A stretch of 64,000 bases of DNA from an uncultured Clostridia bacterium (lineage in GTDB: Bacteria > Bacillota > Clostridia > Oscillospirales > Acutalibacteraceae): positions 1-64,000 of the forward strand of contig CAMMVF010000001.1 in assembly GCA_946500295.1 (NCBI GenBank), read 5' to 3'. The stretch's first letter is position 1; each line of letters begins with the position of its first letter. Below, piece by piece: positions 1-64,000 of this stretch. The position numbers and the translations under genes are program-made. The notes below the pieces were generated by a model that saw only the letters and a list, made by a program, of their open reading frames with translations, did not search any database and had not been told where the DNA came from.

Positions 1-135
1 GGGTATAATTGTTTCCGGCTATGTAGGTCGGCAGCAGACCATTACCTTATCATAATTAGCTGACGCGTGCATAAAATCAGTACAGCTTAAAATAATATAT
101 TTATCCGAAGGGGCACGAAAGTGTCCCTTCGTCTG

Positions 136-210
136 TTTAGATGTTCGCCTGTGTGACAAGCTCGTTTGAACACGCCTACAGCGGCGGGGGACATCGGCGA
201 CTTGGTTATA
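136..210 (-). repeat. Repeat family 1, short form (copy a)
   Basis: Reverse complement reads ATAACCAAGTCGCCGATGTCCCCCGCCGCTGTAGGCGTGTTCAAACGAGCTTGTCACACAGGCGAACATCTAAA; near-identical to 58071..58143. Confidence 0.85.
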
Positions 211-252
211 AAAAATTACAAATAGAGTTTTAATCGCATTAAGGAGGCGGAC

Positions 253-768
253 ATGAACAATCAGCCGATTGAAATCGAGAGAAAATTTTTGATTAAAATA
301 CCGGATATTAATACCCTGCGCTCCCAGCCGGGGTATTTTGAGACGAAATTTACTCAGCTGTATATAAGCTCCCCTGACGGAAAATCCAAAGGTGGGAGAA
401 TAAGAAAGAGCGTTTATAAGGATAGAACTGTGTATTTTAAAACGTATAAGAGAGATATTACAGCATTGAAACGAATTGAGATAGAGCGAGAGATAACCCA
501 GGAGGAATTTCAGCGCTTGTCGGGATATATTATGGAAGGGACAACGCCGATAATTAAGGTGCGCCACAGTTTTGAATTTGATGAAAAGCTGGTAGAGGTG
601 GATATCTATGAATTTTGGAGCGATAGAGCCACAGCTGAGGTTGAACTGAGTTCTGAGGATGAGCAACTGAGGTTGCCGAATTTCATTGAGGTTATTAAAG
701 AAATAACCTATGATAAACGCTATCGAAACTTTTCTTTGGCGAAAGCTCCGGTAATGGAAGAAATTTAA
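253..768 (+). CDS. CYTH domain protein (triphosphate tunnel metalloenzyme family)
   Basis: N-terminal EIERKFL signature, later EIEREIT and EVDIYEF; GGAGG upstream of the ATG. Confidence 0.85.
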   Translation: MNNQPIEIERKFLIKIPDINTLRSQPGYFETKFTQLYISSPDGKSKGGRIRKSVYKDRTVYFKTYKRDITALKRIEIEREITQEEFQRLSGYIMEGTTPIIKVRHSFEFDEKLVEVDIYEFWSDRATAEVELSSEDEQLRLPNFIEVIKEITYDKRYRNFSLAKAPVMEEI

Positions 769-853
769 AATTTCCGTGCAAGGTAAATAAAATCTTACAA
801 TAGTATCGTTGCAAGCTTGGATGGGACAGGAGTAACTTGATTGTAATTGTTGT

Positions 854-882
854 TGACAAACTGTAATTATTTTGTTACAATT
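854..882 (+). promoter_or_regulatory. Sigma-70/A-type promoter for the dockerin gene
   Basis: TTGACA, 17 bp, TACAAT upstream of 920. Confidence 0.6.
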
Positions 883-919
883 CTGTATGTGGTAAATTTA
901 ATTACAGGAGAATCGTGTA

Positions 920-2236
920 ATGAAGCAATCAAAGAAGATACTTTCGATTATTACTGCATCTGCTTTGGCGATTAGCTGTACTGTCGGAGCTTCAGCGGTG
1001 CAGACTGAGGAGCTTTCGTCATCAGCATTAACAAAAACTGTTTACGGTGATGTAAATCACGACGGTTATGTTTCACTTGCCGACGCCATAAAGCTTATGC
1101 AGCACGCAATCGGTCAGAGCAAGATTTCCAATGATAATTTGACGGCTGCGGGAATGAGCAGCAATATACAGCTCAAGGATGCTCTTGAGGTTATGAAAAT
1201 AGCCAGCAACGGAAAAATTGTCCGTGTTAATGGGGTAAAGCTCGGCGCAAGCAGCAAGACGGTAAATGTGGGCGAAAGCTTTTCGCTGGGAGCCAGCGTT
1301 ACTCCGTCAAATGCAGCTAATAAAAATTTGGCTTATTCCTCATCAAATTCCTCTGTCGCTGTTGTTGATGCAAATGGCAAGGTTACAGCTAAGGGAGTCG
1401 GCAAAGCGACTATTACGGCTACTACGGTTGACGGAGGGTACAAGGCTTCGTGCTCGCTTACGGTGAGCGTAGTCAAGCCGAGCATTACGCAGAGCAGCGT
1501 TTCGCTGGATATTGGTCAGACTCAAAGCGTAAGCTATATGAGCAAATCTGCGGCGCCTTTTGATAATTACACTGTTAAAACCAGCAACAGCGCAGTGGTT
1601 TCCGCCTCGCGCTATGGCTCTACCGTAAAGCTGAAGGCGTTGAAATCCGGCTCGGCTACAGTAACCGTGACAGAGGTTAATACCGGTGCTAAAGACAGTG
1701 TGAAAGTCACTGTAAAAGCTGCGGAGACCTCAAATACGATCACGGTCAGCGGGGTTAAATATAATACTTGTGATAATTATTCAAGTAAATATCTGTATGA
1801 TCAAACAGATTACAGCAAGTTTGTTTCCGGCGGTTCAAACGCGGGATGCAGCGCTACGGCTGAGGCAATCGGCGCTTCCATGTATTATGGAAGAACGATT
1901 ACTCCGGACAGCTCCGAAATCGGCTGGATATATGGCGTAGGGGCGACTTTTTGGCTTGCCGACGTAAGATATAGCAATATGAGTGTTGATTCAAAGCTTA
2001 CGATAGCCTACAACCAGTTGAAAAAGGGCAATCCGAGCATTATAAACACTCTGAACTATTCAGATCATTGGGTGACTATCATAGGTATTAAGTCCACGGC
2101 GAATCCAAACGCTTTAAAAACATCGGATTTTCTGATTGCAAATCCGTGGGGCGGAACTTTGTCAAATCTTGAGACATATCTGAGTTCTACGGGAAGATAT
2201 ATCCCTTACAGCTACTCCATGAGAACATACGAATAA
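920..2236 (+). CDS. Secreted dockerin-containing protein with BIG2-like domains and a C-terminal papain-like (C39-type) peptidase domain
   Basis: Signal peptide; dockerin repeat GDVNHDGYVSLADAIKLMQ; Ig-like 'GKVTAKGVGKATITATT'; candidate catalytic GCSATAEA, SDHWVTIIGI and ANPWGG. Confidence 0.8.
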   Translation: MKQSKKILSIITASALAISCTVGASAVQTEELSSSALTKTVYGDVNHDGYVSLADAIKLMQHAIGQSKISNDNLTAAGMSSNIQLKDALEVMKIASNGKIVRVNGVKLGASSKTVNVGESFSLGASVTPSNAANKNLAYSSSNSSVAVVDANGKVTAKGVGKATITATTVDGGYKASCSLTVSVVKPSITQSSVSLDIGQTQSVSYMSKSAAPFDNYTVKTSNSAVVSASRYGSTVKLKALKSGSATVTVTEVNTGAKDSVKVTVKAAETSNTITVSGVKYNTCDNYSSKYLYDQTDYSKFVSGGSNAGCSATAEAIGASMYYGRTITPDSSEIGWIYGVGATFWLADVRYSNMSVDSKLTIAYNQLKKGNPSIINTLNYSDHWVTIIGIKSTANPNALKTSDFLIANPWGGTLSNLETYLSSTGRYIPYSYSMRTYE

Positions 2237-2247
2237 TAATTTAATTA

Positions 2248-2290
2248 TAGGTGCAGCCGCTTCGGAAACGAGGCGGCTGTTTTCAAATTT
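2248..2290 (+). terminator. Rho-independent terminator
   Basis: gcagccgc-ttcggaaacga-ggcggctg followed by TTTTCAAATTTTT. Confidence 0.7.
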
Positions 2291-2298
2291 TTAAATCT

Positions 2299-2467
2299 TT
2301 AAATCTTCGCCCGCGTGACAAGCTCGTTTGATCACGCCAGCGACGATTGCAACCGTCGCTGGGGAGCTTTGCTCCTCAGTCTTTCGGCGGGGGATTATAA
2401 CCCCACCGAAAGACTGAATGTTCCCCGCCGCCTACAGAGGCGGGGAATATCGGCGGCCTGGTTATAA
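2299..2467 (-). repeat. Repeat family 1, long form (copy b)
   Basis: Reverse complement carries the full series of hairpins from ATAACCAGG to GGGCGAAGATTT. Confidence 0.85.
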
Positions 2468-2476
2468 GGACTTATA

Positions 2477-2950
2477 TTGAGCAAACTATATAGGGTGATT
2501 TTTGTGAAGCTTACGGCGGCAAATAAATACTCTGGATTGCTTTTTGTCAGAGCTGCGGTTGGCATAGTGGTAACGGGTTTTTTGTGCGGAGCGGTAGCGG
2601 CGTTTTCATTTACAGTGGCGTATATACTTGGGGCGCTTAGCATTATTGCTTATTTGTTTATTATTTTCTTTTATATATCCCGTTTTACAAAGTCGATACA
2701 ACTTCACATAGACGACGAGCTTTTTAGATTGCGAAAGGGAGTTATCTTTGTTAGAGTTTGTTCGCTGCCGCTGAGCTGTGTAAGATTTTTTGATATTCGC
2801 CATAGCTTGTTGTCAGGGCTTTTTGGAGTGTGCAGTGTGGTTTTTTACACTGCGTCAGGCAGGGTGAGAGCCTGCGGACTTGATATAGATGAGGCGTTGA
2901 GCCTCACAGCAGTGGTGGAGGCGGCGATTTATGAAGAGATTAAGGATTGA
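2477..2950 (+). CDS. bPH2/YdbS-like PH domain membrane protein
   Basis: Two TM segments followed by a 'DDELFRLRKGVIF...' PH-like segment; overlaps the larger YdbT-like gene. Confidence 0.6.
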   Translation: MSKLYRVIFVKLTAANKYSGLLFVRAAVGIVVTGFLCGAVAAFSFTVAYILGALSIIAYLFIIFFYISRFTKSIQLHIDDELFRLRKGVIFVRVCSLPLSCVRFFDIRHSLLSGLFGVCSVVFYTASGRVRACGLDIDEALSLTAVVEAAIYEEIKD

Positions 2951-4328
2951 TAAGGGGCGCAGGGTACATTTGTTCTCTATTGTGATATCCCTGTACAAAA
3001 ACGCCTTTTTGCTCTTGATACCGCTTGTGCAATTTTTATTATTTCGACCTGAGGATTTTTGGGGTATGGTCGCAAGTGGAAGTGTAAACGTAATCACAGC
3101 CACCGTTGTAGTCACATATATTATATTGAAGTATAAATTCACCTATTTGGATTGCGACGGCTCAAGGCTGATATATGGCAAAGGTATGCTGTTTCGGAGA
3201 AAAAGGGTAATTTTCGGCGGGAAAATAAACGGAACTGCCGTAAAAAGCGGAGGTGCGGCGGGCGTTTTCGGTGCGGTTTTATACTGCTGCGACGCAGATA
3301 CGGGCAGATTCGCGGTCAAAGAGTATTTGAAGCGAAAGCACGGGGCGGTGATTCAGAACCGGAGTGAGAGCGATGTTGTAAAAAAATGCGGGACAGTGCA
3401 CTGCCTTGCCGCCGCTGCTGACGCCACCAGTGCATTTTCCGGGATACTTTTGGCAGTGCCGTTTTTGAGACGAGCCGCTGTTGTTGCAGGCGATACTTTA
3501 AACTCGGGGCTATATACGGGGCTGAGCCTGTGGTCGCAGATAGCTTCACAGCTTTTGCCTCCTATAGTCGCTTCGGTGACGGGCTTGATTGTCTTTGGTT
3601 ATATCGTCGCCTTTACCTATGAATTTTTGAGGCACTGGGGAGCAAAAATATCTCTTGGCGGAGGAGAGCTTAAGGTTTCAAGAGGCATTATATGGAGGGT
3701 AAGAATTGAACAGCGGCTCGATGAAATCTCCGGTTTATGCTGTGAGCAGGGGCTGGTAGGCCTTATTTTTAACGTGAAAAAAGACGTCGTACTTCTGAGT
3801 ACAGCGAGAAAAGTCAGCTCGGAGAGGGAACTTTTAAATTTTGAAAGGGGCGCTGTCAAGAAATTTTCCGATTGGGATTGTATCCAGCCGGGAAAAGGCA
3901 GTCTGTTCTCCTTTGTCTGGCTTCCACTTGTTCTGACTCTGGGTGCTGTCACAGCGGCGTTTTACCTAAGATCAACCGGTAAGGAGATTGCCGTTTCAGT
4001 CGTGCTCACGGCAGTGACCCCGCTTTGTCTTTTGTGGCTTTTGTTTAGGGCGGCGGCGTTTGAGCGCACCTTTTTATATAAGTCTGGAGAGAAAATCGTT
4101 TTGGGTTTTCATCAGGGGCTTAGGCTGATAAATTTATATTTGACCCTCGACTGTATAAGTTCTGTCGTGGTAAGTCAAAACCCGTTTCAACATTTTTTCG
4201 GAAGTTGTAATGTAAGGGTGTATCTACGCAACAGACGTGCGCCGATTTTGCTAAAGCGGCTGAGTATAAAAAATATATCTTCGGTCAAATTAGCTGATTC
4301 TATTTTTAAGTCGCGGAAAATATATTAA
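2931..4328 (+). CDS. YdbT-like PH domain membrane protein
   Basis: Repeated TM pair plus 'LKVSRGIIWRVRIEQRLDEI' typical of bPH2 tandem proteins. Confidence 0.6.
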   Translation: MKRLRIDKGRRVHLFSIVISLYKNAFLLLIPLVQFLLFRPEDFWGMVASGSVNVITATVVVTYIILKYKFTYLDCDGSRLIYGKGMLFRRKRVIFGGKINGTAVKSGGAAGVFGAVLYCCDADTGRFAVKEYLKRKHGAVIQNRSESDVVKKCGTVHCLAAAADATSAFSGILLAVPFLRRAAVVAGDTLNSGLYTGLSLWSQIASQLLPPIVASVTGLIVFGYIVAFTYEFLRHWGAKISLGGGELKVSRGIIWRVRIEQRLDEISGLCCEQGLVGLIFNVKKDVVLLSTARKVSSERELLNFERGAVKKFSDWDCIQPGKGSLFSFVWLPLVLTLGAVTAAFYLRSTGKEIAVSVVLTAVTPLCLLWLLFRAAAFERTFLYKSGEKIVLGFHQGLRLINLYLTLDCISSVVVSQNPFQHFFGSCNVRVYLRNRRAPILLKRLSIKNISSVKLADSIFKSRKIY

Positions 4329-4475
4329 ATATGCCGGTATTGTAAAGCTAAGAGTTGATTTTGCAATATAAAAATAGAAACTTGTTAAATTAGCACAGTT
4401 TTCCTGCTTATATTGGAAAAACTGGGGCGAGTATGCAAGTTTAAATAAAAATCCTGCAAAACCCTTAAAAAAGAG

Positions 4476-4504
4476 TTGACAAATCAAAAGAGATGATATA
4501 TACT
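4476..4504 (+). promoter_or_regulatory. Promoter of the glutamine synthetase gene
   Basis: TTGACA (4476-4481), 17 bp, TATACT (4499-4504). Confidence 0.65.
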
Positions 4505-4524
4505 TTAGTCGTAAACACAGCAAC

Positions 4525-4557
4525 GGCGCTGGGACTTAGGTCCTTGCGCCATTTTTG
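4525..4557 (+). promoter_or_regulatory. Leader hairpin plus T-run upstream of glutamine synthetase (attenuator candidate)
   Basis: GGCGC-TG-GGAC-TTAG-GTCC-TT-GCGCC followed by ATTTTTG, a few nt after the predicted start site. Confidence 0.55.
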
Positions 4558-4597
4558 TTAATCAGACAATTTTTAAACAGGATAGGAGAGTTTTAAA

Positions 4598-6697
4598 ATG
4601 TCAAAAGTAATCAACGTTCCCGAAATTTTCGGAAGCATGGTTTTCGACGATGTAACCATGAAGGAGCGTCTTCCCAAGCAGACCTATAAAGCCCTGAAAA
4701 AGACTATTCAGGACGGCGATGCCCTTGACCCGAATGTTGCAACAATAGTTGCTAACGCTATGAAGGACTGGGCTGTAGAGAAGGGCGCTACCCACTACAC
4801 TCACTGGTTCCAGCCGATGACAGGTATCACCGCCGAGAAGCACGACAGCTTTATTAATCCGACCGATGACGGCAGGGTAATAATGGAGTTTTCGGGTAAG
4901 GAGCTTATTAAGGGCGAGCCTGACGCATCATCTTTCCCTTCAGGCGGAATAAGAGCTACTTTTGAGGCCAGAGGTTACACAGCATGGGATCCGACCTCAT
5001 ACGCATTTATTAAAGACGGAACACTGTGCATACCTACCGCTTTCTGTTCATACACAGGCGAGGTTCTTGACAAGAAAACTCCCCTCCTCCGTTCGATGGA
5101 GAGAATCAGCGCTGAGGCAATAAGAGTACTGAGACTTTTCGGCGATACAGAGACTACAAGAGTAGTTACCACCGTTGGCTGTGAGCAGGAGTACTTCCTC
5201 ATTGACAAGGATCTTTACGAGCAGAGAAAAGACCTCATCTTTACCGGAAGAACACTTTTTGGAGCTAAGGCACCGAAGGGGCAGGAGCTTGAGGATCATT
5301 ACTTCGGAGCTATCAGGCCGAGAGTAGTTGAGTACATGGCTGACCTCGACCAGGAGCTTTGGAAGCTCGGCATTTTGGCAAAAACAAAGCATAACGAGGT
5401 TGCTCCGGCTCAGCACGAGCTTGCTCCTATATTCTCAACATCAAACATTGCTACTGATCACAACCAGTTGACAATGGAGATAATGAAGAAAACCGCCGAG
5501 AAGCACGGCATGGTTTGCCTGCTTCATGAAAAGCCGTTTGCAGGAGTAAACGGAAGCGGTAAGCACAACAACTGGTCAATTTCGACCAACACAGGCAAAA
5601 ACCTCCTCGACCCCGGCAAATCGCCTGCTGAAAACAAGCAGTTCCTGCTCTTCCTCGCCGCAGTTATCAAGGGCGTAGACGAGTATCAGGATTTACTCAG
5701 GGTTTCCGTTGCGTCTGCAGGAAACGACCACCGTCTCGGAGCTAACGAGGCTCCTCCGGCAATCATCTCCATGTTTATCGGTGACGATTTGCAGGCCGTA
5801 GTTGATTCTATTATCGGCGGCAAGGAGTATTCAAACGACAGCTCAAAGAAGTTGCAGCTCGGTTCTAATGTATTGCCTGACTTTATCAGAGATACAACCG
5901 ACAGAAACCGTACTTCTCCGTTTGCATTTACAGGCAACAAGTTTGAGTTCCGTATGCTCGGTTCAGCTCTGAACATTGCCTGCCCGAATATCATGCTCAA
6001 CACAATAGTTGCTGAGGAGCTTGCTCAGTTTGCTGATGAGCTTGAGAAGGCAGATGACTTTGATACAGCCGTAATGGATGTTATCAAAAAGGCTATTTCT
6101 GAGCATCAGAGAATCATTTTCAACGGCAACAACTATTCCGAAGAGTGGGTAGCAGAGGCAGAGAGAAGAGGACTTTCAAACCTTCGCACAACACCGGAGG
6201 CATTCAAGAGATATCTCACACCGAAGAATGTAGAGCTGTTTGTTAAGCACAGGGTTTACACCGAGGTTGAGCTTAACTCAAGATGCGAGATCCTGCTTGA
6301 AAACTATGCTAAAATTATTAATATAGAGGCGGAGACAATGCTCGATATGGCTAAGAGAGATATTCTCCCGGCTGTATCAGGATATGTAAGAGAGCTTACA
6401 GATACAGCACTTGCCAAGAAGGCTTTGAGTGATTCAATTCCCTGCGATGCTGAGACTGAAATTGTTGATAAGCTTTCTAAGCTTCTCTCCTGCTTTGCAA
6501 AGAAGATTGCAGCCCTTGAGGAGGTCTTGATCAAGGCTAAAGATGTAGAGGGAGATCAGGAAATCGCAGACTTCTATCAGCAGGAGGTATTCGCTGCAAT
6601 GCAGGAGCTGAGAGCTGTAGGCGATGAGATGGAGACCAGCGTATCGTCTGAATACTGGCCTTATCCGACATACGGCGATTTGCTCTTCAGCGTTTGA
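4598..6697 (+). CDS. glnN: Glutamine synthetase type III
   Basis: 699 aa; [65 protein letters not shown]. Confidence 0.95.
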
Positions 6698-6768
6698 TAA
6701 TGAGAGTGAATAGCTCTGTGTAGCGCTTGGTGGCGACAGTTAATTTAGCCCTATCCTTTTTAATTCAC

Positions 6769-6822
6769 ATAACAAGAAAAGTCCCGTGGAGGTAAAACTC
6801 ATCGGGCTTTTCTTGTTATTTA
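6769..6822 (+). terminator. Terminator after glnN
   Basis: AACAAGAAAAGTCCCG...CGGGCTTTTCTTGTT. Confidence 0.7.
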
Positions 6823-7003
6823 TGAAATAGTCGGAACGGATAATTTTTTTGAAAGGTTGACCTGGCGCAGCTTAATGTTTAGGCTTTAGGAGAAATCACG
6901 AGTATTTATTAAAGCTTGTCTTGCAGCCGCAAGCCGATTTTTATGCAAAGGGACTTGCGCTGATGATGCGGTTATGGTATAATACCAAAGTCAGCTTAAA
7001 TAT

Positions 7004-7080
7004 GAAGGCGTAGCTCAGTTGGTTAGAGTACTTGCTTGACATGCAAGGGGTCGGTGGTTCAAGTCCACTCGTCTTCACCA
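7004..7080 (+). tRNA. tRNA-Val (anticodon GAC)
   Basis: Acceptor GAAGGCG/CGTCTTC, anticodon arm CTTGC-TTGACAT-GCAAG, T-arm GGTTCAAGTCC, encoded CCA. Confidence 0.95.
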
Positions 7081-7247
7081 AAAAAAGCGTTGCCTGTGCA
7101 GCGCTTTTTTTCAATGATCTTTTTAAAATGTATGATAATATATCTACTATATCAAAGTTGCTTTGCTTCGATTTAAATAAAATGCAGGCGCACAAAAGGG
7201 CTTCCCCAAATGGGGAAGCCCGTGTATATTGTCTATATATTTACGAC

Positions 7248-7688
7248 TCAGACGCTAACCTCTATAAGCGAGGCTATTGCTTCGTCTACGGCCTTTTTGT
7301 TGTAATAATACTTAATTATGTCACTCCTGGTAACAATCCCCATAAATACCCCTCTGTCGTCGATTACAGGCACGAAGTTTTGATCCATTACCCTCATAAG
7401 AAGGGTTTCTATCGGAGTTGTGATGGTTACAGGGGGATTAAATCCCTTGCGAAGGATGTCCTTAACAGTGTATTCCTCCTGCTTTTTAATGGAGCGGTTG
7501 TTGCAGTCAAGAATATGCCACAGAAAGTCTCCTTCGTTTACCGTGCCGACGTACTCTCCGTTTTGGGCTATAACCGGTATAGCTGTGTAGCCGTGGTAGC
7601 GCATTTTTTCAAGACCCTGTCTGATTGTATTGTCTTCGTATATATAGGCAACGTCACATTTTGGCTTTAACAGCATGATGATGTTCAT
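7248..7688 (-). CDS. CBS domain pair protein
   Basis: Start MNIIMLLKP after AAGGAGGTG; motifs GYTAIPVIAQNGEYVGTVNEGD and FVPVIDDRGVFMGIVTRSDII. Confidence 0.85.
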   Translation of the reverse strand: MNIIMLLKPKCDVAYIYEDNTIRQGLEKMRYHGYTAIPVIAQNGEYVGTVNEGDFLWHILDCNNRSIKKQEEYTVKDILRKGFNPPVTITTPIETLLMRVMDQNFVPVIDDRGVFMGIVTRSDIIKYYYNKKAVDEAIASLIEVSV

Positions 7689-8192
7689 TTTATTTGTTTT
7701 CACCTCCTTTTTCCAGCATTCATTATACCAAATTATAGAGTTGATATAAAGATAATTCGTGAACATTTCTTAAAAAATGTTACTTCCATACTATTTCAGG
7801 CTTTTCAAGCCTTTGCCGGGTGATTGTATATAGAGCTAAATTTGCAGGTGAAGCCGGTTTTACCTGCGGTTTGTGTGTGCAAAAGAAGGAGTGGGGATAG
7901 CTGTCAAAGCTTGCTGATTAGGCGGATAACTGTTGCATACACAGATACTCGGATTTAACCGAGCACATATCATTATATTATATGTGCTAATCGGAAATTG
8001 TCGAAGTGTATGCCTTGATAAAAATAAATTATGCGACAACAAAAGCTGCGGGGCTTTCCGCAGCTTTTAACACAGGTTGTGTTGAATAAATGAAGAGTTA
8101 TGGAAACGGATTTGCATCCGACGAAATATGCTCGTGATTTTAAAGTTGACGTACCCTATATGGGTAAATCGGCAGTTGCGTTCGGGAAAATC

Positions 8193-8684
8193 TCAAACAG
8201 CTTTCACCATTATATAATCATCCATCACGAAGCCGTTACCAATATCGGTCACAATGCTCTTTTCTTCATAAAAGCCCAGATGCTTATACACATTAATGGC
8301 AAGCTCGTTGTGCTTGTTTACAGTGAGGTAAACGGCCGATTTACCGTTTTCTTTGGCGAACTTTACCTCTTGATCAAACATAGCCCTGCCAACGCCAAGT
8401 CCTCGATATTCTTTTTTAACATAGAGCTTGCTGATAAACAGCCTTTCGCTTTCGAGCTTGTAGCAGCTGTAGCCTACGAGCTTGGAGTCAACATAAGGCC
8501 CTATGTACTGAACGCCCTCTGCCATCTGCTGTCTTATTGCCTGCTCGCTTTGAAATTTATCGAGCATATAGTCCACCTGCGCTTGACCTATTATCGGGAG
8601 AAAATGCTCGTTCCATATCTCTCGTGCCGTCGTTGCAAGTTCCGGGGCGTTGTTTGAGTTCATTTTTTTGATTGCTATTTCCAT
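8193..8684 (-). CDS. GNAT family N-acetyltransferase
   Basis: LYVKKEYRGLGVGRAMFDQ and VYLTVNKHNELAINVYKHLGF. Confidence 0.9.
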   Translation of the reverse strand: MEIAIKKMNSNNAPELATTAREIWNEHFLPIIGQAQVDYMLDKFQSEQAIRQQMAEGVQYIGPYVDSKLVGYSCYKLESERLFISKLYVKKEYRGLGVGRAMFDQEVKFAKENGKSAVYLTVNKHNELAINVYKHLGFYEEKSIVTDIGNGFVMDDYIMVKAV

Positions 8685-8895
8685 GTTTACCGTCCTTCCA
8701 AATCAGTGTTTACTCATTATTTACTATACTATCACAGTCTCGACATAATTCGCAATACTTAGAGCAATATTGGGCGGATATGGCAAATTTTTTGCGGTTA
8801 GTCTTATCAAACCACTTGATAATACGAGGTGGATTGCTTATAATTAAAGGGTATAAATGCTCTTTATACCATACCAAGATGAAAGGAGTACCTGT

Positions 8896-9588
8896 ATGAA
8901 CTATTCTCACGAAGTTGAAAATATGTGTACGGTTACTAAGGGACCTCATCACGGTCCTGCTCCCATTCCCGAAGAGGGCAAGTGGGTAAAGGCTTATGAC
9001 ATTAAGGACATCGCCGGTCTGTCTCACGGTATCGGCTGGTGCGCACCTCAGCAGGGTGCTTGTAAGCTCACATTGAATGTAAAGGACGGAATTGTTGAGG
9101 AGGCGCTGGTTGAGACAATCGGTTGCTCCGGCATGACCCACTCGGCAGCTATGGCAGCTGAAATTCTGCCGGGCAAGACATTGCTTGAATGTCTTAATAC
9201 AGACCTCGTATGCGACGCTATCAACACTGCTATGAAGAACATCTTTGAGCAGCTCGTATATGGCAGAAGCCAGACCGCATTTTCCGAAAACGGCTTGCCG
9301 GTAGGCGCAGGACTTGAGGATTTGGGTAAGGGTCTGCGTTCTCAGGTAGGAACAATGTTCAGCACAAAAGCCAAGGGCGTTCGCTACATGGAAATGGCAG
9401 AGGGCTATGTGCTCAAGACCGCTCTGGACGAGAACGACGAGGTTATCGGATATCAGTTTGTTAAGCTCGGAAAGATGATGGAGGATATCCGCCACGGCGT
9501 ATCTCCTGACGAGGCTTACAAGAACAACATCGGTCAGTACGGACGCTTCGACGGAGCGGCTAAGTACATAGACCCAAGAGAAGAATAA
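8896..9588 (+). CDS. NifU-like iron-sulfur scaffold-type protein, partner of GGGtGRT protein
   Basis: Cys-containing GWCAPQQGACKLTLNV and ETIGCSGMTHSAAMAAEIL; directly precedes the GGGtGRT gene. Confidence 0.75.
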   Translation: MNYSHEVENMCTVTKGPHHGPAPIPEEGKWVKAYDIKDIAGLSHGIGWCAPQQGACKLTLNVKDGIVEEALVETIGCSGMTHSAAMAAEILPGKTLLECLNTDLVCDAINTAMKNIFEQLVYGRSQTAFSENGLPVGAGLEDLGKGLRSQVGTMFSTKAKGVRYMEMAEGYVLKTALDENDEVIGYQFVKLGKMMEDIRHGVSPDEAYKNNIGQYGRFDGAAKYIDPREE

Positions 9589-9606
9589 TCGGGGAGGTAA
9601 GCGAAT

Positions 9607-10617
9607 ATGGCAAATGATGTAACTTTTGAGAGCAAAGACCGCAGAATGCCTAAAATCGAGAAGTGCCTTGCCGAGTATGGTATTGCAAGTCTTGAAGAGG
9701 CCAGACAGCTATGTCTTGACACCGGATTCGACCCGGATAAGATTGTAAAGGGCGTTCAGCCCATCGCTTTTGAGAATGCTTCATGGGCATACACACTTGG
9801 CTGTGCAGTAGCTATCAAGAAGCAGGTAAAGACAGCCGCAGACGCAGCGGCTGCAATTGGAATCGGACTTGAGGCTTTCTGTATTCCCGGCTCTGTTGCA
9901 GAGCAGAGAAACGTAGGTCTCGGCCACGGAAACCTTGGCGCAATGCTTTTAAGAGATGAGACTAAGTGCTTTGCATTTTTGGCTGGTCATGAGAGCTTTG
10001 CAGCAGCTGAGGGTGCTATCGGTATTGCAAGAAGCGCAAACAAGGCTCGTAAAGAGCCGCTGAGAGTTATCCTCAACGGTCTCGGCAAGGACGCAGCCTA
10101 CATCATCTCCCGTATCAACGGCTTTACCTATGTGAAGACAGACTACGACTTCTTCACAGGCGAGCTGAAGATAGTTGAGGAGAGAGCTTTCTCAGACGGC
10201 GAGAGAGCCGCTGTAAAATGCTACGGTGCTAACGACGTTCGTGAGGGCGTTGCAATCATGGTTCACGAGGGCGTAGACGTTTCCATCACAGGTAACTCAA
10301 CAAACCCGACCCGTTTCCAGCACCTGGTAGCAGGAACCTACAAGAAGTGGGCGATTGAAAACGGCAAGAAGTACTTCTCGGTTGCCAGCGGCGGCGGCAC
10401 AGGACGTACTCTCCACCCGGACAACATGGGCGCAGGTCCTGCTTCCTATGGTCTTACAGACTCTATGGGTCGTATGCACGGCGACGCTCAGTTTGCAGGT
10501 TCGTCCTCAGTTCCGGCTCACGTTGAGATGATGGGACTGATGGGCATGGGCAACAACCCGATGGTTGGTGCTACAGTTGCCTGCGCAGTTGCTGTATACG
10601 AGGGACTTAACAAGTAA
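9607..10617 (+). CDS. GGGtGRT family protein
   Basis: Contains the family-defining ASGGGTGRTLHPDN. Confidence 0.9.
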   Translation: MANDVTFESKDRRMPKIEKCLAEYGIASLEEARQLCLDTGFDPDKIVKGVQPIAFENASWAYTLGCAVAIKKQVKTAADAAAAIGIGLEAFCIPGSVAEQRNVGLGHGNLGAMLLRDETKCFAFLAGHESFAAAEGAIGIARSANKARKEPLRVILNGLGKDAAYIISRINGFTYVKTDYDFFTGELKIVEERAFSDGERAAVKCYGANDVREGVAIMVHEGVDVSITGNSTNPTRFQHLVAGTYKKWAIENGKKYFSVASGGGTGRTLHPDNMGAGPASYGLTDSMGRMHGDAQFAGSSSVPAHVEMMGLMGMGNNPMVGATVACAVAVYEGLNK

Positions 10618-10640
10618 TAAAACGTCTTGAATATAAACTT

Positions 10641-10677
10641 AAAGGACTTCCGATTGATTTCGGGAGTCCTTTTTAAT
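10641..10677 (+). terminator. Terminator after GGGtGRT gene
   Basis: AAAGGACTTCCGA...TCGGGAGTCCTTTTT. Confidence 0.7.
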
Positions 10678-10869
10678 GTGTAAAAAAAGAGGGATTGTTC
10701 ATTTTTTCGACTTTGCCTAAAAATTCATAGCTTTACTACCCGCTTGAACGCAAGAGGATTTCGTCGACTGCGGTCTGATTACAACAGTTTACAGCGGATT
10801 CCTTTTGTTATATGAAATGGCAGTGGCTATCACTGTGATTAACAGGATGAGCGGTTGACGGCAGAAAGT

Positions 10870-11514
10870 TTAAGCTATGCTGCGAATATGGGGGAGCAGG
10901 GGGAATCTTCGATTAATAAAATTAACTACATGTCCCACGAACAGCGCTGACACTATCGTACCCAGCCCCAGCCCGTTCAGCCTTCCCCAGAAAATGAACG
11001 ACATAATCACTGCTATTATAACCAAGGTTGTGTCGAAAACAACCTTGACGGTTCCGAATCTCTTGTTTGCCACGGTTGATATAGCCCGTACAAGACCTTC
11101 TCCCGGAACCATCAGTACATCGGGGGCTACCTCGATGGAAATTCCCAAGCCCAGGACTATACAGCCGAGAAGCAGCGCGATTATTTGTGAAATAAGGTTG
11201 TCGAAGTGGAACACGCTTAATAAACTCATGCTCAGGTCAATACAGTAGCTAAATATAATATTTACTACGAGTTGAAGTAGCTGGAGCGGCTTAAAGTTCC
11301 TTCTCAGCAGAATAATTTGAAGGAGAATAAAAACCAGATTCATTAAAAAGGAAAACTGCCCGAGAGTAAGAGGAAACTTCAGGCTTAGTACATAGGCTAC
11401 GCTGGTAATGGGAGAGGTACCCATGTTCGCCTTGGTTATTAAGGCGATTCCAAAGGAGTTTATTATAACACCTGCAATAAACCAAAAATATTTTTTAAAA
11501 TAAACATTCATCAT
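10870..11514 (-). CDS. YczE/YitT-like integral membrane protein
   Basis: GVIINSFGIALITKANMGTSPITSVAYVLS and PDVLMVPGEGLVRAIS. Confidence 0.75.
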   Translation of the reverse strand: MMNVYFKKYFWFIAGVIINSFGIALITKANMGTSPITSVAYVLSLKFPLTLGQFSFLMNLVFILLQIILLRRNFKPLQLLQLVVNIIFSYCIDLSMSLLSVFHFDNLISQIIALLLGCIVLGLGISIEVAPDVLMVPGEGLVRAISTVANKRFGTVKVVFDTTLVIIAVIMSFIFWGRLNGLGLGTIVSALFVGHVVNFINRRFPLLPHIRSIA

Positions 11515-11954
11515 CTTTCACTCTCCGTTTTCAAATTTTCAATAATTCTCTTCAACATTTTGATAAAAGCCGCTTTATCCGAAGCGTCTGTATTTTTCCA
11601 AGCTGCATTATCTACGGCGTGAAATATGTCCTTAACTTCAGCGGCGGTTTTTTCTCCCTTTTCTGTCAGATGTATTAAGTAACTGCGTTTATCGCTTGCG
11701 TGCGATACCTTGCGTATTAAATCCTGCTTTTCCATTCCCGATAAAAGAAAGGTTATCGTTGATTTGTCCAATGCGCAGCCCAGCCCGATTTCCTTTTGAG
11801 TGCATCCGTTGTGCGCTGATAAAAATTCAAGTATCTTAGGTTGTCCGGGCATTAGTCCGAGTTTATTTGTGCGTTTTACTATGGATTTAGTAGCATAGTT
11901 GTTCGCTATCAGCAGTAGATAGTGCAGTTCGTCGTTATTCAAAATTTCCCACAT
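11511..11954 (-). CDS. MarR family transcriptional regulator
   Basis: wHTH 'CTQKEIGLGCALDKSTITFLLSGMEKQDLIRK...DKRSYLIHLTEKG'; overlaps the membrane protein gene. Confidence 0.9.
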   Translation of the reverse strand: MWEILNNDELHYLLLIANNYATKSIVKRTNKLGLMPGQPKILEFLSAHNGCTQKEIGLGCALDKSTITFLLSGMEKQDLIRKVSHASDKRSYLIHLTEKGEKTAAEVKDIFHAVDNAAWKNTDASDKAAFIKMLKRIIENLKTESER

Positions 11955-12018
11955 CCTTAAATTAGTTTTAACTCAAACTATATTATAGATGCCTTATCCT
12001 CAAATGTCAAGTTGCAGC

Positions 12019-12285
12019 GAGGGCGGGCGAGCGCATTTCCTCGGCTTTGCAAAGCCGAGGGAATTTTTCAAGGGCGGGTGTCCGCCCTTGAAAGGCGCTG
12101 TAAGCAAGGATTGCTTACAGCGGCGCTCGCCCGCCCTCGCGTCCCGAAACAAAGCTTAAACCGAGAGAAAGCAAAAAGAATTACTCCGCTCACAAAAGGC
12201 GGAGGAGTTTTAACGTGAGAAAAGTCAAAAAGTATAATTGTCCTTAATTGGTATAGAACAGAAACAGTGCAGAAGAACGTAGGAT
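12019..12285 (+). repeat. Repeat family 2, copy A (multi-branch hairpin element)
   Basis: 16-bp outer stem 12019-12034/12123-12138 enclosing three inner hairpins, then a conserved tail ending AACGTAGGAT; shared with 15111..15380. Confidence 0.85.
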
Positions 12286-12396
12286 GCAAGCGGCAAAGCC
12301 GCTTGCAGTTTGTCCCCCAAATTATGCAGCTTACCGTTTTAGGGGTTCAGTTTTTTTCTTTGAGCTGATAAAATAGCATTGACAGGAGGGGTTAGG

Positions 12397-12852
12397 ATGA
12401 AAATCTCTGTAATTGAGGGCTGTGCGGTGAGCGAGCCCGAGATTTTGATAAAATGCAAAAAGCTCGACAGCGAGCTTAAAGCCGTGGTAGATAAGCTTGA
12501 GCTTAAAAGCCACCGCCTTGAGTGCAGACGTGAGGGCGGAAAATACATGGTGAGTGTCAAAGACGTCTATTACATCGAAAGCGTTGACGAGCGCACCTTT
12601 GTTTATTGTAAAGACTCGGTTTACGAGTGTGAGCAAAGGCTTTATAAGCTGGAGTCGCGGCTTGCTAGGGGAGACTTTGTGAGGATAAGCAAAAGCTGTA
12701 TTTTGAATATCAGAAAGCTTGAGTGCGTGCGCCCGCTTTTAAACGGGAAGATGGAGGCAAGCCTTATCAACGGAGAAAAGCAGGTTATAAACCGACATTA
12801 CCTCAAGGGTTTTAAAGAGAAATTCGGATTGGGAGGACATAACAATGGTTAA
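12397..12852 (+). CDS. LytTR family DNA-binding regulator
   Basis: KYMVSVKDVYYIESVDERTFVYCKDSVYECEQRLYKLESRL...FVRISKSCILNI. Confidence 0.9.
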   Translation: MKISVIEGCAVSEPEILIKCKKLDSELKAVVDKLELKSHRLECRREGGKYMVSVKDVYYIESVDERTFVYCKDSVYECEQRLYKLESRLARGDFVRISKSCILNIRKLECVRPLLNGKMEASLINGEKQVINRHYLKGFKEKFGLGGHNNG

Positions 12853-13282
12853 GATGGGATATTACATTTTGCAGCTTGCCGGAACATTCAGCAGTGAGTG
12901 CTTGATTTTAGCGATAATATATCAGCTTGCCGGAAATCCCGAGGTGTTTAATTCTACAGCGGTGCTTATATGCTTTTTGCTGGCAGTGATTATCACAGCG
13001 GCAATGACGATCACAGACAGGCTGACCTTTCAATCGAGTAAGGCTGTGAAGATAATAGTTGATTTGCTTGTTATCTTTGCTGCCGTAGTCGGGCTGGGGG
13101 ATTTTGTTTTGGGGTGGTTTAATATTTTTCACCCGTTAGATATGCTGATTGTTATTGGCGTGATTGCTGCAGTTTACATTATTGTGTTCGCTATGATGAC
13201 GCTCAGGCTTAGGATAGATTCAGACAAGATAAACCGAAAAATTATGGAGATGAGGGAGGATAAAGATGGGGAGGATAATTGA
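12845..13282 (+). CDS. DUF3021-like membrane protein
   Basis: Four TM segments; position between LytTR and ABC genes is typical of this family. Confidence 0.65.
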   Translation: MVKMGYYILQLAGTFSSECLILAIIYQLAGNPEVFNSTAVLICFLLAVIITAAMTITDRLTFQSSKAVKIIVDLLVIFAAVVGLGDFVLGWFNIFHPLDMLIVIGVIAAVYIIVFAMMTLRLRIDSDKINRKIMEMREDKDGEDN

Positions 13283-14180
13283 GATAGAGAACCTGAAAAA
13301 ATCCTACGGAGAGGTCAAGGCTGTGGATGACATAAGCTTTTATGTACAGCAGGGCAGTTTGTTTGCATTTTTGGGGCCTAATGGAGCGGGTAAATCCACT
13401 ACCATCAGCATACTCAATACCTACCTGAAGCCCGACAGCGGCAGTGTAAATATTGCGGGACTCACGCTCGGCAGGGACGACAGCGAGATAAGAAGTCGAA
13501 TAGGAGTGGTGTTTCAGGAGGGCGTGCTGGATCAGAGGCTTACGGTCTGGGATAATCTGATGATTAGGGGGAGTTTTTATAAGCTCAGGGGCAGGGCGCT
13601 AAAAAAAGCCGCAGAGGCCGCGGCGGAAATAGTGGGTGCAACGGAGTTTTTAAACCGACCCTACGGAAAGCTCTCGGGAGGGCAGCGCCGCAGGGCGGAC
13701 ATAGCCAGAGCCTTATTAAACACCCCAAAGATACTGTTCCTTGACGAGCCGAGCACGGGGCTTGACCCTCAGACAAGACTGAGCATTTGGGAGACGGTAA
13801 AAAAACTGCAATCCGAGCAGGGAATTACCGTGTTTCTGACCACTCACTATCTCGAGGAAGCGGAGAGTGCAGGCTATGTGGTGATTATCGACAAGGGAAA
13901 AATAGCTGCAAAGGGAACTCCAGTGGATCTGAAAAGAAGGTTTGTCAAGGATGAGTTGTATCTGTACCCCCAAAAAGGCGCAGAAAAAGTGTTGTACGAT
14001 AAACTGGACAATACAGTCGGACTGACTGTTAAAAATGAAGTGGCTGTGATACCGCTTGACTCGACCTTTGAGGCTTTAAGCTTTATAGATGAATACAAGT
14101 CCCATATTTCGGACTTTGAAGTTCGCAAGGGTACGATGGATGGACTATTTGTCGCGGTAACGGGGAGAGAAATGAGATGA
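13266..14180 (+). CDS. ABC transporter ATP-binding protein
   Basis: Walker A GPNGAGKST, signature LSGGQRRR, Walker B ILFLDEP. Confidence 0.95.
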   Translation: MGRIIEIENLKKSYGEVKAVDDISFYVQQGSLFAFLGPNGAGKSTTISILNTYLKPDSGSVNIAGLTLGRDDSEIRSRIGVVFQEGVLDQRLTVWDNLMIRGSFYKLRGRALKKAAEAAAEIVGATEFLNRPYGKLSGGQRRRADIARALLNTPKILFLDEPSTGLDPQTRLSIWETVKKLQSEQGITVFLTTHYLEEAESAGYVVIIDKGKIAAKGTPVDLKRRFVKDELYLYPQKGAEKVLYDKLDNTVGLTVKNEVAVIPLDSTFEALSFIDEYKSHISDFEVRKGTMDGLFVAVTGREMR

Positions 14181-15052
14181 CATTGAGTTTTGCAAAGAGA
14201 AATATGAAGGTGTTTTTGCGTGACGGCGGCTCGGTAATGGGGTCACTGCTGACGGTAATTATCCTTATAGGCGTGTATGCTTTGTTTCTCGGCGATATGA
14301 TGGTTAGCTCTATTGACAGCGGCGGCTTTGAAAATCACGCTAAGACTATGGCGGATGAGTGGATAATGGCGGGGATAGTTTCTGTAATGCCCTTGTCGTG
14401 CGCCTTGGGTGCGGCAGGGATTATTGTTGAGGATCGCTCGAAAAAGATTGATAGGGACTTTTACTGCTCGCCGATATCCAGAGCCTCCGTCAGCGGCGGC
14501 TATATCCTGAGTGTATTTTTGATTGCGTTTATTATGACCGTAATCGGCTTTGCACTGAGTCAGCTTTATATAGTTTCGAGAGGCGGAGAGCTGCTCTCGC
14601 TTGAGAATATGCTAAAGGCTCTCGGGGTAATTTTACTCGATGCTTTGGCGGCGAGCGCAATTATTATTACCGTGGCTATGCTGTTTAAAAGTCAGAACGC
14701 CTACGGCAGCGCCTGCACCGTTATAGGAACTCTGAGCGGCTTTGTGATGGGGCTTTACCTTCCGGTGGGGAGCTTGCCCGACGCGATAGCGACTGTTGTA
14801 AAATGCTTTCCGCTTTCGCACTCGGCTGTGCTGCTGCGGCAGATTTTTATGGAAAAGTCGCTTGAGCAAGCAAGCGAGGGTGCGCCTGCGCCGGTGCTTG
14901 AAATGCTCGACGGGGTTAAAAATGAGCTAGGGGTAAATATCAGCTTTGGGGATTATGTCGTAAGTGCGGCGCAGAGCGTGGCTGTGCTGGCAGTGACCGC
15001 AGCGGTGTTCTTTGGAGCAGCATGGCTGCTTGCGAGGAGGAAGGAAAAATGA
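14177..15052 (+). CDS. ABC-2 type transporter permease
   Basis: Six TM segments; overlaps the ATPase gene; 'IIVEDRSKKIDRDFYCSPISRASVSGGYILS'. Confidence 0.9.
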   Translation: MTLSFAKRNMKVFLRDGGSVMGSLLTVIILIGVYALFLGDMMVSSIDSGGFENHAKTMADEWIMAGIVSVMPLSCALGAAGIIVEDRSKKIDRDFYCSPISRASVSGGYILSVFLIAFIMTVIGFALSQLYIVSRGGELLSLENMLKALGVILLDALAASAIIITVAMLFKSQNAYGSACTVIGTLSGFVMGLYLPVGSLPDAIATVVKCFPLSHSAVLLRQIFMEKSLEQASEGAPAPVLEMLDGVKNELGVNISFGDYVVSAAQSVAVLAVTAAVFFGAAWLLARRKEK

Positions 15053-15110
15053 ATCATAGCATAGCAGAGATTGCCGGATAAATAGTTTAAAAAATACTTC
15101 GCTGTAAAAA

Positions 15111-15380
15111 GCGGGCGAGCACATTTCCTCGGCTTTGCAAAGCCGAGGAAATCTTTCAAGGGCGGCTTGTCCGCCCTTGAAAGCGCTGTAAGCAAGTGTT
15201 GCTTGCAGCGGTGCTCGCCCGCATTTGATGCCCCGAAACAAAGCTTAAAACGAGAGAAAGCGAAAAAAATTACTCCGCCCACAAAATGAGGCGGAGTTTT
15301 AACGTGAGAAGAGTCAAAAAAGGATTCTGACCCTTAATTGGTACAGTTTTCAACTATAGCAGTGCAGTGGTACGTAGGGA
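15111..15380 (+). repeat. Repeat family 2, copy B
   Basis: Outer stem GCGGGCGAGCAC/GTGCTCGCCCGC, the same three inner hairpins, and tail CCGAAACAAAGCTTAAA...AACGTGAGA...AATTGGTAC...GTACGTAGG. Confidence 0.85.
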
Positions 15381-15385
15381 GTAGG

Positions 15386-17089
15386 TTATTTTCCCTGCTT
15401 TAAAAGGTAGTTTGCACGGTTGATGGCGTTTAAAATTCCGTAGATGGAAGCCATATTGATATTGTTGCCGACTCCAACGCCGAAAATGCCCTTGCCGTTT
15501 TTGCGAAGCAGCTCGATGTAGGCTATGGCCTGCGAGTCACTGCCCTCGGTCATGGCGTGCTCGCTGTAGGAGAGAAACTTGTAGCAGTCAACGCCAATGG
15601 ACTTCATTGCGTTGAAAAAGGCGTCTATCGGGCCGTTACCCTCGCCGGTTATCTCCTTGCGACTCATTTCTCCGTCAATATTTACGGACAGAGTGCCCTT
15701 GAAGGTTACCATGTCCTTGCCCTCAGAGCCCTGCTGGATTACGTTGTGCTCAAGCAGGTCGTACTTTTTCGGCACGTAAAGATACTCTCTCTCGAATACA
15801 TGCAAAAGCTCATTCGGGAGCAGCTCCCTGCCGAGCTTGTCGCACTCGGCTTGAACTAAAGCGCCGAATTCGGGGTGCATCTTCTTGGGAAGATGGTAGC
15901 CGAAGGTGTGAGCCATGACAAACGCTGCTCCGCCCTTGCCGGACTGGGAGTTGATTCTGATTATCGGCTCGTACTGCCTGCCCACGTCTGCGGGGTCTAT
16001 CGGCAGATATGGAACCTCCCAGTAATCTGAGTTGGTTTTTTCCATGTACTGAGTGCCCTTGTTGATTGCGTCCTGATGAGAGCCTGAAAATGCGGTGAAT
16101 ACCAGCTCGCCGGCGTAGGGTGTTCTCTCGTGCACCTTCATCTTGGTACATCTTTCGTACACTTCCTTGAGCTTGGGCAGGTCGCTGAAGTCGAGCTTGG
16201 GGTCTACACCCTGGGTGTACATATTCAGTCCTACTGTAACTATGTCGAGGTTGCCGGTTCTCTCGCCGTTTCCGAAGAGGGTTCCCTCCACTCTCTCGGC
16301 TCCAGCCAAAAGAGCAAGCTCTGTTGCGGCTACTCCCGTGCCCCTGTCGTTGTGGGGATGAACGCTGATTATAGCTGCCTCACGGTTCGGCAGGTGCTTG
16401 ATGAAATATTCTATCTGGTCAGCGTAGGTGTTGGGGGTGCACATCTCGACGGTGTTCGGAAGATTCAAAATCACCGGGTTTTCCTTGGTGCTGCCCAGAG
16501 CCTTCATTACTTCGTCGCATATTCTTACTGAAAAATCCACCTCGGTGCCGCTGAAGCTTTCGGGGGAGTATTCAAAGCGGATATTTGTGTCGCCCTCGTA
16601 GCTGTCCGTAAGCTCCTTTATGAGCTTTGCACCCGAGACGGCGATTTCGGTAATGCCGTCCATGTCCTTGTTAAATACGACCTTCCTTTGCAGGGTGGAG
16701 GTCGAGTTGTAGAAGTGGACTATTACGTTTTTAGCGCCCTTGATAGCGTCAAAGGTCTTTCTGATGAGGTGCTCTCTGGCTTGCACGAGAACCTGAATAG
16801 TAACGTCATCGGGAATATGGCCGCCCTCGATAAGCTCACGGCAGATTTCGTACTCGGTTTCGGACGCCGAGGGGAAGCCTATCTCTATTTCCTTAAAGCC
16901 GACGTCGCACAAAAGCTTGAAAAACTCAAGCTTCTCCTGCAAATTCATAGGATCTATAAGCGCCTGGTTGCCGTCTCTCAGGTCAACACTGCACCATATT
17001 GGGGCTTTTGTAATTACGTTGTTTGGCCACTGTCTGTTTTCAAGCGGGATTTGCTTGAAGGGGATATACTTTTTGTAAGAATCAAGCAT
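15386..17089 (-). CDS. leuA: 2-isopropylmalate synthase
   Basis: WCSVDLRDGNQALIDPM, SVHPHNDRGTGVAATELALLAGAERVEGTLFGNGERTGN. Confidence 0.95.
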   Translation of the reverse strand: MLDSYKKYIPFKQIPLENRQWPNNVITKAPIWCSVDLRDGNQALIDPMNLQEKLEFFKLLCDVGFKEIEIGFPSASETEYEICRELIEGGHIPDDVTIQVLVQAREHLIRKTFDAIKGAKNVIVHFYNSTSTLQRKVVFNKDMDGITEIAVSGAKLIKELTDSYEGDTNIRFEYSPESFSGTEVDFSVRICDEVMKALGSTKENPVILNLPNTVEMCTPNTYADQIEYFIKHLPNREAAIISVHPHNDRGTGVAATELALLAGAERVEGTLFGNGERTGNLDIVTVGLNMYTQGVDPKLDFSDLPKLKEVYERCTKMKVHERTPYAGELVFTAFSGSHQDAINKGTQYMEKTNSDYWEVPYLPIDPADVGRQYEPIIRINSQSGKGGAAFVMAHTFGYHLPKKMHPEFGALVQAECDKLGRELLPNELLHVFEREYLYVPKKYDLLEHNVIQQGSEGKDMVTFKGTLSVNIDGEMSRKEITGEGNGPIDAFFNAMKSIGVDCYKFLSYSEHAMTEGSDSQAIAYIELLRKNGKGIFGVGVGNNINMASIYGILNAINRANYLLKQGK

Positions 17090-17150
17090 TGTGTTTTCCT
17101 CCTTATCCTTTTATATCACATAAGCTGTGGCTTTAAAGCGGTATGAATAC

Positions 17151-17400
17151 AAAAACGCCCCTTTGCACAAGCGCAAAAGGGGCGAATAATATCCGCGGTA
17201 CCACCCTAATTCGAGCTCAAGGCTCCTCAAAGGCTTCTAACAAAGCCCTGACCGATAACGCAGTCTGGCGTTCTGCCCTAAGTGTCGGACAGACAACTCC
17301 GGAATGAGCTATACACACGAACCCACCGACCGCCTTACACCAACCGACGGCTCTCTGCGCGGTGAAATCCGCATCTTGTTTCCTTCACAGTCTTTAAGTG
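17151..17400 (-). promoter_or_regulatory. T-box riboswitch (probably Leu) upstream of leuA
   Basis: Minus strand AGGGTGGTACCGCGG at 17193-17207, followed by terminator CGCCCCTTTTGCGC...GCAAAGGGGCGTTTTT; candidate specifier CTC at 17306-17308. Confidence 0.92.
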
Positions 17401-17520
17401 ATAGATTTAATTTATACTCACATTATATTCAAAGTTTTTCTCCTTGTCAATGCTTTTGTTTAAAATTAAATTTTAGTAGCGATTGGGAGAGAAACCTCGT
17501 TTTGGCTTTGTGCGGGAGGA

Positions 17521-17650
17521 AGGTGGGGGAAGCCGTTGCCCGCCCAGGGGCGGGCAACCCTTCGCAGGCGGGGCTGAGATTTTGGCGGAAAGAAGAATGC
17601 GCCCCGCCTGCGAAGGCGCTGTGCCGAGGCACAGCCGCTTTCCCCGCCCG
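17521..17650 (+). repeat. GC-rich multi-hairpin element architecturally similar to repeat family 2
   Basis: GTTGCCCGCCC/GGGCGGGCAAC, then a 15-bp perfect stem CTTCGCAGGCGGGGC/GCCCCGCCTGCGAAG, then CTGTGCC/GGCACAG; flanking GGGGAAGC/GCTTTCCCC. Confidence 0.6.
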
Positions 17651-17819
17651 TTTTCGCTCCGCTCGCTCTCGGTGCGTGGCAGTACAGGGGCAAGAACTTG
17701 CTTTGTACAGGGGAAAATGTTAAAATGAATTTAAACCGTATCTGATAACAAATTTGAAGATAATGACAACGACTGTAGAATATATGTATATAAATGATAG
17801 TGAGAAAAGAGGAGATATA

Positions 17820-19172
17820 ATGGGAGATAAGCTAAAGCTTGCGCTGAAGCCGTTTCGCATAAGAGGCACAGTTAAAGCGCCGCACAGGAAGCATACTGCC
17901 GGCTGTGAAAGCGTAATCATGCCGCCGCCCGACGAGGTGCTTATATGTATGAGCCAGCACATAGGCGCACCGTGCAAGCCCACAGTAAAGGTTGGACAGC
18001 AGGTTTTTGTCGGTCAGATAGTCGGCGACAGCGAAGCCTTCGTTTCCGCCCCGGTTCATTCTTCGGTGTCGGGAAAGGTCAAGAAAATAGAGACCATAAC
18101 CATGCCGAACGGCTCAAGGGTTGAGGCGGTAAGAATAGAAAGCGACGGGCTAATGACCCCGGATGAAAGCGTCCGTCCCCCTGAAATAAACGGGCGGGAG
18201 GACTTTTTACGGGCGGTTCGCAGCAGCGGACTTGTAGGCTTGGGCGGAGCGGGCTTTCCCGTTCATGTTAAGCTGAGTGCAGATAAGGATAAAGTAGATA
18301 CCCTTATAATCAACGCAGCAGAATGTGAACCCTACATAACAGCCGACAACCGTGAAGCCCTTGAAAACTCGTGGGGAGTTATAAGCGGCATAAAGTCCGT
18401 CATGGAGCTGCTTGATATAGACAGGGTTATTATCGGGGTTGAGGATAACAAGCCCGAGGCGATAAGGGCGCTTGACGAGGTGTGTCAGGCGGCGAACCGT
18501 GACATGAAGGGAAACGTCAGCGTGCTGCCGCTGAAGGCGAGATACCCTTACGGCGCAGAGAAGGTCATAGTCAAGGCGTGTACAAACAGGGTTATCCTCG
18601 AGGGCAAGCTCCCTGCGGATGTGGGTTGTATAGTCATGAATATCGCCTCAGTAGCATTCATTTCAAGCTATCTGAAAACCGGTATGCCGCTTGTGAGCAA
18701 GAGGATAACCGTGGACGGAGCGGCGGTAGCCAATCCTCAGAATGTCATTGTTCCCATAGGCACAAAAATCAGGGATATCATAGAATTTTGCGGAGGATAT
18801 AAGGAACAGCCGGAGAAGCTTCTGTTCGGAGGTCCGATGATGGGGCTTGCTTTGCCCGACGATGAAATGCCTCTGCTGAAGCAGAATAACGCAATACTTG
18901 CGCTTTCAAAGAAGGAGGCAAAACGGCTGGAGCCGAGCGACTGCATACGCTGCGGCCGCTGTGCGTCCGTCTGTCCCATGGGGCTGACTCCCCCGACGCT
19001 TGCGGGATATGTAAAGCTCAAGGATACGCACGGACTTTTGAAAAACGGTATTATGGTATGTATGGAATGCGGCTGCTGCGCCTTTGCCTGTCCGGCTAAC
19101 AGACCGATAGTACAGAGCATGAGGCTTGGCAAGGAGCTTGTTAAAAACGCAGGCAAGAAGGAGGGAAAATAA
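17820..19172 (+). CDS. rnfC: Electron transport complex subunit RnfC
   Basis: GLGGAGFPVHVKL, two 4Fe-4S motifs CIRCGRCASVCP and CMECGCCAFACP; start after GAGGAGATATA. Confidence 0.95.
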   Translation: MGDKLKLALKPFRIRGTVKAPHRKHTAGCESVIMPPPDEVLICMSQHIGAPCKPTVKVGQQVFVGQIVGDSEAFVSAPVHSSVSGKVKKIETITMPNGSRVEAVRIESDGLMTPDESVRPPEINGREDFLRAVRSSGLVGLGGAGFPVHVKLSADKDKVDTLIINAAECEPYITADNREALENSWGVISGIKSVMELLDIDRVIIGVEDNKPEAIRALDEVCQAANRDMKGNVSVLPLKARYPYGAEKVIVKACTNRVILEGKLPADVGCIVMNIASVAFISSYLKTGMPLVSKRITVDGAAVANPQNVIVPIGTKIRDIIEFCGGYKEQPEKLLFGGPMMGLALPDDEMPLLKQNNAILALSKKEAKRLEPSDCIRCGRCASVCPMGLTPPTLAGYVKLKDTHGLLKNGIMVCMECGCCAFACPANRPIVQSMRLGKELVKNAGKKEGK

Positions 19173-20116
19173 TGGAGAATATTCTTACTATGTCTCCGTC
19201 GCCCCATCTGTCGAGCGGAGCGACGACAAGAAGAATTATGCTCGACGTGATAATTTCGCTTGTTCCGGCTTCGGTGGCTGCCGTGGTATTTTTCGGCTGG
19301 AAAAGCTTAATGCTTATCGGAGTGTGTATTCTTTCCTGCGTGGTGCTTGAATACATCTGCCGAAAGGTGATGAAGAGGAAAAACACCACCGGCGATTTGA
19401 GCGCAGTGGTCACCGGACTGTTGCTGGCGTTAAATCTGCCGCCTGGGCTTAATCCGCTGATGGCGGTATTCGGCTGTATAGTCGCCATAGTGGTGGTAAA
19501 GCAGATGTTCGGCGGAATAGGAAATAACTTTGTAAATCCGGCCATTACGGCTAGAATAGTTTTGCTCGTATCCTTCCCTGTGCCGATGACAACCTGGGAA
19601 AAGCCGTTTGAATGGCTCAACACCGCCGACAGTGTTACAGGGGCTACTCCTTTGGCGCTTGTGGCTCAGGGCGAGAGCACGAGCTACTTGGATTTGTTTT
19701 TGGGAAACAGGGGCGGCTGTATAGGCGAGACCTGCGTGCTTGCGCTATTACTCGGTGGGATTTATCTGGTTGCCCGCAGGGTCATCTCACCGATTATCCC
19801 GCTGAGCTTTATCGGTACGGTGTTCGTACTCTCGTTTTTACTCGGAGGAGATCCTGTTTTCCACATTATGAGCGGCGGCGTGATGCTGGGTGCTATCTTC
19901 ATGGCGACCGACTACACGACCTCTCCGATGAATCCTCTGGGAAAGCTGATATTCGGTATCGGCTGCGGAGTTATCACGGTTTTGATAAGGCTGTATGCGA
20001 ATCTGCCGGAGGGAGTTTCGTACTCGATTATACTTATGAATATACTGACCCCTCACATAGAGAACCTCACAAGACCCAGACCCTTTGGAAAGGAGAGAAA
20101 ACATGAAAAAGCTTAA
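19172..20116 (+). CDS. rnfD: Electron transport complex subunit RnfD
   Basis: SPSPHLSSGATTRRIM; ADSVTGATPLAL flavinylation motif. Confidence 0.95.
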   Translation: MENILTMSPSPHLSSGATTRRIMLDVIISLVPASVAAVVFFGWKSLMLIGVCILSCVVLEYICRKVMKRKNTTGDLSAVVTGLLLALNLPPGLNPLMAVFGCIVAIVVVKQMFGGIGNNFVNPAITARIVLLVSFPVPMTTWEKPFEWLNTADSVTGATPLALVAQGESTSYLDLFLGNRGGCIGETCVLALLLGGIYLVARRVISPIIPLSFIGTVFVLSFLLGGDPVFHIMSGGVMLGAIFMATDYTTSPMNPLGKLIFGIGCGVITVLIRLYANLPEGVSYSIILMNILTPHIENLTRPRPFGKERKHEKA

Positions 20117-20675
20117 TCCAAAGGAAATATTAAAGCCAATCGTCGTGCTTTTAGTGATATGCGTAGTGGTCACCGCCGTGCTGGCGGCGGTAAACGGACT
20201 TACCGCCGAGCCTATTGCGAAGCTTGCCGAGGAGCAATCAGCCGAGACAAGGAGTGTTGTTTTACCGTCTGCCGAGGAATATCAGAAGCTTGAGCTTGAC
20301 AACGAGGATATTTCCGAGTGCTACGAGGGCTTGAAAAACGGCAAGACCGTGGGCTATACCTTTACGAGTTCAGCCTCGGGATACGGCGGAACTATAGAGG
20401 TTATGACGGGAATCGACTGTACAACGGGCGAAATCAGCGGTGTGTCGATACTGTCTCAGGACGAGACCCCGGGGCTTGGCGCAAATGCGACAAAAAGCGA
20501 ATTTACAGACCAGTATAAGCAGAAGGCGCAAGAACTTGAGGTTATAAAGAACGCCGAGCCTGCCGACGGAGAGATTCAGGCTATCACCGGCTCGACAATT
20601 ACCTCACAGGCAGTTACCGACGCAGTGAATAAGGCGGTTGCGGCTTACGAAAAGATAGAAAAGGAGGGGGAATAA
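20103..20675 (+). CDS. rnfG: Electron transport complex subunit RnfG
   Basis: FMN-binding DGEIQAITGSTITSQAVTDAVN. Confidence 0.93.
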   Translation: MKKLNPKEILKPIVVLLVICVVVTAVLAAVNGLTAEPIAKLAEEQSAETRSVVLPSAEEYQKLELDNEDISECYEGLKNGKTVGYTFTSSASGYGGTIEVMTGIDCTTGEISGVSILSQDETPGLGANATKSEFTDQYKQKAQELEVIKNAEPADGEIQAITGSTITSQAVTDAVNKAVAAYEKIEKEGE

Positions 20676-21367
20676 TGGCGGAAAAGAAAAAGGTAAGCCT
20701 GTGGAAAGAATTTTCCAAGGGAATAATCAAGGAAAATCCGGTGCTGTGTCTGGTGCTCGGCACCTGTCCGACGCTGGCTGTCACAACACAGGCTTCAAAC
20801 GCTATAGGCATGGGAATAGCGGCTACGCTGGTGCTAATCTGTTCAAATGCGGCTATTTCACTTTTGAGAAATATCATTCCCGACAAGGTAAGAATCCCCG
20901 CCTACATAACGATAATTGCAGGCTTTGTCACCATGGTGCAGATGCTTGTTAAGGCGTATGCGCCGTCAATAGACGAATCTCTGGGCATTTACCTGCCGCT
21001 GATAGTTGTAAACTGTATTATCTTGGGCAGAGCAGAGATGTTTGCCAGCAAAAACCGGGTTATTCCATCGATGGTGGACGGACTCGGAATGGGAGTGGGC
21101 TTTACGGCGGCCATGCTGCTGATGGGCTCTATTCGTGAGATACTGGGCGCGGGTACATGGTTTGGTATTCCGCTCACTTCGGGAGTGGTTGACCCTATAC
21201 TCATATTCATCCTGCCGCCGGGAGGCTTCTTTGTATTCGGTATGCTGGTAGCCCTTTCAAGCAAGCTCAGCGGAAAGAAAAAGGCGGCTGAGGACGTCGG
21301 CTGTGCAGGATGTCCGTTGAGCGAGAACTGCTCTAAGGTAAAGAAGGAGGGCGAGTGCAATGGTTAA
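20675..21367 (+). CDS. rnfE: Electron transport complex subunit RnfE
   Basis: Multi-TM; NPVLCLVLGTCPTLAVTTQASNAIGMG. Confidence 0.95.
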   Translation: MAEKKKVSLWKEFSKGIIKENPVLCLVLGTCPTLAVTTQASNAIGMGIAATLVLICSNAAISLLRNIIPDKVRIPAYITIIAGFVTMVQMLVKAYAPSIDESLGIYLPLIVVNCIILGRAEMFASKNRVIPSMVDGLGMGVGFTAAMLLMGSIREILGAGTWFGIPLTSGVVDPILIFILPPGGFFVFGMLVALSSKLSGKKKAAEDVGCAGCPLSENCSKVKKEGECNG

Positions 21368-21968
21368 ACAGCTTGTAGCCGTGTTTTTGGCTGCGATACT
21401 CACTGAAAACTACGTGCTTTCTAAATTCCTCGGCATCTGTCCTTTCCTCGGGGTTTCCAAAAAGGTCAACACAGCCCTCGGAATGAGCGCCGCCGTAACC
21501 TTCGTAATGGTTTTATCCACGGCAGTGACCTATCCTATATATGAAAACATACTCGTGCCGTTCGGGCTGGAGTATTTGCAGACAATAGTCTTTATTTTGG
21601 TAATAGCCGGTCTGGTGCAGCTTGTGGAGATAATATTGAAAAAGTATATGCCTCCGCTGTACAATTCACTCGGCATTTACCTGCCGCTTATCACTACAAA
21701 CTGTGCGGTTTTGGGCGTTACCATGCTTGTGCTCGAGAAGGCTGCCGCCGACCCGTCATACACCTATGTGACGGCTCTTGTGAATTCCTTCGGAGCGGGT
21801 ATTGGCTTCCTTGTGGCGATGGTAGTTTTCGCCGGCGTCAGGGGAAGGCTTGAAACGGCGGATATACCGAACTCGCTAAAAGGACTGCCGATAACGCTGG
21901 TATCCGCAAGCTTGGTTTCTGTCTCGTTTTTGGGTTTTGCCGGACTTGTCGAAGGAATGATGGGTTAA
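21360..21968 (+). CDS. rnfA: Electron transport complex subunit RnfA
   Basis: ENYVLSKFLGICPFLGVSKKVNTALGM; LPLITTNCAVLGV. Confidence 0.95.
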   Translation: MVKQLVAVFLAAILTENYVLSKFLGICPFLGVSKKVNTALGMSAAVTFVMVLSTAVTYPIYENILVPFGLEYLQTIVFILVIAGLVQLVEIILKKYMPPLYNSLGIYLPLITTNCAVLGVTMLVLEKAAADPSYTYVTALVNSFGAGIGFLVAMVVFAGVRGRLETADIPNSLKGLPITLVSASLVSVSFLGFAGLVEGMMG

Positions 21969-21980
21969 GGAGGGCGTGAA

Positions 21981-22775
21981 ATGAATGAGATATTGATAGC
22001 TGTTTTGGTTGTCGGAGCTATAGGGCTGGTAGTAGCGGTAGTGCTCTCCTTTGCATCGGTGTTCTTTGCAGTACCTGTGGACGAGAGGGTCGAAAAGCTC
22101 ACCGAAGCCCTGCCCGGGGCGAACTGTGGAGCCTGCGGTTACTCGGGCTGCTCAGGTTATGCGCAGGCGTTGTCAAAGGGCGAAGCCAAGCCCGGAGCCT
22201 GTCCCGTGGGCGGAGAGGCTGTAGCGGCTGAGCTTGCCGCTATTTTAGGCGTTGAGGCACAGTCTCAGGCGAGAACCACTGCAAGGGTGATGTGCAGCGG
22301 AAGCTGTGACAACACGGGAAAGAGAATCAACTACAAGGGTATAACCTCCTGCTCCGCTGCCAATCAGATTTTAGGCGGCGGAGGAAAATGCAGCTACGGC
22401 TGTATAGGTCTCGGAGATTGCGTAAGCGAGTGCGAATACGGGGCGATTAAGGTCTGCAACGGGGTTGCAATGGTGAACGAGAGCCTGTGCCGCTCATGTA
22501 AAAAATGCGTTTTAGCTTGCCCAAAGGGGCTTATAGAGATAGTCCCGGTAAGATCTGCGGCGGTGTTGTGCTCAAATCATGACAAGGGCGTACAGACTAA
22601 GGACCTGTGCTCGATCGGCTGTATCGGCTGTATGAAGTGTCAAAAGGTCTGCGAGCATGGTGCGATTAAGGTTGATAACTTCAAGGCGAGTGTAGATCCG
22701 CAAAGATGTACTCTCTGCGGAAAATGTGCTGAGGTCTGCCCCAAGGGCGTGATAAAGGCGGCTGCGCCGCAGTGA
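21981..22775 (+). CDS. rnfB: Electron transport complex subunit RnfB
   Basis: LPGANCGACGYSGCSGYA and multiple 4Fe-4S motifs. Confidence 0.95.
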   Translation: MNEILIAVLVVGAIGLVVAVVLSFASVFFAVPVDERVEKLTEALPGANCGACGYSGCSGYAQALSKGEAKPGACPVGGEAVAAELAAILGVEAQSQARTTARVMCSGSCDNTGKRINYKGITSCSAANQILGGGGKCSYGCIGLGDCVSECEYGAIKVCNGVAMVNESLCRSCKKCVLACPKGLIEIVPVRSAAVLCSNHDKGVQTKDLCSIGCIGCMKCQKVCEHGAIKVDNFKASVDPQRCTLCGKCAEVCPKGVIKAAAPQ

Positions 22776-22886
22776 AGAGAGAAGAACGAAAAGTGAAGAG
22801 AATTGAAAATCGCAGGCGATTTGAATTTTTGAATTAAAGTAGAATGTGCGAGACTTGGGCTTGTGACCCGAGTTTCGCACAATTTT

Positions 22887-23048
22887 ATAACCAAGCCGCC
22901 CCGTCTCTGTAGGCGGTGGGGGGACAGTCAATCTTTCAGTGGGGGTTATAATCCCCCACCGAAAACCTGAGGGGCAAAGCTCCCCGGCAACGGTTGCAAT
23001 CATCGCAGGCGTGATTAAACGGGCTTGTCACGCTTTCTCAGATTTAAA
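22887..23048 (+). repeat. Repeat family 1, long form (copy c)
   Basis: ATAACCAAGCCGCCCCGTCTCTGTAGGCGG...GCAAAGCTCCCCGGCAACGGTTGCAATCATCGCAGGCGTGATTAAACGGGCTTGTCACGC...GATTTAAA. Confidence 0.85.
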
Positions 23049-23183
23049 CGAGCTGAGTTGAGAGGATTAGTTTGTGAAAAAAGGATGAAAATTCTCAATA
23101 GGCGAAAAGTATTGGAAAGACAGTTAGGTGAGAACGGTACAAATTCAAACGACAGCTGTGCAGCCTAACGCAGAGATAAAAGT

Positions 23184-23291
23184 ATTACTCATTCCATAAA
23201 AGGAATTACTTTCAACGTGACAAAGCTCCCAAAGATGGCAAACTCTGAATTGGTACAAATGTAAATTAGAGCAGTGCGGCTGTACGTAGGA
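23184..23291 (+). repeat. Repeat family 2, partial copy C (tail module only)
   Basis: ATTACTC-hairpin-TTTCAACGTGA...AATTGGTAC...AGCAGTGC...GTACGTAGGA, shared with A and B; branched 5' module absent. Confidence 0.65.
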
Positions 23292-23379
23292 TAAAAAAAT
23301 TTAAAAAAGGGCTTGCTTTTTTTAAAAAATGGTGGTATCATATATCTTACTGTGAGTATGAGCAAAAGGAGGTAGGACA

Positions 23380-23640
23380 ATGCCAAATATTAAATCAGCA
23401 AAGAAGAGAGTTAAGGTTACTGCAGTTAAGACCGAGAGAAATAAGGCTTTTAAGTCTGCGCTCAAGACAACACTCAAGAAGGCTAATGCTGCTATTGAGG
23501 ATAATTCAGCAGATAAGGCTGCGCTTGTCAGCGCTGCTTACAAGAAGATTGACCAAGCGGCTGCTAAGGGTATTCTCCACAAGAATACAGCAGCAAGAAG
23601 CAAGTCCGCACTTGCCCGCAAGCTCAATGCTTCAGCTTAA
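23380..23640 (+). CDS. rpsT: 30S ribosomal protein S20
   Basis: MPNIKSAKKRVKVTAVKTERNKAFKSALKT...KGILHKNTAARSKSALARKLN. Confidence 0.97.
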   Translation: MPNIKSAKKRVKVTAVKTERNKAFKSALKTTLKKANAAIEDNSADKAALVSAAYKKIDQAAAKGILHKNTAARSKSALARKLNASA

Positions 23641-23653
23641 TTGAAGTCGAAAT

Positions 23654-23690
23654 TTACGGTGCTCCTAAAACAGGAGCGCCGTTTTGTTAT
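23654..23690 (+). terminator. Terminator after rpsT
   Basis: ACGGTGCTCCTAAAACAGGAGCGCCGTTTTGTT. Confidence 0.7.
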
Positions 23691-23720
23691 GCAGCTGTTA
23701 TGCAGTTGATTTGTTATATG

Positions 23721-24128
23721 TTATATGCGGTTTTCGAGAATTTTATCTTTTAGTTCTAATATTCTACGGTGAATAGCTTTGATTGTTTCTAAGAAGGCAT
23801 CTTCGCCCTTACCGATGGGGTCGATTAATCCCCAGTCCTCGCGATATATACACGGTAAAATCGGACAGGAGACATTACACCCCATAGTGATTACTATATC
23901 GGGAGAGGGGATATCGGCTATAAGCTTTGAATATTGAGCTTTTTCCATGTCAATGTCGTAAAGCTGCTTGACGTATTTTACGGCGTCCTGATTGATTTGG
24001 GGTTTGGTCTGTGTACCGGCAGAGTAGCTTTCAAAAACCTCCGATGCCAGATACCTTCCCAGCGCTTCGGCTATTTGACTTCGGCAGGAGTTGTGAACGC
24101 AAATAAATGCGACCTTGGGTTTGTTCAT
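23721..24128 (-). CDS. Arsenate reductase / low-molecular-weight protein tyrosine phosphatase family
   Basis: VAFICVHNSCRSQIAEA P-loop; DIVITMGCNVSCPILP. Confidence 0.88.
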   Translation of the reverse strand: MNKPKVAFICVHNSCRSQIAEALGRYLASEVFESYSAGTQTKPQINQDAVKYVKQLYDIDMEKAQYSKLIADIPSPDIVITMGCNVSCPILPCIYREDWGLIDPIGKGEDAFLETIKAIHRRILELKDKILENRI

Positions 24129-24274
24129 ATTACTTTCCTCATTTTGAGCAGAGCTTTACCTTGCGCATATTAAAGCCATGTCTGCCGATGTCGATTACGG
24201 TGGAAAGACGGCTTTAAAGTACAAAAAACAGCGCCCGGGATTTGGGCGCTGTCAAATGGCTGCTGCTATAAAAC

Positions 24275-24424
24275 TCACTGAATTGAGCCCTCAAGATATT
24301 TTTCCAGTTCCTCGTCGTCCTTCTTTTTCTTTTCCTTAATCGCAAAGAAAGCGAGGGCTGCGGCGGCAAGGGCTAGGACTGAACTTGCAACGGCAATTAA
24401 TGTGATTAGTTTGCTTTTTTTCAT
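24275..24424 (-). CDS. Small single-TM protein (49 aa), absent from ORF track
   Basis: MKKSKLITLIAVASSVLALAAAALAFFAIKEKKKKDDEELEKYLEGSIQ; GGAGGT upstream of ATG. Confidence 0.75.
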   Translation of the reverse strand: MKKSKLITLIAVASSVLALAAAALAFFAIKEKKKKDDEELEKYLEGSIQ

Positions 24425-24601
24425 AAAATCGTACCTCCGCTTATGTCTTTTCTTGAGAGATTTATCATATATATGATACCCGTAAATTTCAAAAAAGTCA
24501 ACTGTTTGGGCTTAAAGGAATAAAATTAATCTTTCGTTAATATTTATTCTGAGTGAAGGGGTTTTCGAGATTTATCGTATGATATTTCTTGTCTAAATCT
24601 G

Positions 24602-24630
24602 TTGACAAGCGTCGACATAACGGCTACAAT
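24602..24630 (+). promoter_or_regulatory. Promoter of the DUF4358/SGNH/MBOAT cluster
   Basis: TTGACA, 17 bp, TACAAT upstream of the first DUF4358 gene. Confidence 0.6.
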
Positions 24631-24676
24631 AAAATAAAATATAGTGGGCTTCTAGGCTCAAAATTTTAGGAGGAAA

Positions 24677-25150
24677 ATGATGAATAAAACTATCAGAGTG
24701 GCAGCGGCTTTAATGTCAATGGTTTGCGTTTTTATTTTTGCCGGTTGCTCATCCGAGGCTAAGGACGTAGATCTAAATGAGGTGTTGAATACCATCAATA
24801 GTGAATACCAAATTGAAAATACTACAGCTGTTGCAGATAAGGAAAAACTTAACACTCTTTATCAAATAGCCGAGGAGGATGTTGAGAGCTTTGCGGCGGA
24901 GATTTCAGAGACTGAAATCACTGAAATCATTCTTGTTAAGGCAGTTGACGCAGAAGCTGCCACAAGAGTTTCGGAAAAGCTTCAGATTCGTTTAAATGGA
25001 AAGAAAAGTCAGGCTGCCAGCTACGAGGCAGAGGTTTTGGATCTTGTAAAGCAGTGCGAGGTTGCTACCAACAACGATGTTTATGTAAGACTTATTGTTG
25101 CAGATAATGTAAAGGAAATTACAGATACATATAACAGCTTCTTCGAGTAA
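24677..25150 (+). CDS. DUF4358 lipoprotein
   Basis: Lipobox FAGCSS; 'EIILVKAVDAEAATRVSEKLQIRL' and terminal 'NNDVYVRLIVADN...YNSFFE' pattern, paralogous to 26166..26657. Confidence 0.75.
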   Translation: MMNKTIRVAAALMSMVCVFIFAGCSSEAKDVDLNEVLNTINSEYQIENTTAVADKEKLNTLYQIAEEDVESFAAEISETEITEIILVKAVDAEAATRVSEKLQIRLNGKKSQAASYEAEVLDLVKQCEVATNNDVYVRLIVADNVKEITDTYNSFFE

Positions 25151-25190
25151 TTTGTCGCTTTGTAATTGCATTTGATGCGGAGCTGAAAAA

Positions 25191-26123
25191 ATGGAAGAGA
25201 GAAACAAAGGGGAAAATAGAGCGCGCTCCGATGACTATTACCGTCAGCGGGCTATTCGCCGCAAACGAGAGCGTGCTATAAAAAAGAGAAGAAGAAAGAT
25301 AGTTGCCGTGGGTTTGCTTGTGCTTGTAATTATAATCGCCTTGCTTGTAACCATGTTCAGCTGTATAGGCAGTTGTATTGGCTCGGGCGATACCACGGCT
25401 GCCTCGGCGTCTGCACAGTTAGCCGAAACTGAGCTTACCGAGCCTGCCGCAGACGCAAGCGAAAGCACAGAGCCGGCCAACGCCTCCGCGACGGTAGATA
25501 CAAGCTATTTTGACGACGCAGTCTTTGTGGGAGACAGTGTTACCATGAGCTTTTCCATGTATGTGGATTCACAAAGAAGTCAGGGTATAGACTGTCTGGG
25601 AGACGCCTACATTCTCAGCGCAGGAAGCCTTAGCTACTCTAACTCCCTTTTGCCGGTGGGCGACCCGAACTGTGTGCTCCCTGTTTATCAGGGCGTACAG
25701 CAGCCGCTTGAGGACAGTATAGCCCAGATAGGCGCTAAAAAGGTGTATATAATGCTGGGCGTAAACGATATAGGCGGCTACGATATGGATACGGTAATGG
25801 AGAATGTGGATACGGTGCTGAACAATATCCTTGAAAAATCTCCGGACGCTAAAATTTATATCCAATCCGTCACTCCGAGAGTAAAGTCCACAAATGACCA
25901 ATTCCCGGACATAGACACTATTAGGGCTTTTAACGAGAGAATGAAGGCTTACGCCAAAGAAAACGGTCATTACTACTTGGATATATATTCTGCGGTGGCA
26001 GACGAGGAAGGATTTTTGAAGGACGAGTATTGCAGTGACCCTGATTCTATGGGGATTCATTTCACCATGGAAGCGGACGCCAAATGGGAGGAATATCTTC
26101 TTAACCATCCCGAGGGAGAATAA
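25191..26123 (+). CDS. Membrane-anchored SGNH/GDSL hydrolase
   Basis: FVGDSVTMS, VYIMLGVNDIGG, DSMGIHFT; N-terminal TM. Confidence 0.88.
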   Translation: MEERNKGENRARSDDYYRQRAIRRKRERAIKKRRRKIVAVGLLVLVIIIALLVTMFSCIGSCIGSGDTTAASASAQLAETELTEPAADASESTEPANASATVDTSYFDDAVFVGDSVTMSFSMYVDSQRSQGIDCLGDAYILSAGSLSYSNSLLPVGDPNCVLPVYQGVQQPLEDSIAQIGAKKVYIMLGVNDIGGYDMDTVMENVDTVLNNILEKSPDAKIYIQSVTPRVKSTNDQFPDIDTIRAFNERMKAYAKENGHYYLDIYSAVADEEGFLKDEYCSDPDSMGIHFTMEADAKWEEYLLNHPEGE

Positions 26124-26165
26124 AGAAAGTTAACTTAAGATGGAGAGAAACAGAGAGGAAAGATT

Positions 26166-26657
26166 ATGAAAATAAAGGCAATTTCAAAGGCGGCGTTAAT
26201 TTTCGCGCTTGTGATTATTACAGCAGTTTCCGTTTGCTCCTGCTCCGATAATGGCAGTACGGCTGAACCGGAGGTAGAATCTATAGTAAACGCTATCATC
26301 GCCGAGTACCCGCTTTCTGACGCAATGAACAAGGTCGAGGGCGAGGACAAGATAAAGAATGTATACGGACTTACCACTGAAGACTATTCAGAGTTTGTAG
26401 CCTACGTAAATAATTCCGGCACAGACCAGGACGAGATAGTCATAGTAAAGGCGGCAAGCTCCGACAAGGTAGCGGGAATTGAGGAAAAGCTCAACAATAA
26501 GATGACCGCTAAGCTGAATTCTACAAAGAACTACCTGCCCGAGCAGTATTCTATGATAGAAAAATGCGAGGTTAAATCAAACGGCAATTATGTCAGAATG
26601 ATAATCTCGCCTGACGCAGAGGGAATGGTAGCGATTTATAATAAGCAATTTGAGTAA
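26166..26657 (+). CDS. DUF4358 lipoprotein (second paralog)
   Basis: Lipobox VCSCSD; 'DEIVIVKAASSDKVAGIEEKL'; 'NGNYVRMIIS'. Confidence 0.75.
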   Translation: MKIKAISKAALIFALVIITAVSVCSCSDNGSTAEPEVESIVNAIIAEYPLSDAMNKVEGEDKIKNVYGLTTEDYSEFVAYVNNSGTDQDEIVIVKAASSDKVAGIEEKLNNKMTAKLNSTKNYLPEQYSMIEKCEVKSNGNYVRMIISPDAEGMVAIYNKQFE

Positions 26658-26783
26658 GACGACGACCTTTTAAATTCTGTATATAAAATAAGGATAAACA
26701 GCCTTTGACCCGACAGCGGCGAAGAAGCTCTGTCGGGTTAAACTGTTATAAATCAGTATGTGAAAAAAGGAGTGGTGGGATAA

Positions 26784-28181
26784 ATGGTTTTTTCCAGTTT
26801 GATCTTCCTGTTTTTGTACCTGCCGGTGACGCTGCTAATTTATTACCTCATACCGAGAAGGTTTAAAAATGTTTTTCTGTTTTTAATCAGTCTTGTTTTT
26901 TACGGTTGGGGCGAGCCGATGTTTGTATTTTTGATGCTCGGCTCCATCTTTATCAATTACATCCATGCCTACTTAATATATACGCACAGGGATAATAAGA
27001 GCTTTAGCAAGAAGCTGGTTGTTTCTTCGGTGATAATCAACCTTGCGCTTCTTGCTTTCTTTAAATATGCGGGCTTTATAGGCGAAACGCTCAATATCGT
27101 TCTGCCGTTTTTGAATATCCCGGTTATATCAATCCCGCTTCCTATTGGAATTTCATTTTACACCTTCCAGACGATGTCCTGTGTAATCGACGTGTACAGG
27201 GGCGACGCTCCGGCAAAGAAGAACTTTATAACCTTCGGCACCTATGTTGTGCTGTTCCCACAGCTTATAGCAGGTCCTATAGTCCGTTATATGGACGTTG
27301 CCGATCAGCTCGATAACCGGCGCGAGAATATGGATCAGTTTGTTGACGGCGTGAAGCTTTTCATGGTCGGTATGGGTAAGAAGATACTTATAGCAAACCA
27401 GATGGGGCTGTTGTGGGACAGCCTTAGGGCTACAGGAGAGCAAAACGGTATAATAGGCAGCTGGATAGGAATTATAGCGTACAGCTTCCAGATTTACTTT
27501 GATTTCAGCGGATATTCCGACATGGCCATAGGACTTGGCAGGATGCTGGGCTTTGAATTCCTCAAAAACTTCGATTATCCCTATATATCAAAGACAATTA
27601 CCGAGTTTTGGCGCAGATGGCATATTTCGCTGAGCACTTGGTTCAAGGAATATGTCTATATACCGCTGGGAGGAAACCGAAAGGGCGTACCGAGACAAAT
27701 ACTCAACTTGATTATAGTTTGGGCTTGTACCGGACTTTGGCACGGCGCCTCGCTAAACTTCCTTTTGTGGGGATTATATTTCGGAGTGCTGCTTATCATA
27801 GAAAAATTTGTGCTGATGCGCTTTCTCAATAAGCTCCCAGCTTTCATCCAGCATATTTATGCTCTCTTCCTTATCTGTATAGGCTGGGTAATCTTCTACT
27901 TTGAGGACTTGGGGCAGCTGTGGAGCTACCTTTGCAGCCTGTTTAACCCGGAATACGGGCTTATCGCTTCCGACGCTTTCCACATTGTTATGTCATATCT
28001 TCCGCTTCTCGTTGTTGCGGTGCTCGCAAGCACTCCGCTTGCCTTCAAGCTTTATCAGAAGCTCAGGGATTGGCGTTATATTTGGATTCCAGAAACGGGG
28101 CTTTGCCTGGGAGGATTGCTCATTTGTACCGCCTCCCTCGTAAGCCAAAGCTATAATCCATTTATCTACTTCAGATTTTAA
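26784..28181 (+). CDS. MBOAT family O-acyltransferase (AlgI-like)
   Basis: PIGISFYTFQTMSCVIDVYRG, FWRRWHISLSTWFKEYVYIPLGGNRKG, GLWHGASLNFLLWGLYFG. Confidence 0.95.
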   Translation: MVFSSLIFLFLYLPVTLLIYYLIPRRFKNVFLFLISLVFYGWGEPMFVFLMLGSIFINYIHAYLIYTHRDNKSFSKKLVVSSVIINLALLAFFKYAGFIGETLNIVLPFLNIPVISIPLPIGISFYTFQTMSCVIDVYRGDAPAKKNFITFGTYVVLFPQLIAGPIVRYMDVADQLDNRRENMDQFVDGVKLFMVGMGKKILIANQMGLLWDSLRATGEQNGIIGSWIGIIAYSFQIYFDFSGYSDMAIGLGRMLGFEFLKNFDYPYISKTITEFWRRWHISLSTWFKEYVYIPLGGNRKGVPRQILNLIIVWACTGLWHGASLNFLLWGLYFGVLLIIEKFVLMRFLNKLPAFIQHIYALFLICIGWVIFYFEDLGQLWSYLCSLFNPEYGLIASDAFHIVMSYLPLLVVAVLASTPLAFKLYQKLRDWRYIWIPETGLCLGGLLICTASLVSQSYNPFIYFRF

Positions 28182-28222
28182 GGGGATTACGCAGCAAATA
28201 AAAGGAAAGGAAGAGGATAAAG

Positions 28223-29374
28223 TTGAACAAGAAAAAACTCCTTCATTTTATACCTGCCGTTGTATTTTTGGTATTTATATATGTGATGTGCCTGTTGTTT
28301 ATCTTCCAGCCCAAGGAGGATTACTCCGCAAATGAAAAGCGCTATCTTGAGAAATTCCCCGATATGTCGGCGGAAAATATTCTTTTCGGAGACTTTGACT
28401 CGGAGTTTGAAAGCTATATGGCAGATCATGTTGCAGGGAGAACCTTTTTCGTTGGGCTGAATGCCTACTATGATTTGTACACCGGCAGAAACGGCGCAAA
28501 CGGAGTATATGCCTGCGCCGACAACTACCTTATAAACGACCCGGTGGACAGAAAAAACCACATTGAGTCAAATCTCGGCATATTTTCTCAGTTTACCCAG
28601 GACAACAATCTGAACACAAACATAATGATAATCCCGAGCACCGGTTATATAATGGGCGACAAGCTCCCTGCAAACCACAAGGATTATCTCGATGGGGAAT
28701 ATTTCGATACAATCGAGAAAAACTGCGGGAGCATGAATTTTATAAATGTTGAGGACGCTTTCAAAACTGCCGCCGCAAATGGGGAGCAGCTTTATTGCAG
28801 AACCGACCACCACTGGACTACTCCGGGAGCCTACCTTGCCTACACCGAATATTGCCGTGCGGCAGGGCTTGAGGCTGTGCCGGAGGAAAGCTATGACAAG
28901 ACCACGGTCAGCGGTTTTTACGGGACGACCTACTCTACCAGCGGACTGTGGAACACTCCGCCTGATAATATAGAATTCTGGGAAAATCGAGATAACATTG
29001 GCGCAGTAAATGTAAAGATAACCGAGGGCAGCGAGAGCGAGGAATATGACAGTTACTTTTTTCTAAGTCATCTTGAGGAGGAAGATAAGTACCCGACCTT
29101 CCTCGACGGAAACCATGCGCTGGTGGAAATAACCAATGAAAACGCAGACGGCGGTACTATCCTCGTAATTAAGGACAGCTATGCTCATGCGATGATGCCG
29201 TTCCTTTCTGAGAATTACTCAAAGATAATCATGGTAGATCTGCGCTACTATAAAGCGCCAATATCCGCCTTGCTCGATACAGACGGAGACGGCGAAAACG
29301 ATATAACCGACTGTTTGGTGCTTTACAGCATGGAAAACTTTGCTACAGATACGGATATTCCGTTCTTGTCATAA
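28223..29374 (+). CDS. DHHW family protein (AlgX/DltD-like acetylation partner)
   Basis: CRTDHHWTTPGAYLAYTEYC; ILVIKDSYAHAMMPFLSENYSKI. Confidence 0.9.
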   Translation: MNKKKLLHFIPAVVFLVFIYVMCLLFIFQPKEDYSANEKRYLEKFPDMSAENILFGDFDSEFESYMADHVAGRTFFVGLNAYYDLYTGRNGANGVYACADNYLINDPVDRKNHIESNLGIFSQFTQDNNLNTNIMIIPSTGYIMGDKLPANHKDYLDGEYFDTIEKNCGSMNFINVEDAFKTAAANGEQLYCRTDHHWTTPGAYLAYTEYCRAAGLEAVPEESYDKTTVSGFYGTTYSTSGLWNTPPDNIEFWENRDNIGAVNVKITEGSESEEYDSYFFLSHLEEEDKYPTFLDGNHALVEITNENADGGTILVIKDSYAHAMMPFLSENYSKIIMVDLRYYKAPISALLDTDGDGENDITDCLVLYSMENFATDTDIPFLS

Positions 29375-29462
29375 TTGAGCAGCTTGCAAGCTATGCTTGC
29401 GGATTTGAAGCAGGCTGCGGCTGCGCCCGAATACAGCCGCAGCACCGAAGCGGGGACTAAGT

Positions 29463-30563
29463 ATGAAAGCTAAAAAATCGAAAGATAAGAAAAAAATTAA
29501 AAGCATAGAGACTGAGGACGAGGTAGCACAGCGAGCCGAGAACTCCGCAGAGTCCGCAGAAGGAGCACAGCAAAAAAAGAAAAAAAGCTCCAAGGCGGGT
29601 CAAATAGCTTTTAAGCTGATAACTCTGCTGATTTTCCTTGCTGGTGTAGCGCTTTTGATGTATCCTTCGCTGGGTAATATTATCAGCTGCACTCAGCAGC
29701 ATCAGGTAATCGAGGAATACGAGAAGCAGGTAGCCGAGATGCGAAAGAATGACGTTGAGCATCAGAAGAAGCTTGCAGTTGACTATAACAATATGCTTTC
29801 GACTATTACTCTGCAAGACCCGTTTATGCAGGAGGAAGAAGCAACAGAGGCTGCCACTGAACAAAGCCTTGACGACTACTACGAGATGCTGCAAATCGGC
29901 TCCGATAATATGATGGGCTATATAAAGATTCCCCAAATATCTATATCCATTCCGATTTACCACGACGCTACCGAGGTTCAGCTTCAAAAGGGCATCGGTC
30001 ACTTAAAGGGAACCTCGCTGCCGATTGGCGGAGAGAGTACACACTGCGTATTGTCCGGGCACACGGGAGTGCCGGGAAATATGCTGTTTACCGACCTCGA
30101 CAAGATGGAAATAGGGGATAAGTTCTATCTGCACGTACTTGATGAGGTTTTGGCTTACAGGGTTGACCAGATTATGGTGGTAGATCCGGACGATACCTCT
30201 CAGATTCAGATAGTGCCGGGCAAGGACTACTGCACGCTGCTGACCTGCACCCCCTACGGAATCAACTCGCACCGGCTGCTTGTCAGAGGAGAGAGAACAA
30301 CCTATATCCCGGGTGAGGATGATGATAATATGGAGGTAATCGAGGTAACGGACGAGCAGGGAAATGTAATTGATACCAAGGTAGCTCCGAAGGACTATAT
30401 TGAAATATTGGGTATAAGAATCCCTATGTGGGTGGCTTATATTTTGCTGCCGATATGCGTGCTTGTGCTGATTTTCCTCATTCTAATGATAGTTCGCCAC
30501 CACCTGAGACATACGGCCGGGAATGTTCACAATAAGAAAAAGCGTAAAGATAAGAATAAGTAA
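29463..30563 (+). CDS. Sortase with N- and C-terminal TM segments (class C-like)
   Basis: HCVLSGHTGVPGNMLFTDLDKM, catalytic LLTCTPYGINSHRLLVRGER, C-terminal hydrophobic helix plus basic tail. Confidence 0.88.
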   Translation: MKAKKSKDKKKIKSIETEDEVAQRAENSAESAEGAQQKKKKSSKAGQIAFKLITLLIFLAGVALLMYPSLGNIISCTQQHQVIEEYEKQVAEMRKNDVEHQKKLAVDYNNMLSTITLQDPFMQEEEATEAATEQSLDDYYEMLQIGSDNMMGYIKIPQISISIPIYHDATEVQLQKGIGHLKGTSLPIGGESTHCVLSGHTGVPGNMLFTDLDKMEIGDKFYLHVLDEVLAYRVDQIMVVDPDDTSQIQIVPGKDYCTLLTCTPYGINSHRLLVRGERTTYIPGEDDDNMEVIEVTDEQGNVIDTKVAPKDYIEILGIRIPMWVAYILLPICVLVLIFLILMIVRHHLRHTAGNVHNKKKRKDKNK

Positions 30564-30578
30564 AATTATAAAAAATAA

Positions 30579-30632
30579 AAAGCTGTATCCGACTAACTGA
30601 ATGTGGTCAGATACGGCTTTTTATATTTGATT
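30579..30632 (+). terminator. Terminator after sortase gene
   Basis: AAAAGCTGTATCCGACT...GGTCAGATACGGCTTTTTAT. Confidence 0.7.
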
Positions 30633-30836
30633 ATTCCTTCCCTTTACCGGCTTATTTTATTTCAGGTAATCAAGGTAAAATGATAGGCTCAAAATGAGTA
30701 AATATATTTTTAGCCGATGCAATATTATAATTCGGAGCGGAGAGTAAAACGTAGTGTGGTGCGGCGTGGCGCTGTTGACAAAATTCGACGTGAATGATTT
30801 AATATAGATATATTAAACTACGGAGGAAGTGGTCGT

Positions 30837-31145
30837 ATGAGTATTCAAAATGAGATTGACAGACTGATGGACAACGTAAGGAGTAATCCTCAGCTTCGAG
30901 AAGACCTGCTTGCGGCCGCGAAGTCGGACGATCCGATGAAGTCGTTTTGCGATGTGTGCGTGAAAAACGGGTATGAAATCTACCTCGGCGAACTTTTCGC
31001 TTACGGGCAGGATATGAACGACGCAAAGCTTCGAAGTGTAAACGGCGGCGGAGTAAACGCCATAGACGGCTGGGACGACGCCTTTGGAATGTTGATAAAG
31101 GAAATTGAGAATATAAGCTGTAAGCCGGAGGAGAGTAATGGCTAA
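30837..31145 (+). CDS. Nif11-like leader / double-glycine-type peptide
   Basis: IDRLMDNVRSNPQLREDLLAAA...FCDVCVKNGYEIYLGELFAY...LRSVNGGGVNAIDGWDDAFGMLIKEIENISCKPEESNG. Confidence 0.65.
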   Translation: MSIQNEIDRLMDNVRSNPQLREDLLAAAKSDDPMKSFCDVCVKNGYEIYLGELFAYGQDMNDAKLRSVNGGGVNAIDGWDDAFGMLIKEIENISCKPEESNG

Positions 31146-32157
31146 GGGAGCGAATCAAAAATTAAAGGCGATGTATCTTGCGAAAATCCTTCTCGAAAAT
31201 ACAGACGAGGATAACGCCATGACCATGAGCGAGCTGATAGCCGCTTTGCAGATGTACGGAATTAGCGCGGAGCGCAAGAGTATATACGACGATATAGAGG
31301 CGCTGAGGGTTTTCGGGCTTGATGTTGCCACGAGAAAGGGCAGAAGCTATGAATACTTCATAGCCCAGCGGGACTTTCAGCTTCCTGAGCTGAAGCTTTT
31401 GGTGGACGCCGTGCAGTCGTCTAAGTTTATCACCGAGCGCAAGTCGGAGCAGCTCATAAAAAAACTCGAGCACCTCACCAGCAAGAAACAGGCGGAGCAG
31501 CTGCAAAGGCAGATTTGCATTAAAAATCGTGTCAAGACGATGAACGAAAGTATATATTACAACGTCGATAAGATCCACACCGCCATCTCTGCGGGGCAGA
31601 AAATTTGCTTTAAGTATTATGAGTGGAGGGTTTTCTCGGGCGCAGGCGAGAAGCTGAAAAAGCAGCTCAAGCGAGGAGGAGCCAACTACATAATCAGCCC
31701 GTGGGAGCTTGTATGGGACGATGAAAACTACTATCTCATCGGCTATGACAGCCTTGCGAAGATGATAAAGCATTACAGAGTGGACAAGATGACCTCCATA
31801 GAGCTTGCCGACGAAAAGAGAGAGGGTCAGGAGTTTTTCAAGGACTTCAACATCAGCGACTACCAGAAAAAGACCTTCTCGATGTTTGCAGGCGAGGAGG
31901 AAAAGGTAACGATGCGCTTTTCAAACGACAAGGTCGGGGTAGTTGTCGACCGCTTTGGCAAGGATATTATAATCACAAAATGCGATCAATCCAGCTTTCA
32001 GGTGACCGTCAGCGTAAACGTGAGCCCGCAGTTTATGGGCTGGGTCTTTGCATTGGGCGAGGACGTAAAAATATTATCGCCCTCATCTGTTGTAACACAG
32101 TTTAAAAAACAGAGCAAGAAAGTCGCTAAGCTTTATAAGGACAAGGAGAAAAAGTAA
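31138..32157 (+). CDS. WYL domain transcriptional regulator
   Basis: N-terminal HTH 'ALQMYGISAERKSIYDDIEALRVFGLDV'; C-terminal WYL-like 'YIISPWELVWDDENYYLIGYDSLAKMIKHYRVDKM'. Confidence 0.9.
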   Translation: MAKGANQKLKAMYLAKILLENTDEDNAMTMSELIAALQMYGISAERKSIYDDIEALRVFGLDVATRKGRSYEYFIAQRDFQLPELKLLVDAVQSSKFITERKSEQLIKKLEHLTSKKQAEQLQRQICIKNRVKTMNESIYYNVDKIHTAISAGQKICFKYYEWRVFSGAGEKLKKQLKRGGANYIISPWELVWDDENYYLIGYDSLAKMIKHYRVDKMTSIELADEKREGQEFFKDFNISDYQKKTFSMFAGEEEKVTMRFSNDKVGVVVDRFGKDIIITKCDQSSFQVTVSVNVSPQFMGWVFALGEDVKILSPSSVVTQFKKQSKKVAKLYKDKEKK

Positions 32158-32159
32158 CT

Positions 32160-32891
32160 ATGGACTTTGATGGCGAAGAAATTTTAAAGGTGCTGTTTTC
32201 CCTTGCTGATGAAGAGTACAGGGATTTCCAATCGACGCTTGTGCCGAATAAAAGCGGAGTGGTAGGCTCTCTTGTTCCCGGTGATAAGGGGATAATCGGG
32301 GTCAGAATGCCTAGGCTCAGAGCCTTGGCGAAAGAGATAGCCAAAAGCGACTATTGGGAGGATTTTCTAAAATCCGGCGGTCACGGGCTTTATGAGGAGG
32401 ATATGCTCAAGGGGCTTGTAATCGGGCTTGCTAAATGTCCGGAGCGGCAAAGACTGGAATATGTCAAGAGCTTTGTGCCGACCATTGACAACTGGGCTGT
32501 ATGCGACTGCTTTACCGGCTCTCTTAAAAGCTACAAAAAACAGCCCGAGCTCATTGAGGATTATGTAAACTCCTGTCTTTTCAGCGACAGCGAGTTCACC
32601 GTGCGCTTTGCCGCTTGTATGCTGATGGACTATTTTATAAACGACGAATATATAGATTCAACGCTTGAAAAGCTCTCCTCAATCACGCACGACGGCTATT
32701 ATGTGAAAATGGGCGTGGCGTGGGCGCTTTCGGTGTGCTTTGTAAAATACAGGGACAAGACCCTTGAGCTTTTTTCTGATTGCAGATTGAATCCATGGAC
32801 ACAGAACAAGGCGATTCAAAAATGCCGGGAATCATACAGGATCAGCCTTGATGATAAGGAGCTGCTGCTTAAATACAAGCTGAAGTCTTAA
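32160..32891 (+). CDS. DNA alkylation repair family protein (AlkD-like HEAT repeat)
   Basis: GVRMPRLRALAKEIAK, NWAVCDCFTGSLKSY, KAIQKCRES. Confidence 0.85.
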   Translation: MDFDGEEILKVLFSLADEEYRDFQSTLVPNKSGVVGSLVPGDKGIIGVRMPRLRALAKEIAKSDYWEDFLKSGGHGLYEEDMLKGLVIGLAKCPERQRLEYVKSFVPTIDNWAVCDCFTGSLKSYKKQPELIEDYVNSCLFSDSEFTVRFAACMLMDYFINDEYIDSTLEKLSSITHDGYYVKMGVAWALSVCFVKYRDKTLELFSDCRLNPWTQNKAIQKCRESYRISLDDKELLLKYKLKS

Positions 32892-32907
32892 ACGTTTGTC
32901 GAGGTGA

Positions 32908-33609
32908 TTGATTTATATTATGGAAAAAGTTAATAAAGTCAATACCATGGTTACTCACGAAATGGCGATAACCAGCTTTAGTCTTGCACTGGTGGGCGGT
33001 TATCTCGACGCTTTTACCTATCTTACAAAGGGTCAGGTTTTTGCAAACGCGCAGACCGGAAATATAGTTTTGCTTGGAATTGCGGCGGCTGAGGGTGACT
33101 TTTTGTCTGTTGTGAGAACCTTTGCCCCGATAGCGGCTTTTGTAGTCGGAGTGCTGCTGACCGAGCTGTTTAAGAGAAGCACAACCGTCTTTAAGTGGCA
33201 GAGAATAATTTTGGCTTTTGAGGCGGTACTGCTTTTATTTATAGGCATAGTTCCACTGCCCGATTTTGCGGTCAATGTAATGATCTCGCTCGTTTGCGCT
33301 ATGCAGGTAAACAGCTTTAGAACCACCCACGGACTCAACTTTGCAAGCACCATGTGTACCGGAAATTTGAGGAGCGGTACTGAGAAACTGGCAGAATTTA
33401 TCGAAAAGCGAAACGGACGTGCGCTCAGGCAAAGCCTGAGATATTTTTCAGTTATTTTAATGTTTATCATCGGTGCGTTTTTAGGGGGAACTCTTGCGCC
33501 AAAGATTAAGGATAGCTCTATGTTCCTGTGCGCCGCAGTTTTGGTAATGGTTTTGGTTTATGATTTTATCTATGAAAAATATACTGACAAAAAAGCTGTC
33601 TCGGGGTGA
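32908..33609 (+). CDS. YoaK/DUF1275 family membrane protein
   Basis: GGYLDAFTYLTKGQVFANAQTGNIVLLGIA; MQVNSFRTTHGLNFASTMCTGNLRSG. Confidence 0.88.
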   Translation: MIYIMEKVNKVNTMVTHEMAITSFSLALVGGYLDAFTYLTKGQVFANAQTGNIVLLGIAAAEGDFLSVVRTFAPIAAFVVGVLLTELFKRSTTVFKWQRIILAFEAVLLLFIGIVPLPDFAVNVMISLVCAMQVNSFRTTHGLNFASTMCTGNLRSGTEKLAEFIEKRNGRALRQSLRYFSVILMFIIGAFLGGTLAPKIKDSSMFLCAAVLVMVLVYDFIYEKYTDKKAVSG

Positions 33610-33643
33610 TTGAGACAGCTTTTGTATTTCAATGAATATTATT

Positions 33644-34612
33644 TTATTCCTCGAGCTCATCGTCAAATGAAAACTCGTCCTTCTTTTTTATGTTGGTTTC
33701 CTTTGTCAGGTAAATTGGACGCTTTTTTGTTTCCATGTATATCCTGCCTATGTATTCGCCCAAAATTCCGACAGAAAACTCGATTATGCCGCCGAGAAAC
33801 AGAGTTATGATTAAGGTTGTGGCGTAGCCGGGGACGCTGATGCCGAAAATCAGGGTCTGGAAGAGAACGACAATTGCGTAAATGAAAGCACAGGCCGAGA
33901 TTATAATACCCAAAAGGGAGATGAAACGCAGCGGAGCTACCGAGAAGGCGGTGATGCCGTCTATAGCGTACTTAAACAGTCCCCAAAAGCTCCATTTTGT
34001 AGTGCCTATGGTTCTTTCAACGTTTTCATAGGGCAGCCACTTGGTCTCGAAGCCGACCCAACTGAAAATTCCCTTGGAAAATCTCTGAACTTCGCACAGC
34101 GACAGCACCGCATCGACCATTTGGCGCGACATAATTCTGAAATCTACTGCGCCGTAGGGCATTTTTACATCCGTGATCTTGTTGCTGAATTTGTAGAAAT
34201 TACGGCTGAAAAAGCTGCGTATCTTGGATTCACCCTTGCGGCTTGTCCTCCTTGCTGCGCAGCAGTCGTACCCCTCCTCAACGCCGGCTATCATGTCGGG
34301 TATCATTGCGGGCGGGTGCTGAAGGTCAGCGTCCATTACTATTACATAATCTCCGCTGGAATTTTGCAGCCCGGCGTACATCGCCGCTTCTTTTCCGAAA
34401 TTTCGTGAAAAGGAGATGTACTTTACGTTTGAGTACTGAGCGGCGAGAGATTTCATCACCTTAAATGTTCCGTCACGGCTTCCGTCATCTACGAGAATGT
34501 ATTTGAAGCTGTAGCCGGAGATTTTATCAATGTAGCTGTTGGTAGTCTCGATAAATATCTGAAGTCCCTCGGCTTCGTTATAGCAGGGGACAATAATATC
34601 TACGGTTTTCAT
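33644..34612 (-). CDS. Family 2 glycosyltransferase (GtrB/polyprenyl-P glycosyltransferase-like)
   Basis: DIIVPCYNEAEGL, LVDDGSRDGT, VIMDADLQHPPAMI; two C-terminal TM segments. Confidence 0.92.
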   Translation of the reverse strand: MKTVDIIVPCYNEAEGLQIFIETTNSYIDKISGYSFKYILVDDGSRDGTFKVMKSLAAQYSNVKYISFSRNFGKEAAMYAGLQNSSGDYVIVMDADLQHPPAMIPDMIAGVEEGYDCCAARRTSRKGESKIRSFFSRNFYKFSNKITDVKMPYGAVDFRIMSRQMVDAVLSLCEVQRFSKGIFSWVGFETKWLPYENVERTIGTTKWSFWGLFKYAIDGITAFSVAPLRFISLLGIIISACAFIYAIVVLFQTLIFGISVPGYATTLIITLFLGGIIEFSVGILGEYIGRIYMETKKRPIYLTKETNIKKKDEFSFDDELEE

Positions 34613-34726
34613 TGTCTTCATCCTTTCGGAGTTTAATTAATAAAGTAATAATAAAAATTATATCAAAATTCAGAGGAAAAAGCAAAAATTTCTTTGACAA
34701 AAACCCTGTTGGATTTTGTGTTTTTC

Positions 34727-34851
34727 CATTCAGTCTTTCGGTGAGGTTTAATCCCCCTCCACCGAAACCCTGGGGAGCAAAGCTCCCCGGCGACGGTTGC
34801 AATCGTCGCAGACGTGATCAAACGAGCTTGTCACGCGGGCGAAGATTTAAA
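34727..34851 (+). repeat. Repeat family 1, 5'-truncated (copy d)
   Basis: CATTCAGTCTTTCGGTGAGG...GCAAAGCTCCCCGGCGACGGTTGCAATCGTCGCAGACGTGATCAAACGAGCTTGTCACGCGGGCGAAGATTTAAA. Confidence 0.85.
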
Positions 34852-34985
34852 ATATGGTATTTGTAGATTCGGCTATTTAAAAATTCTACTGGGAATCAAA
34901 TGTTAAATTTAGTACAAACAGTTTACCTTCTGTCGATTTAGTGGTAAAATAAACTGTATTGCAAAAATTATTACGGAGGGATTTT

Positions 34986-37769
34986 ATGAGTAAAACAAAA
35001 ACCAAAATGATGGGAGGCGCACAGGGCAAAAAGCAACAGGTGCTTGTGAGCGGAGAGAAGCCGATGTCGAGCACAAAGCTTTATTTGATCCTTTGCTTCG
35101 CAGTACCGTTTTTGCTGATGAGCTTTGCCTACGCATATAACGGGGTTTATCCCTTTGGCGACCAGCAGATTTTGGTTACTGACTTTTGGCAGCAGTATTT
35201 TCCGTTTTTGACCGAGGTTCAGGACAAGCTTCAAACCGGTCAGTCGTTTCTGTACTCTTGGGATACGGGAATGGGCTCAAACTTTTGGGGCATAGCGGCG
35301 TATTATTACGCAAGCCCGTTCAACCTGTTGCTCACCTTTGTACCTTATGAGTTTCTCAGAGAGGCTCTGACGGTATTTTTGCTGTGCCGTATTGGCTTTG
35401 CAGGGCTGTTCTGCGGAATTTGCCTAAAGGGTGTGTTCAAGAGAAACGATCCGTCATTAGTGTTCTTCGGCACGATGTATGCGCTTTGTGCCTTTACTCT
35501 GGGATATTACTGGAACATAATGTGGTTTGACACCTTTGCTCTGCTTCCGCTTGTATCTTACGGTTGCTTTAGTCTGGTGAAATACGGCAGGGTCAGGCTT
35601 TACATTATTTCCCTGGCAATGTCACTGTTTTTCAACTACTACATAGGCTTTTTTACCTGTATATTTACTTTAATTCTATTTATTTGCCTGTGCATATACT
35701 TCAAGACGCCGTGGCATATCTTGTGGAGAAGATTTTTGAAGATAGGTGTAAGCTCGGTGGCGGCGATAGCCATGACCGCTGTTATCACTCTGCCAGAGGT
35801 TTACGTCCTCGGTATGTCTTACAGTGCAAACAATGTTTGGCCGTCGATTTCCGAATACATCAACACTGTCACTGATTTGATAGGAAACTTTGCGGCTATG
35901 TCAACCCCGAATGCAAAGGAGGGACTGCCGAATGTTTATTGCGGCTACCTCTGCGTGCTTTTGGCAGGTATGTTCGTTGTATCTAAGAAGATAAAGCTGC
36001 GCGAGAAAATACTGTTTTGTGCAGTGCTGTTTGTACTGCTTTTGAGTGTAAACAACAAACTGCTTGACTTTATCTGGCACGGCTTCCACTCCACGAATAT
36101 GATTCCTCACCGCTTCTCCTTCATTATCTCCTTTGTGCTTGTGTGTCTGGCGTTCAAGGCGTTTACACTGCTCAAGGATATAACTCCGGTTGAGCTAATA
36201 GGTATGCTGGCGGTTTCCGCTATAGTGATACTCTGCGCCTTGTTCGGTCAGCAGACAGATACCGCCGTATATACCAGTGTGGTTTTGACCGTGCTTTATG
36301 TCGGCATCTTTTTGCTGTATGAGAGAAAGCTCATTAATATGAATGTAGTATATGTGCTCATGGGAATTGTTTTTCTGGGGGAGATGATAAGCAGCGTGCT
36401 GCTCAGCGTTGAAACAGTCAGAACTACCACCAGAACCGGATATCCCGACAGATACGATGATGTCAGAGCTTGTGTTGAGGATATTGAGGCGAAGGATGAC
36501 GAGGAGTTTTATCGTATGGAGTTTACTCAGTACTACACGATTAACGATCCTCCGCTGTATCAGTATCCCGGAATAGCTCAGTTCAGCTCGACTGCAAACG
36601 TCAGTGTAACAAACTTCCTTGAGAGCATAGGAGTGGCAGGCTGGGATGCGGGAAACAGATATTATTACTCTGAGACAACTCCGCTTACCAACGCATTTTT
36701 GGATTTGAAGTATCTGATTGCCAAAAACGGGCATATATCCGACACCAACAACTGGACGCTTGACGGTTCCGAGGGTGGTATCAATTACTATAAAAACAAC
36801 CGCTATCTCTCGCTTGGTTTTATGACGCAGCCGGAGATGGAAAGCTATAAGGGAGATAAGGACGATTTGTTCGACGCTCAGCAAAGGCTGTTTGAATCCG
36901 CTACGGGGCTTGACAAGGAACTGTATGAGAAAGTAAATGTAACTACTGCGGCTCATAACAATCTCAGTGTGTACTATCGAAATGTAGATGCTAACGGACA
37001 GGGCATTTACGGTCAGTACAGATACACTTCCAACGACACCTCAACCGGCTCTACCCTCAGTTGGAATTATGAAATACCGAGGGACAGCTCAGTGTATGTA
37101 TATGCAAGAATAGACAATACCGAGAATGTCAACATATCCGGCGGCGAGTCTAATCCGACTGCGCACAGCTACAACACGAAGAGACCGTATATTATATCTG
37201 CCGGAGTGTTTAAGGCGGGCGAGACGCTGAATGTTTCAGCAAATCTAGACGCAGGAGTCAGCGGTACAGCCGATATTTATGTTTGTATGCTTAACCAGGA
37301 TGTGTTTGACGAGGGCTATGAGCTTTTATCGGACGAGCTTTTAGAGATAAACGAAATGGATGACACCAATGTAAAGGGCGAGATAAGCGTCAAAGAGGAC
37401 GGATTGCTCTATACTTCAATTCCGTATGAAAAGGGCTGGAGCGCCTATGTTGACGGAGTCGAGGTTGAGACAACCTCGGTTGACAACGCCATGCTTGCTC
37501 TTAATCTTAGTGCAGGTGAGCATACAGTTGAGTTTAAGTACACTCCCTCAGGATTTACAGCAGGTCTTATAATAACCATAACGGCTATACTGCTATTTGC
37601 TCTTTACTGCCTTGCAAGCTGGTATCTCAGAAAAAGCGGAAAAAGCTTAGGACCTCTAGGCAAGCTCCCCGAGGAAGCGGGGGATGAAGGCTTTGCCGAG
37701 AATAGTGAACAGGCAAAAAGTGCTGATGGTGCAAGCAAGTCCTCTAATAGGAAAAAACGAGGTCGATGA
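34986..37769 (+). CDS. YfhO family membrane protein (glycosyltransferase-like)
   Basis: Long multi-TM protein; GDQQILVTDFWQQYFPFL, YSWDTGMGSNFWG, C-terminal YEKGWSAYVDGVEV. Confidence 0.9.
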   Translation: MSKTKTKMMGGAQGKKQQVLVSGEKPMSSTKLYLILCFAVPFLLMSFAYAYNGVYPFGDQQILVTDFWQQYFPFLTEVQDKLQTGQSFLYSWDTGMGSNFWGIAAYYYASPFNLLLTFVPYEFLREALTVFLLCRIGFAGLFCGICLKGVFKRNDPSLVFFGTMYALCAFTLGYYWNIMWFDTFALLPLVSYGCFSLVKYGRVRLYIISLAMSLFFNYYIGFFTCIFTLILFICLCIYFKTPWHILWRRFLKIGVSSVAAIAMTAVITLPEVYVLGMSYSANNVWPSISEYINTVTDLIGNFAAMSTPNAKEGLPNVYCGYLCVLLAGMFVVSKKIKLREKILFCAVLFVLLLSVNNKLLDFIWHGFHSTNMIPHRFSFIISFVLVCLAFKAFTLLKDITPVELIGMLAVSAIVILCALFGQQTDTAVYTSVVLTVLYVGIFLLYERKLINMNVVYVLMGIVFLGEMISSVLLSVETVRTTTRTGYPDRYDDVRACVEDIEAKDDEEFYRMEFTQYYTINDPPLYQYPGIAQFSSTANVSVTNFLESIGVAGWDAGNRYYYSETTPLTNAFLDLKYLIAKNGHISDTNNWTLDGSEGGINYYKNNRYLSLGFMTQPEMESYKGDKDDLFDAQQRLFESATGLDKELYEKVNVTTAAHNNLSVYYRNVDANGQGIYGQYRYTSNDTSTGSTLSWNYEIPRDSSVYVYARIDNTENVNISGGESNPTAHSYNTKRPYIISAGVFKAGETLNVSANLDAGVSGTADIYVCMLNQDVFDEGYELLSDELLEINEMDDTNVKGEISVKEDGLLYTSIPYEKGWSAYVDGVEVETTSVDNAMLALNLSAGEHTVEFKYTPSGFTAGLIITITAILLFALYCLASWYLRKSGKSLGPLGKLPEEAGDEGFAENSEQAKSADGASKSSNRKKRGR

Positions 37770-37773
37770 GAAA

Positions 37774-38286
37774 ATGATAGAGTTTTTAAAGAAGTTCTTT
37801 GATGAGAAGTTTTGGAAATTCATTTTCGTCGGAGTTATTAATACCATAGTCGGAATGGCTATAAACTACGGGCTTCTCTTTCTCGGCGACATGTTTCACT
37901 GGTACGACGGTATAGCCGCGGCCGTCGGAGTTAAATCCGGGGATATAAACTACTGGGTAAGCTCGGTGACGAATTATACTCTCACTAGTATCCTGAGCTT
38001 TGTGCTGAATAAAAACATAACCTTTAAAAGCCGAGGCAATACCGGAAAATCTATAATCAAGTTTGTGTTGAATATAGCTGTTTGCTACCTGTTGGCATAC
38101 GGGATAGCGCAGCCGTTGACGGACTGGATTATGAGAACATGGTTTGCCGGAGTAGGAGAAGAGGTTATTAAATATATTTCCACCTTTGTCGGCATGGTGC
38201 TGTTTACCGGATTTAACTATATCGGTCAACGCTTTTTCGCATTTAACAATAAGGATAAAAGCGTAGATGGCATGGCGGACGAATAA
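37774..38286 (+). CDS. GtrA family protein
   Basis: KFIFVGVINTIVGMAINYGLLFL; four TM segments; follows YfhO gene. Confidence 0.85.
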   Translation: MIEFLKKFFDEKFWKFIFVGVINTIVGMAINYGLLFLGDMFHWYDGIAAAVGVKSGDINYWVSSVTNYTLTSILSFVLNKNITFKSRGNTGKSIIKFVLNIAVCYLLAYGIAQPLTDWIMRTWFAGVGEEVIKYISTFVGMVLFTGFNYIGQRFFAFNNKDKSVDGMADE

Positions 38287-38310
38287 CGCCGTAAGCGGCA
38301 AAACAAGCTA

Positions 38311-38364
38311 AAGCGACCCGACGCTGCATGAATTAAGCTAATTCATGCAGCGTCGGGTATAAAA
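38311..38364 (+). terminator. Long perfect hairpin/terminator
   Basis: ACCCGACGCTGCATGAATTA-AGC-TAATTCATGCAGCGTCGGGT. Confidence 0.7.
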
Positions 38365-38505
38365 TTGTGAAAATAAAGCCAAAAAAATGAAATTAGAAAA
38401 TCCTGGCAGATTGTCCACGAAAATTAAAAAGTGTTGACAAATCCGACTTAAACTGTATTATTATAATAAAGAAAATAATTGTATCGTTATCAAGAGGAGG
38501 GCACT

Positions 38506-38538
38506 ATGGGTATCAAGCGTGTTTTTGCGTCCTTTTAA
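38506..38538 (+). CDS. Candidate 10-codon leader peptide MGIKRVFASF
   Basis: AGAGGAGGGCACT-ATG; ORF ATG GGT ATC AAG CGT GTT TTT GCG TCC TTT TAA, ending within the stem that masks the next gene's SD. Confidence 0.6.
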   Translation: MGIKRVFASF

Positions 38539-38565
38539 CTTCACTAATGATTAGGAGGACGCAAA
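38524..38565 (+). promoter_or_regulatory. SD-sequestering stem (translational attenuator candidate)
   Basis: TTTGCGTCCT (38524-38533) pairs perfectly with AGGACGCAAA (38556-38565); SD AGGAGG at 38553-38558; start TTG at 38566. Confidence 0.65.
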
Positions 38566-39594
38566 TTGCAAAAGATTAATAAAAAGTTAATTTTGGCAGT
38601 CGATATGCATGGTTGCCCAAACAGATGCAAGCACTGCTGGCTTGGTCATATGCCAAACAAGAATATGAAAAAAAGTGACGATGAATTTATTGTCGGCTTT
38701 TTCAAGCCTTATTTTAATTCAATAACATACTACAGTTGGTTAAGAGAACCCGACTTTACGGATGATTACGCTAATCGGTGGGAACGAGATAATCAAATTT
38801 CAATAAACTCAAAGCCGCAGCGTTTTGAATTAGCAAGCTTTTATAGATTGGTACGTGACAAAAATTATGTTCGTTTTTTAAAATCGCTTAATGTTAATTC
38901 TGTTCAGCTCACATTCTTTGGGCTTGAGAAGCTAACTGATAAATATGTCGGAAGAACCGGAGCGTTTGAGGAGCTGCTGCAGGCAACTGAAATTTTGATA
39001 AGCAACAAAATTGCTCCTCGTTGGCAGACGTTTATTAATCAAGAAAACGCTCAAGAAATTGTAGAGCTTTTGAGGTTAAGTGAAACGCTTGATTTGCGTA
39101 AAAGGTGCAAGGCGTTTAATCGGGATTTTATCTTTTTCGTTCATGCAGGCTCTTGTGACGGTGAAAATCGAAAGCTGTATGACATAAGAATTAACAAAGA
39201 AGATATCCCAAAAGAGTTGATTGCATATTACAACAATATTGATAATATGTATACAGAAGCAGAGTTATGCAGTAAGCTAAAAAACGATAACACCCATTTT
39301 GTGTATCACAATGATAAAGATATTGTTTTGAATATTTCAAACGAGTTTGATGTTTATTTTAATTTCACTCATATGCTCGATAATTGGAAAATCGGCAATC
39401 TAAAATTAAACAGTTGCGAAGAAATTATCAAAAGAATTTTAGACGAGGATATTCCCGCACTGCATATTGCACGGAAAATCACTGTTGCAGGGCTTGTAGA
39501 AAAATATGGGGATTTTTTATCACACAAAATCTTTGATAGCTATGATTATAAGGCTTATCTTTTAAACAAGCATATTGAGGTTATGTGTAGTTAG
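38566..39594 (+). CDS. Radical SAM protein (CX3CX2C)
   Basis: MHGCPNRCKHCWLGHMP cluster motif near N-terminus; TTG start after AGGAGG; AT-rich composition. Confidence 0.8.
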   Translation: MQKINKKLILAVDMHGCPNRCKHCWLGHMPNKNMKKSDDEFIVGFFKPYFNSITYYSWLREPDFTDDYANRWERDNQISINSKPQRFELASFYRLVRDKNYVRFLKSLNVNSVQLTFFGLEKLTDKYVGRTGAFEELLQATEILISNKIAPRWQTFINQENAQEIVELLRLSETLDLRKRCKAFNRDFIFFVHAGSCDGENRKLYDIRINKEDIPKELIAYYNNIDNMYTEAELCSKLKNDNTHFVYHNDKDIVLNISNEFDVYFNFTHMLDNWKIGNLKLNSCEEIIKRILDEDIPALHIARKITVAGLVEKYGDFLSHKIFDSYDYKAYLLNKHIEVMCS

Positions 39595-39841
39595 CCTTTC
39601 AATTCTTTGATAACAAAGCGGCAAATTTTAGTATCGGATTTGAATTTGTGTTTCAAGTCCGATGCTTTTGTTTGTAATAATTTTAGGACTCAACCCCATT
39701 CGTTACGCCCTAAAGCTTTGTCAAATCTCTTTTTACATAATACAAGTATTTTTTGCGAAAATCTCAACCGCTCCATCTTGACAAGGAGGGTTTGGAGTAA
39801 GTTTTTTATTTTTCGGAAAAGCGCAGCCTATCATTGACTAT

Positions 39842-40623
39842 TTAACAGTCGTAAAAATTTCTGAATTCATATCCTTGTGCTCTTAAATAGTCAATAGAAT
39901 CCTTTAACACTACAGAGCTGTTGCTGACGTCGTTTGTGTCGTGCATTAAAACCACCAGGGTGTTTTTGCCCTTGGATGATTGCTTCAGATTATCAAATAG
40001 CTAATCGCTTGTGTATTTTTGCATGGAGTCGTTGTTCAGACAGTTCCAGTCGATATGGGCGTAATTCAATTTAGAAAGAAGGGGGAGAACCTCCTTCTTT
40101 TTTCTTTATATAGCGGAGCCATATAGCCGTTTGGAAATCTGAATACATGAGAGCGGTAGTTTTCTATGTTTATTGCCTCTCCGATATCGGAGTCGGTATT
40201 TTATATTTCGCTTACGAAGCTTTCGGGGCTTTTGTATAATACTGAATTGTCGTGGCTGTATCCGTGATTGGCTATATAATACCCCTCTTCATACGCTCGC
40301 TTGACAATTTCGGGATGTGTTTCTACAGATTTGCCGATTACGAAAAAAGAGGCTTTTACATTCTCGGATTTTAAAATATCCAAAATTTTTGGAGTGACCT
40401 CGGTGTTTGGTCCGTCGTCAAAGGTTAAATAAGTAATTTTTTCTTCTCCGTCGGTAAGGTTGTTGACCTTATGTATAAATTCAACAGAAATATCATTGCT
40501 GTAAGCCGGTCGGATTACTTCGGGAGTAAAGGAATGAAATATTAAAACCGATATGACGGCAACTATCGCAATGGCGAATAAAAACCCGAGTAAGTTCTTT
40601 TTGCGTATAAAAAATACCTTCAA
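39842..40623 (-). pseudogene. Polysaccharide deacetylase (NodB-type) pseudogene
   Basis: N-terminal TM, TYLTFDDGPNTEVTPKIL, HGYSHDNSVLY; frame broken by TAA after 'SEI', a frameshift at 'KEK(R/K)', and a TAG in 'YTSD*LFDN'; recognisable C-terminal VVLMHDTNDVSNSSVVLKDSIDYLRAQGYEFRNFYDC. Confidence 0.85.
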
Positions 40624-40840
40624 AACAATTCCCCCCTTAAATAATATTATAAAGCCGCCGATATATTACATAAAATATACGATGGGCTTGTATTTACGAA
40701 GTGTCCTTTGATTAATCTTAACATTTTGTATTGAATTTGAGGTTTATTTATATTAAAATAATAGATAAGATGGGCGATCTTCGTACGCCGCATAGATGAC
40801 ATGAGATATTCGTATTTAGTTAAAAAGGAGGGTAAGATTT

Positions 40841-42196
40841 ATGAAGGGCATTTTTAAACTCAAGGAAAACGGAACTACGGTGGGGAAAGAGGTAGTTGCC
40901 GGCTTAACAACTTTTTTTGCGATGGCGTATATCGTTGTGGTAAACCCGACCATATTGAGTTCGGCAGGAATGGAATGGGGAGCTGTATTTCTGGCGAGTA
41001 TTATCTCGGCTGTTGTAGGTACGCTGATAATGGGGCTGGTTGCAAATGTTCCATACGCTCAGGCACCTGGAATGGGGATAAATGCGTTTTTTGTCTATAC
41101 GGTTTGCTTCGGGCTGGGCTTTACGTGGCAGCAGACGCTTTCAATGGTGTTTGTTTGCGGACTGATAAACATTTTAATTACGGTGACAAAACTCCGCAAA
41201 TATATCATCAAGGCAATCCCGAGCAGTATTCAGAGCGCTATCGGAGGCGGAATAGGTATTTTCGTTGCGTATTGCGGCTTGCTGAATGTCAAATTTATAG
41301 ATTTCAGCTCCGGCGTGCCCGCGATGTCAATCTTAGACCAGCCTTCGCTCTGGCTTTTTTTGATAGGTCTTTTGCTTACGGTGGTTTTGCTTGTGTGCAA
41401 GGTAAAGGGTGCAATCCTTATAGGTATTGTTGCAACGGCTTTGATAGGTATTCCTATGGGTGTAACTGTCATGACAGACGCTGTAAGCTTTTCGCAGGCT
41501 TGTCAGCAGCTGCCTAGTACCTTCTGTGTTATTTTTACTGAGGAGGGCTTGCCCTCGCTGTTTGCAGACGCAGCAAAAATACCTCTGGTGCTTATTACTA
41601 TTTTTTCCTTCAGCCTGACTGATACCTTTGATACGATAGGCACCTTTATCGGTACGGGACGGAAGGCAGGGCTGTTTACCGATGAGGATGAACAAGTTAT
41701 GGAAAACAAGCCCGGATTCAAATCAAAAATGGACAAGGCGCTGTTTGCTGACGCCACTGCTACCTCCATTGGAGCTATCTTTGGAACGTCTAATACCACC
41801 ACCTATGTAGAAAGCGCCGCAGGTATAGCCGTTGGAGGGCGCACGGGTCTTACAAGCGTAGTGGTTGCCCTGTGTTTTGCGCTAAGCGCATTTATGGCGA
41901 CCTTTGTAAGCGCAATTCCCATGGCGGCGACAGCGCCTGCGCTGGTGGTTGTCGGCGTTATGACGATGTCAGCTTTTAAGGAGATCAAATGGGACGATTT
42001 TGAGGAGGCTCTGCCGGCGTTTTTTGCCGGGGTGTTTATGGCCTTGTGCTACAGTATTTCCTATGGAATTGCGGCTGGTTTTATATTCTATTGTATTGTT
42101 AAAATCTGCAAAAGGCAGGCGAGGGATATTAATTCGGTGCTTTGGGTGGCGACGGCTCTGTTTATTTTAAACTTTGTCTTGTTGGCAATAATTTAA
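40841..42196 (+). CDS. NCS2 family purine permease (AzgA/PbuG-like)
   Basis: EVVAGLTTFFAMAYIVVVNPTILS, APGMGINAFFVYTV, FGTSNTTTYVESAAGIAVGGRTGLTSVV. Confidence 0.93.
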   Translation: MKGIFKLKENGTTVGKEVVAGLTTFFAMAYIVVVNPTILSSAGMEWGAVFLASIISAVVGTLIMGLVANVPYAQAPGMGINAFFVYTVCFGLGFTWQQTLSMVFVCGLINILITVTKLRKYIIKAIPSSIQSAIGGGIGIFVAYCGLLNVKFIDFSSGVPAMSILDQPSLWLFLIGLLLTVVLLVCKVKGAILIGIVATALIGIPMGVTVMTDAVSFSQACQQLPSTFCVIFTEEGLPSLFADAAKIPLVLITIFSFSLTDTFDTIGTFIGTGRKAGLFTDEDEQVMENKPGFKSKMDKALFADATATSIGAIFGTSNTTTYVESAAGIAVGGRTGLTSVVVALCFALSAFMATFVSAIPMAATAPALVVVGVMTMSAFKEIKWDDFEEALPAFFAGVFMALCYSISYGIAAGFIFYCIVKICKRQARDINSVLWVATALFILNFVLLAII

Positions 42197-42328
42197 TTTA
42201 CAATTAAAGCTCGCTGCGATGTGGCGCAGGAAAGATGGTTTTAGTTTTCGACAGAAGCATGTTAATATGAAAAGCTTCAAGGCGAGCCCTCTGTCTCTAG
42301 TGGGCTTGCCTTTGCTTACCTTGATTAT

Positions 42329-42495
42329 ATAACCAAGTCGCCGATGTCCCCCGCCTTAGTAGGCGGGGGGGGACATTCAGTCTTTCGGTGAGGTTTAATT
42401 TCTTACCGAAACCCTGAGGAGCAAAGCACGCCTGCGACGGTTGCAATCGTCGCCGGCGTGATCAAACGAGCTTGTCACGTAGGCGAAGATTTAAA
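42329..42495 (+). repeat. Repeat family 1, long form (copy e)
   Basis: ATAACCAAGTCGCCGATGTCCCCCGCC...CATTCAGTCTTTCGGTGAGG...GACGGTTGCAATCGTC...CGTGATCAAACGAGCTTGTCACG...GAAGATTTAAA. Confidence 0.9.
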
Positions 42496-42619
42496 AACAC
42501 GAGTATTACACGGAGATGATACCGTATGGTGATCGTGTTTATTGTATAACTGTTGTCATGGGGAAAGTCGAGGGGGTGTTTTACTGGTATTAAAAAAATA
42601 AAAAAATTGAAAAAAGTGT

Positions 42620-42648
42620 TGACAAATAGGGAGTAAAATGATATTATA
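42620..42648 (+). promoter_or_regulatory. Promoter of the tRNA-Thr/tRNA-Tyr unit
   Basis: TTGACA, 17 bp, TATTAT. Confidence 0.6.
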
Positions 42649-42676
42649 ATCTAGCGCCAAGCGAGAGCTTAAATGT

Positions 42677-42752
42677 GCTGGTGTAGCTCAGTTGGTAGAG
42701 CAGCTGATTTGTAATCAGCAGGTCGGGGGTTCAAGTCCGTCCACCAGCTCCA
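42677..42752 (+). tRNA. tRNA-Thr (anticodon TGT)
   Basis: Acceptor GCTGGTG/CACCAGC, anticodon arm CTGA-TTTGTAA-TCAG, encoded CCA. Confidence 0.95.
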
Positions 42753-42757
42753 AATAT

Positions 42758-42842
42758 GGGAGATTTCCCGAGTGGCCAAAGGGGGCAGACTGTAAATCTG
42801 TTGCAACTTGCTTCGGTGGTTCGAATCCACCATCTCCCACCA
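42758..42842 (+). tRNA. tRNA-Tyr (anticodon GTA)
   Basis: Acceptor GGGAGAT/ATCTCCC, CAGACTGTAAATCTG, long variable arm, GGTTCGAATCC, encoded CCA. Confidence 0.95.
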
Positions 42843-42851
42843 GAGTGGAAA

Positions 42852-42894
42852 ACCGTCTTAAACATTATGTTTGAGACGGTTTTGTTTTTGTTTA
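42852..42894 (+). terminator. Terminator after tRNAs
   Basis: AAACCGTCTTAAACATTATGTTTGAGACGGTTTTGTTTTT. Confidence 0.75.
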
Positions 42895-43408
42895 AACAGG
42901 AACTTATGCAGGCGAAAATTTCCTTTTCTAACGACGTTCTAACAATGTATTGATAAGTAAAGTCTTGCTATCTTTAAATTAGTGATTTTACCCTCTGCCT
43001 TTATTGGTTTGCCCTGCCTATTATATCTTCACTTGTTAGCAGGCTTCTTTGTGTGTTAACATACCCTATAATTCCCATCAGCCGGTAATGACTGGGTATG
43101 CTTGTACAGGAGTATAGATTTGCGCACCTTAATGAGGTTGGTTTTTCTTGACAGCTTTTTTGACAGACATTATAATTGTACATAGTGTAAGCGGTAAAAT
43201 ACTTATCTTCGGTTAAGAATCCGAGCGGTTTTGTGAGTGAACTTTTGTCAGATTAAAAAATAGTTCCTGTAAAGAATTATCACTACTGAAATGAGCTGAC
43301 GGAGTATGAGAAAAATGCGTCGGAAAGCTCAAGGATATTTAATCGGTGATTAGTATAAGCTTTAGTGACCTTGTAATCAACAAATTTTTAATGAAGGAGA
43401 AATAAGCT

Positions 43409-43984
43409 ATGGAAGCTAAATTACTGGAAACAGCCAAGAGAATTCAAGGGCTGAGAGAGCTTATCGGCATCACTCCCGAGGAGATGGCTGCCGCCACCAA
43501 CACCACGGTGGAAGAGTACCTCGAGCTTGAAAGCGGAGCGTGCGACTTCGGTTTTACCTTCCTCAATAACTGTGCGGAGAAGCTCGGCGTAGATATAGTT
43601 GAAATTCTGACCGGTGAAAACCCGCATTTGTCGCACTATTCGATAGTGAGAAAGGGAGGCGGTCTGGACATTAAGCGCCGTGCAGGCTTCAAATATGAGC
43701 ATTTGGGATATCGCTTTAAAAATAAGTACGCCGAGGTTTTCAAGGTTGTAGCCCCCTACAGCGAGGAAGAGCAGGATAAGCCGATTACCCTCTCTGTTCA
43801 CGAGGGACAGGAGTTTGATTATATCCTGAAAGGGCAGCTGCTCGTTGCACTGGAGGATCATATCGAGACATTGAACGAGGGCGATTCTATTTACTACGAT
43901 TCAAGCAGAGGCCATGGAATGATCGCTACTGGCGGGGCTGACTGTGAATTTTTGGCGGTTACTATTCATCCGCCGAAAAAGTAA
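43409..43984 (+). CDS. XRE-family HTH/cupin regulator
   Basis: N-terminal HTH 'LRELIGITPEEMAAATNTTVEEYLELESG'; C-terminal cupin 'HEGQEFDYILKGQLLVAL...GDSIYYDSSRGHGM'. Confidence 0.88.
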   Translation: MEAKLLETAKRIQGLRELIGITPEEMAAATNTTVEEYLELESGACDFGFTFLNNCAEKLGVDIVEILTGENPHLSHYSIVRKGGGLDIKRRAGFKYEHLGYRFKNKYAEVFKVVAPYSEEEQDKPITLSVHEGQEFDYILKGQLLVALEDHIETLNEGDSIYYDSSRGHGMIATGGADCEFLAVTIHPPKK

Positions 43985-44039
43985 AGGCTGAAGAGCCAAA
44001 ATTCAACGTAAAAATATCAAACTCAAGAGGTAAGAATAT

Positions 44040-45692
44040 ATGTTAAATATCCATCAGAAATTTTGCAAGGAAACCTTCCACGACGGTCGGCTTGTAGATT
44101 TTAAGCCAGTATATGACGAGAACTTTAACTTCGCCTATGATGTTATCGACGAAATTGCCAAGGCTGAGCCCGACCGCAGAGCCATGGTTTGGTGTGATTC
44201 GCATGGGGAGGAGAGGGAGTTTACCTTCGGGGATATCTCCCGCTACAGCAGCAAGGCGGCGAATCTTTTCAAATCCGTAGGAATTAAAAAGGGCGACACG
44301 GTCGTACTGGTTTTAAAGCGCCATTATCAGTTTTGGTTTGCAGTGCTGGGGCTTCACAAAATAGGAGCCGTCGGCATCCCGGCAACAAATCTTTTGACAA
44401 AAAAGGATTATGTTTATCGCTTCAATGCCGCCCATGTTACAGCGATTGTGGCGACAACTGTCGGAGAGGTGCAGGAGCATATTGATGCGGCTGTGCCGGA
44501 GTCCCCGACGCTGAAGTATAAGTTCTCCGTCAAGGGTAAGGGCAGGGATGAAAGCTGGATTGATTTTGATACAGAGCTCGAAAAGCAAAGCGATGTATTC
44601 CCCCGAGAGGACGTAAAGGCTACAGACCCGATGCTGCTTTATTTTACCTCGGGTACTACCGGTATGCCGAAGATGGTTTACCACGACAACACTTATCCCC
44701 TCGGCCACATTATAACTGCAAAATACTGGCACAATGTTGACCCCGACGGGCTTCACCTGACAATATCCGATACAGGCTGGATGAAGGCAATGTGGGGTAA
44801 GCTCTACGGTCAGTGGCTGATGGAGGCGGCTATCTTTGTCTGTGATTTTGACAAGTTCACCCCCTCGGATTTACTGCCGCTGTTTGCCAAGTACAATATA
44901 ACCACCTTCTGCGCTCCTCCGACAATTTACCGCTTTTTCATAAAGGAGGACTTGTCCAAGTACGACTTGACAAGTCTCAAGTATGTTACAACTGCCGGTG
45001 AGCCGCTCAATGCAGAGGTTTACAACCAGATTTATGCCGCTACAGGACTTAAGCTGATGGAAGCCTTCGGACAGACAGAGACTACTTTGACGCTTGGAAA
45101 TTTTGTAGGCACAACACCAAAGCCCGGTTCAATGGGAAAGCCTTCCCCGGGATATGATGTTGATTTGGTAGATGCTGATGGAAAGAGCGTCGAGACGGGA
45201 GTTGTCGGCGAGGTTGTATTGAGAACCGATAAGGGCAAGCCCTGCGGTATGTTTGACGGCTACTATGAAAATCCCGAGCTTACTAAAACGGTTTGGTATG
45301 ACAATCTGTATCACACAGGAGACACGGCATGGAAAGATGAGGACGGCTATTACTGGTATGTAGGAAGAACCGACGATATCATCAAGTCCTCGGGTTACCG
45401 CATCGGACCGTTTGAGATAGAGAGCGTTATAATGGAGCACCCGTGCTGCCTTGAGTGTGCTATTACAGGAGTTCCCGACCCGATAAGAGGTCAGGTAGTA
45501 AAGGCGACCATAGTTCTCGCAAAGGGTTACAGCCCGAGCGAGGAGCTGAAAAAGGAGATACAAAACTACGTCAAGCAGCAGACAGCCCCATATAAATATC
45601 CCAGAGTAGTAGAGTTTGTTGACGAGCTGCCAAAGACGATCAGCGGAAAAATCAGAAGAACCGTAATTAGAGGCGACGAAAAAGAAAACTGA
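44040..45692 (+). CDS. AMP-binding acyl/acetyl-CoA synthetase family protein
   Basis: LYFTSGTTGMPKMV, GQTETTLTLG, YHTGDTAWKDEDGYYWYVGRTDDIIKSSGYRIGPFEIES, PKTISGKIRR. Confidence 0.93.
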   Translation: MLNIHQKFCKETFHDGRLVDFKPVYDENFNFAYDVIDEIAKAEPDRRAMVWCDSHGEEREFTFGDISRYSSKAANLFKSVGIKKGDTVVLVLKRHYQFWFAVLGLHKIGAVGIPATNLLTKKDYVYRFNAAHVTAIVATTVGEVQEHIDAAVPESPTLKYKFSVKGKGRDESWIDFDTELEKQSDVFPREDVKATDPMLLYFTSGTTGMPKMVYHDNTYPLGHIITAKYWHNVDPDGLHLTISDTGWMKAMWGKLYGQWLMEAAIFVCDFDKFTPSDLLPLFAKYNITTFCAPPTIYRFFIKEDLSKYDLTSLKYVTTAGEPLNAEVYNQIYAATGLKLMEAFGQTETTLTLGNFVGTTPKPGSMGKPSPGYDVDLVDADGKSVETGVVGEVVLRTDKGKPCGMFDGYYENPELTKTVWYDNLYHTGDTAWKDEDGYYWYVGRTDDIIKSSGYRIGPFEIESVIMEHPCCLECAITGVPDPIRGQVVKATIVLAKGYSPSEELKKEIQNYVKQQTAPYKYPRVVEFVDELPKTISGKIRRTVIRGDEKEN

Positions 45693-45694
45693 TA

Positions 45695-45807
45695 ATAACC
45701 AAGTAGGCGATGTCCCCTGCCGCTGTCGGCAGCTGGGGACATTCAGTCTTTCGGTGAGGTTTAATCCTCTAACCCTGAGGAGCAAAGCACACCTGCGATG
45801 ATTTAAA
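45695..45807 (+). repeat. Repeat family 1, internally/3'-shortened (copy f)
   Basis: ATAACCAAGTAGGCGATGTCCCC...CATTCAGTCTTTCGGTGAGGTTTAATCC...CCTGAGGAGCAAAGCAC...GATTTAAA. Confidence 0.8.
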
Positions 45808-45826
45808 AATACACAGTTTATACTGT

Positions 45827-45866
45827 AAGGACTGCGGAGTGTTTCGCAGTCCTTTGTTTTTTGGGA
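45827..45866 (+). terminator. Terminator
   Basis: AGGACTGCGGAGTGTTTCGCAGTCCTTTGTTTTTT. Confidence 0.7.
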
Positions 45867-45994
45867 GGCTTTTCCGCAATTTGGCAGTGTGTGATTTATC
45901 GTCAATTTTGAAGCTTAAAAATCCGGGTGCAAAAAACACAGCCGTGGTCTATTGAACCGAGGCTGTGTTTTGCCGTCTTTAATAAGCAGTCTGC

Positions 45995-46318
45995 CTACAA
46001 AATCAGATATACCAAAGCCATGACGAGGCTTGTGTCGCTGTGCTCGCCGAGAAGCAGGAGAATGATAATCAGCACCAGAGTTCTGTCCTTGTCGGCAAAA
46101 AGCTCGGTTATATCCGGAGACTGTATGTCGGTTTCGGCGGCATCGTTTATTGCAGCATGGGCTTGAGGTGCGGGCGCCGGATTCGGAGGGCTTTTTGTTT
46201 GAGAGGGTTCATTTTCCCGTGACTTAGGCGGCTGCGAGCCGGCACGGGATCTGCCGTGCATCTCCTGCATTCTGCGAACAGCCTCCATTTGCATGCTGTC
46301 GCTTGGGTTTAGCGCCAT
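45995..46318 (-). CDS. Small hypothetical protein with Pro-rich middle and C-terminal hydrophobic segment
   Basis: ORF immediately after 46323..46658; 'ELFADKDRTLVLIIILLLLGEHSDTSLVMALVYLIL' C-terminus. Confidence 0.65.
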   Translation of the reverse strand: MALNPSDSMQMEAVRRMQEMHGRSRAGSQPPKSRENEPSQTKSPPNPAPAPQAHAAINDAAETDIQSPDITELFADKDRTLVLIIILLLLGEHSDTSLVMALVYLIL

Positions 46319-46322
46319 TATA

Positions 46323-46658
46323 TCAACCTCCGCTAAGCTTTTTTATCATCGGCAGCAGCCTCATCATTTGGAGCATCCTTGCCGCCTCGTCCAGCCTTTG
46401 CCTTCTGTCATTGCTTAAAAATGGGCGAAGCGCAGCCAGCAGCCTTGTGCTGTTGTCGTCCTGCTTCATCTCTCCGAGCAGTGGCATCATTTTCGTGACG
46501 GCGTTGAGTATCTCGGGGGAAAGCTGCGGCTGGCTTACAGGGGCGGGCTTTTGCTGCGGCTGATTCTGCGTCCCGAGCATATCCGCCATGCTCTTGATCT
46601 GCTCCATCGCCTGCGGATCTCCGAGTATCTTGGAAATCTGGTCGGAGAAATCGTCCAT
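46323..46658 (-). CDS. Small helical hypothetical protein
   Basis: MDDFSDQISKILGDPQAMEQIKSMADMLG...LLAALRPFLSNDRRQRLDEAARMLQMMRLLPMIKKL; GGGGAGC upstream. Confidence 0.7.
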   Translation of the reverse strand: MDDFSDQISKILGDPQAMEQIKSMADMLGTQNQPQQKPAPVSQPQLSPEILNAVTKMMPLLGEMKQDDNSTRLLAALRPFLSNDRRQRLDEAARMLQMMRLLPMIKKLSGG

Positions 46659-46662
46659 GTTA

Positions 46663-46926
46663 TCAGCTCCCCTTGTTGCCCTTTAGCCTGCGCATCAGCT
46701 CCTGTGCCTGGGGCGAGTTCAATATCCTTTCGGTTGCCTCCCTGTCCTTGAGTATATTTTGCACCCTGTTCAGCTGTTCTTTGTCCATTCCTTTAAATAT
46801 CTCTTTTAGTCGCCCTTCTTTGGCGGCTTGTTCCAGCTTTTCAGGAGATGTACCGGCGCTCGCCCCGGCTCTGTTTAGTAGCTCGTCAAAGCTGCTTGAA
46901 TTGTTGTTGTTCTTATTTTTGCTCAT
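46663..46926 (-). CDS. Small helical hypothetical protein
   Basis: MSKNKNNNNSSSFDELLNRAG...MDKEQLNRVQNILKDREATERILNSPQAQELMRRLKGN; tightly packed with the next gene. Confidence 0.65.
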   Translation of the reverse strand: MSKNKNNNNSSSFDELLNRAGASAGTSPEKLEQAAKEGRLKEIFKGMDKEQLNRVQNILKDREATERILNSPQAQELMRRLKGNKGS

Positions 46927-47082
46927 GTAAAACACCACCATATTATATCTGTGCACTAATCTATATTATGCCGGAAGTAAAAATATTACCATCGAAGCGA
47001 CGGCGGCTTGATTTTTTGATTTCACATAGTAGAATATAAGTTGTATAGACATACAGGCTCTTAAAATTGAAGGAGGCGCATT

Positions 47083-47550
47083 ATGAAAATTTTGGTTATG
47101 TCGGATTCTCACGGGGATTATAGAAATGTAAAAACCGCTGTTTTGGTTCAGTCAAAGGCGGAGGTGATAATCCACTGCGGCGACGGCGAGGAACAGGTGG
47201 AGATGATTCGCCACGATTTTCCTGAAAAGGCTGTGTACAGCGTAAGAGGAAACTGCGACTGGGGCTCAAGTTTGCCTACCGAGGAAATATTGAACCTTGA
47301 AGGCAAGAGGATAATGTTTACCCATGGCCATCTCTATCAGGTCAAGTGGGGCTATGACGAGATTAAGCGTTCGGCTCGCGAAAAAGGGGTCGATATACTG
47401 CTGTTCGGTCACACTCATATCCCGTATAATGTTTACGAGGATGGGCTGTATGTTATGAATCCCGGCTCAATTCACGGCTATATGGGGAGCTACGGGATTA
47501 TAGATATTGTAGATAAGGGCATAATTACAAATATAGTCAGGCTGCGCTGA
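47083..47550 (+). CDS. YfcE/MJ0936-type metallophosphoesterase
   Basis: MKILVMSDSHGDYRNV, IHCGDGEEQ, VRGNCDW, FTHGHLY, FGHTHIPY, NPGSIHG. Confidence 0.95.
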   Translation: MKILVMSDSHGDYRNVKTAVLVQSKAEVIIHCGDGEEQVEMIRHDFPEKAVYSVRGNCDWGSSLPTEEILNLEGKRIMFTHGHLYQVKWGYDEIKRSAREKGVDILLFGHTHIPYNVYEDGLYVMNPGSIHGYMGSYGIIDIVDKGIITNIVRLR

Positions 47551-47580
47551 GGGGTGGATAAGCTCCGGAGAAAATTATCC

Positions 47581-47609
47581 TTGACATCGGGCGGATAATA
47601 TAGTAGAAT
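47581..47609 (+). promoter_or_regulatory. Promoter of the ylxM-ffh-rpsP-khpA cluster
   Basis: TTGACA (47581-47586), 17 bp, TAGAAT (47604-47609). Confidence 0.7.
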
Positions 47610-47615
47610 AACACA

Positions 47616-47667
47616 GGTGTAAAGAAAAAAACTTTACACCCCTGCTCTCTGCGGCGCACAGAGCGGG
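47616..47667 (+). promoter_or_regulatory. Tandem hairpins at the 5' end of the ylxM-ffh transcript
   Basis: GGTGTAAAG-A7-CTTTACACC followed by CCTGCTCTCTG-cggcg-CACAGAGCGGG. Confidence 0.55.
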
Positions 47668-47696
47668 TATTACGATATATTTATGAAGATTTAGTT

Positions 47697-48056
47697 ATGG
47701 AAAAGGACTTTAAAATTTCTCTGCTGCTGGATTTTTACGGCGAGCTTCTCTCGCCCAAGCAGCTTGCGGCTATTGAAAGCTATTATAATGAGGATTGCTC
47801 GCTCGGTGAAATAGCATCTGAGCTGGGGATAACCCGCCAGGCGGTTAGGGATATAATCAAGCGCACAGAGGGAGCGCTGATACAGATGGAGGAAAAGCTC
47901 GGTCTGTATTCGAGGTTTGAACTCATGCTTTCAGGGCTTGAAAGAATAAAAAAGTTAAGTGAAGATATAATCGCTTTAAGCGATAGTGACGAGATAAAGA
48001 GTATATCCTCCGCAATAATAAACGAGGTGGAGGGCTTGCTGAAGGGGCAGGAGTGA
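47697..48056 (+). CDS. ylxM: YlxM family SRP-associated HTH protein
   Basis: LLDFYGELLSPKQLAAIESYYNEDCSLGEIASELGITRQAVRDIIKR; adjacent to ffh. Confidence 0.92.
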   Translation: MEKDFKISLLLDFYGELLSPKQLAAIESYYNEDCSLGEIASELGITRQAVRDIIKRTEGALIQMEEKLGLYSRFELMLSGLERIKKLSEDIIALSDSDEIKSISSAIINEVEGLLKGQE

Positions 48057-48094
48057 CGATATAGCTGCCGCTTTGCGAAGGGAGGAATAATTTC

Positions 48095-49456
48095 TTGGCG
48101 TTTGAAGGTTTGTCGGAAAAGCTAAGCAATGCTTTTAAAAAGCTCCGCTCAAAGGGAAAGCTTTCCGAGACGGATGTTAAGGAAGCAATGCGAGAGGTAC
48201 GGCTTGCGCTTTTGGAAGCTGACGTAAACTATAAGGTTGCCAAGGATTTCACAGCCAGGGTGACCGAAAGGGCTGTAGGCTCTGACGTTATGGAGAGTCT
48301 GACGCCGGCGCAGATGGTCGTAAAAATAGTAAACGAGGAGCTTACCAAGCTGATGGGCGGAGAACAGTCGAGGCTCAACCTCGCATCAAAGCCGCCGACG
48401 GTTATCATGCTGTGCGGACTTCAGGGCTCGGGTAAAACAACCCACGCAGGAAAGCTCGCTATGATGCTCAAGGGTCAGGGTCACAGACCATTGCTTGCTG
48501 CCTGTGACATCTACCGCCCTGCGGCTATTGAACAGCTGAAGGTGGTTGGTAACAAGGCTGGAGCGACTGTGTTTGAAATGGGCAAGGAAAACCCTGTCAA
48601 AATTGCGAAAGAGGCAATACGCCACGCCCGTGATTACGGAAACGATATCGTAATTTTGGATACAGCCGGCCGATTGCATATCGACGAGGAGCTGATGAAG
48701 GAGCTTGAAAACATAAAGGCGGAGGTAAATCCGAATGAGATTTTCCTGGTTGTCGATGCTATGACCGGACAGGACGCCGTAAATGTTGCTAAACGCTTTA
48801 ACGACTTGCTTGAGATAACCGGCGTTATCCTGACAAAGCTCGACGGCGATACCCGAGGCGGCGCAGCTTTGTCCGTAAGAGCCGTAACGGGCAAGCCGAT
48901 AAAGTACGCAGGTACGGGCGAGAAGCTCTCCGATTTGGAGGTTTTTCACCCGGACAGAATGGCAAGCAGAATTCTCGGTATGGGCGATGTGCTCACCTTG
49001 ATTGAGGAGGCCGAGAGCAAGCTCGACCAGAAAAAAGCCGAGGAGCTTGCCGAGAAGATGGCGAAGAACAAGTTCGACTACAACGATCTTCTCGACCAGT
49101 TTATGCAGATAAAGAAGATGGGACCGATAAAGGGAATCCTCGCAAAGCTCCCGGGCGTTGGTAAACAGCTTGACGATGTAGATATCGACGACAGAGTAAT
49201 GGACAGGACTGCGGCGATTATCCTCTCTATGACTAAGGAGGAGAGGGAGAAGCCCTCGCTGTTAAACGCATCCAGAAAGAAAAGAATAGCCGCAGGCAGC
49301 GGAATGAAAGTTGAGGACGTAAACCGTCTCATTAAGCAGTTTGAGCAGATGCAGAAGATGATGAAGCAGTTCGGCTCAAAGGGCAAAGGCAAGAGAAGAA
49401 GATTCCCCGGAGGGCTGCCGGGACTTGGCGGTCCGATGAATCCTATGGGAAGGTAA
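48095..49456 (+). CDS. ffh: Signal recognition particle protein
   Basis: CGLQGSGKTTHAGKLA, DTAGRLHIDEELM, TKLDGDTRGGAALS, Met-rich M domain. Confidence 0.97.
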   Translation: MAFEGLSEKLSNAFKKLRSKGKLSETDVKEAMREVRLALLEADVNYKVAKDFTARVTERAVGSDVMESLTPAQMVVKIVNEELTKLMGGEQSRLNLASKPPTVIMLCGLQGSGKTTHAGKLAMMLKGQGHRPLLAACDIYRPAAIEQLKVVGNKAGATVFEMGKENPVKIAKEAIRHARDYGNDIVILDTAGRLHIDEELMKELENIKAEVNPNEIFLVVDAMTGQDAVNVAKRFNDLLEITGVILTKLDGDTRGGAALSVRAVTGKPIKYAGTGEKLSDLEVFHPDRMASRILGMGDVLTLIEEAESKLDQKKAEELAEKMAKNKFDYNDLLDQFMQIKKMGPIKGILAKLPGVGKQLDDVDIDDRVMDRTAAIILSMTKEEREKPSLLNASRKKRIAAGSGMKVEDVNRLIKQFEQMQKMMKQFGSKGKGKRRRFPGGLPGLGGPMNPMGR

Positions 49457-49531
49457 ATTGTATTCATCCAAATGTTTACAAACAAGTATATTTGGTGAAA
49501 ATATAGTATTTTGATTTTGGAGGTGAAAATA

Positions 49532-49774
49532 ATGGCAGTAAAGATCAGACTCCGCCGTATGGGCGCTAAGAAAGCTCCGTTTTACCGTATTGTAGTTGCT
49601 GATTCAAGATATCCCAGAGATGGTCGTTTCATTGAGGAGGTAGGCTACTACAACCCGACAAAGGATCCCGTTGAGCTTAAAATTGACGGTGATAAGGTAA
49701 AGGAGTGGATCGGCAAGGGTGCTCAGCCCACCGATACAGTTAAGGCTATTTTGAAAAAGAACAGCATTATTTAA
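49532..49774 (+). CDS. rpsP: 30S ribosomal protein S16
   Basis: [42 protein letters not shown]. Confidence 0.97.
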
Positions 49775-49801
49775 TCAATGTGAATTGAAAGGAGATTACC
49801 A

Positions 49802-50035
49802 ATGCAGGAGTTACTCAAGGTAATTGCGCAGGGTCTTGTAGAGGATCCTTCACAGGTAAGCGTTGACAAGGACGAGCCGAACGAGGAGGGTATCATCGTA
49901 TATCACATCCACGTAGCAGAGGACGACATGGGCAGAATCATCGGCAAGCAGGGCAGAATTGCCAAGGCTATCCGCACAATCGCCCGCAGCGCAGCTATCA
50001 GAAACAACACAAAGGTAATGGTAGAGATTGACTAA
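49802..50035 (+). CDS. khpA: KH domain RNA-binding protein
   Basis: DDMGRIIGKQGRIAKAIRTI; follows rpsP. Confidence 0.93.
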   Translation: MQELLKVIAQGLVEDPSQVSVDKDEPNEEGIIVYHIHVAEDDMGRIIGKQGRIAKAIRTIARSAAIRNNTKVMVEID

Positions 50036-50057
50036 TAACTATCTCTATTATATAAAC

Positions 50058-50097
50058 AGCGGACATCGAAAGAAATGATGTCCGCTGTTTTGTTTTA
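50058..50097 (+). terminator. Terminator after khpA
   Basis: AGCGGACATCGAAAGAAATGATGTCCGCTGTTTTGTTTT. Confidence 0.75.
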
Positions 50098-50132
50098 GGT
50101 TGTGTTTTGCTGAAGAATATAAAAGCTCAAAA

Positions 50133-50591
50133 TTAACCCTTGCTTTTCTCTTCGATATAATTTTCAAGTATTTCCGCCGCGTCATATATAAGCAACGGGC
50201 AGGGTCTTTTTTTGTAATATACCTCAGTGCGCTGCTCGGGCGTCGGAGGGGTGGGAGCCTTTTTGTCGAGACCTAAAAGCTCACGACAGACTATTGAACC
50301 GTTTTTCTCCTTAAATTTCCCGGCAAGATATTGTATCATTGCATAACATTCCTTTTTCTCTGCGAATGCCTTCGGGGCTGAGTAGCCAAAAAGGAGTGAG
50401 GCTGCCATGCACATTCCGTTTACGGCTCCGCACACCTCTCTCATTCGTCCCAGTCCCCCGCCGAAGCCGCTTGAAATCAGCGCAGCGGTTTTTTTGTCAA
50501 TTCCGCAGTCGTCGGCAAATGCCAGAAGCACCGACTGGGCGCAGTTGTAGCCCTCTAAAAAATGCTCCTTCGCTTTATCTGCTTTACTCAT
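50133..50591 (-). CDS. C_GCAxxG_C_C family protein
   Basis: GYNCAQSVLLAF...SGFGGGLGRMREVCGAVNGMCMAASLLFG. Confidence 0.88.
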   Translation of the reverse strand: MSKADKAKEHFLEGYNCAQSVLLAFADDCGIDKKTAALISSGFGGGLGRMREVCGAVNGMCMAASLLFGYSAPKAFAEKKECYAMIQYLAGKFKEKNGSIVCRELLGLDKKAPTPPTPEQRTEVYYKKRPCPLLIYDAAEILENYIEEKSKG

Positions 50592-50706
50592 ATTTAACCT
50601 CCTTGAGCTTTCTTTGCTGTCTCACATTATAACTCAAAAAATTGCTGTTGAAAACCCTCAAAGCTTGGATTATAATATAGTAACATGAATTAAATCGGGT
50701 GATAAT

Positions 50707-51558
50707 ATGGAAATCAGAAGAATAAAGGCGGATACAGTAACGCAGTGTGTGAAAAAGCTTTTTATGGACTGCAACTATTACATAGGGGAGGATATAACTT
50801 CTGCTTTAAAAAAGAGCATGGAGGAGGAAAAATCTCCTGTCGGCAGGGAGGTTTTGGCTCAACTGCTGGAGAATAATAAAATAGCAGCCGCCGAGCAGAT
50901 TCCACTGTGTCAGGACACGGGAATGGCTGTGCTCTTTGTCGAGTACGGAGACAAGGTGGTAATCGAGGACGGTTCGTTTGAGGATGCCGTCATGCAGGGT
51001 GTAAGGCAGGCGTACGACGAGGGATATCTTCGCAAAAGCGTGGTCAGCGACCCTGTGTTTGACAGGAAAAACACTGGCGACAATACGCCTGCCATCATAC
51101 ACACTCGAATTGTCAGCGGAGATAAGATAAAAATTTTGGCGGGCGGCAAGGGCTTCGGCAGTGAAAATATGTCCGCAATCGCCATGCTCACGCCTTCAAA
51201 GGGAGTAGAGGGCGTTTTTGATTCTGTGCTCGATACAGTAAAAAAAGCGGGACCCAATCCGTGTCCGCCGATTGTGGTGGGCGTGGGTATAGGCGGCACC
51301 TTTGAAAAGGCTGCCGAGCTTGCCAAAAAGGCAACGCTCAGGGAAATCAACACTAAAAATCCCGATGAGCGTTATGCCCAATTGGAGGACAAGCTTTTAA
51401 CTGCAATAAATAAAATGGGCTTTGGTCCGGCGGGGCTGGGTGGCAGCACAACAGCTCTCGGGGTGAATATTGAGACTTATCCGACGCATATAGCTGGTAT
51501 GCCTGTGGCGGTGAATATCTGCTGTCACGCCGCAAGGCATAAATCCGCAGTAATTTAA
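50707..51558 (+). CDS. Class I fumarate hydratase, alpha subunit
   Basis: IPLCQDTGMAVLFVEYGD, GGKGFGSENMSA, VGVGIGGTFEKAAELAKKA. Confidence 0.93.
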   Translation: MEIRRIKADTVTQCVKKLFMDCNYYIGEDITSALKKSMEEEKSPVGREVLAQLLENNKIAAAEQIPLCQDTGMAVLFVEYGDKVVIEDGSFEDAVMQGVRQAYDEGYLRKSVVSDPVFDRKNTGDNTPAIIHTRIVSGDKIKILAGGKGFGSENMSAIAMLTPSKGVEGVFDSVLDTVKKAGPNPCPPIVVGVGIGGTFEKAAELAKKATLREINTKNPDERYAQLEDKLLTAINKMGFGPAGLGGSTTALGVNIETYPTHIAGMPVAVNICCHAARHKSAVI

Positions 51559-51585
51559 ACGCTCGCTTTGAAAGGATGGTTAGCA

Positions 51586-52134
51586 GTGAAGAAGTTAAAA
51601 CTACCTCTTGCTCAGGAGGATATAGACGGACTGAATGCGGGCGACAGCGTTTTGCTCAGCGGTATCATGCTGACAGGGCGTGATGCTGCCCACAAAAGAT
51701 TGTATGAGCTTATCCAAAAAGGCGAGCCGCTGCCGATAGACATAAAGGGACAGCTTATATATTATGTAGGTCCTGCACCGGCAAAGCCGGGCTATGCGGT
51801 AGGTCCGGCAGGGCCGACCTCAAGCTACAGAATGGATAAATACGCCCCGGCACTCATGGATTTGGGTTTGAAGGGCATGATAGGTAAAGGGGCTCGCTCT
51901 CGAGAGGTAATAGACTCAATAGTCAAGAACCACGGAGTTTACTTTGCCTGCATTGGCGGAGCGGCGGCCCTGATAGCAAAGAGTATAAAAAGAGAGGAGA
52001 TACTCTGCTATGAGGATTTGGGCACCGAGGCAGTGAGAAGATACACGGTTGAGGATTTCCCTTCCATAGTTGCTATCGACAGCAGGGGTAATAACGTCTA
52101 TGTTGACGGAGTGGAAAAATACCGAGAGGATTAA
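51586..52134 (+). CDS. Class I fumarate hydratase, beta subunit
   Basis: GDSVLLSGIMLTGRDAAHKRL, YVGPAPAKPGYAVGPAGPTSSYRMDKYAP; probable GTG start. Confidence 0.92.
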   Translation: MKKLKLPLAQEDIDGLNAGDSVLLSGIMLTGRDAAHKRLYELIQKGEPLPIDIKGQLIYYVGPAPAKPGYAVGPAGPTSSYRMDKYAPALMDLGLKGMIGKGARSREVIDSIVKNHGVYFACIGGAAALIAKSIKREEILCYEDLGTEAVRRYTVEDFPSIVAIDSRGNNVYVDGVEKYRED

Positions 52135-52161
52135 AACTATCTCTGATTAAGAGGTGATGTA

Positions 52162-53409
52162 ATGCAGCTGCATGAGAATGAAGAGATAAGACAAAGAGCG
52201 CTGCTTGTGGCGGTTGACACGGGCGAATACGACGCCGAAGCGTCTATGGCGGAGCTTTATGAGCTTGCCAAAACAGCAGGAGCGCAGGTAGTGTCCGATA
52301 TAATTCAAAAGAGAGACGCTGTAAAGACAGCTACCTGCGTCGGGAGTGGTTGCCTTGAGCAAATAGATGAGTTTTGTAAGGCTAACGAAATAGATCTGCT
52401 GATTTTTGACAGGGAGCTTACCCCAACTCAGATTAGAAATATTGAGGAAAAGACAGGCGTGCGTGTGGTTGACCGCACAATGCTGATTTTGGATATCTTT
52501 GCTCAGAGGGCTCGCTCAAAAGAGGGAAAGCTTCAGGTTGAGCTGGCTCAGCTTCAATATATGCTTCCGAGACTTTCGGGCAGAGGAACTGCGCTTTCCA
52601 GACTTGGCGGAGGAATCGGCACGAGAGGCCCCGGCGAGACGAAGCTTGAGACGGACAGGCGGCATATCAGAGCCAGAATGGAAAAGATAAAAGAAAGGCT
52701 GAAGGATAGCGAGAGCCACCGTGAGCAGCTAAAAAAGCGTAGAAAGAAAACGGGTGTAATCACCGTGGCGATAGTTGGCTATACAAACGCCGGAAAATCT
52801 ACGTTGATGAATTATCTCACCGACGCAGGAGTTTTGGCTCAGGACAAGCTCTTTGCTACCCTTGATCCGACATCAAGAGCGCTAAAGCTCAAAAACGGTG
52901 TGAGCGTAATGCTGATTGATACAGTAGGACTTGTCAGAAGGCTTCCTCACCACCTGGTAGAGGCGTTCAAGTCCACTTTAGAGGAGGCGGCTCAAGCGGA
53001 TATAATCTTAAATGTTTGCGACGCTTCCTCCGAAGAGGCGGCTTTGCACCTTGAGGTCACGCAAAAGCTGTTGGAATCTCTCGGCTGCCACGGCTCTCCG
53101 ATAATCCCTGTGCTGAATAAATGCGATATGTTGACAGGGCTTGACAGCATACCGATGATAGGCAAGGCTGTAAGAATAAGCGCAAAAACCGGATATGGAG
53201 TGGACAAGCTTTTAGATGCAATCGAAGAAAACCTTCCCGTAAGAATGATACAAGGCAAATGGCTTTTGCCATTTGACAAGGTGGGGATAGCGGCGGAAAT
53301 TCGTCGTGACGGAAATCTGATTAGCGAGGAGTACACAGCCGAAGGACTTGAAATTGAGGCTGTTGTCGAAGATAGACTTTTTTGCGAATTAAAAAGTTAC
53401 GAAATATAG
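52162..53409 (+). CDS. hflX: GTPase HflX
   Basis: GRGTALSRLGGGIGTRGPGETKLETDRR, VGYTNAGKSTLMN, NKCD. Confidence 0.95.
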   Translation: MQLHENEEIRQRALLVAVDTGEYDAEASMAELYELAKTAGAQVVSDIIQKRDAVKTATCVGSGCLEQIDEFCKANEIDLLIFDRELTPTQIRNIEEKTGVRVVDRTMLILDIFAQRARSKEGKLQVELAQLQYMLPRLSGRGTALSRLGGGIGTRGPGETKLETDRRHIRARMEKIKERLKDSESHREQLKKRRKKTGVITVAIVGYTNAGKSTLMNYLTDAGVLAQDKLFATLDPTSRALKLKNGVSVMLIDTVGLVRRLPHHLVEAFKSTLEEAAQADIILNVCDASSEEAALHLEVTQKLLESLGCHGSPIIPVLNKCDMLTGLDSIPMIGKAVRISAKTGYGVDKLLDAIEENLPVRMIQGKWLLPFDKVGIAAEIRRDGNLISEEYTAEGLEIEAVVEDRLFCELKSYEI

Positions 53410-53482
53410 AGCAGGTAAATGGAAAATCCATTGATTTATACAGGTGGTTGTGATATCATATCGTCAGAAGGAGGGTGGTATT

Positions 53483-53905
53483 TTGTCGAAATTTAAAAGG
53501 ATAGGCATTTTGCTGTTGACTGCTGTTCTGATGTCGGTTTTAACTCTTTTCGGTTGCAGTTCCTCAACTGAAAGTTCATCATCTCAGGGCGGACTTACGG
53601 CAATGGAATATGAAGCGCCCGATAAGTATGAATACGAAGAAATTTCGGTTGACGCAATTACCGCCGTTGTCGGCGACAGGGAATGCACAGGTGCTATTAA
53701 CGATGGTTCGGATTCTACAAAGATGAAGACAGCCTATCTGTATAACGGGCTCACTGAAAGCGATCTCGATACTTACGGAGAGTATCTTTTGCAGTCCGGC
53801 TTTGAGGAGATTCAGGCTGACTGTTACAGCACGACCACTTCAGACGGAGCATCAATGAAAATAACATTGTCTTCTGATGCTGTGACCGTAGAGGGCGAAA
53901 AGTAA
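53483..53905 (+). CDS. Small lipoprotein, function unknown
   Basis: TTG start after GAAGGAGGG; KFKRIGILLLTAVLMSVLTLFGCSSS lipobox. Confidence 0.7.
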   Translation: MSKFKRIGILLLTAVLMSVLTLFGCSSSTESSSSQGGLTAMEYEAPDKYEYEEISVDAITAVVGDRECTGAINDGSDSTKMKTAYLYNGLTESDLDTYGEYLLQSGFEEIQADCYSTTTSDGASMKITLSSDAVTVEGEK

Positions 53906-53959
53906 GGCTGTGCATATTATTTAATTTGAATTTTTCTAATATTTTTCCCTTTGACAATA

Positions 53960-53999
53960 AGCCGAAGTCCCCGCAAAGCTGCGGGGACTTCGGCGTTTA
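53960..53999 (+). terminator. Terminator
   Basis: CCGAAGTCCCCGCAAAGCTGCGGGGACTTCGGCGTTT. Confidence 0.65.
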
Positions 54000-54066
54000 A
54001 TGTTTAATACCCATAGTATGTCTTTGGAAATTTGGCGTCTGCTTGGATATAGAATTTAAAAAGTAT

Positions 54067-54221
54067 ATAACCAAGTCGCCTCTGTAGGTGTCGGGTTCCA
54101 TTCGGTCTTTCGGTAAGGTTATAATTCCCCACCGAAGCTCTGAGAAGCAGAGATTCTCGGCGACGGTTGCAATCGTCGCAGGCGTGATTAAACGAACTTG
54201 TCACGCAGGCGAAGATTTAAA
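54067..54221 (+). repeat. Repeat family 1, long form (copy g)
   Basis: ATAACCAAGTCGCCTCTGTAGG...CGGTCTTTCGGTAAGG...CGGCGACGGTTGCAATCGTCGCAGGCGTGATTAAACGAACTTGTCACGCAGGCGAAGATTTAAA. Confidence 0.88.
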
Positions 54222-54262
54222 CGTAAAAAAACGACCGCCCTATTGGACGATCGCTTTTATGT

Positions 54263-54378
54263 GTTGGCGTCTTCCTATTTTCCCGGGCCGTCTCCAGCCA
54301 AGTATTTTCGGCACCGCTGAGCTTAACTTCTGTGTTCGGGATGGGAACAGGTGGACCCTCAGTGTCATCAACACCAAC
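54263..54378 (-). rRNA. rrf: 5S ribosomal RNA
   Basis: Minus strand GTTGGTGTTGATGACACTGAGGGTCCACCTGTTCCCATCCCGAACACAGAAGTTAAGCTCAGCGGTGCCGAAAATACTTGGCTGGAGACGGCCCGGGAAAATAGGAAGACGCCAAC; terminal stem pairs. Confidence 0.95.
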
Positions 54379-54408
54379 TATTTATCAGTCTCTCTCGACT
54401 GCTTGATT

Positions 54409-54437
54409 ATTATATCACCTTAAATCGAAAAATGCAA
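54409..54437 (-). promoter_or_regulatory. Promoter of the 5S rRNA gene
   Basis: Minus strand TTGCAT, 17 bp, TATAAT. Confidence 0.6.
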
Positions 54438-54596
54438 GAGTTTTTAAAAAAAAATTAAAATTTTTTTCTGACTTGTTTTCTGTGGGATTTGGGAGCTTAA
54501 TAATTATTATTTGTTGACTTAAGAGTGCAAAAAATGTAAAATATTATAATAATGAAGAATAATGCTGTTTAGACAGTCTCATAAAAGAGGGATAAT

Positions 54597-55835
54597 ATGA
54601 AAAAGACAGAGGAATGTGCGCTAAAGCTCTCATCATTGTCAATATACAAGGGAATACTGAAGCGGAGCGTGCCGGGTTTGTTTTTAAATTTACTTAAGCA
54701 AATCGACAGCAGCCCGAGCGAATTTCTGTCAGCCTGGGGAGATTTCTTTTCCCTGCTGTGTGAGAAGGGTTGTCAGGATGGGCTGTGCACCTATATGACC
54801 AAAGCCGCCCTGTATGATGAAAACAGCTTTTCCAAGGCGGCGGCTCGGGGTCAGCTCTCGTCTGTTCCAAAGAGTATAATTTCTGCTGTGGAGCGAGATA
54901 TAGCGATTATAACCGAGTGCTCTATGCTATCTCCTAAGGAGATAATAAACGACTACAGATACAAGGCGGATATTTACTCCATAGTTACTACCCTTCCTCA
55001 GTGGGGTTGCGGGGAACCGCTGTGGCAGATGGCTGATTTAGATAAGGCGGTGGAGCGTTCAGCTGAGTTTTACCGAAAAAACGGCTGTGGTATGTTTGCC
55101 AGATATAAGGCGTTTATTTGGAGGGACGGAGGTATTCATCCGGTACTTCATCCCGACAGCATAACCTTGGAGGATTTGAAGGGGTACAGCTATGCCAGAA
55201 ATCTTGTCATAAACAATACCCTCGCATTCTTAAACAATCAAAGTGCAAACAACTGCCTGCTCTACGGAGATAAGGGTACGGGAAAATCTTCGACCGTTAA
55301 GGCTATACTCAACGAGTACTTCACCAAGGGGCTCAGGGTGGTTGAGATGCCCAAGGAGAGGATATGCGACTTCCCGCTTTTGGTTGATAAAATTGCAATG
55401 GTGCCGATGAAGTTCATACTCTATATAGATGATTTGTCTTTCCAAACTCAGGACGACAACTACACCGCATTGAAGGCGGTGCTTGAGGGTGGTCTTGCTT
55501 CCAGACCCGAAAATACTCTGATTTACGCAACCTCAAACAGGAGACATATTGTCAAAGAAACCTTTGCCGACCGAGAGGGTGGGGAACTTAACAGAAATGA
55601 CCAGATGCAGGAGAGCCTGTCGTTGGCGGATCGTTTCGGATTGTCTGTCAACTTCTCTGCGCCGAGCAAGCAGGATTATCTTGATATAGTAAAGGCGATT
55701 GCCGACCAGAGAGGCGTAGATATGGAGCAGTCCGAGCTGTTTACTAAGGCGGAAAGCTGGGCGCTGGAGAGAGGCGGACGCTCTGCGCGCTGTGCAAGGC
55801 AGTTTGTCGATTCGCTGTTTGTTGATAAAGAGTGA
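54597..55835 (+). CDS. DUF815-type AAA ATPase
   Basis: NNCLLYGDKGTGKSSTVKAIL, LYIDDLSFQTQDDNYTALKAVLEGGLASRPENTLIYATSNRRHIV. Confidence 0.9.
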   Translation: MKKTEECALKLSSLSIYKGILKRSVPGLFLNLLKQIDSSPSEFLSAWGDFFSLLCEKGCQDGLCTYMTKAALYDENSFSKAAARGQLSSVPKSIISAVERDIAIITECSMLSPKEIINDYRYKADIYSIVTTLPQWGCGEPLWQMADLDKAVERSAEFYRKNGCGMFARYKAFIWRDGGIHPVLHPDSITLEDLKGYSYARNLVINNTLAFLNNQSANNCLLYGDKGTGKSSTVKAILNEYFTKGLRVVEMPKERICDFPLLVDKIAMVPMKFILYIDDLSFQTQDDNYTALKAVLEGGLASRPENTLIYATSNRRHIVKETFADREGGELNRNDQMQESLSLADRFGLSVNFSAPSKQDYLDIVKAIADQRGVDMEQSELFTKAESWALERGGRSARCARQFVDSLFVDKE

Positions 55836-55884
55836 AGATTAAACTAGGAGTTGTAATATTATATTGTACTGAGGAGAAGATAAA

Positions 55885-57093
55885 ATGTATAAAAAAATAT
55901 TGGCACTTGTATGTGCCGCAGCTTTAATTATTGTTCCGGCAGGCTGTTTGGACGCAAACAGTGCAGACTTTCCGGTTACGATTGGACACACGAAGTTTAA
56001 TTCAAGCGTAAACAATGCAGTTGTGCTTTCGGACAATGCTGCCGACATAATTTTGCAGCTTGGTTATGATTCCAGAATTTCCGGCAAAAGTGACGAATGC
56101 ACCCAGCAGGAGCTTGAGAATGTGGAGAGCTACGGATCGAAAACTCAACCGGAAATCAATAAAATCATCAGCGAAGCTCCCGATGTAGTAATCGCCGACA
56201 GCGACCTCTCTACGGATATAGCCGAGCAGATTGAAGACAGTGGGGTAAAGGTGCTGAGATTTGTACAGCCTGGCGATGACAGCGGACTTCTGCTTATGTA
56301 TAAAAAGCTAAGCCTTCTCTTTGAGGGAAATCAGGGCGGTGAGACCGACGGCGAAGACAGCTACAATGGACTGATGACGGCAATACAGAATAATGTACAG
56401 TCGCTGCCGGATATCTCAAAGCCGAAGACTGTTTGCTATCTCGCTGATTTTGAGGGGAAAACCATTACAGGGGATATGATGGGTAACTTGGTATTTACTA
56501 ATTCCGGAGCCGACAACATAGCTTCCTCTATGGCAGGAGGAAAGGTGGATATTTCGTATATCCAGGAGCAGAATCCTCAGTACATATTCTGCGACAGCGC
56601 AATGGCAGATAAGATAAAGACTAATACGGAATTTAAGGACCTTTTGGCTGTCAAGAACAACAGGGTAGTTGAGATTCCTTACAGCGACTTTACCAGAGGA
56701 GGAGTCAGTCTGCTCAAGGCAATCAGCATTGTTACAGAGACGTTGTATCCGAATGGAGAGGCCGGTTCTGTTGCTGAAAACTACGGAATAGAGTTTGATG
56801 AGGATACATATCTGACCGTAGGCGACGGCTCGGATACAGAGGATAACGACGCTGACGGTTACAGAAACACTATTATAATTATCCAAAACCGTCTTGACGA
56901 TTTAGGATACTGGCCTATTGATGAAATGACCGGATATTACGGCGAGACTACGGCTTCGGCGGTGAGCGAGTTCCAGTCAACCAATGGATTGGAGAACACC
57001 AGCGGTTCGGCGGATTACGAGACCCTTAATAAAATGTTCTCTGATGACGCTGTACCGAGAAGCGAGCCGATAGAGAAGCAATCTTTAGAATAA
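55885..57093 (+). CDS. ABC-type substrate-binding lipoprotein (BtuF/FhuD-like) fused to a peptidoglycan-binding domain
   Basis: Lipobox PAGCLD; NNAVVLSDNAADIILQLGYDSRISGKSDEC, PDVVIADSDL; C-terminal IIIIQNRLDDLGYWPIDEMTGYYGETTASAVSEFQSTNGL. Confidence 0.85.
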   Translation: MYKKILALVCAAALIIVPAGCLDANSADFPVTIGHTKFNSSVNNAVVLSDNAADIILQLGYDSRISGKSDECTQQELENVESYGSKTQPEINKIISEAPDVVIADSDLSTDIAEQIEDSGVKVLRFVQPGDDSGLLLMYKKLSLLFEGNQGGETDGEDSYNGLMTAIQNNVQSLPDISKPKTVCYLADFEGKTITGDMMGNLVFTNSGADNIASSMAGGKVDISYIQEQNPQYIFCDSAMADKIKTNTEFKDLLAVKNNRVVEIPYSDFTRGGVSLLKAISIVTETLYPNGEAGSVAENYGIEFDEDTYLTVGDGSDTEDNDADGYRNTIIIIQNRLDDLGYWPIDEMTGYYGETTASAVSEFQSTNGLENTSGSADYETLNKMFSDDAVPRSEPIEKQSLE

Positions 57094-57207
57094 CTTGTGA
57101 GGTGAAGCTGTTTTGACAAGATATGTAATGTTTGCATAGCATTGGCTATTGCAAATAAAATTTAATGCTATAGCCATGCTTATCCGACAAAATATTTTGG
57201 AGGTAAC

Positions 57208-57474
57208 ATGAGCTATAAAAGGGCGGATGAGGTTCTGCCGATAAAACTTTTAAGAGAAATTCAGATGTATGTTGACGGGGAGAATATATACATTCCCAAA
57301 ATAGAGGGTAACAGGAGAAGCTGGGGAGAGCAGACAACAATAAAGGAAGAGCTTTCCGAGCGCAACCGGAAAATTGCAGAGGATTACCGCAGTGGATTGA
57401 ATGTTTCGCAGCTTGCTGAGAAATATTTTCTCTCCGACAAGAGCATACAGAGGATAATCAGAAATACAAAATAA
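57208..57474 (+). CDS. CD3324-like small HTH protein
   Basis: YKRADEVLPIKLLREIQMYVDGENIYIPK...YRSGLNVSQLAEKYFLSDKSIQRIIRN. Confidence 0.8.
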   Translation: MSYKRADEVLPIKLLREIQMYVDGENIYIPKIEGNRRSWGEQTTIKEELSERNRKIAEDYRSGLNVSQLAEKYFLSDKSIQRIIRNTK

Positions 57475-57481
57475 GTAGTTA

Positions 57482-57534
57482 AAACCTGCGCAGAAGCTCG
57501 CTCATAGGGCGAATATCGGCGCAGGTTTTTTTGT
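57482..57534 (+). terminator. Terminator
   Basis: AAACCTGCGC...GCGCAGGTTTTTTT. Confidence 0.7.
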
Positions 57535-57618
57535 AAAAAAGCTTGAGCTTGAAACGCAGAAAAAGGCAAAGTATAATTGTCGTGTAGCTACGAAAAAAAC
57601 AAGAGGAGAAACTATTTT

Positions 57619-58074
57619 ATGAAGATAATATCAATCAGAGAAAATCCCGAATGGACACAAAGGGCGATAGCCTATTTTCAAAAGCATTGGGCAAATCCCG
57701 ATAGCATGATGGTGTATGACGACTGCATAAAAAGCTCGCTGCAAGCTGAAAATCCTCTGCCGAGGTGGTATCTGCTGACTGATGAGGAGGAGATTATCGG
57801 TTGTGCGGGGCTTATCACCAACGATTTTATAAGCCGTATGGATTTATATCCCTGGCTTTGCGCTCTGTTTATTGAGGAAAAGCACAGGGGCAACGCCTAT
57901 GGCAGTCTGTTGATTGAGAAAATCAAAGAGGATACAGCGGCGGCAGGGTTTAAAAATCTTTATCTTTGCACTGACCATAACGGATATTATGAGCACTACG
58001 GCTTTGAGCATATAGCCGAAGGCTACCATCCTTGGGGAGATACCTCGAAAATTTACCGAGCGCAGTTAGTATAA
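57619..58074 (+). CDS. GNAT family N-acetyltransferase
   Basis: LCALFIEEKHRGNAYGSLLIEKIKED; LYLCTDHNGYYEHYGFEHI; start MKIISIREN after GAGGAG. Confidence 0.9.
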   Translation: MKIISIRENPEWTQRAIAYFQKHWANPDSMMVYDDCIKSSLQAENPLPRWYLLTDEEEIIGCAGLITNDFISRMDLYPWLCALFIEEKHRGNAYGSLLIEKIKEDTAAAGFKNLYLCTDHNGYYEHYGFEHIAEGYHPWGDTSKIYRAQLV

Positions 58075-58143
58075 CCAAGTCGCCGATGTCCCCGCCTCTG
58101 TAGGCGTGATCAAACGAGTTTGTCACGCAGGCGAAGATTTAAA
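58071..58143 (+). repeat. Repeat family 1, short form (copy h)
   Basis: ATAACCAAGTCGCCGATGTCCCCGCCTCTGTAGGCGTGATCAAACGAGTTTGTCACGCAGGCGAAGATTTAAA. Confidence 0.9.
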
Positions 58144-58242
58144 GAAACACGGCGGATTGCGCAATGGAATATTTTTCTTAAAACAGAGGAGCTGTATCAG
58201 GAATTTCCTGATACAGCCCCAATCTTATGACCGGGAGGGTCT

Positions 58243-58440
58243 TTATTTCATGCTGTTTTCGTAAGCTTCGATCATCTTTTTAACCATCTGACCGCCGACT
58301 GAACCTGCCTGACGGGAGGTCAAATCGCCGTTGTAACCCTGCTTGAGGTTTACTCCTACCTCGCTGGCACACTCCATCTTGAATCTTTCCATGGCTTCCT
58401 TAGCTTCAGGGATGTTTAACTGATTGTTGTTGCTTGACAT
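58243..58440 (-). CDS. Alpha/beta-type small acid-soluble spore protein
   Basis: EAMERFKMECASEVGVNLKQGYNGDLTSRQAGSVGGQMVKKMI. Confidence 0.95.
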   Translation of the reverse strand: MSSNNNQLNIPEAKEAMERFKMECASEVGVNLKQGYNGDLTSRQAGSVGGQMVKKMIEAYENSMK

Positions 58441-58910
58441 AGCGTTTTCTCCTTTAGAAAATTCTTTTATAAAATTCATAATTTTCATTTTTAGCGGAAT
58501 AATATCAGCTGTACATAAGCTCGCCGCATATTATAGCATATCGTCTTAATCCGATTTATCCAAGAAATAATTCAAACTATATTTATGCTAAGATAAATCT
58601 TTTCTTAAGTCTCAAGCTGATTTTTAATTTGTGAAAATCGGCTTGTTTAAAGCATAGCTTAAAATTTTTCAGCCAATAGAAAAACCTCTGTTTTTCTTCC
58701 GCAACATTATTTTGTGCGGAGGTGATGAAAATATAAAATGAAAATTATGGGTTGATAGTTTTGTGTGTAATCGAAAATTTTATAAAAAATTGTAAGCGTG
58801 AATACATAAAACAAAGGTTTAACGCTAAAAAAATAAAGCTCTCCCTCTCGGATAAGATTTCCAAAGGGGAGAGCTTTTGCTTTAATAATGAAAGTGTAAT
58901 TGTATATTTC

Positions 58911-59717
58911 TTACCTGCCGCCGGTTTCGCTGAGGTTTTGCTGATATGCTTTAAATTTAGACGGCTTTTTTATTTTCTCGGGCTTGACGTTTTTGCCCTT
59001 GAATTTTCTTGCGAATTTCCACGCCTTGCTCAACACCTCGTCCAAAGCTTCGTTCATTAATTCCTGACTAGCCTCGTCATCAATTCCGTTGAGTATTACA
59101 ATGGTAATTACAGAGCGGCAGTCCATATCCCCGTTTTTGTACTGGGCGCTCAAAACAGCGCCGAGCTTGGTTATAAGCTGTTTGTTTTTGCTTTTTAAGA
59201 GAGTGTTCACCTTGGGAACTACAGAATTTTTTGCAAAGGTTGCGCTGCGAAACGGCGAATAGCTGTCCTCCTCAAGGAAGATTTCATCTTTAAGCTCTGG
59301 GAAAATCTGCACCAGCCTTTTAAACAGGAAAACCGGGTCTACGTTTCCGTCCTCGTCTCTCTTTTTCTTCTTTGCCTGTCTTTGGGATTTTACTCTGACA
59401 GGGGTTGTGACGGTGGCTACAAAGTCGTTGGCAATGCTGGTTGCGTCACGTTTGTCATTTGTCTCGGGGTCGAACATCCAAGTGGCCAGCGAGCGCCACT
59501 CGTTGTCGGGACCGTCCTCCGTCATCTGGCAGCTTTCAAGCACCATGCGCTGCTTGTCTGTGTAGTAAATCACGGAGTAGGCAATGGCGTCGTTCGCATA
59601 AAGCGAGACTATCTCGTTTTCTTCGGCGTTTGAGACGTTCAGCTTTTTGTAGCCCATCGGCTCTACGGCTTCGCTGAATTTCGTACATACATATTCATAG
59701 GCTTCATTTACAGTCAT
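58911..59717 (-). CDS. Hypothetical protein (268 aa)
   Basis: Long ORF with coding-like composition; no motif recognised. Confidence 0.6.
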   Translation of the reverse strand: MTVNEAYEYVCTKFSEAVEPMGYKKLNVSNAEENEIVSLYANDAIAYSVIYYTDKQRMVLESCQMTEDGPDNEWRSLATWMFDPETNDKRDATSIANDFVATVTTPVRVKSQRQAKKKKRDEDGNVDPVFLFKRLVQIFPELKDEIFLEEDSYSPFRSATFAKNSVVPKVNTLLKSKNKQLITKLGAVLSAQYKNGDMDCRSVITIVILNGIDDEASQELMNEALDEVLSKAWKFARKFKGKNVKPEKIKKPSKFKAYQQNLSETGGR

Positions 59718-59976
59718 AATATTATCATCCTCATATTTGTTATTTGCATATTTGTCCTTTGCTTGTCACAGCCTATTATACCGTGTCATGGCGGATTTGT
59801 CACTACTTTTTGATTTTGTTTACAAAAACTCAATAGCCTGATATTCCAATTTCTATTTGAAAGAGCTTACAATCTGTGGTATCATTACTAAAGTGTACCT
59901 CTAAAAGCTAAGCCGTAAAAAAGGCTGAATGAGAGCACAGAGCAGGAATAATTGATTTATAAGGGGATGAACGGCG

Positions 59977-60789
59977 ATGTCGAAAAAGCCCATAGGGGTT
60001 TTTGATTCCGGGCTTGGGGGCTTGACGGCGGTCAAAGAACTGCTGGAGGTTTTGCCCAATGAGGATATAGTCTACTTCGGGGATACCGGCAGAGTTCCCT
60101 ACGGAAACCGGAGTAAAAGTACAATAATTAAATATGCACAGCAGGACGCCGGTTTTCTGATTTCTAAAAATGTCAAATTTATAATCGCAGCCTGTGGGAC
60201 AGTCAGCTCAGTTGCCGGTGACTTGGGCGGTAGTATTCCCATCCCCTTTACAGGGGTTGTAAGACCCACGGCGGCGGCAGCCGTAAAAGCAACTAAAAAT
60301 AATAAAATCGGCGTTATAGGTACTAGCGCGACTATCGGCAGCGGTTCGTACAAGAAGGAGATTGAAAGGCTTGACTCTCAGATAGAGGTTTACCAGCAGG
60401 ATTGTCCGCTTTTTGTTCCCTTGGTAGAAAACGGCTTTATCAGTGAAGACGATCCGATAGCGGTGATGGTAGTGGAGAGATACCTGTCACATCTCAAAGA
60501 AATAGGGGTTGACACGATTATTTTGGGTTGTACTCACTATCCTATATTAAAGGGCGTTATATCAAACTTCATGGGTGAAGCTGTAACCCTAATTGATTCA
60601 GGTAGGGAAACGGCATTGTACACGGCCGAGCAACTGAAGAAAAGAGGACTGCTAAACGACGGCACAGACGCCGGGCAATGCAGTTTCTTTGTAAGCGATA
60701 CCCCGGACGGCTTTTCGCATCTTGCCGGGATGTTTCTCGACAGGAACATCGACCGAAGCGTGACGCAGATTGATATTGAGCAGTATTAA
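59977..60789 (+). CDS. murI: Glutamate racemase
   Basis: PIGVFDSGLGGLTAVKEL, YFGDTGRVPYG, AACGTVSS, LGCTHYPIL. Confidence 0.96.
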   Translation: MSKKPIGVFDSGLGGLTAVKELLEVLPNEDIVYFGDTGRVPYGNRSKSTIIKYAQQDAGFLISKNVKFIIAACGTVSSVAGDLGGSIPIPFTGVVRPTAAAAVKATKNNKIGVIGTSATIGSGSYKKEIERLDSQIEVYQQDCPLFVPLVENGFISEDDPIAVMVVERYLSHLKEIGVDTIILGCTHYPILKGVISNFMGEAVTLIDSGRETALYTAEQLKKRGLLNDGTDAGQCSFFVSDTPDGFSHLAGMFLDRNIDRSVTQIDIEQY

Positions 60790-60802
60790 AAGGAACTTGC
60801 AC

Positions 60803-61255
60803 ATGGAAGAATTAAAAAAGAATTACTTAATAAAAATTGTCGGAAAGCAGGAGGTTGAGGGTGAGACTGATGTGATTGAGGTTGAGACCACCGCAAGCTA
60901 CGAGCAGAAAGACGGAGTTAAATACATATCATATACTGAATATATTGAGGATGAGGACGGTCAGAGTGAAAAGGAGACTTTGGTCAAAATAGATAGCGAC
61001 ACGCTGGTTACGATAATCAGAACCGGCGAATTCCAAAGTCAGCTCATGCTCGAGCTTGACCGCCAGCACCAATGCTACTACTCCACGCCCTTTGGCGAGA
61101 TGCTCATTAAGGTTTACACCGGAGCTATGGAAATTGAGCTTAATGAGGACGGAGGACACGTCAGAGTTCAGTATTCATTAAACTTTAACAGCGATTTTGG
61201 CAGCGAGAACGAATTTTTGATTGAGCTACATAAGCTGCCTCATAAAACAGAGTAA
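60803..61255 (+). CDS. DUF1934 family protein
   Basis: Calycin-like KIVGKQEVEGETDVIEVETTA...VKYISYTEY...STPFGEMLIKVYT; between murI and argS. Confidence 0.8.
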   Translation: MEELKKNYLIKIVGKQEVEGETDVIEVETTASYEQKDGVKYISYTEYIEDEDGQSEKETLVKIDSDTLVTIIRTGEFQSQLMLELDRQHQCYYSTPFGEMLIKVYTGAMEIELNEDGGHVRVQYSLNFNSDFGSENEFLIELHKLPHKTE

Positions 61256-61266
61256 AGGAAGATAAT

Positions 61267-62958
61267 ATGTCACAGATATCAGGTAAGGCAGTCTCAGGAC
61301 TGATGCAGGAAATTAAAAATGCGCTTAATGCAGCGGTGGAAAAGGGAGAGCTTCCGGCTTATGATAAGCTTCCGGATTTTATTATTGAGACGCCGGCGGA
61401 CAAAAGCCACGGAGACCTGGCCACAAACGCCGCCATGGCGTGCGCCAAGGTGTTCAGACAGCCGCCGTTTAAGATTGCGGCTGCAATAAAGAACAATATA
61501 AACCTTAAAAATACTTACATCAGTTCCTGCGAGGTCGCAGGACCGGGCTTTATTAATTTTACTCTCTCTCAGGATTACTACACGGCGGTGTTGCGTGAAA
61601 TAGAGGAAAAGGGCGAAGATTACGGCAGAAGCGACTATGGCAAGGGTAAAAAGATTCTGCTTGAGTTTGTATCTGCAAATCCGACCGGCCCCATGCACAT
61701 CGGCAACGCCAGGGGCGGAGCTCTGGGCGACTGCCTTGCGTCTGTTTTGCAGGCTGCAGGCTTTGAGGTTTCGAGGGAGTTTTACGTCAACGACGCAGGA
61801 AATCAGATAGAAAAGTTTAAGAACTCTCTTGAGGCGAGATACCTTCAACTGTTTGATCCGAGCGTTGAGATGCCTGAGGATTGCTACCTCGGCGAGGATA
61901 TAACGAACCACGCCAAGGCTTTTGCCGAAATTCACGGCGACAGCTATGTTAATATGTCAAGTGAACAGCGCAGAGACGCTCTGTGCGACTATGCCCTGCC
62001 GCTGAATATTCAAAAGCTCAAGACCGACCTTGAAAAATACAGAATCAATTACGACAACTGGTTTTTGGAAAGCTCCCTTCATAAAAGCGGTGCCGTGGCA
62101 GACATAATAGAGAAGCTGAAATCAAGCGGACATACCTACGAAAAGGAGGGTGCGCTGTGGTTTAAGACAACCGACTTCGGCGAGGACAAGGACAGGGTGC
62201 TAGTGCGTGCAAACGGAATTCCCACCTACCTGGTTCCCGATATCGCTTATCATTACAATAAACTGGTTACAAGGGGTTACGATATAGCCATTGACGTGCT
62301 GGGCGCAGACCACCACGGATATATTCCCAGAATCAAGGCTTCGATGGAGGCGCTGGGGGTTGACCCGGACAGGCTCGATATAATAATTATGCAGATGGTT
62401 CGACTTATCAAAAACGGCGAGACCTACAAGCTTTCAAAACGAAGCGGAAAGGCGGTTACGCTCGAGACCCTGCTCGAGGAGGTGCCCGTGGACGCAGCAA
62501 GGTTCATCTTTAATATGCGTGAGCCTAACACACAGATGGATTTTGACCTCGATTTGGCGGTTGCCGAGGACAGCCAAAACCCCGTTTACTACGTTCAGTA
62601 TGCCCATGCGAGAATTTGTTCCATACTCAAGGCGATGAAGGGTGACGGCATAGTCCCGAGGGAGTGCACGGGCGAGGAGCTGTCGCTGCTGAGTACGCCC
62701 GAGGAAAAGGAGCTTATCAGCCACCTTGCGTCATACACTGCCGAAATTGAGTCTGCGGCTAAAAACTACGACCCGACCAAGATTACCCGCTTTGTGCTTG
62801 AGCTTGCTTCGCTTTTCCACAAATTCTACAATGCCTGCCGAATCAAGGGCAGCGAGGAGGGCTTGATGCAGGCAAGGCTTGCACTGTGCTTATCGGTAAA
62901 AAGCGTAATCAAAAACGTGCTAGATATGCTCAAAATCACCGCACCGGAGTCGATGTGA
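61267..62958 (+). CDS. argS: Arginyl-tRNA synthetase
   Basis: VSANPTGPMHIGNARGGALGD, KLSKRSGKAVTLETLLEEV. Confidence 0.97.
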   Translation: MSQISGKAVSGLMQEIKNALNAAVEKGELPAYDKLPDFIIETPADKSHGDLATNAAMACAKVFRQPPFKIAAAIKNNINLKNTYISSCEVAGPGFINFTLSQDYYTAVLREIEEKGEDYGRSDYGKGKKILLEFVSANPTGPMHIGNARGGALGDCLASVLQAAGFEVSREFYVNDAGNQIEKFKNSLEARYLQLFDPSVEMPEDCYLGEDITNHAKAFAEIHGDSYVNMSSEQRRDALCDYALPLNIQKLKTDLEKYRINYDNWFLESSLHKSGAVADIIEKLKSSGHTYEKEGALWFKTTDFGEDKDRVLVRANGIPTYLVPDIAYHYNKLVTRGYDIAIDVLGADHHGYIPRIKASMEALGVDPDRLDIIIMQMVRLIKNGETYKLSKRSGKAVTLETLLEEVPVDAARFIFNMREPNTQMDFDLDLAVAEDSQNPVYYVQYAHARICSILKAMKGDGIVPRECTGEELSLLSTPEEKELISHLASYTAEIESAAKNYDPTKITRFVLELASLFHKFYNACRIKGSEEGLMQARLALCLSVKSVIKNVLDMLKITAPESM

Positions 62959-63033
62959 TATTATATTAAGAGTTAGATTTCCCGCCGCCTGAGCTAGGCG
63001 GTGGGAAATTTAAAAATAAATCAGAAAAACTAT

Positions 63034-63062
63034 TGACGAATAAAATAAGCTGTGATAAAATA
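63034..63062 (+). promoter_or_regulatory. Promoter of rpmG-secE-nusG
   Basis: TTGACG, 17 bp, TAAAAT. Confidence 0.55.
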
Positions 63063-63167
63063 GATATACCTCGTAAAAAGGGGTTTATTTTTTTGCCCTT
63101 TTTGAGGGAGGCTTAAGCGCCGGGAATCCGGCTAAGATAAAATATCCGAAAATCGGAGGTGCCGTTA

Positions 63168-63317
63168 ATGAGAGTAAAAATTACCATGGCCTGCACTGAG
63201 TGCAAGCAGCGCAACTACAACACTATGAAGAACAAGAAAAATGATCCTGACAGACTTGAGATGAACAAGTACTGCCGTTTCTGCAAAAAGCACACTCTTC
63301 ATAAGGAAACAAAGTAA
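63168..63317 (+). CDS. rpmG: 50S ribosomal protein L33 (absent from ORF track)
   Basis: [57 protein letters not shown] upstream. Confidence 0.96.
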
Positions 63318-63334
63318 TAGCGGAGGTTTTGAAA

Positions 63335-63616
63335 ATGGCTGAAAAGAACGCCGAGAAAAAGGCAGTCGAAAAGAAGTCGGACAAAAAGCCGAGCTCCGGT
63401 AAGACGAAAAAGCCTAATGTTTTCTCGAGAATTTTTAAATACCTTCGTGAGTGTAAGAGCGAAATCAAGAAGATTACCTGGCCTGCGCCGAAAACGGTTT
63501 TCAAAAATATGGGAATCGTAATTGCGGTTATAGTAATAATAGGCCTGTTGATTTTCGCTTTGGACAGGGGTCTGTTCGCTCTGCTTGGTCTTATTATGGA
63601 GACTAGCGCAACCTAA
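63335..63616 (+). CDS. secE: Preprotein translocase subunit SecE
   Basis: FSRIFKYLRECKSEIKKITWPAPKTVFKNMGIVIAVIVI; between rpmG and nusG. Confidence 0.94.
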   Translation: MAEKNAEKKAVEKKSDKKPSSGKTKKPNVFSRIFKYLRECKSEIKKITWPAPKTVFKNMGIVIAVIVIIGLLIFALDRGLFALLGLIMETSAT

Positions 63617-63640
63617 TTTACACGGAGAAGGTGAATAACA

Positions 63641-64000
63641 ATGCCTGATGAAGCAAAATGGTATGTTGTTCATACCTATTCCGGGTATGAAAACAAGGTG
63701 GCTTCAAATCTTGAAAAAACTGTTGAAAACAGAGGACTTCAGGATTTAATCAAGGAGGTTAAGGTTCCGACCGAGAAAGTTACGGAGATTGAGGACTCAA
63801 AAACCCGTGAGGTCGAGAGGAAGATTTACCCCGGTTACGTTTTTATCAAAATGGTTTATACAGACGAGACATGGTATGTTGTACGCAACATCCGCGGTTG
63901 TACAGGTTTTGTCGGACCGTCGTCCAAGCCCGTTCCGCTTACAGACGCTGAGGTGGAGAAGATGGGAGTCGAGACCAAGGTGGTCGAGGTTTCATACAAA
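63641..64000 (+). CDS. nusG: Transcription termination/antitermination protein NusG (truncated by window end)
   Basis: AKWYVVHTYSGYENKVASNLE, RKIYPGYVFIKM, WYVVRNIRGCTGFVG. Confidence 0.96.
   Translation, partial: MPDEAKWYVVHTYSGYENKVASNLEKTVENRGLQDLIKEVKVPTEKVTEIEDSKTREVERKIYPGYVFIKMVYTDETWYVVRNIRGCTGFVGPSSKPVPLTDAEVEKMGVETKVVEVSYK

Follow-up and report, generated by a model that had tools for sequence, protein, structure and literature searches.

A branched palindrome joined to a species-specific repeat in an uncultured Clostridia bacterium: probably a composite of interspersed DNA repeats

Several families of repeated, palindrome-rich DNA are scattered through the intergenic spaces of the uncultured Clostridia bacterium studied here. 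The element described below is one of them. It is present as two copies, A and B, in the window, that is, the first 64,000 nucleotides of contig CAMMVF010000001.1. The best explanation, to which a probability of about 0.62 is assigned, is a composite of non-autonomous interspersed DNA repeats. In this BOX- or BIME-like mosaic a branched palindrome is joined to a repeat termed Z, and the composite has been duplicated around a LytTR–ABC operon. The element is multi-copy, modular and restricted to one lineage, lies downstream of genes on the same strand, and has a fold with compensated changes. Interspersed palindromic repeat mosaics are a known kind of DNA; the branched module is the unusual part. 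Nothing shows the element to be a stand-alone RNA gene. Membership of Gut-1, of the RAYT-REPs or of described insertion sequence ends is not claimed.

The branched palindrome of copy A (12017–12140, no strand assigned) was delimited by sequence, fold and structure scan. An 18-bp outer stem encloses three hairpins, and together these form a four-way junction. The left arm, GCGAGGGCGGGCGAGCGC (12017–12034, +), and the right arm, GCGCTCGCCCGCCCTCGC (12123–12140, +), are read from the sequence. Sequence and fold define hairpin 1 (ATTTCCTCGGCTTTG/CAAAGCCGAGGGAAT; 12035–12064, +), hairpin 2 (TTTCAAGGGCGG..CCGCCCTTGAAA; 12066–12093, +) and hairpin 3 (CGCTGTAAGCAA..TTGCTTACAGCG; 12096–12122, +). The hairpins are tightly packed, with hardly any unpaired base at the junction. 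A multi-branch fold with three hairpins had been proposed in the initial annotation, and the folding energies bear it out: the minimum free energy (MFE) of positions 12010–12300 is -134.1, compared with -85.9 ± 5.0 for dinucleotide shuffles (z -9.6). The outer stem proposed there is also real, at two base pairs more than the 16 bp given. Copy B (15108–15226, no strand assigned; sequence, fold and structure scan) follows the same plan, as had been stated, with the same three hairpins, a perfect 12-bp outer stem (arms 15111–15122 and 15211–15222) and an MFE of -126.2 (z -9.8, dinucleotide shuffles). For each copy, 0 of 200 shuffles were as stable.

Three full copies of the branched palindrome exist in the genome. 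The third, at C23:33547–33664(-), is inverted and flanked by two Z tail units. Shorter relatives are found where contigs C15 and C28 end; C14:59370 and C24:5033 have a single arm each. The assembly seems to break at these repeats, so that more copies probably exist than were counted. A covariance model built from A, B and C23 (R2) retrieved no branched palindrome from relatives, in a search that misses purely structural matches. Identity with a described insertion sequence end, the outcome the initial annotation had named as speaking against its reading, was not encountered: the phage and plasmid records compared contain no match to the element.

The second part of the composite is the tail. 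In copy A it spans 12145–12289 (+) and consists of a head, the Y hairpin and the Z repeat, as defined by nhmmer and alignment. Copy B has the same arrangement at 15234–15384 (+; sequence and nhmmer), its Z ending in GTAG at 15374–15377. Two more Z copies stand in tandem at 23065–23295 (+; profile search). A conserved tail had been recognized earlier; it is far more widespread than was then apparent. Searched with an iterated nhmmer model of the tail, the 2,175,498-base genome yields 132 matches (E ≤ 1e-3) on 45 contigs; of these matches, 109 score at least 40 bits. The core of Z reads ..AACGTGAAAAAAGTTAAAAAAGGACAnnnACTTTAGATTGGCACAnATTTAnACnAGAGCAGTGCAGnAGAACGTAGGA. GTAG near the right end of Z in copy A (ACGTAGGA; 12279–12282, +; sequence and alignment) is one of the best-conserved segments of the family and sits inside the longer conserved core. 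Directly 3' of Z in copy A is the W palindrome TGCAAGCGGCAAAGCCGCTTGCA (12285–12307, +; sequence and class statistics). Of 100 copies, 42 have a short palindrome after the GTAG end, compared with 12% of controls (p 7e-12), mostly as GCGGCATTTGCCGC and mostly at a nearly fixed offset of 4–5 nt. On the 5' side a perfect hairpin was found in 26 of 103 copies against 15% of controls (p 0.02); that Z normally has such a hairpin before it is weakly supported.

The optional Y module (TTAAAAGGATTACTC..GAG..TTTTAACGTGAAAAAAGT) lies 5' of Z in 58 of the 109 strong copies and is absent from 31. In copy A it forms the hairpin CTCCGC..GCGGAG (12184–12204, +; sequence). Among the tail features listed in the initial annotation, this alone is a hairpin, and few other copies retain it; only a few of 54 Y modules are long hairpins. 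Three are perfect terminator-like hairpins flanked by A and T tracts, and the differences among them are compensating. RNAalifold gave a consensus structure with 0 pairs over 42 copies of Z, which is thus conserved as sequence. A pseudoknot spotted by eye in Z (GCAC/GTGC with TACG/CGTA) was rejected: its second helix is lost in many copies, and RNAalifold placed no pairs there. Terminal inverted repeats are absent from Z; the branched part has such repeats, its outer stem. Y and Z also form tandem arrays at contig ends, at C29:1–466 and C29:14987–15211, with a period of about 119 nt.

The placement of Z is that of dispersed non-coding DNA. Outside called open reading frames lie 93 of the 109 strong copies, and some of the frames containing the other 16 look spurious. 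Of 79 classifiable Z copies, 62 lie in sense orientation downstream of a gene (p 4e-7). Convergent gaps are over-represented (32/79, against 124/638 in a background of gaps longer than 150 nt, with genes called by simple ORF length). The range is narrow. Model R1 detected no Z in about 148 relatives, save one weak match in another genus, which was coding-like and was set aside. The Z core pattern GCAGTGCAGNNGNACGTAGG has 46 occurrences in this genome; across 395 other genomes of the order it has none. No genuine viral, phage or plasmid match for Z was present in the collections searched; four pattern matches on viral contigs were all chance, in coding-like sequence. Many dispersed non-coding copies in one genome, with a variable number of modules, are the marks of an interspersed repeat, and by its distribution the element behaves as dispersed repetitive DNA specific to this species.

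The modules upstream of Z vary: Gut-1, the branched palindrome and others are found there. Gut-1 (RF01706) is known from a study of human gut metagenomes, in which it was considered a probable noncoding RNA and found in environmental sequences only (PMC2864571). It has 39 matches at E ≤ 1e-3 in this genome, 16 of them over the Rfam cut-off, and is present in 73 of 148 relatives, usually in several copies each. For 17 of the 39 matches, a Z unit on the same strand ends no more than 350 nt downstream, compared with 3.7% expected at random non-coding places (p 8e-15), and the distance is most often 155–172 nt. In A and B the branched palindrome occupies the upstream position that Gut-1 arrays hold elsewhere. 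Both are three-hairpin arrays ahead of the same AACGAG–Z core, as a divergent Gut-1 member would be, but such membership is very improbable: it is largely refuted by cmscan, which gave no match in 11900–15500 at E ≤ 5. The stem sequences also differ, the TGAAAT linkers are missing, and the Gut-1 model has no outer stem. Gut-1 is, moreover, widespread in relatives, whereas Z and the branched palindrome are not. In roughly half of the relatives Gut-1 is itself dispersed as a repeat (loci L285–L304). Several of its copies begin directly after a terminator T run (TTTTT followed by CAATGATATC), for example behind tRNA genes and, in the genome studied here, at C9:54318; this suggests insertion at terminators.

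The stems of the branched palindrome have changed in a compensated manner. Six stem pairs differ between A and B, and five of the six still pair. Four of the changes are double-sided, of which three are re-paired; the two single-sided changes both give G-U pairs. The paired GC>AT change of the outer stem and the U-G pair in hairpin 3 of copy B, both pointed out in the initial annotation, are present. Two more outer pairs are compensated, and one is broken in B. Hairpin 3 of C23 has further double changes (T-A>A-T), with a series T-A / T.G / C-G over A, B and C23, and the three copies together show 100% pairing in the outer stem and in hairpin 3. Double-sided covariation is seen at three pairs of the branched part, from 3 sequences only, and at none in Z. 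Stem decay was gauged against F1, a palindromic repeat of 171 bp that has 56 full copies in this genome. Its stems have 422 one-sided and 17 double-sided changes (17/439), and 123/439 (28%) of its changed cells still pair. The A/B stems differ from this both in the double-sided share (Fisher p 5e-5) and in the pairing kept (p 0.009), where the A/B changes were counted by hand on aligned arms and the cells of related F1 copies are not independent. With compensation more frequent in A/B than in decaying F1, the fold seems to be maintained; judged from the aligned stems, their changes are not simple neutral decay. Three copies yield the same pattern under selection on RNA or folded DNA and under template-switch (palindrome-correcting) mutation, and these are indistinguishable here.

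F1 (TATAACCAAGTCGCCG...GGCGAAGATTTAAA) is palindrome-rich and sharp-ended, with no visible target duplication. It lies in the window at 2297–2466(-), 22899–23048, 34727–34852, 42328–42497, 45695–45788, 54077–54221 and 58069–58143. Genome-wide there are many partial and end-joined short forms besides the 56 full copies, and its stems decay uncompensated.

Branched palindromes of the same plan recur with unrelated sequence. Model R2 also selects elements of this architecture with unrelated stems at C24:8052–8182, C19:34300–34403, C15:56671–56805 and elsewhere. One is in the window at 17522–17648 (no strand assigned; R2 match 17518–17653, 51 bits, E 3e-9; structure scan), between the leuA T-box (17175–17397, -) and rnfC. 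When 478 kb of non-coding DNA were scanned strictly for structure, independently of R2, nine tight four-way junctions had a folding-window MFE ≤ -70; the control, one dinucleotide-shuffled copy, gave 0. Four-way topology alone is not rare, with 16 cases in the genome and 6 in the shuffled copy. The stems of most of the nine are unrelated; an outer arm close to GGGGG(A/C)AGC is common to several elements, and of the three hairpins it is usually the middle one that is longest. They occur in divergent, convergent and operon gaps alike, with no conserved gene neighbour. The congeneric genome G003 has a four-way palindrome upstream of its leuA T-box (L317:881–1018, MFE -107, stems of 9–14 bp), at the position corresponding to the 17522 element and unrelated to it in sequence. 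None was found at that place in three other congeneric genomes; a single case in four other genomes is no more than suggestive. Four-way candidates at loci of other phyla were mostly GC-rich coding noise, and therefore only the L317 case was used. It is possible, if unlikely, that this genome and at least one congeneric species carry a class of four-way junctions with an outer stem, three hairpins and nearly no unpaired junction bases. Its architecture would be conserved and its stems almost completely turned over, making it a fast-evolving structured-RNA or folded-DNA family invisible to sequence searches.

The same observations bear on a structured RNA, acting in cis or as a small RNA, in which selection would hold the four-helix fold as the stem sequences drift and Z would be a mere passenger. 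The compensation beyond that of F1, the fully paired outer stem and hairpin 3, the nine junctions against none in one shuffled genome and the L317 element all agree with it. It is nevertheless doubtful, for homologous copies number only three, both strands of the folded part are about equally stable, and the G.T wobbles, as a test for selection on RNA, favour no strand consistently. The element has no conserved gene neighbour, and R2, which misses purely structural matches, found none in relatives. Rfam, the check proposed in the initial annotation, has nothing convincing for A or B at gathering or at relaxed thresholds (E ≤ 5). The view that the region is a structured RNA or cruciform rather than spacer thus holds in that it is no spacer and can form a cruciform; the unpaired tail, the equal strands and the Rfam result tell against the RNA half, which is partly supported at most.

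The locus itself offers further points. Copies A and B, direct repeats separated by 3.1 kb, flank the LytTR, DUF3021, ABC ATPase and ABC-2 permease genes (12379–15052, +; Pfam), an arrangement that fits duplication of one composite. The consensus-like promoter of the divergent MarR gene (TTGACA-17-TATAAT; 11982–12010, -) ends 7 bp from the outer stem of copy A. Downstream of leuA, the Y hairpin of copy B (15272–15297, -; sequence) is terminator-like, a stem followed by a T run, and looks like the leuA terminator. Such proximity to a promoter and such terminator form are expected of inserted repeats and are no proof of evolved function. A role as DNA, with the cruciform or folded single strand acting as a protein site, supercoil buffer or transposase or recombinase substrate, is rather improbable. 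The near-perfect, strand-symmetric palindromes, the nearby MarR promoter and the occurrence in all kinds of gap would suit it, but the different elements have no known binding protein or cleavage motif in common. That the elements are transcription terminators only is highly unlikely. The copy B hairpin behind leuA and the three perfect Y hairpins between A and T tracts have that form, but the four-way part has no T run, copy A lies between divergently transcribed genes, where a terminator is superfluous, and the conserved Z sequence is left unexplained.

The closest likenesses of the composite to known systems are in organization. BOX elements of Streptococcus (boxA-boxB-boxC; PMC3049150) are likewise modular, with variable internal modules, many copies, enrichment in convergent gaps and restriction to a lineage. 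The enrichment of BOX and RUP between convergent genes was read by its authors as a mark of parasitic mobile repeats (PMC3049150). No sequence relation to BOX is claimed. Z has no consensus fold, and BOX has nothing corresponding to the branched palindrome or to the Gut-1 modules. REP/BIME elements with their RAYT (PMC3733652) are also high-copy intergenic palindromes in mosaics, comparable with the GTAG end of Z and the palindrome that often follows. Z differs in its conserved non-palindromic core of about 100 nt, with GTAG within a larger motif. No RAYT flanked by Z was found in the genome; its two Y1 transposases are ordinary IS200/IS605-like genes without flanking Z. MITEs are similarly short, non-coding and dispersed, and the outer stem would act as terminal inverted repeats, but no target duplication is visible at A or B and no cognate transposase was identified. 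Nor was an empty site found, the congeneric leuA loci having different neighbours. These results count against a mobile repeat, as do the compensated A/B stem changes and the recurrence of four-way palindromes unrelated in sequence; the copying of a single mobile unit leaves such recurrence unexplained.

For a composite of interspersed repeats, the following course is proposed. (i) The unit would have two parts, a branched palindrome able to fold as a four-way junction and the species-specific Z with its optional Y module and GTAG end, often followed by a short palindrome. (ii) Such units would spread as DNA, mobilized by a trans-acting enzyme that may be an HUH/Y1 or another transposase. (iii) They would accumulate where insertion is tolerated, at the 3' ends of genes. 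(iv) A and B probably arose by duplication of one composite around the LytTR–ABC operon. (v) On read-through, the units would fold in untranslated regions and could serve as mRNA-end structures or terminators. (vi) Either selection on the folded form or template switching that corrects palindromes would keep the fold intact.

The A/B repeats would permit loss of the operon by recombination, so that the LytTR–DUF3021–ABC operon is a possible excisable unit. For annotators, the 270-bp blocks are repeats, and entries as single noncoding RNA genes are unwarranted. The branched palindromes provide a test case for distinguishing RNA-level selection from palindrome-perfecting mutation. The link in this genome between Gut-1, an orphan 'noncoding RNA', and dispersed, multi-copy mosaics of repeats suggests that mobile palindromic DNA accounts for some of the RNA families reported from gut metagenomes.
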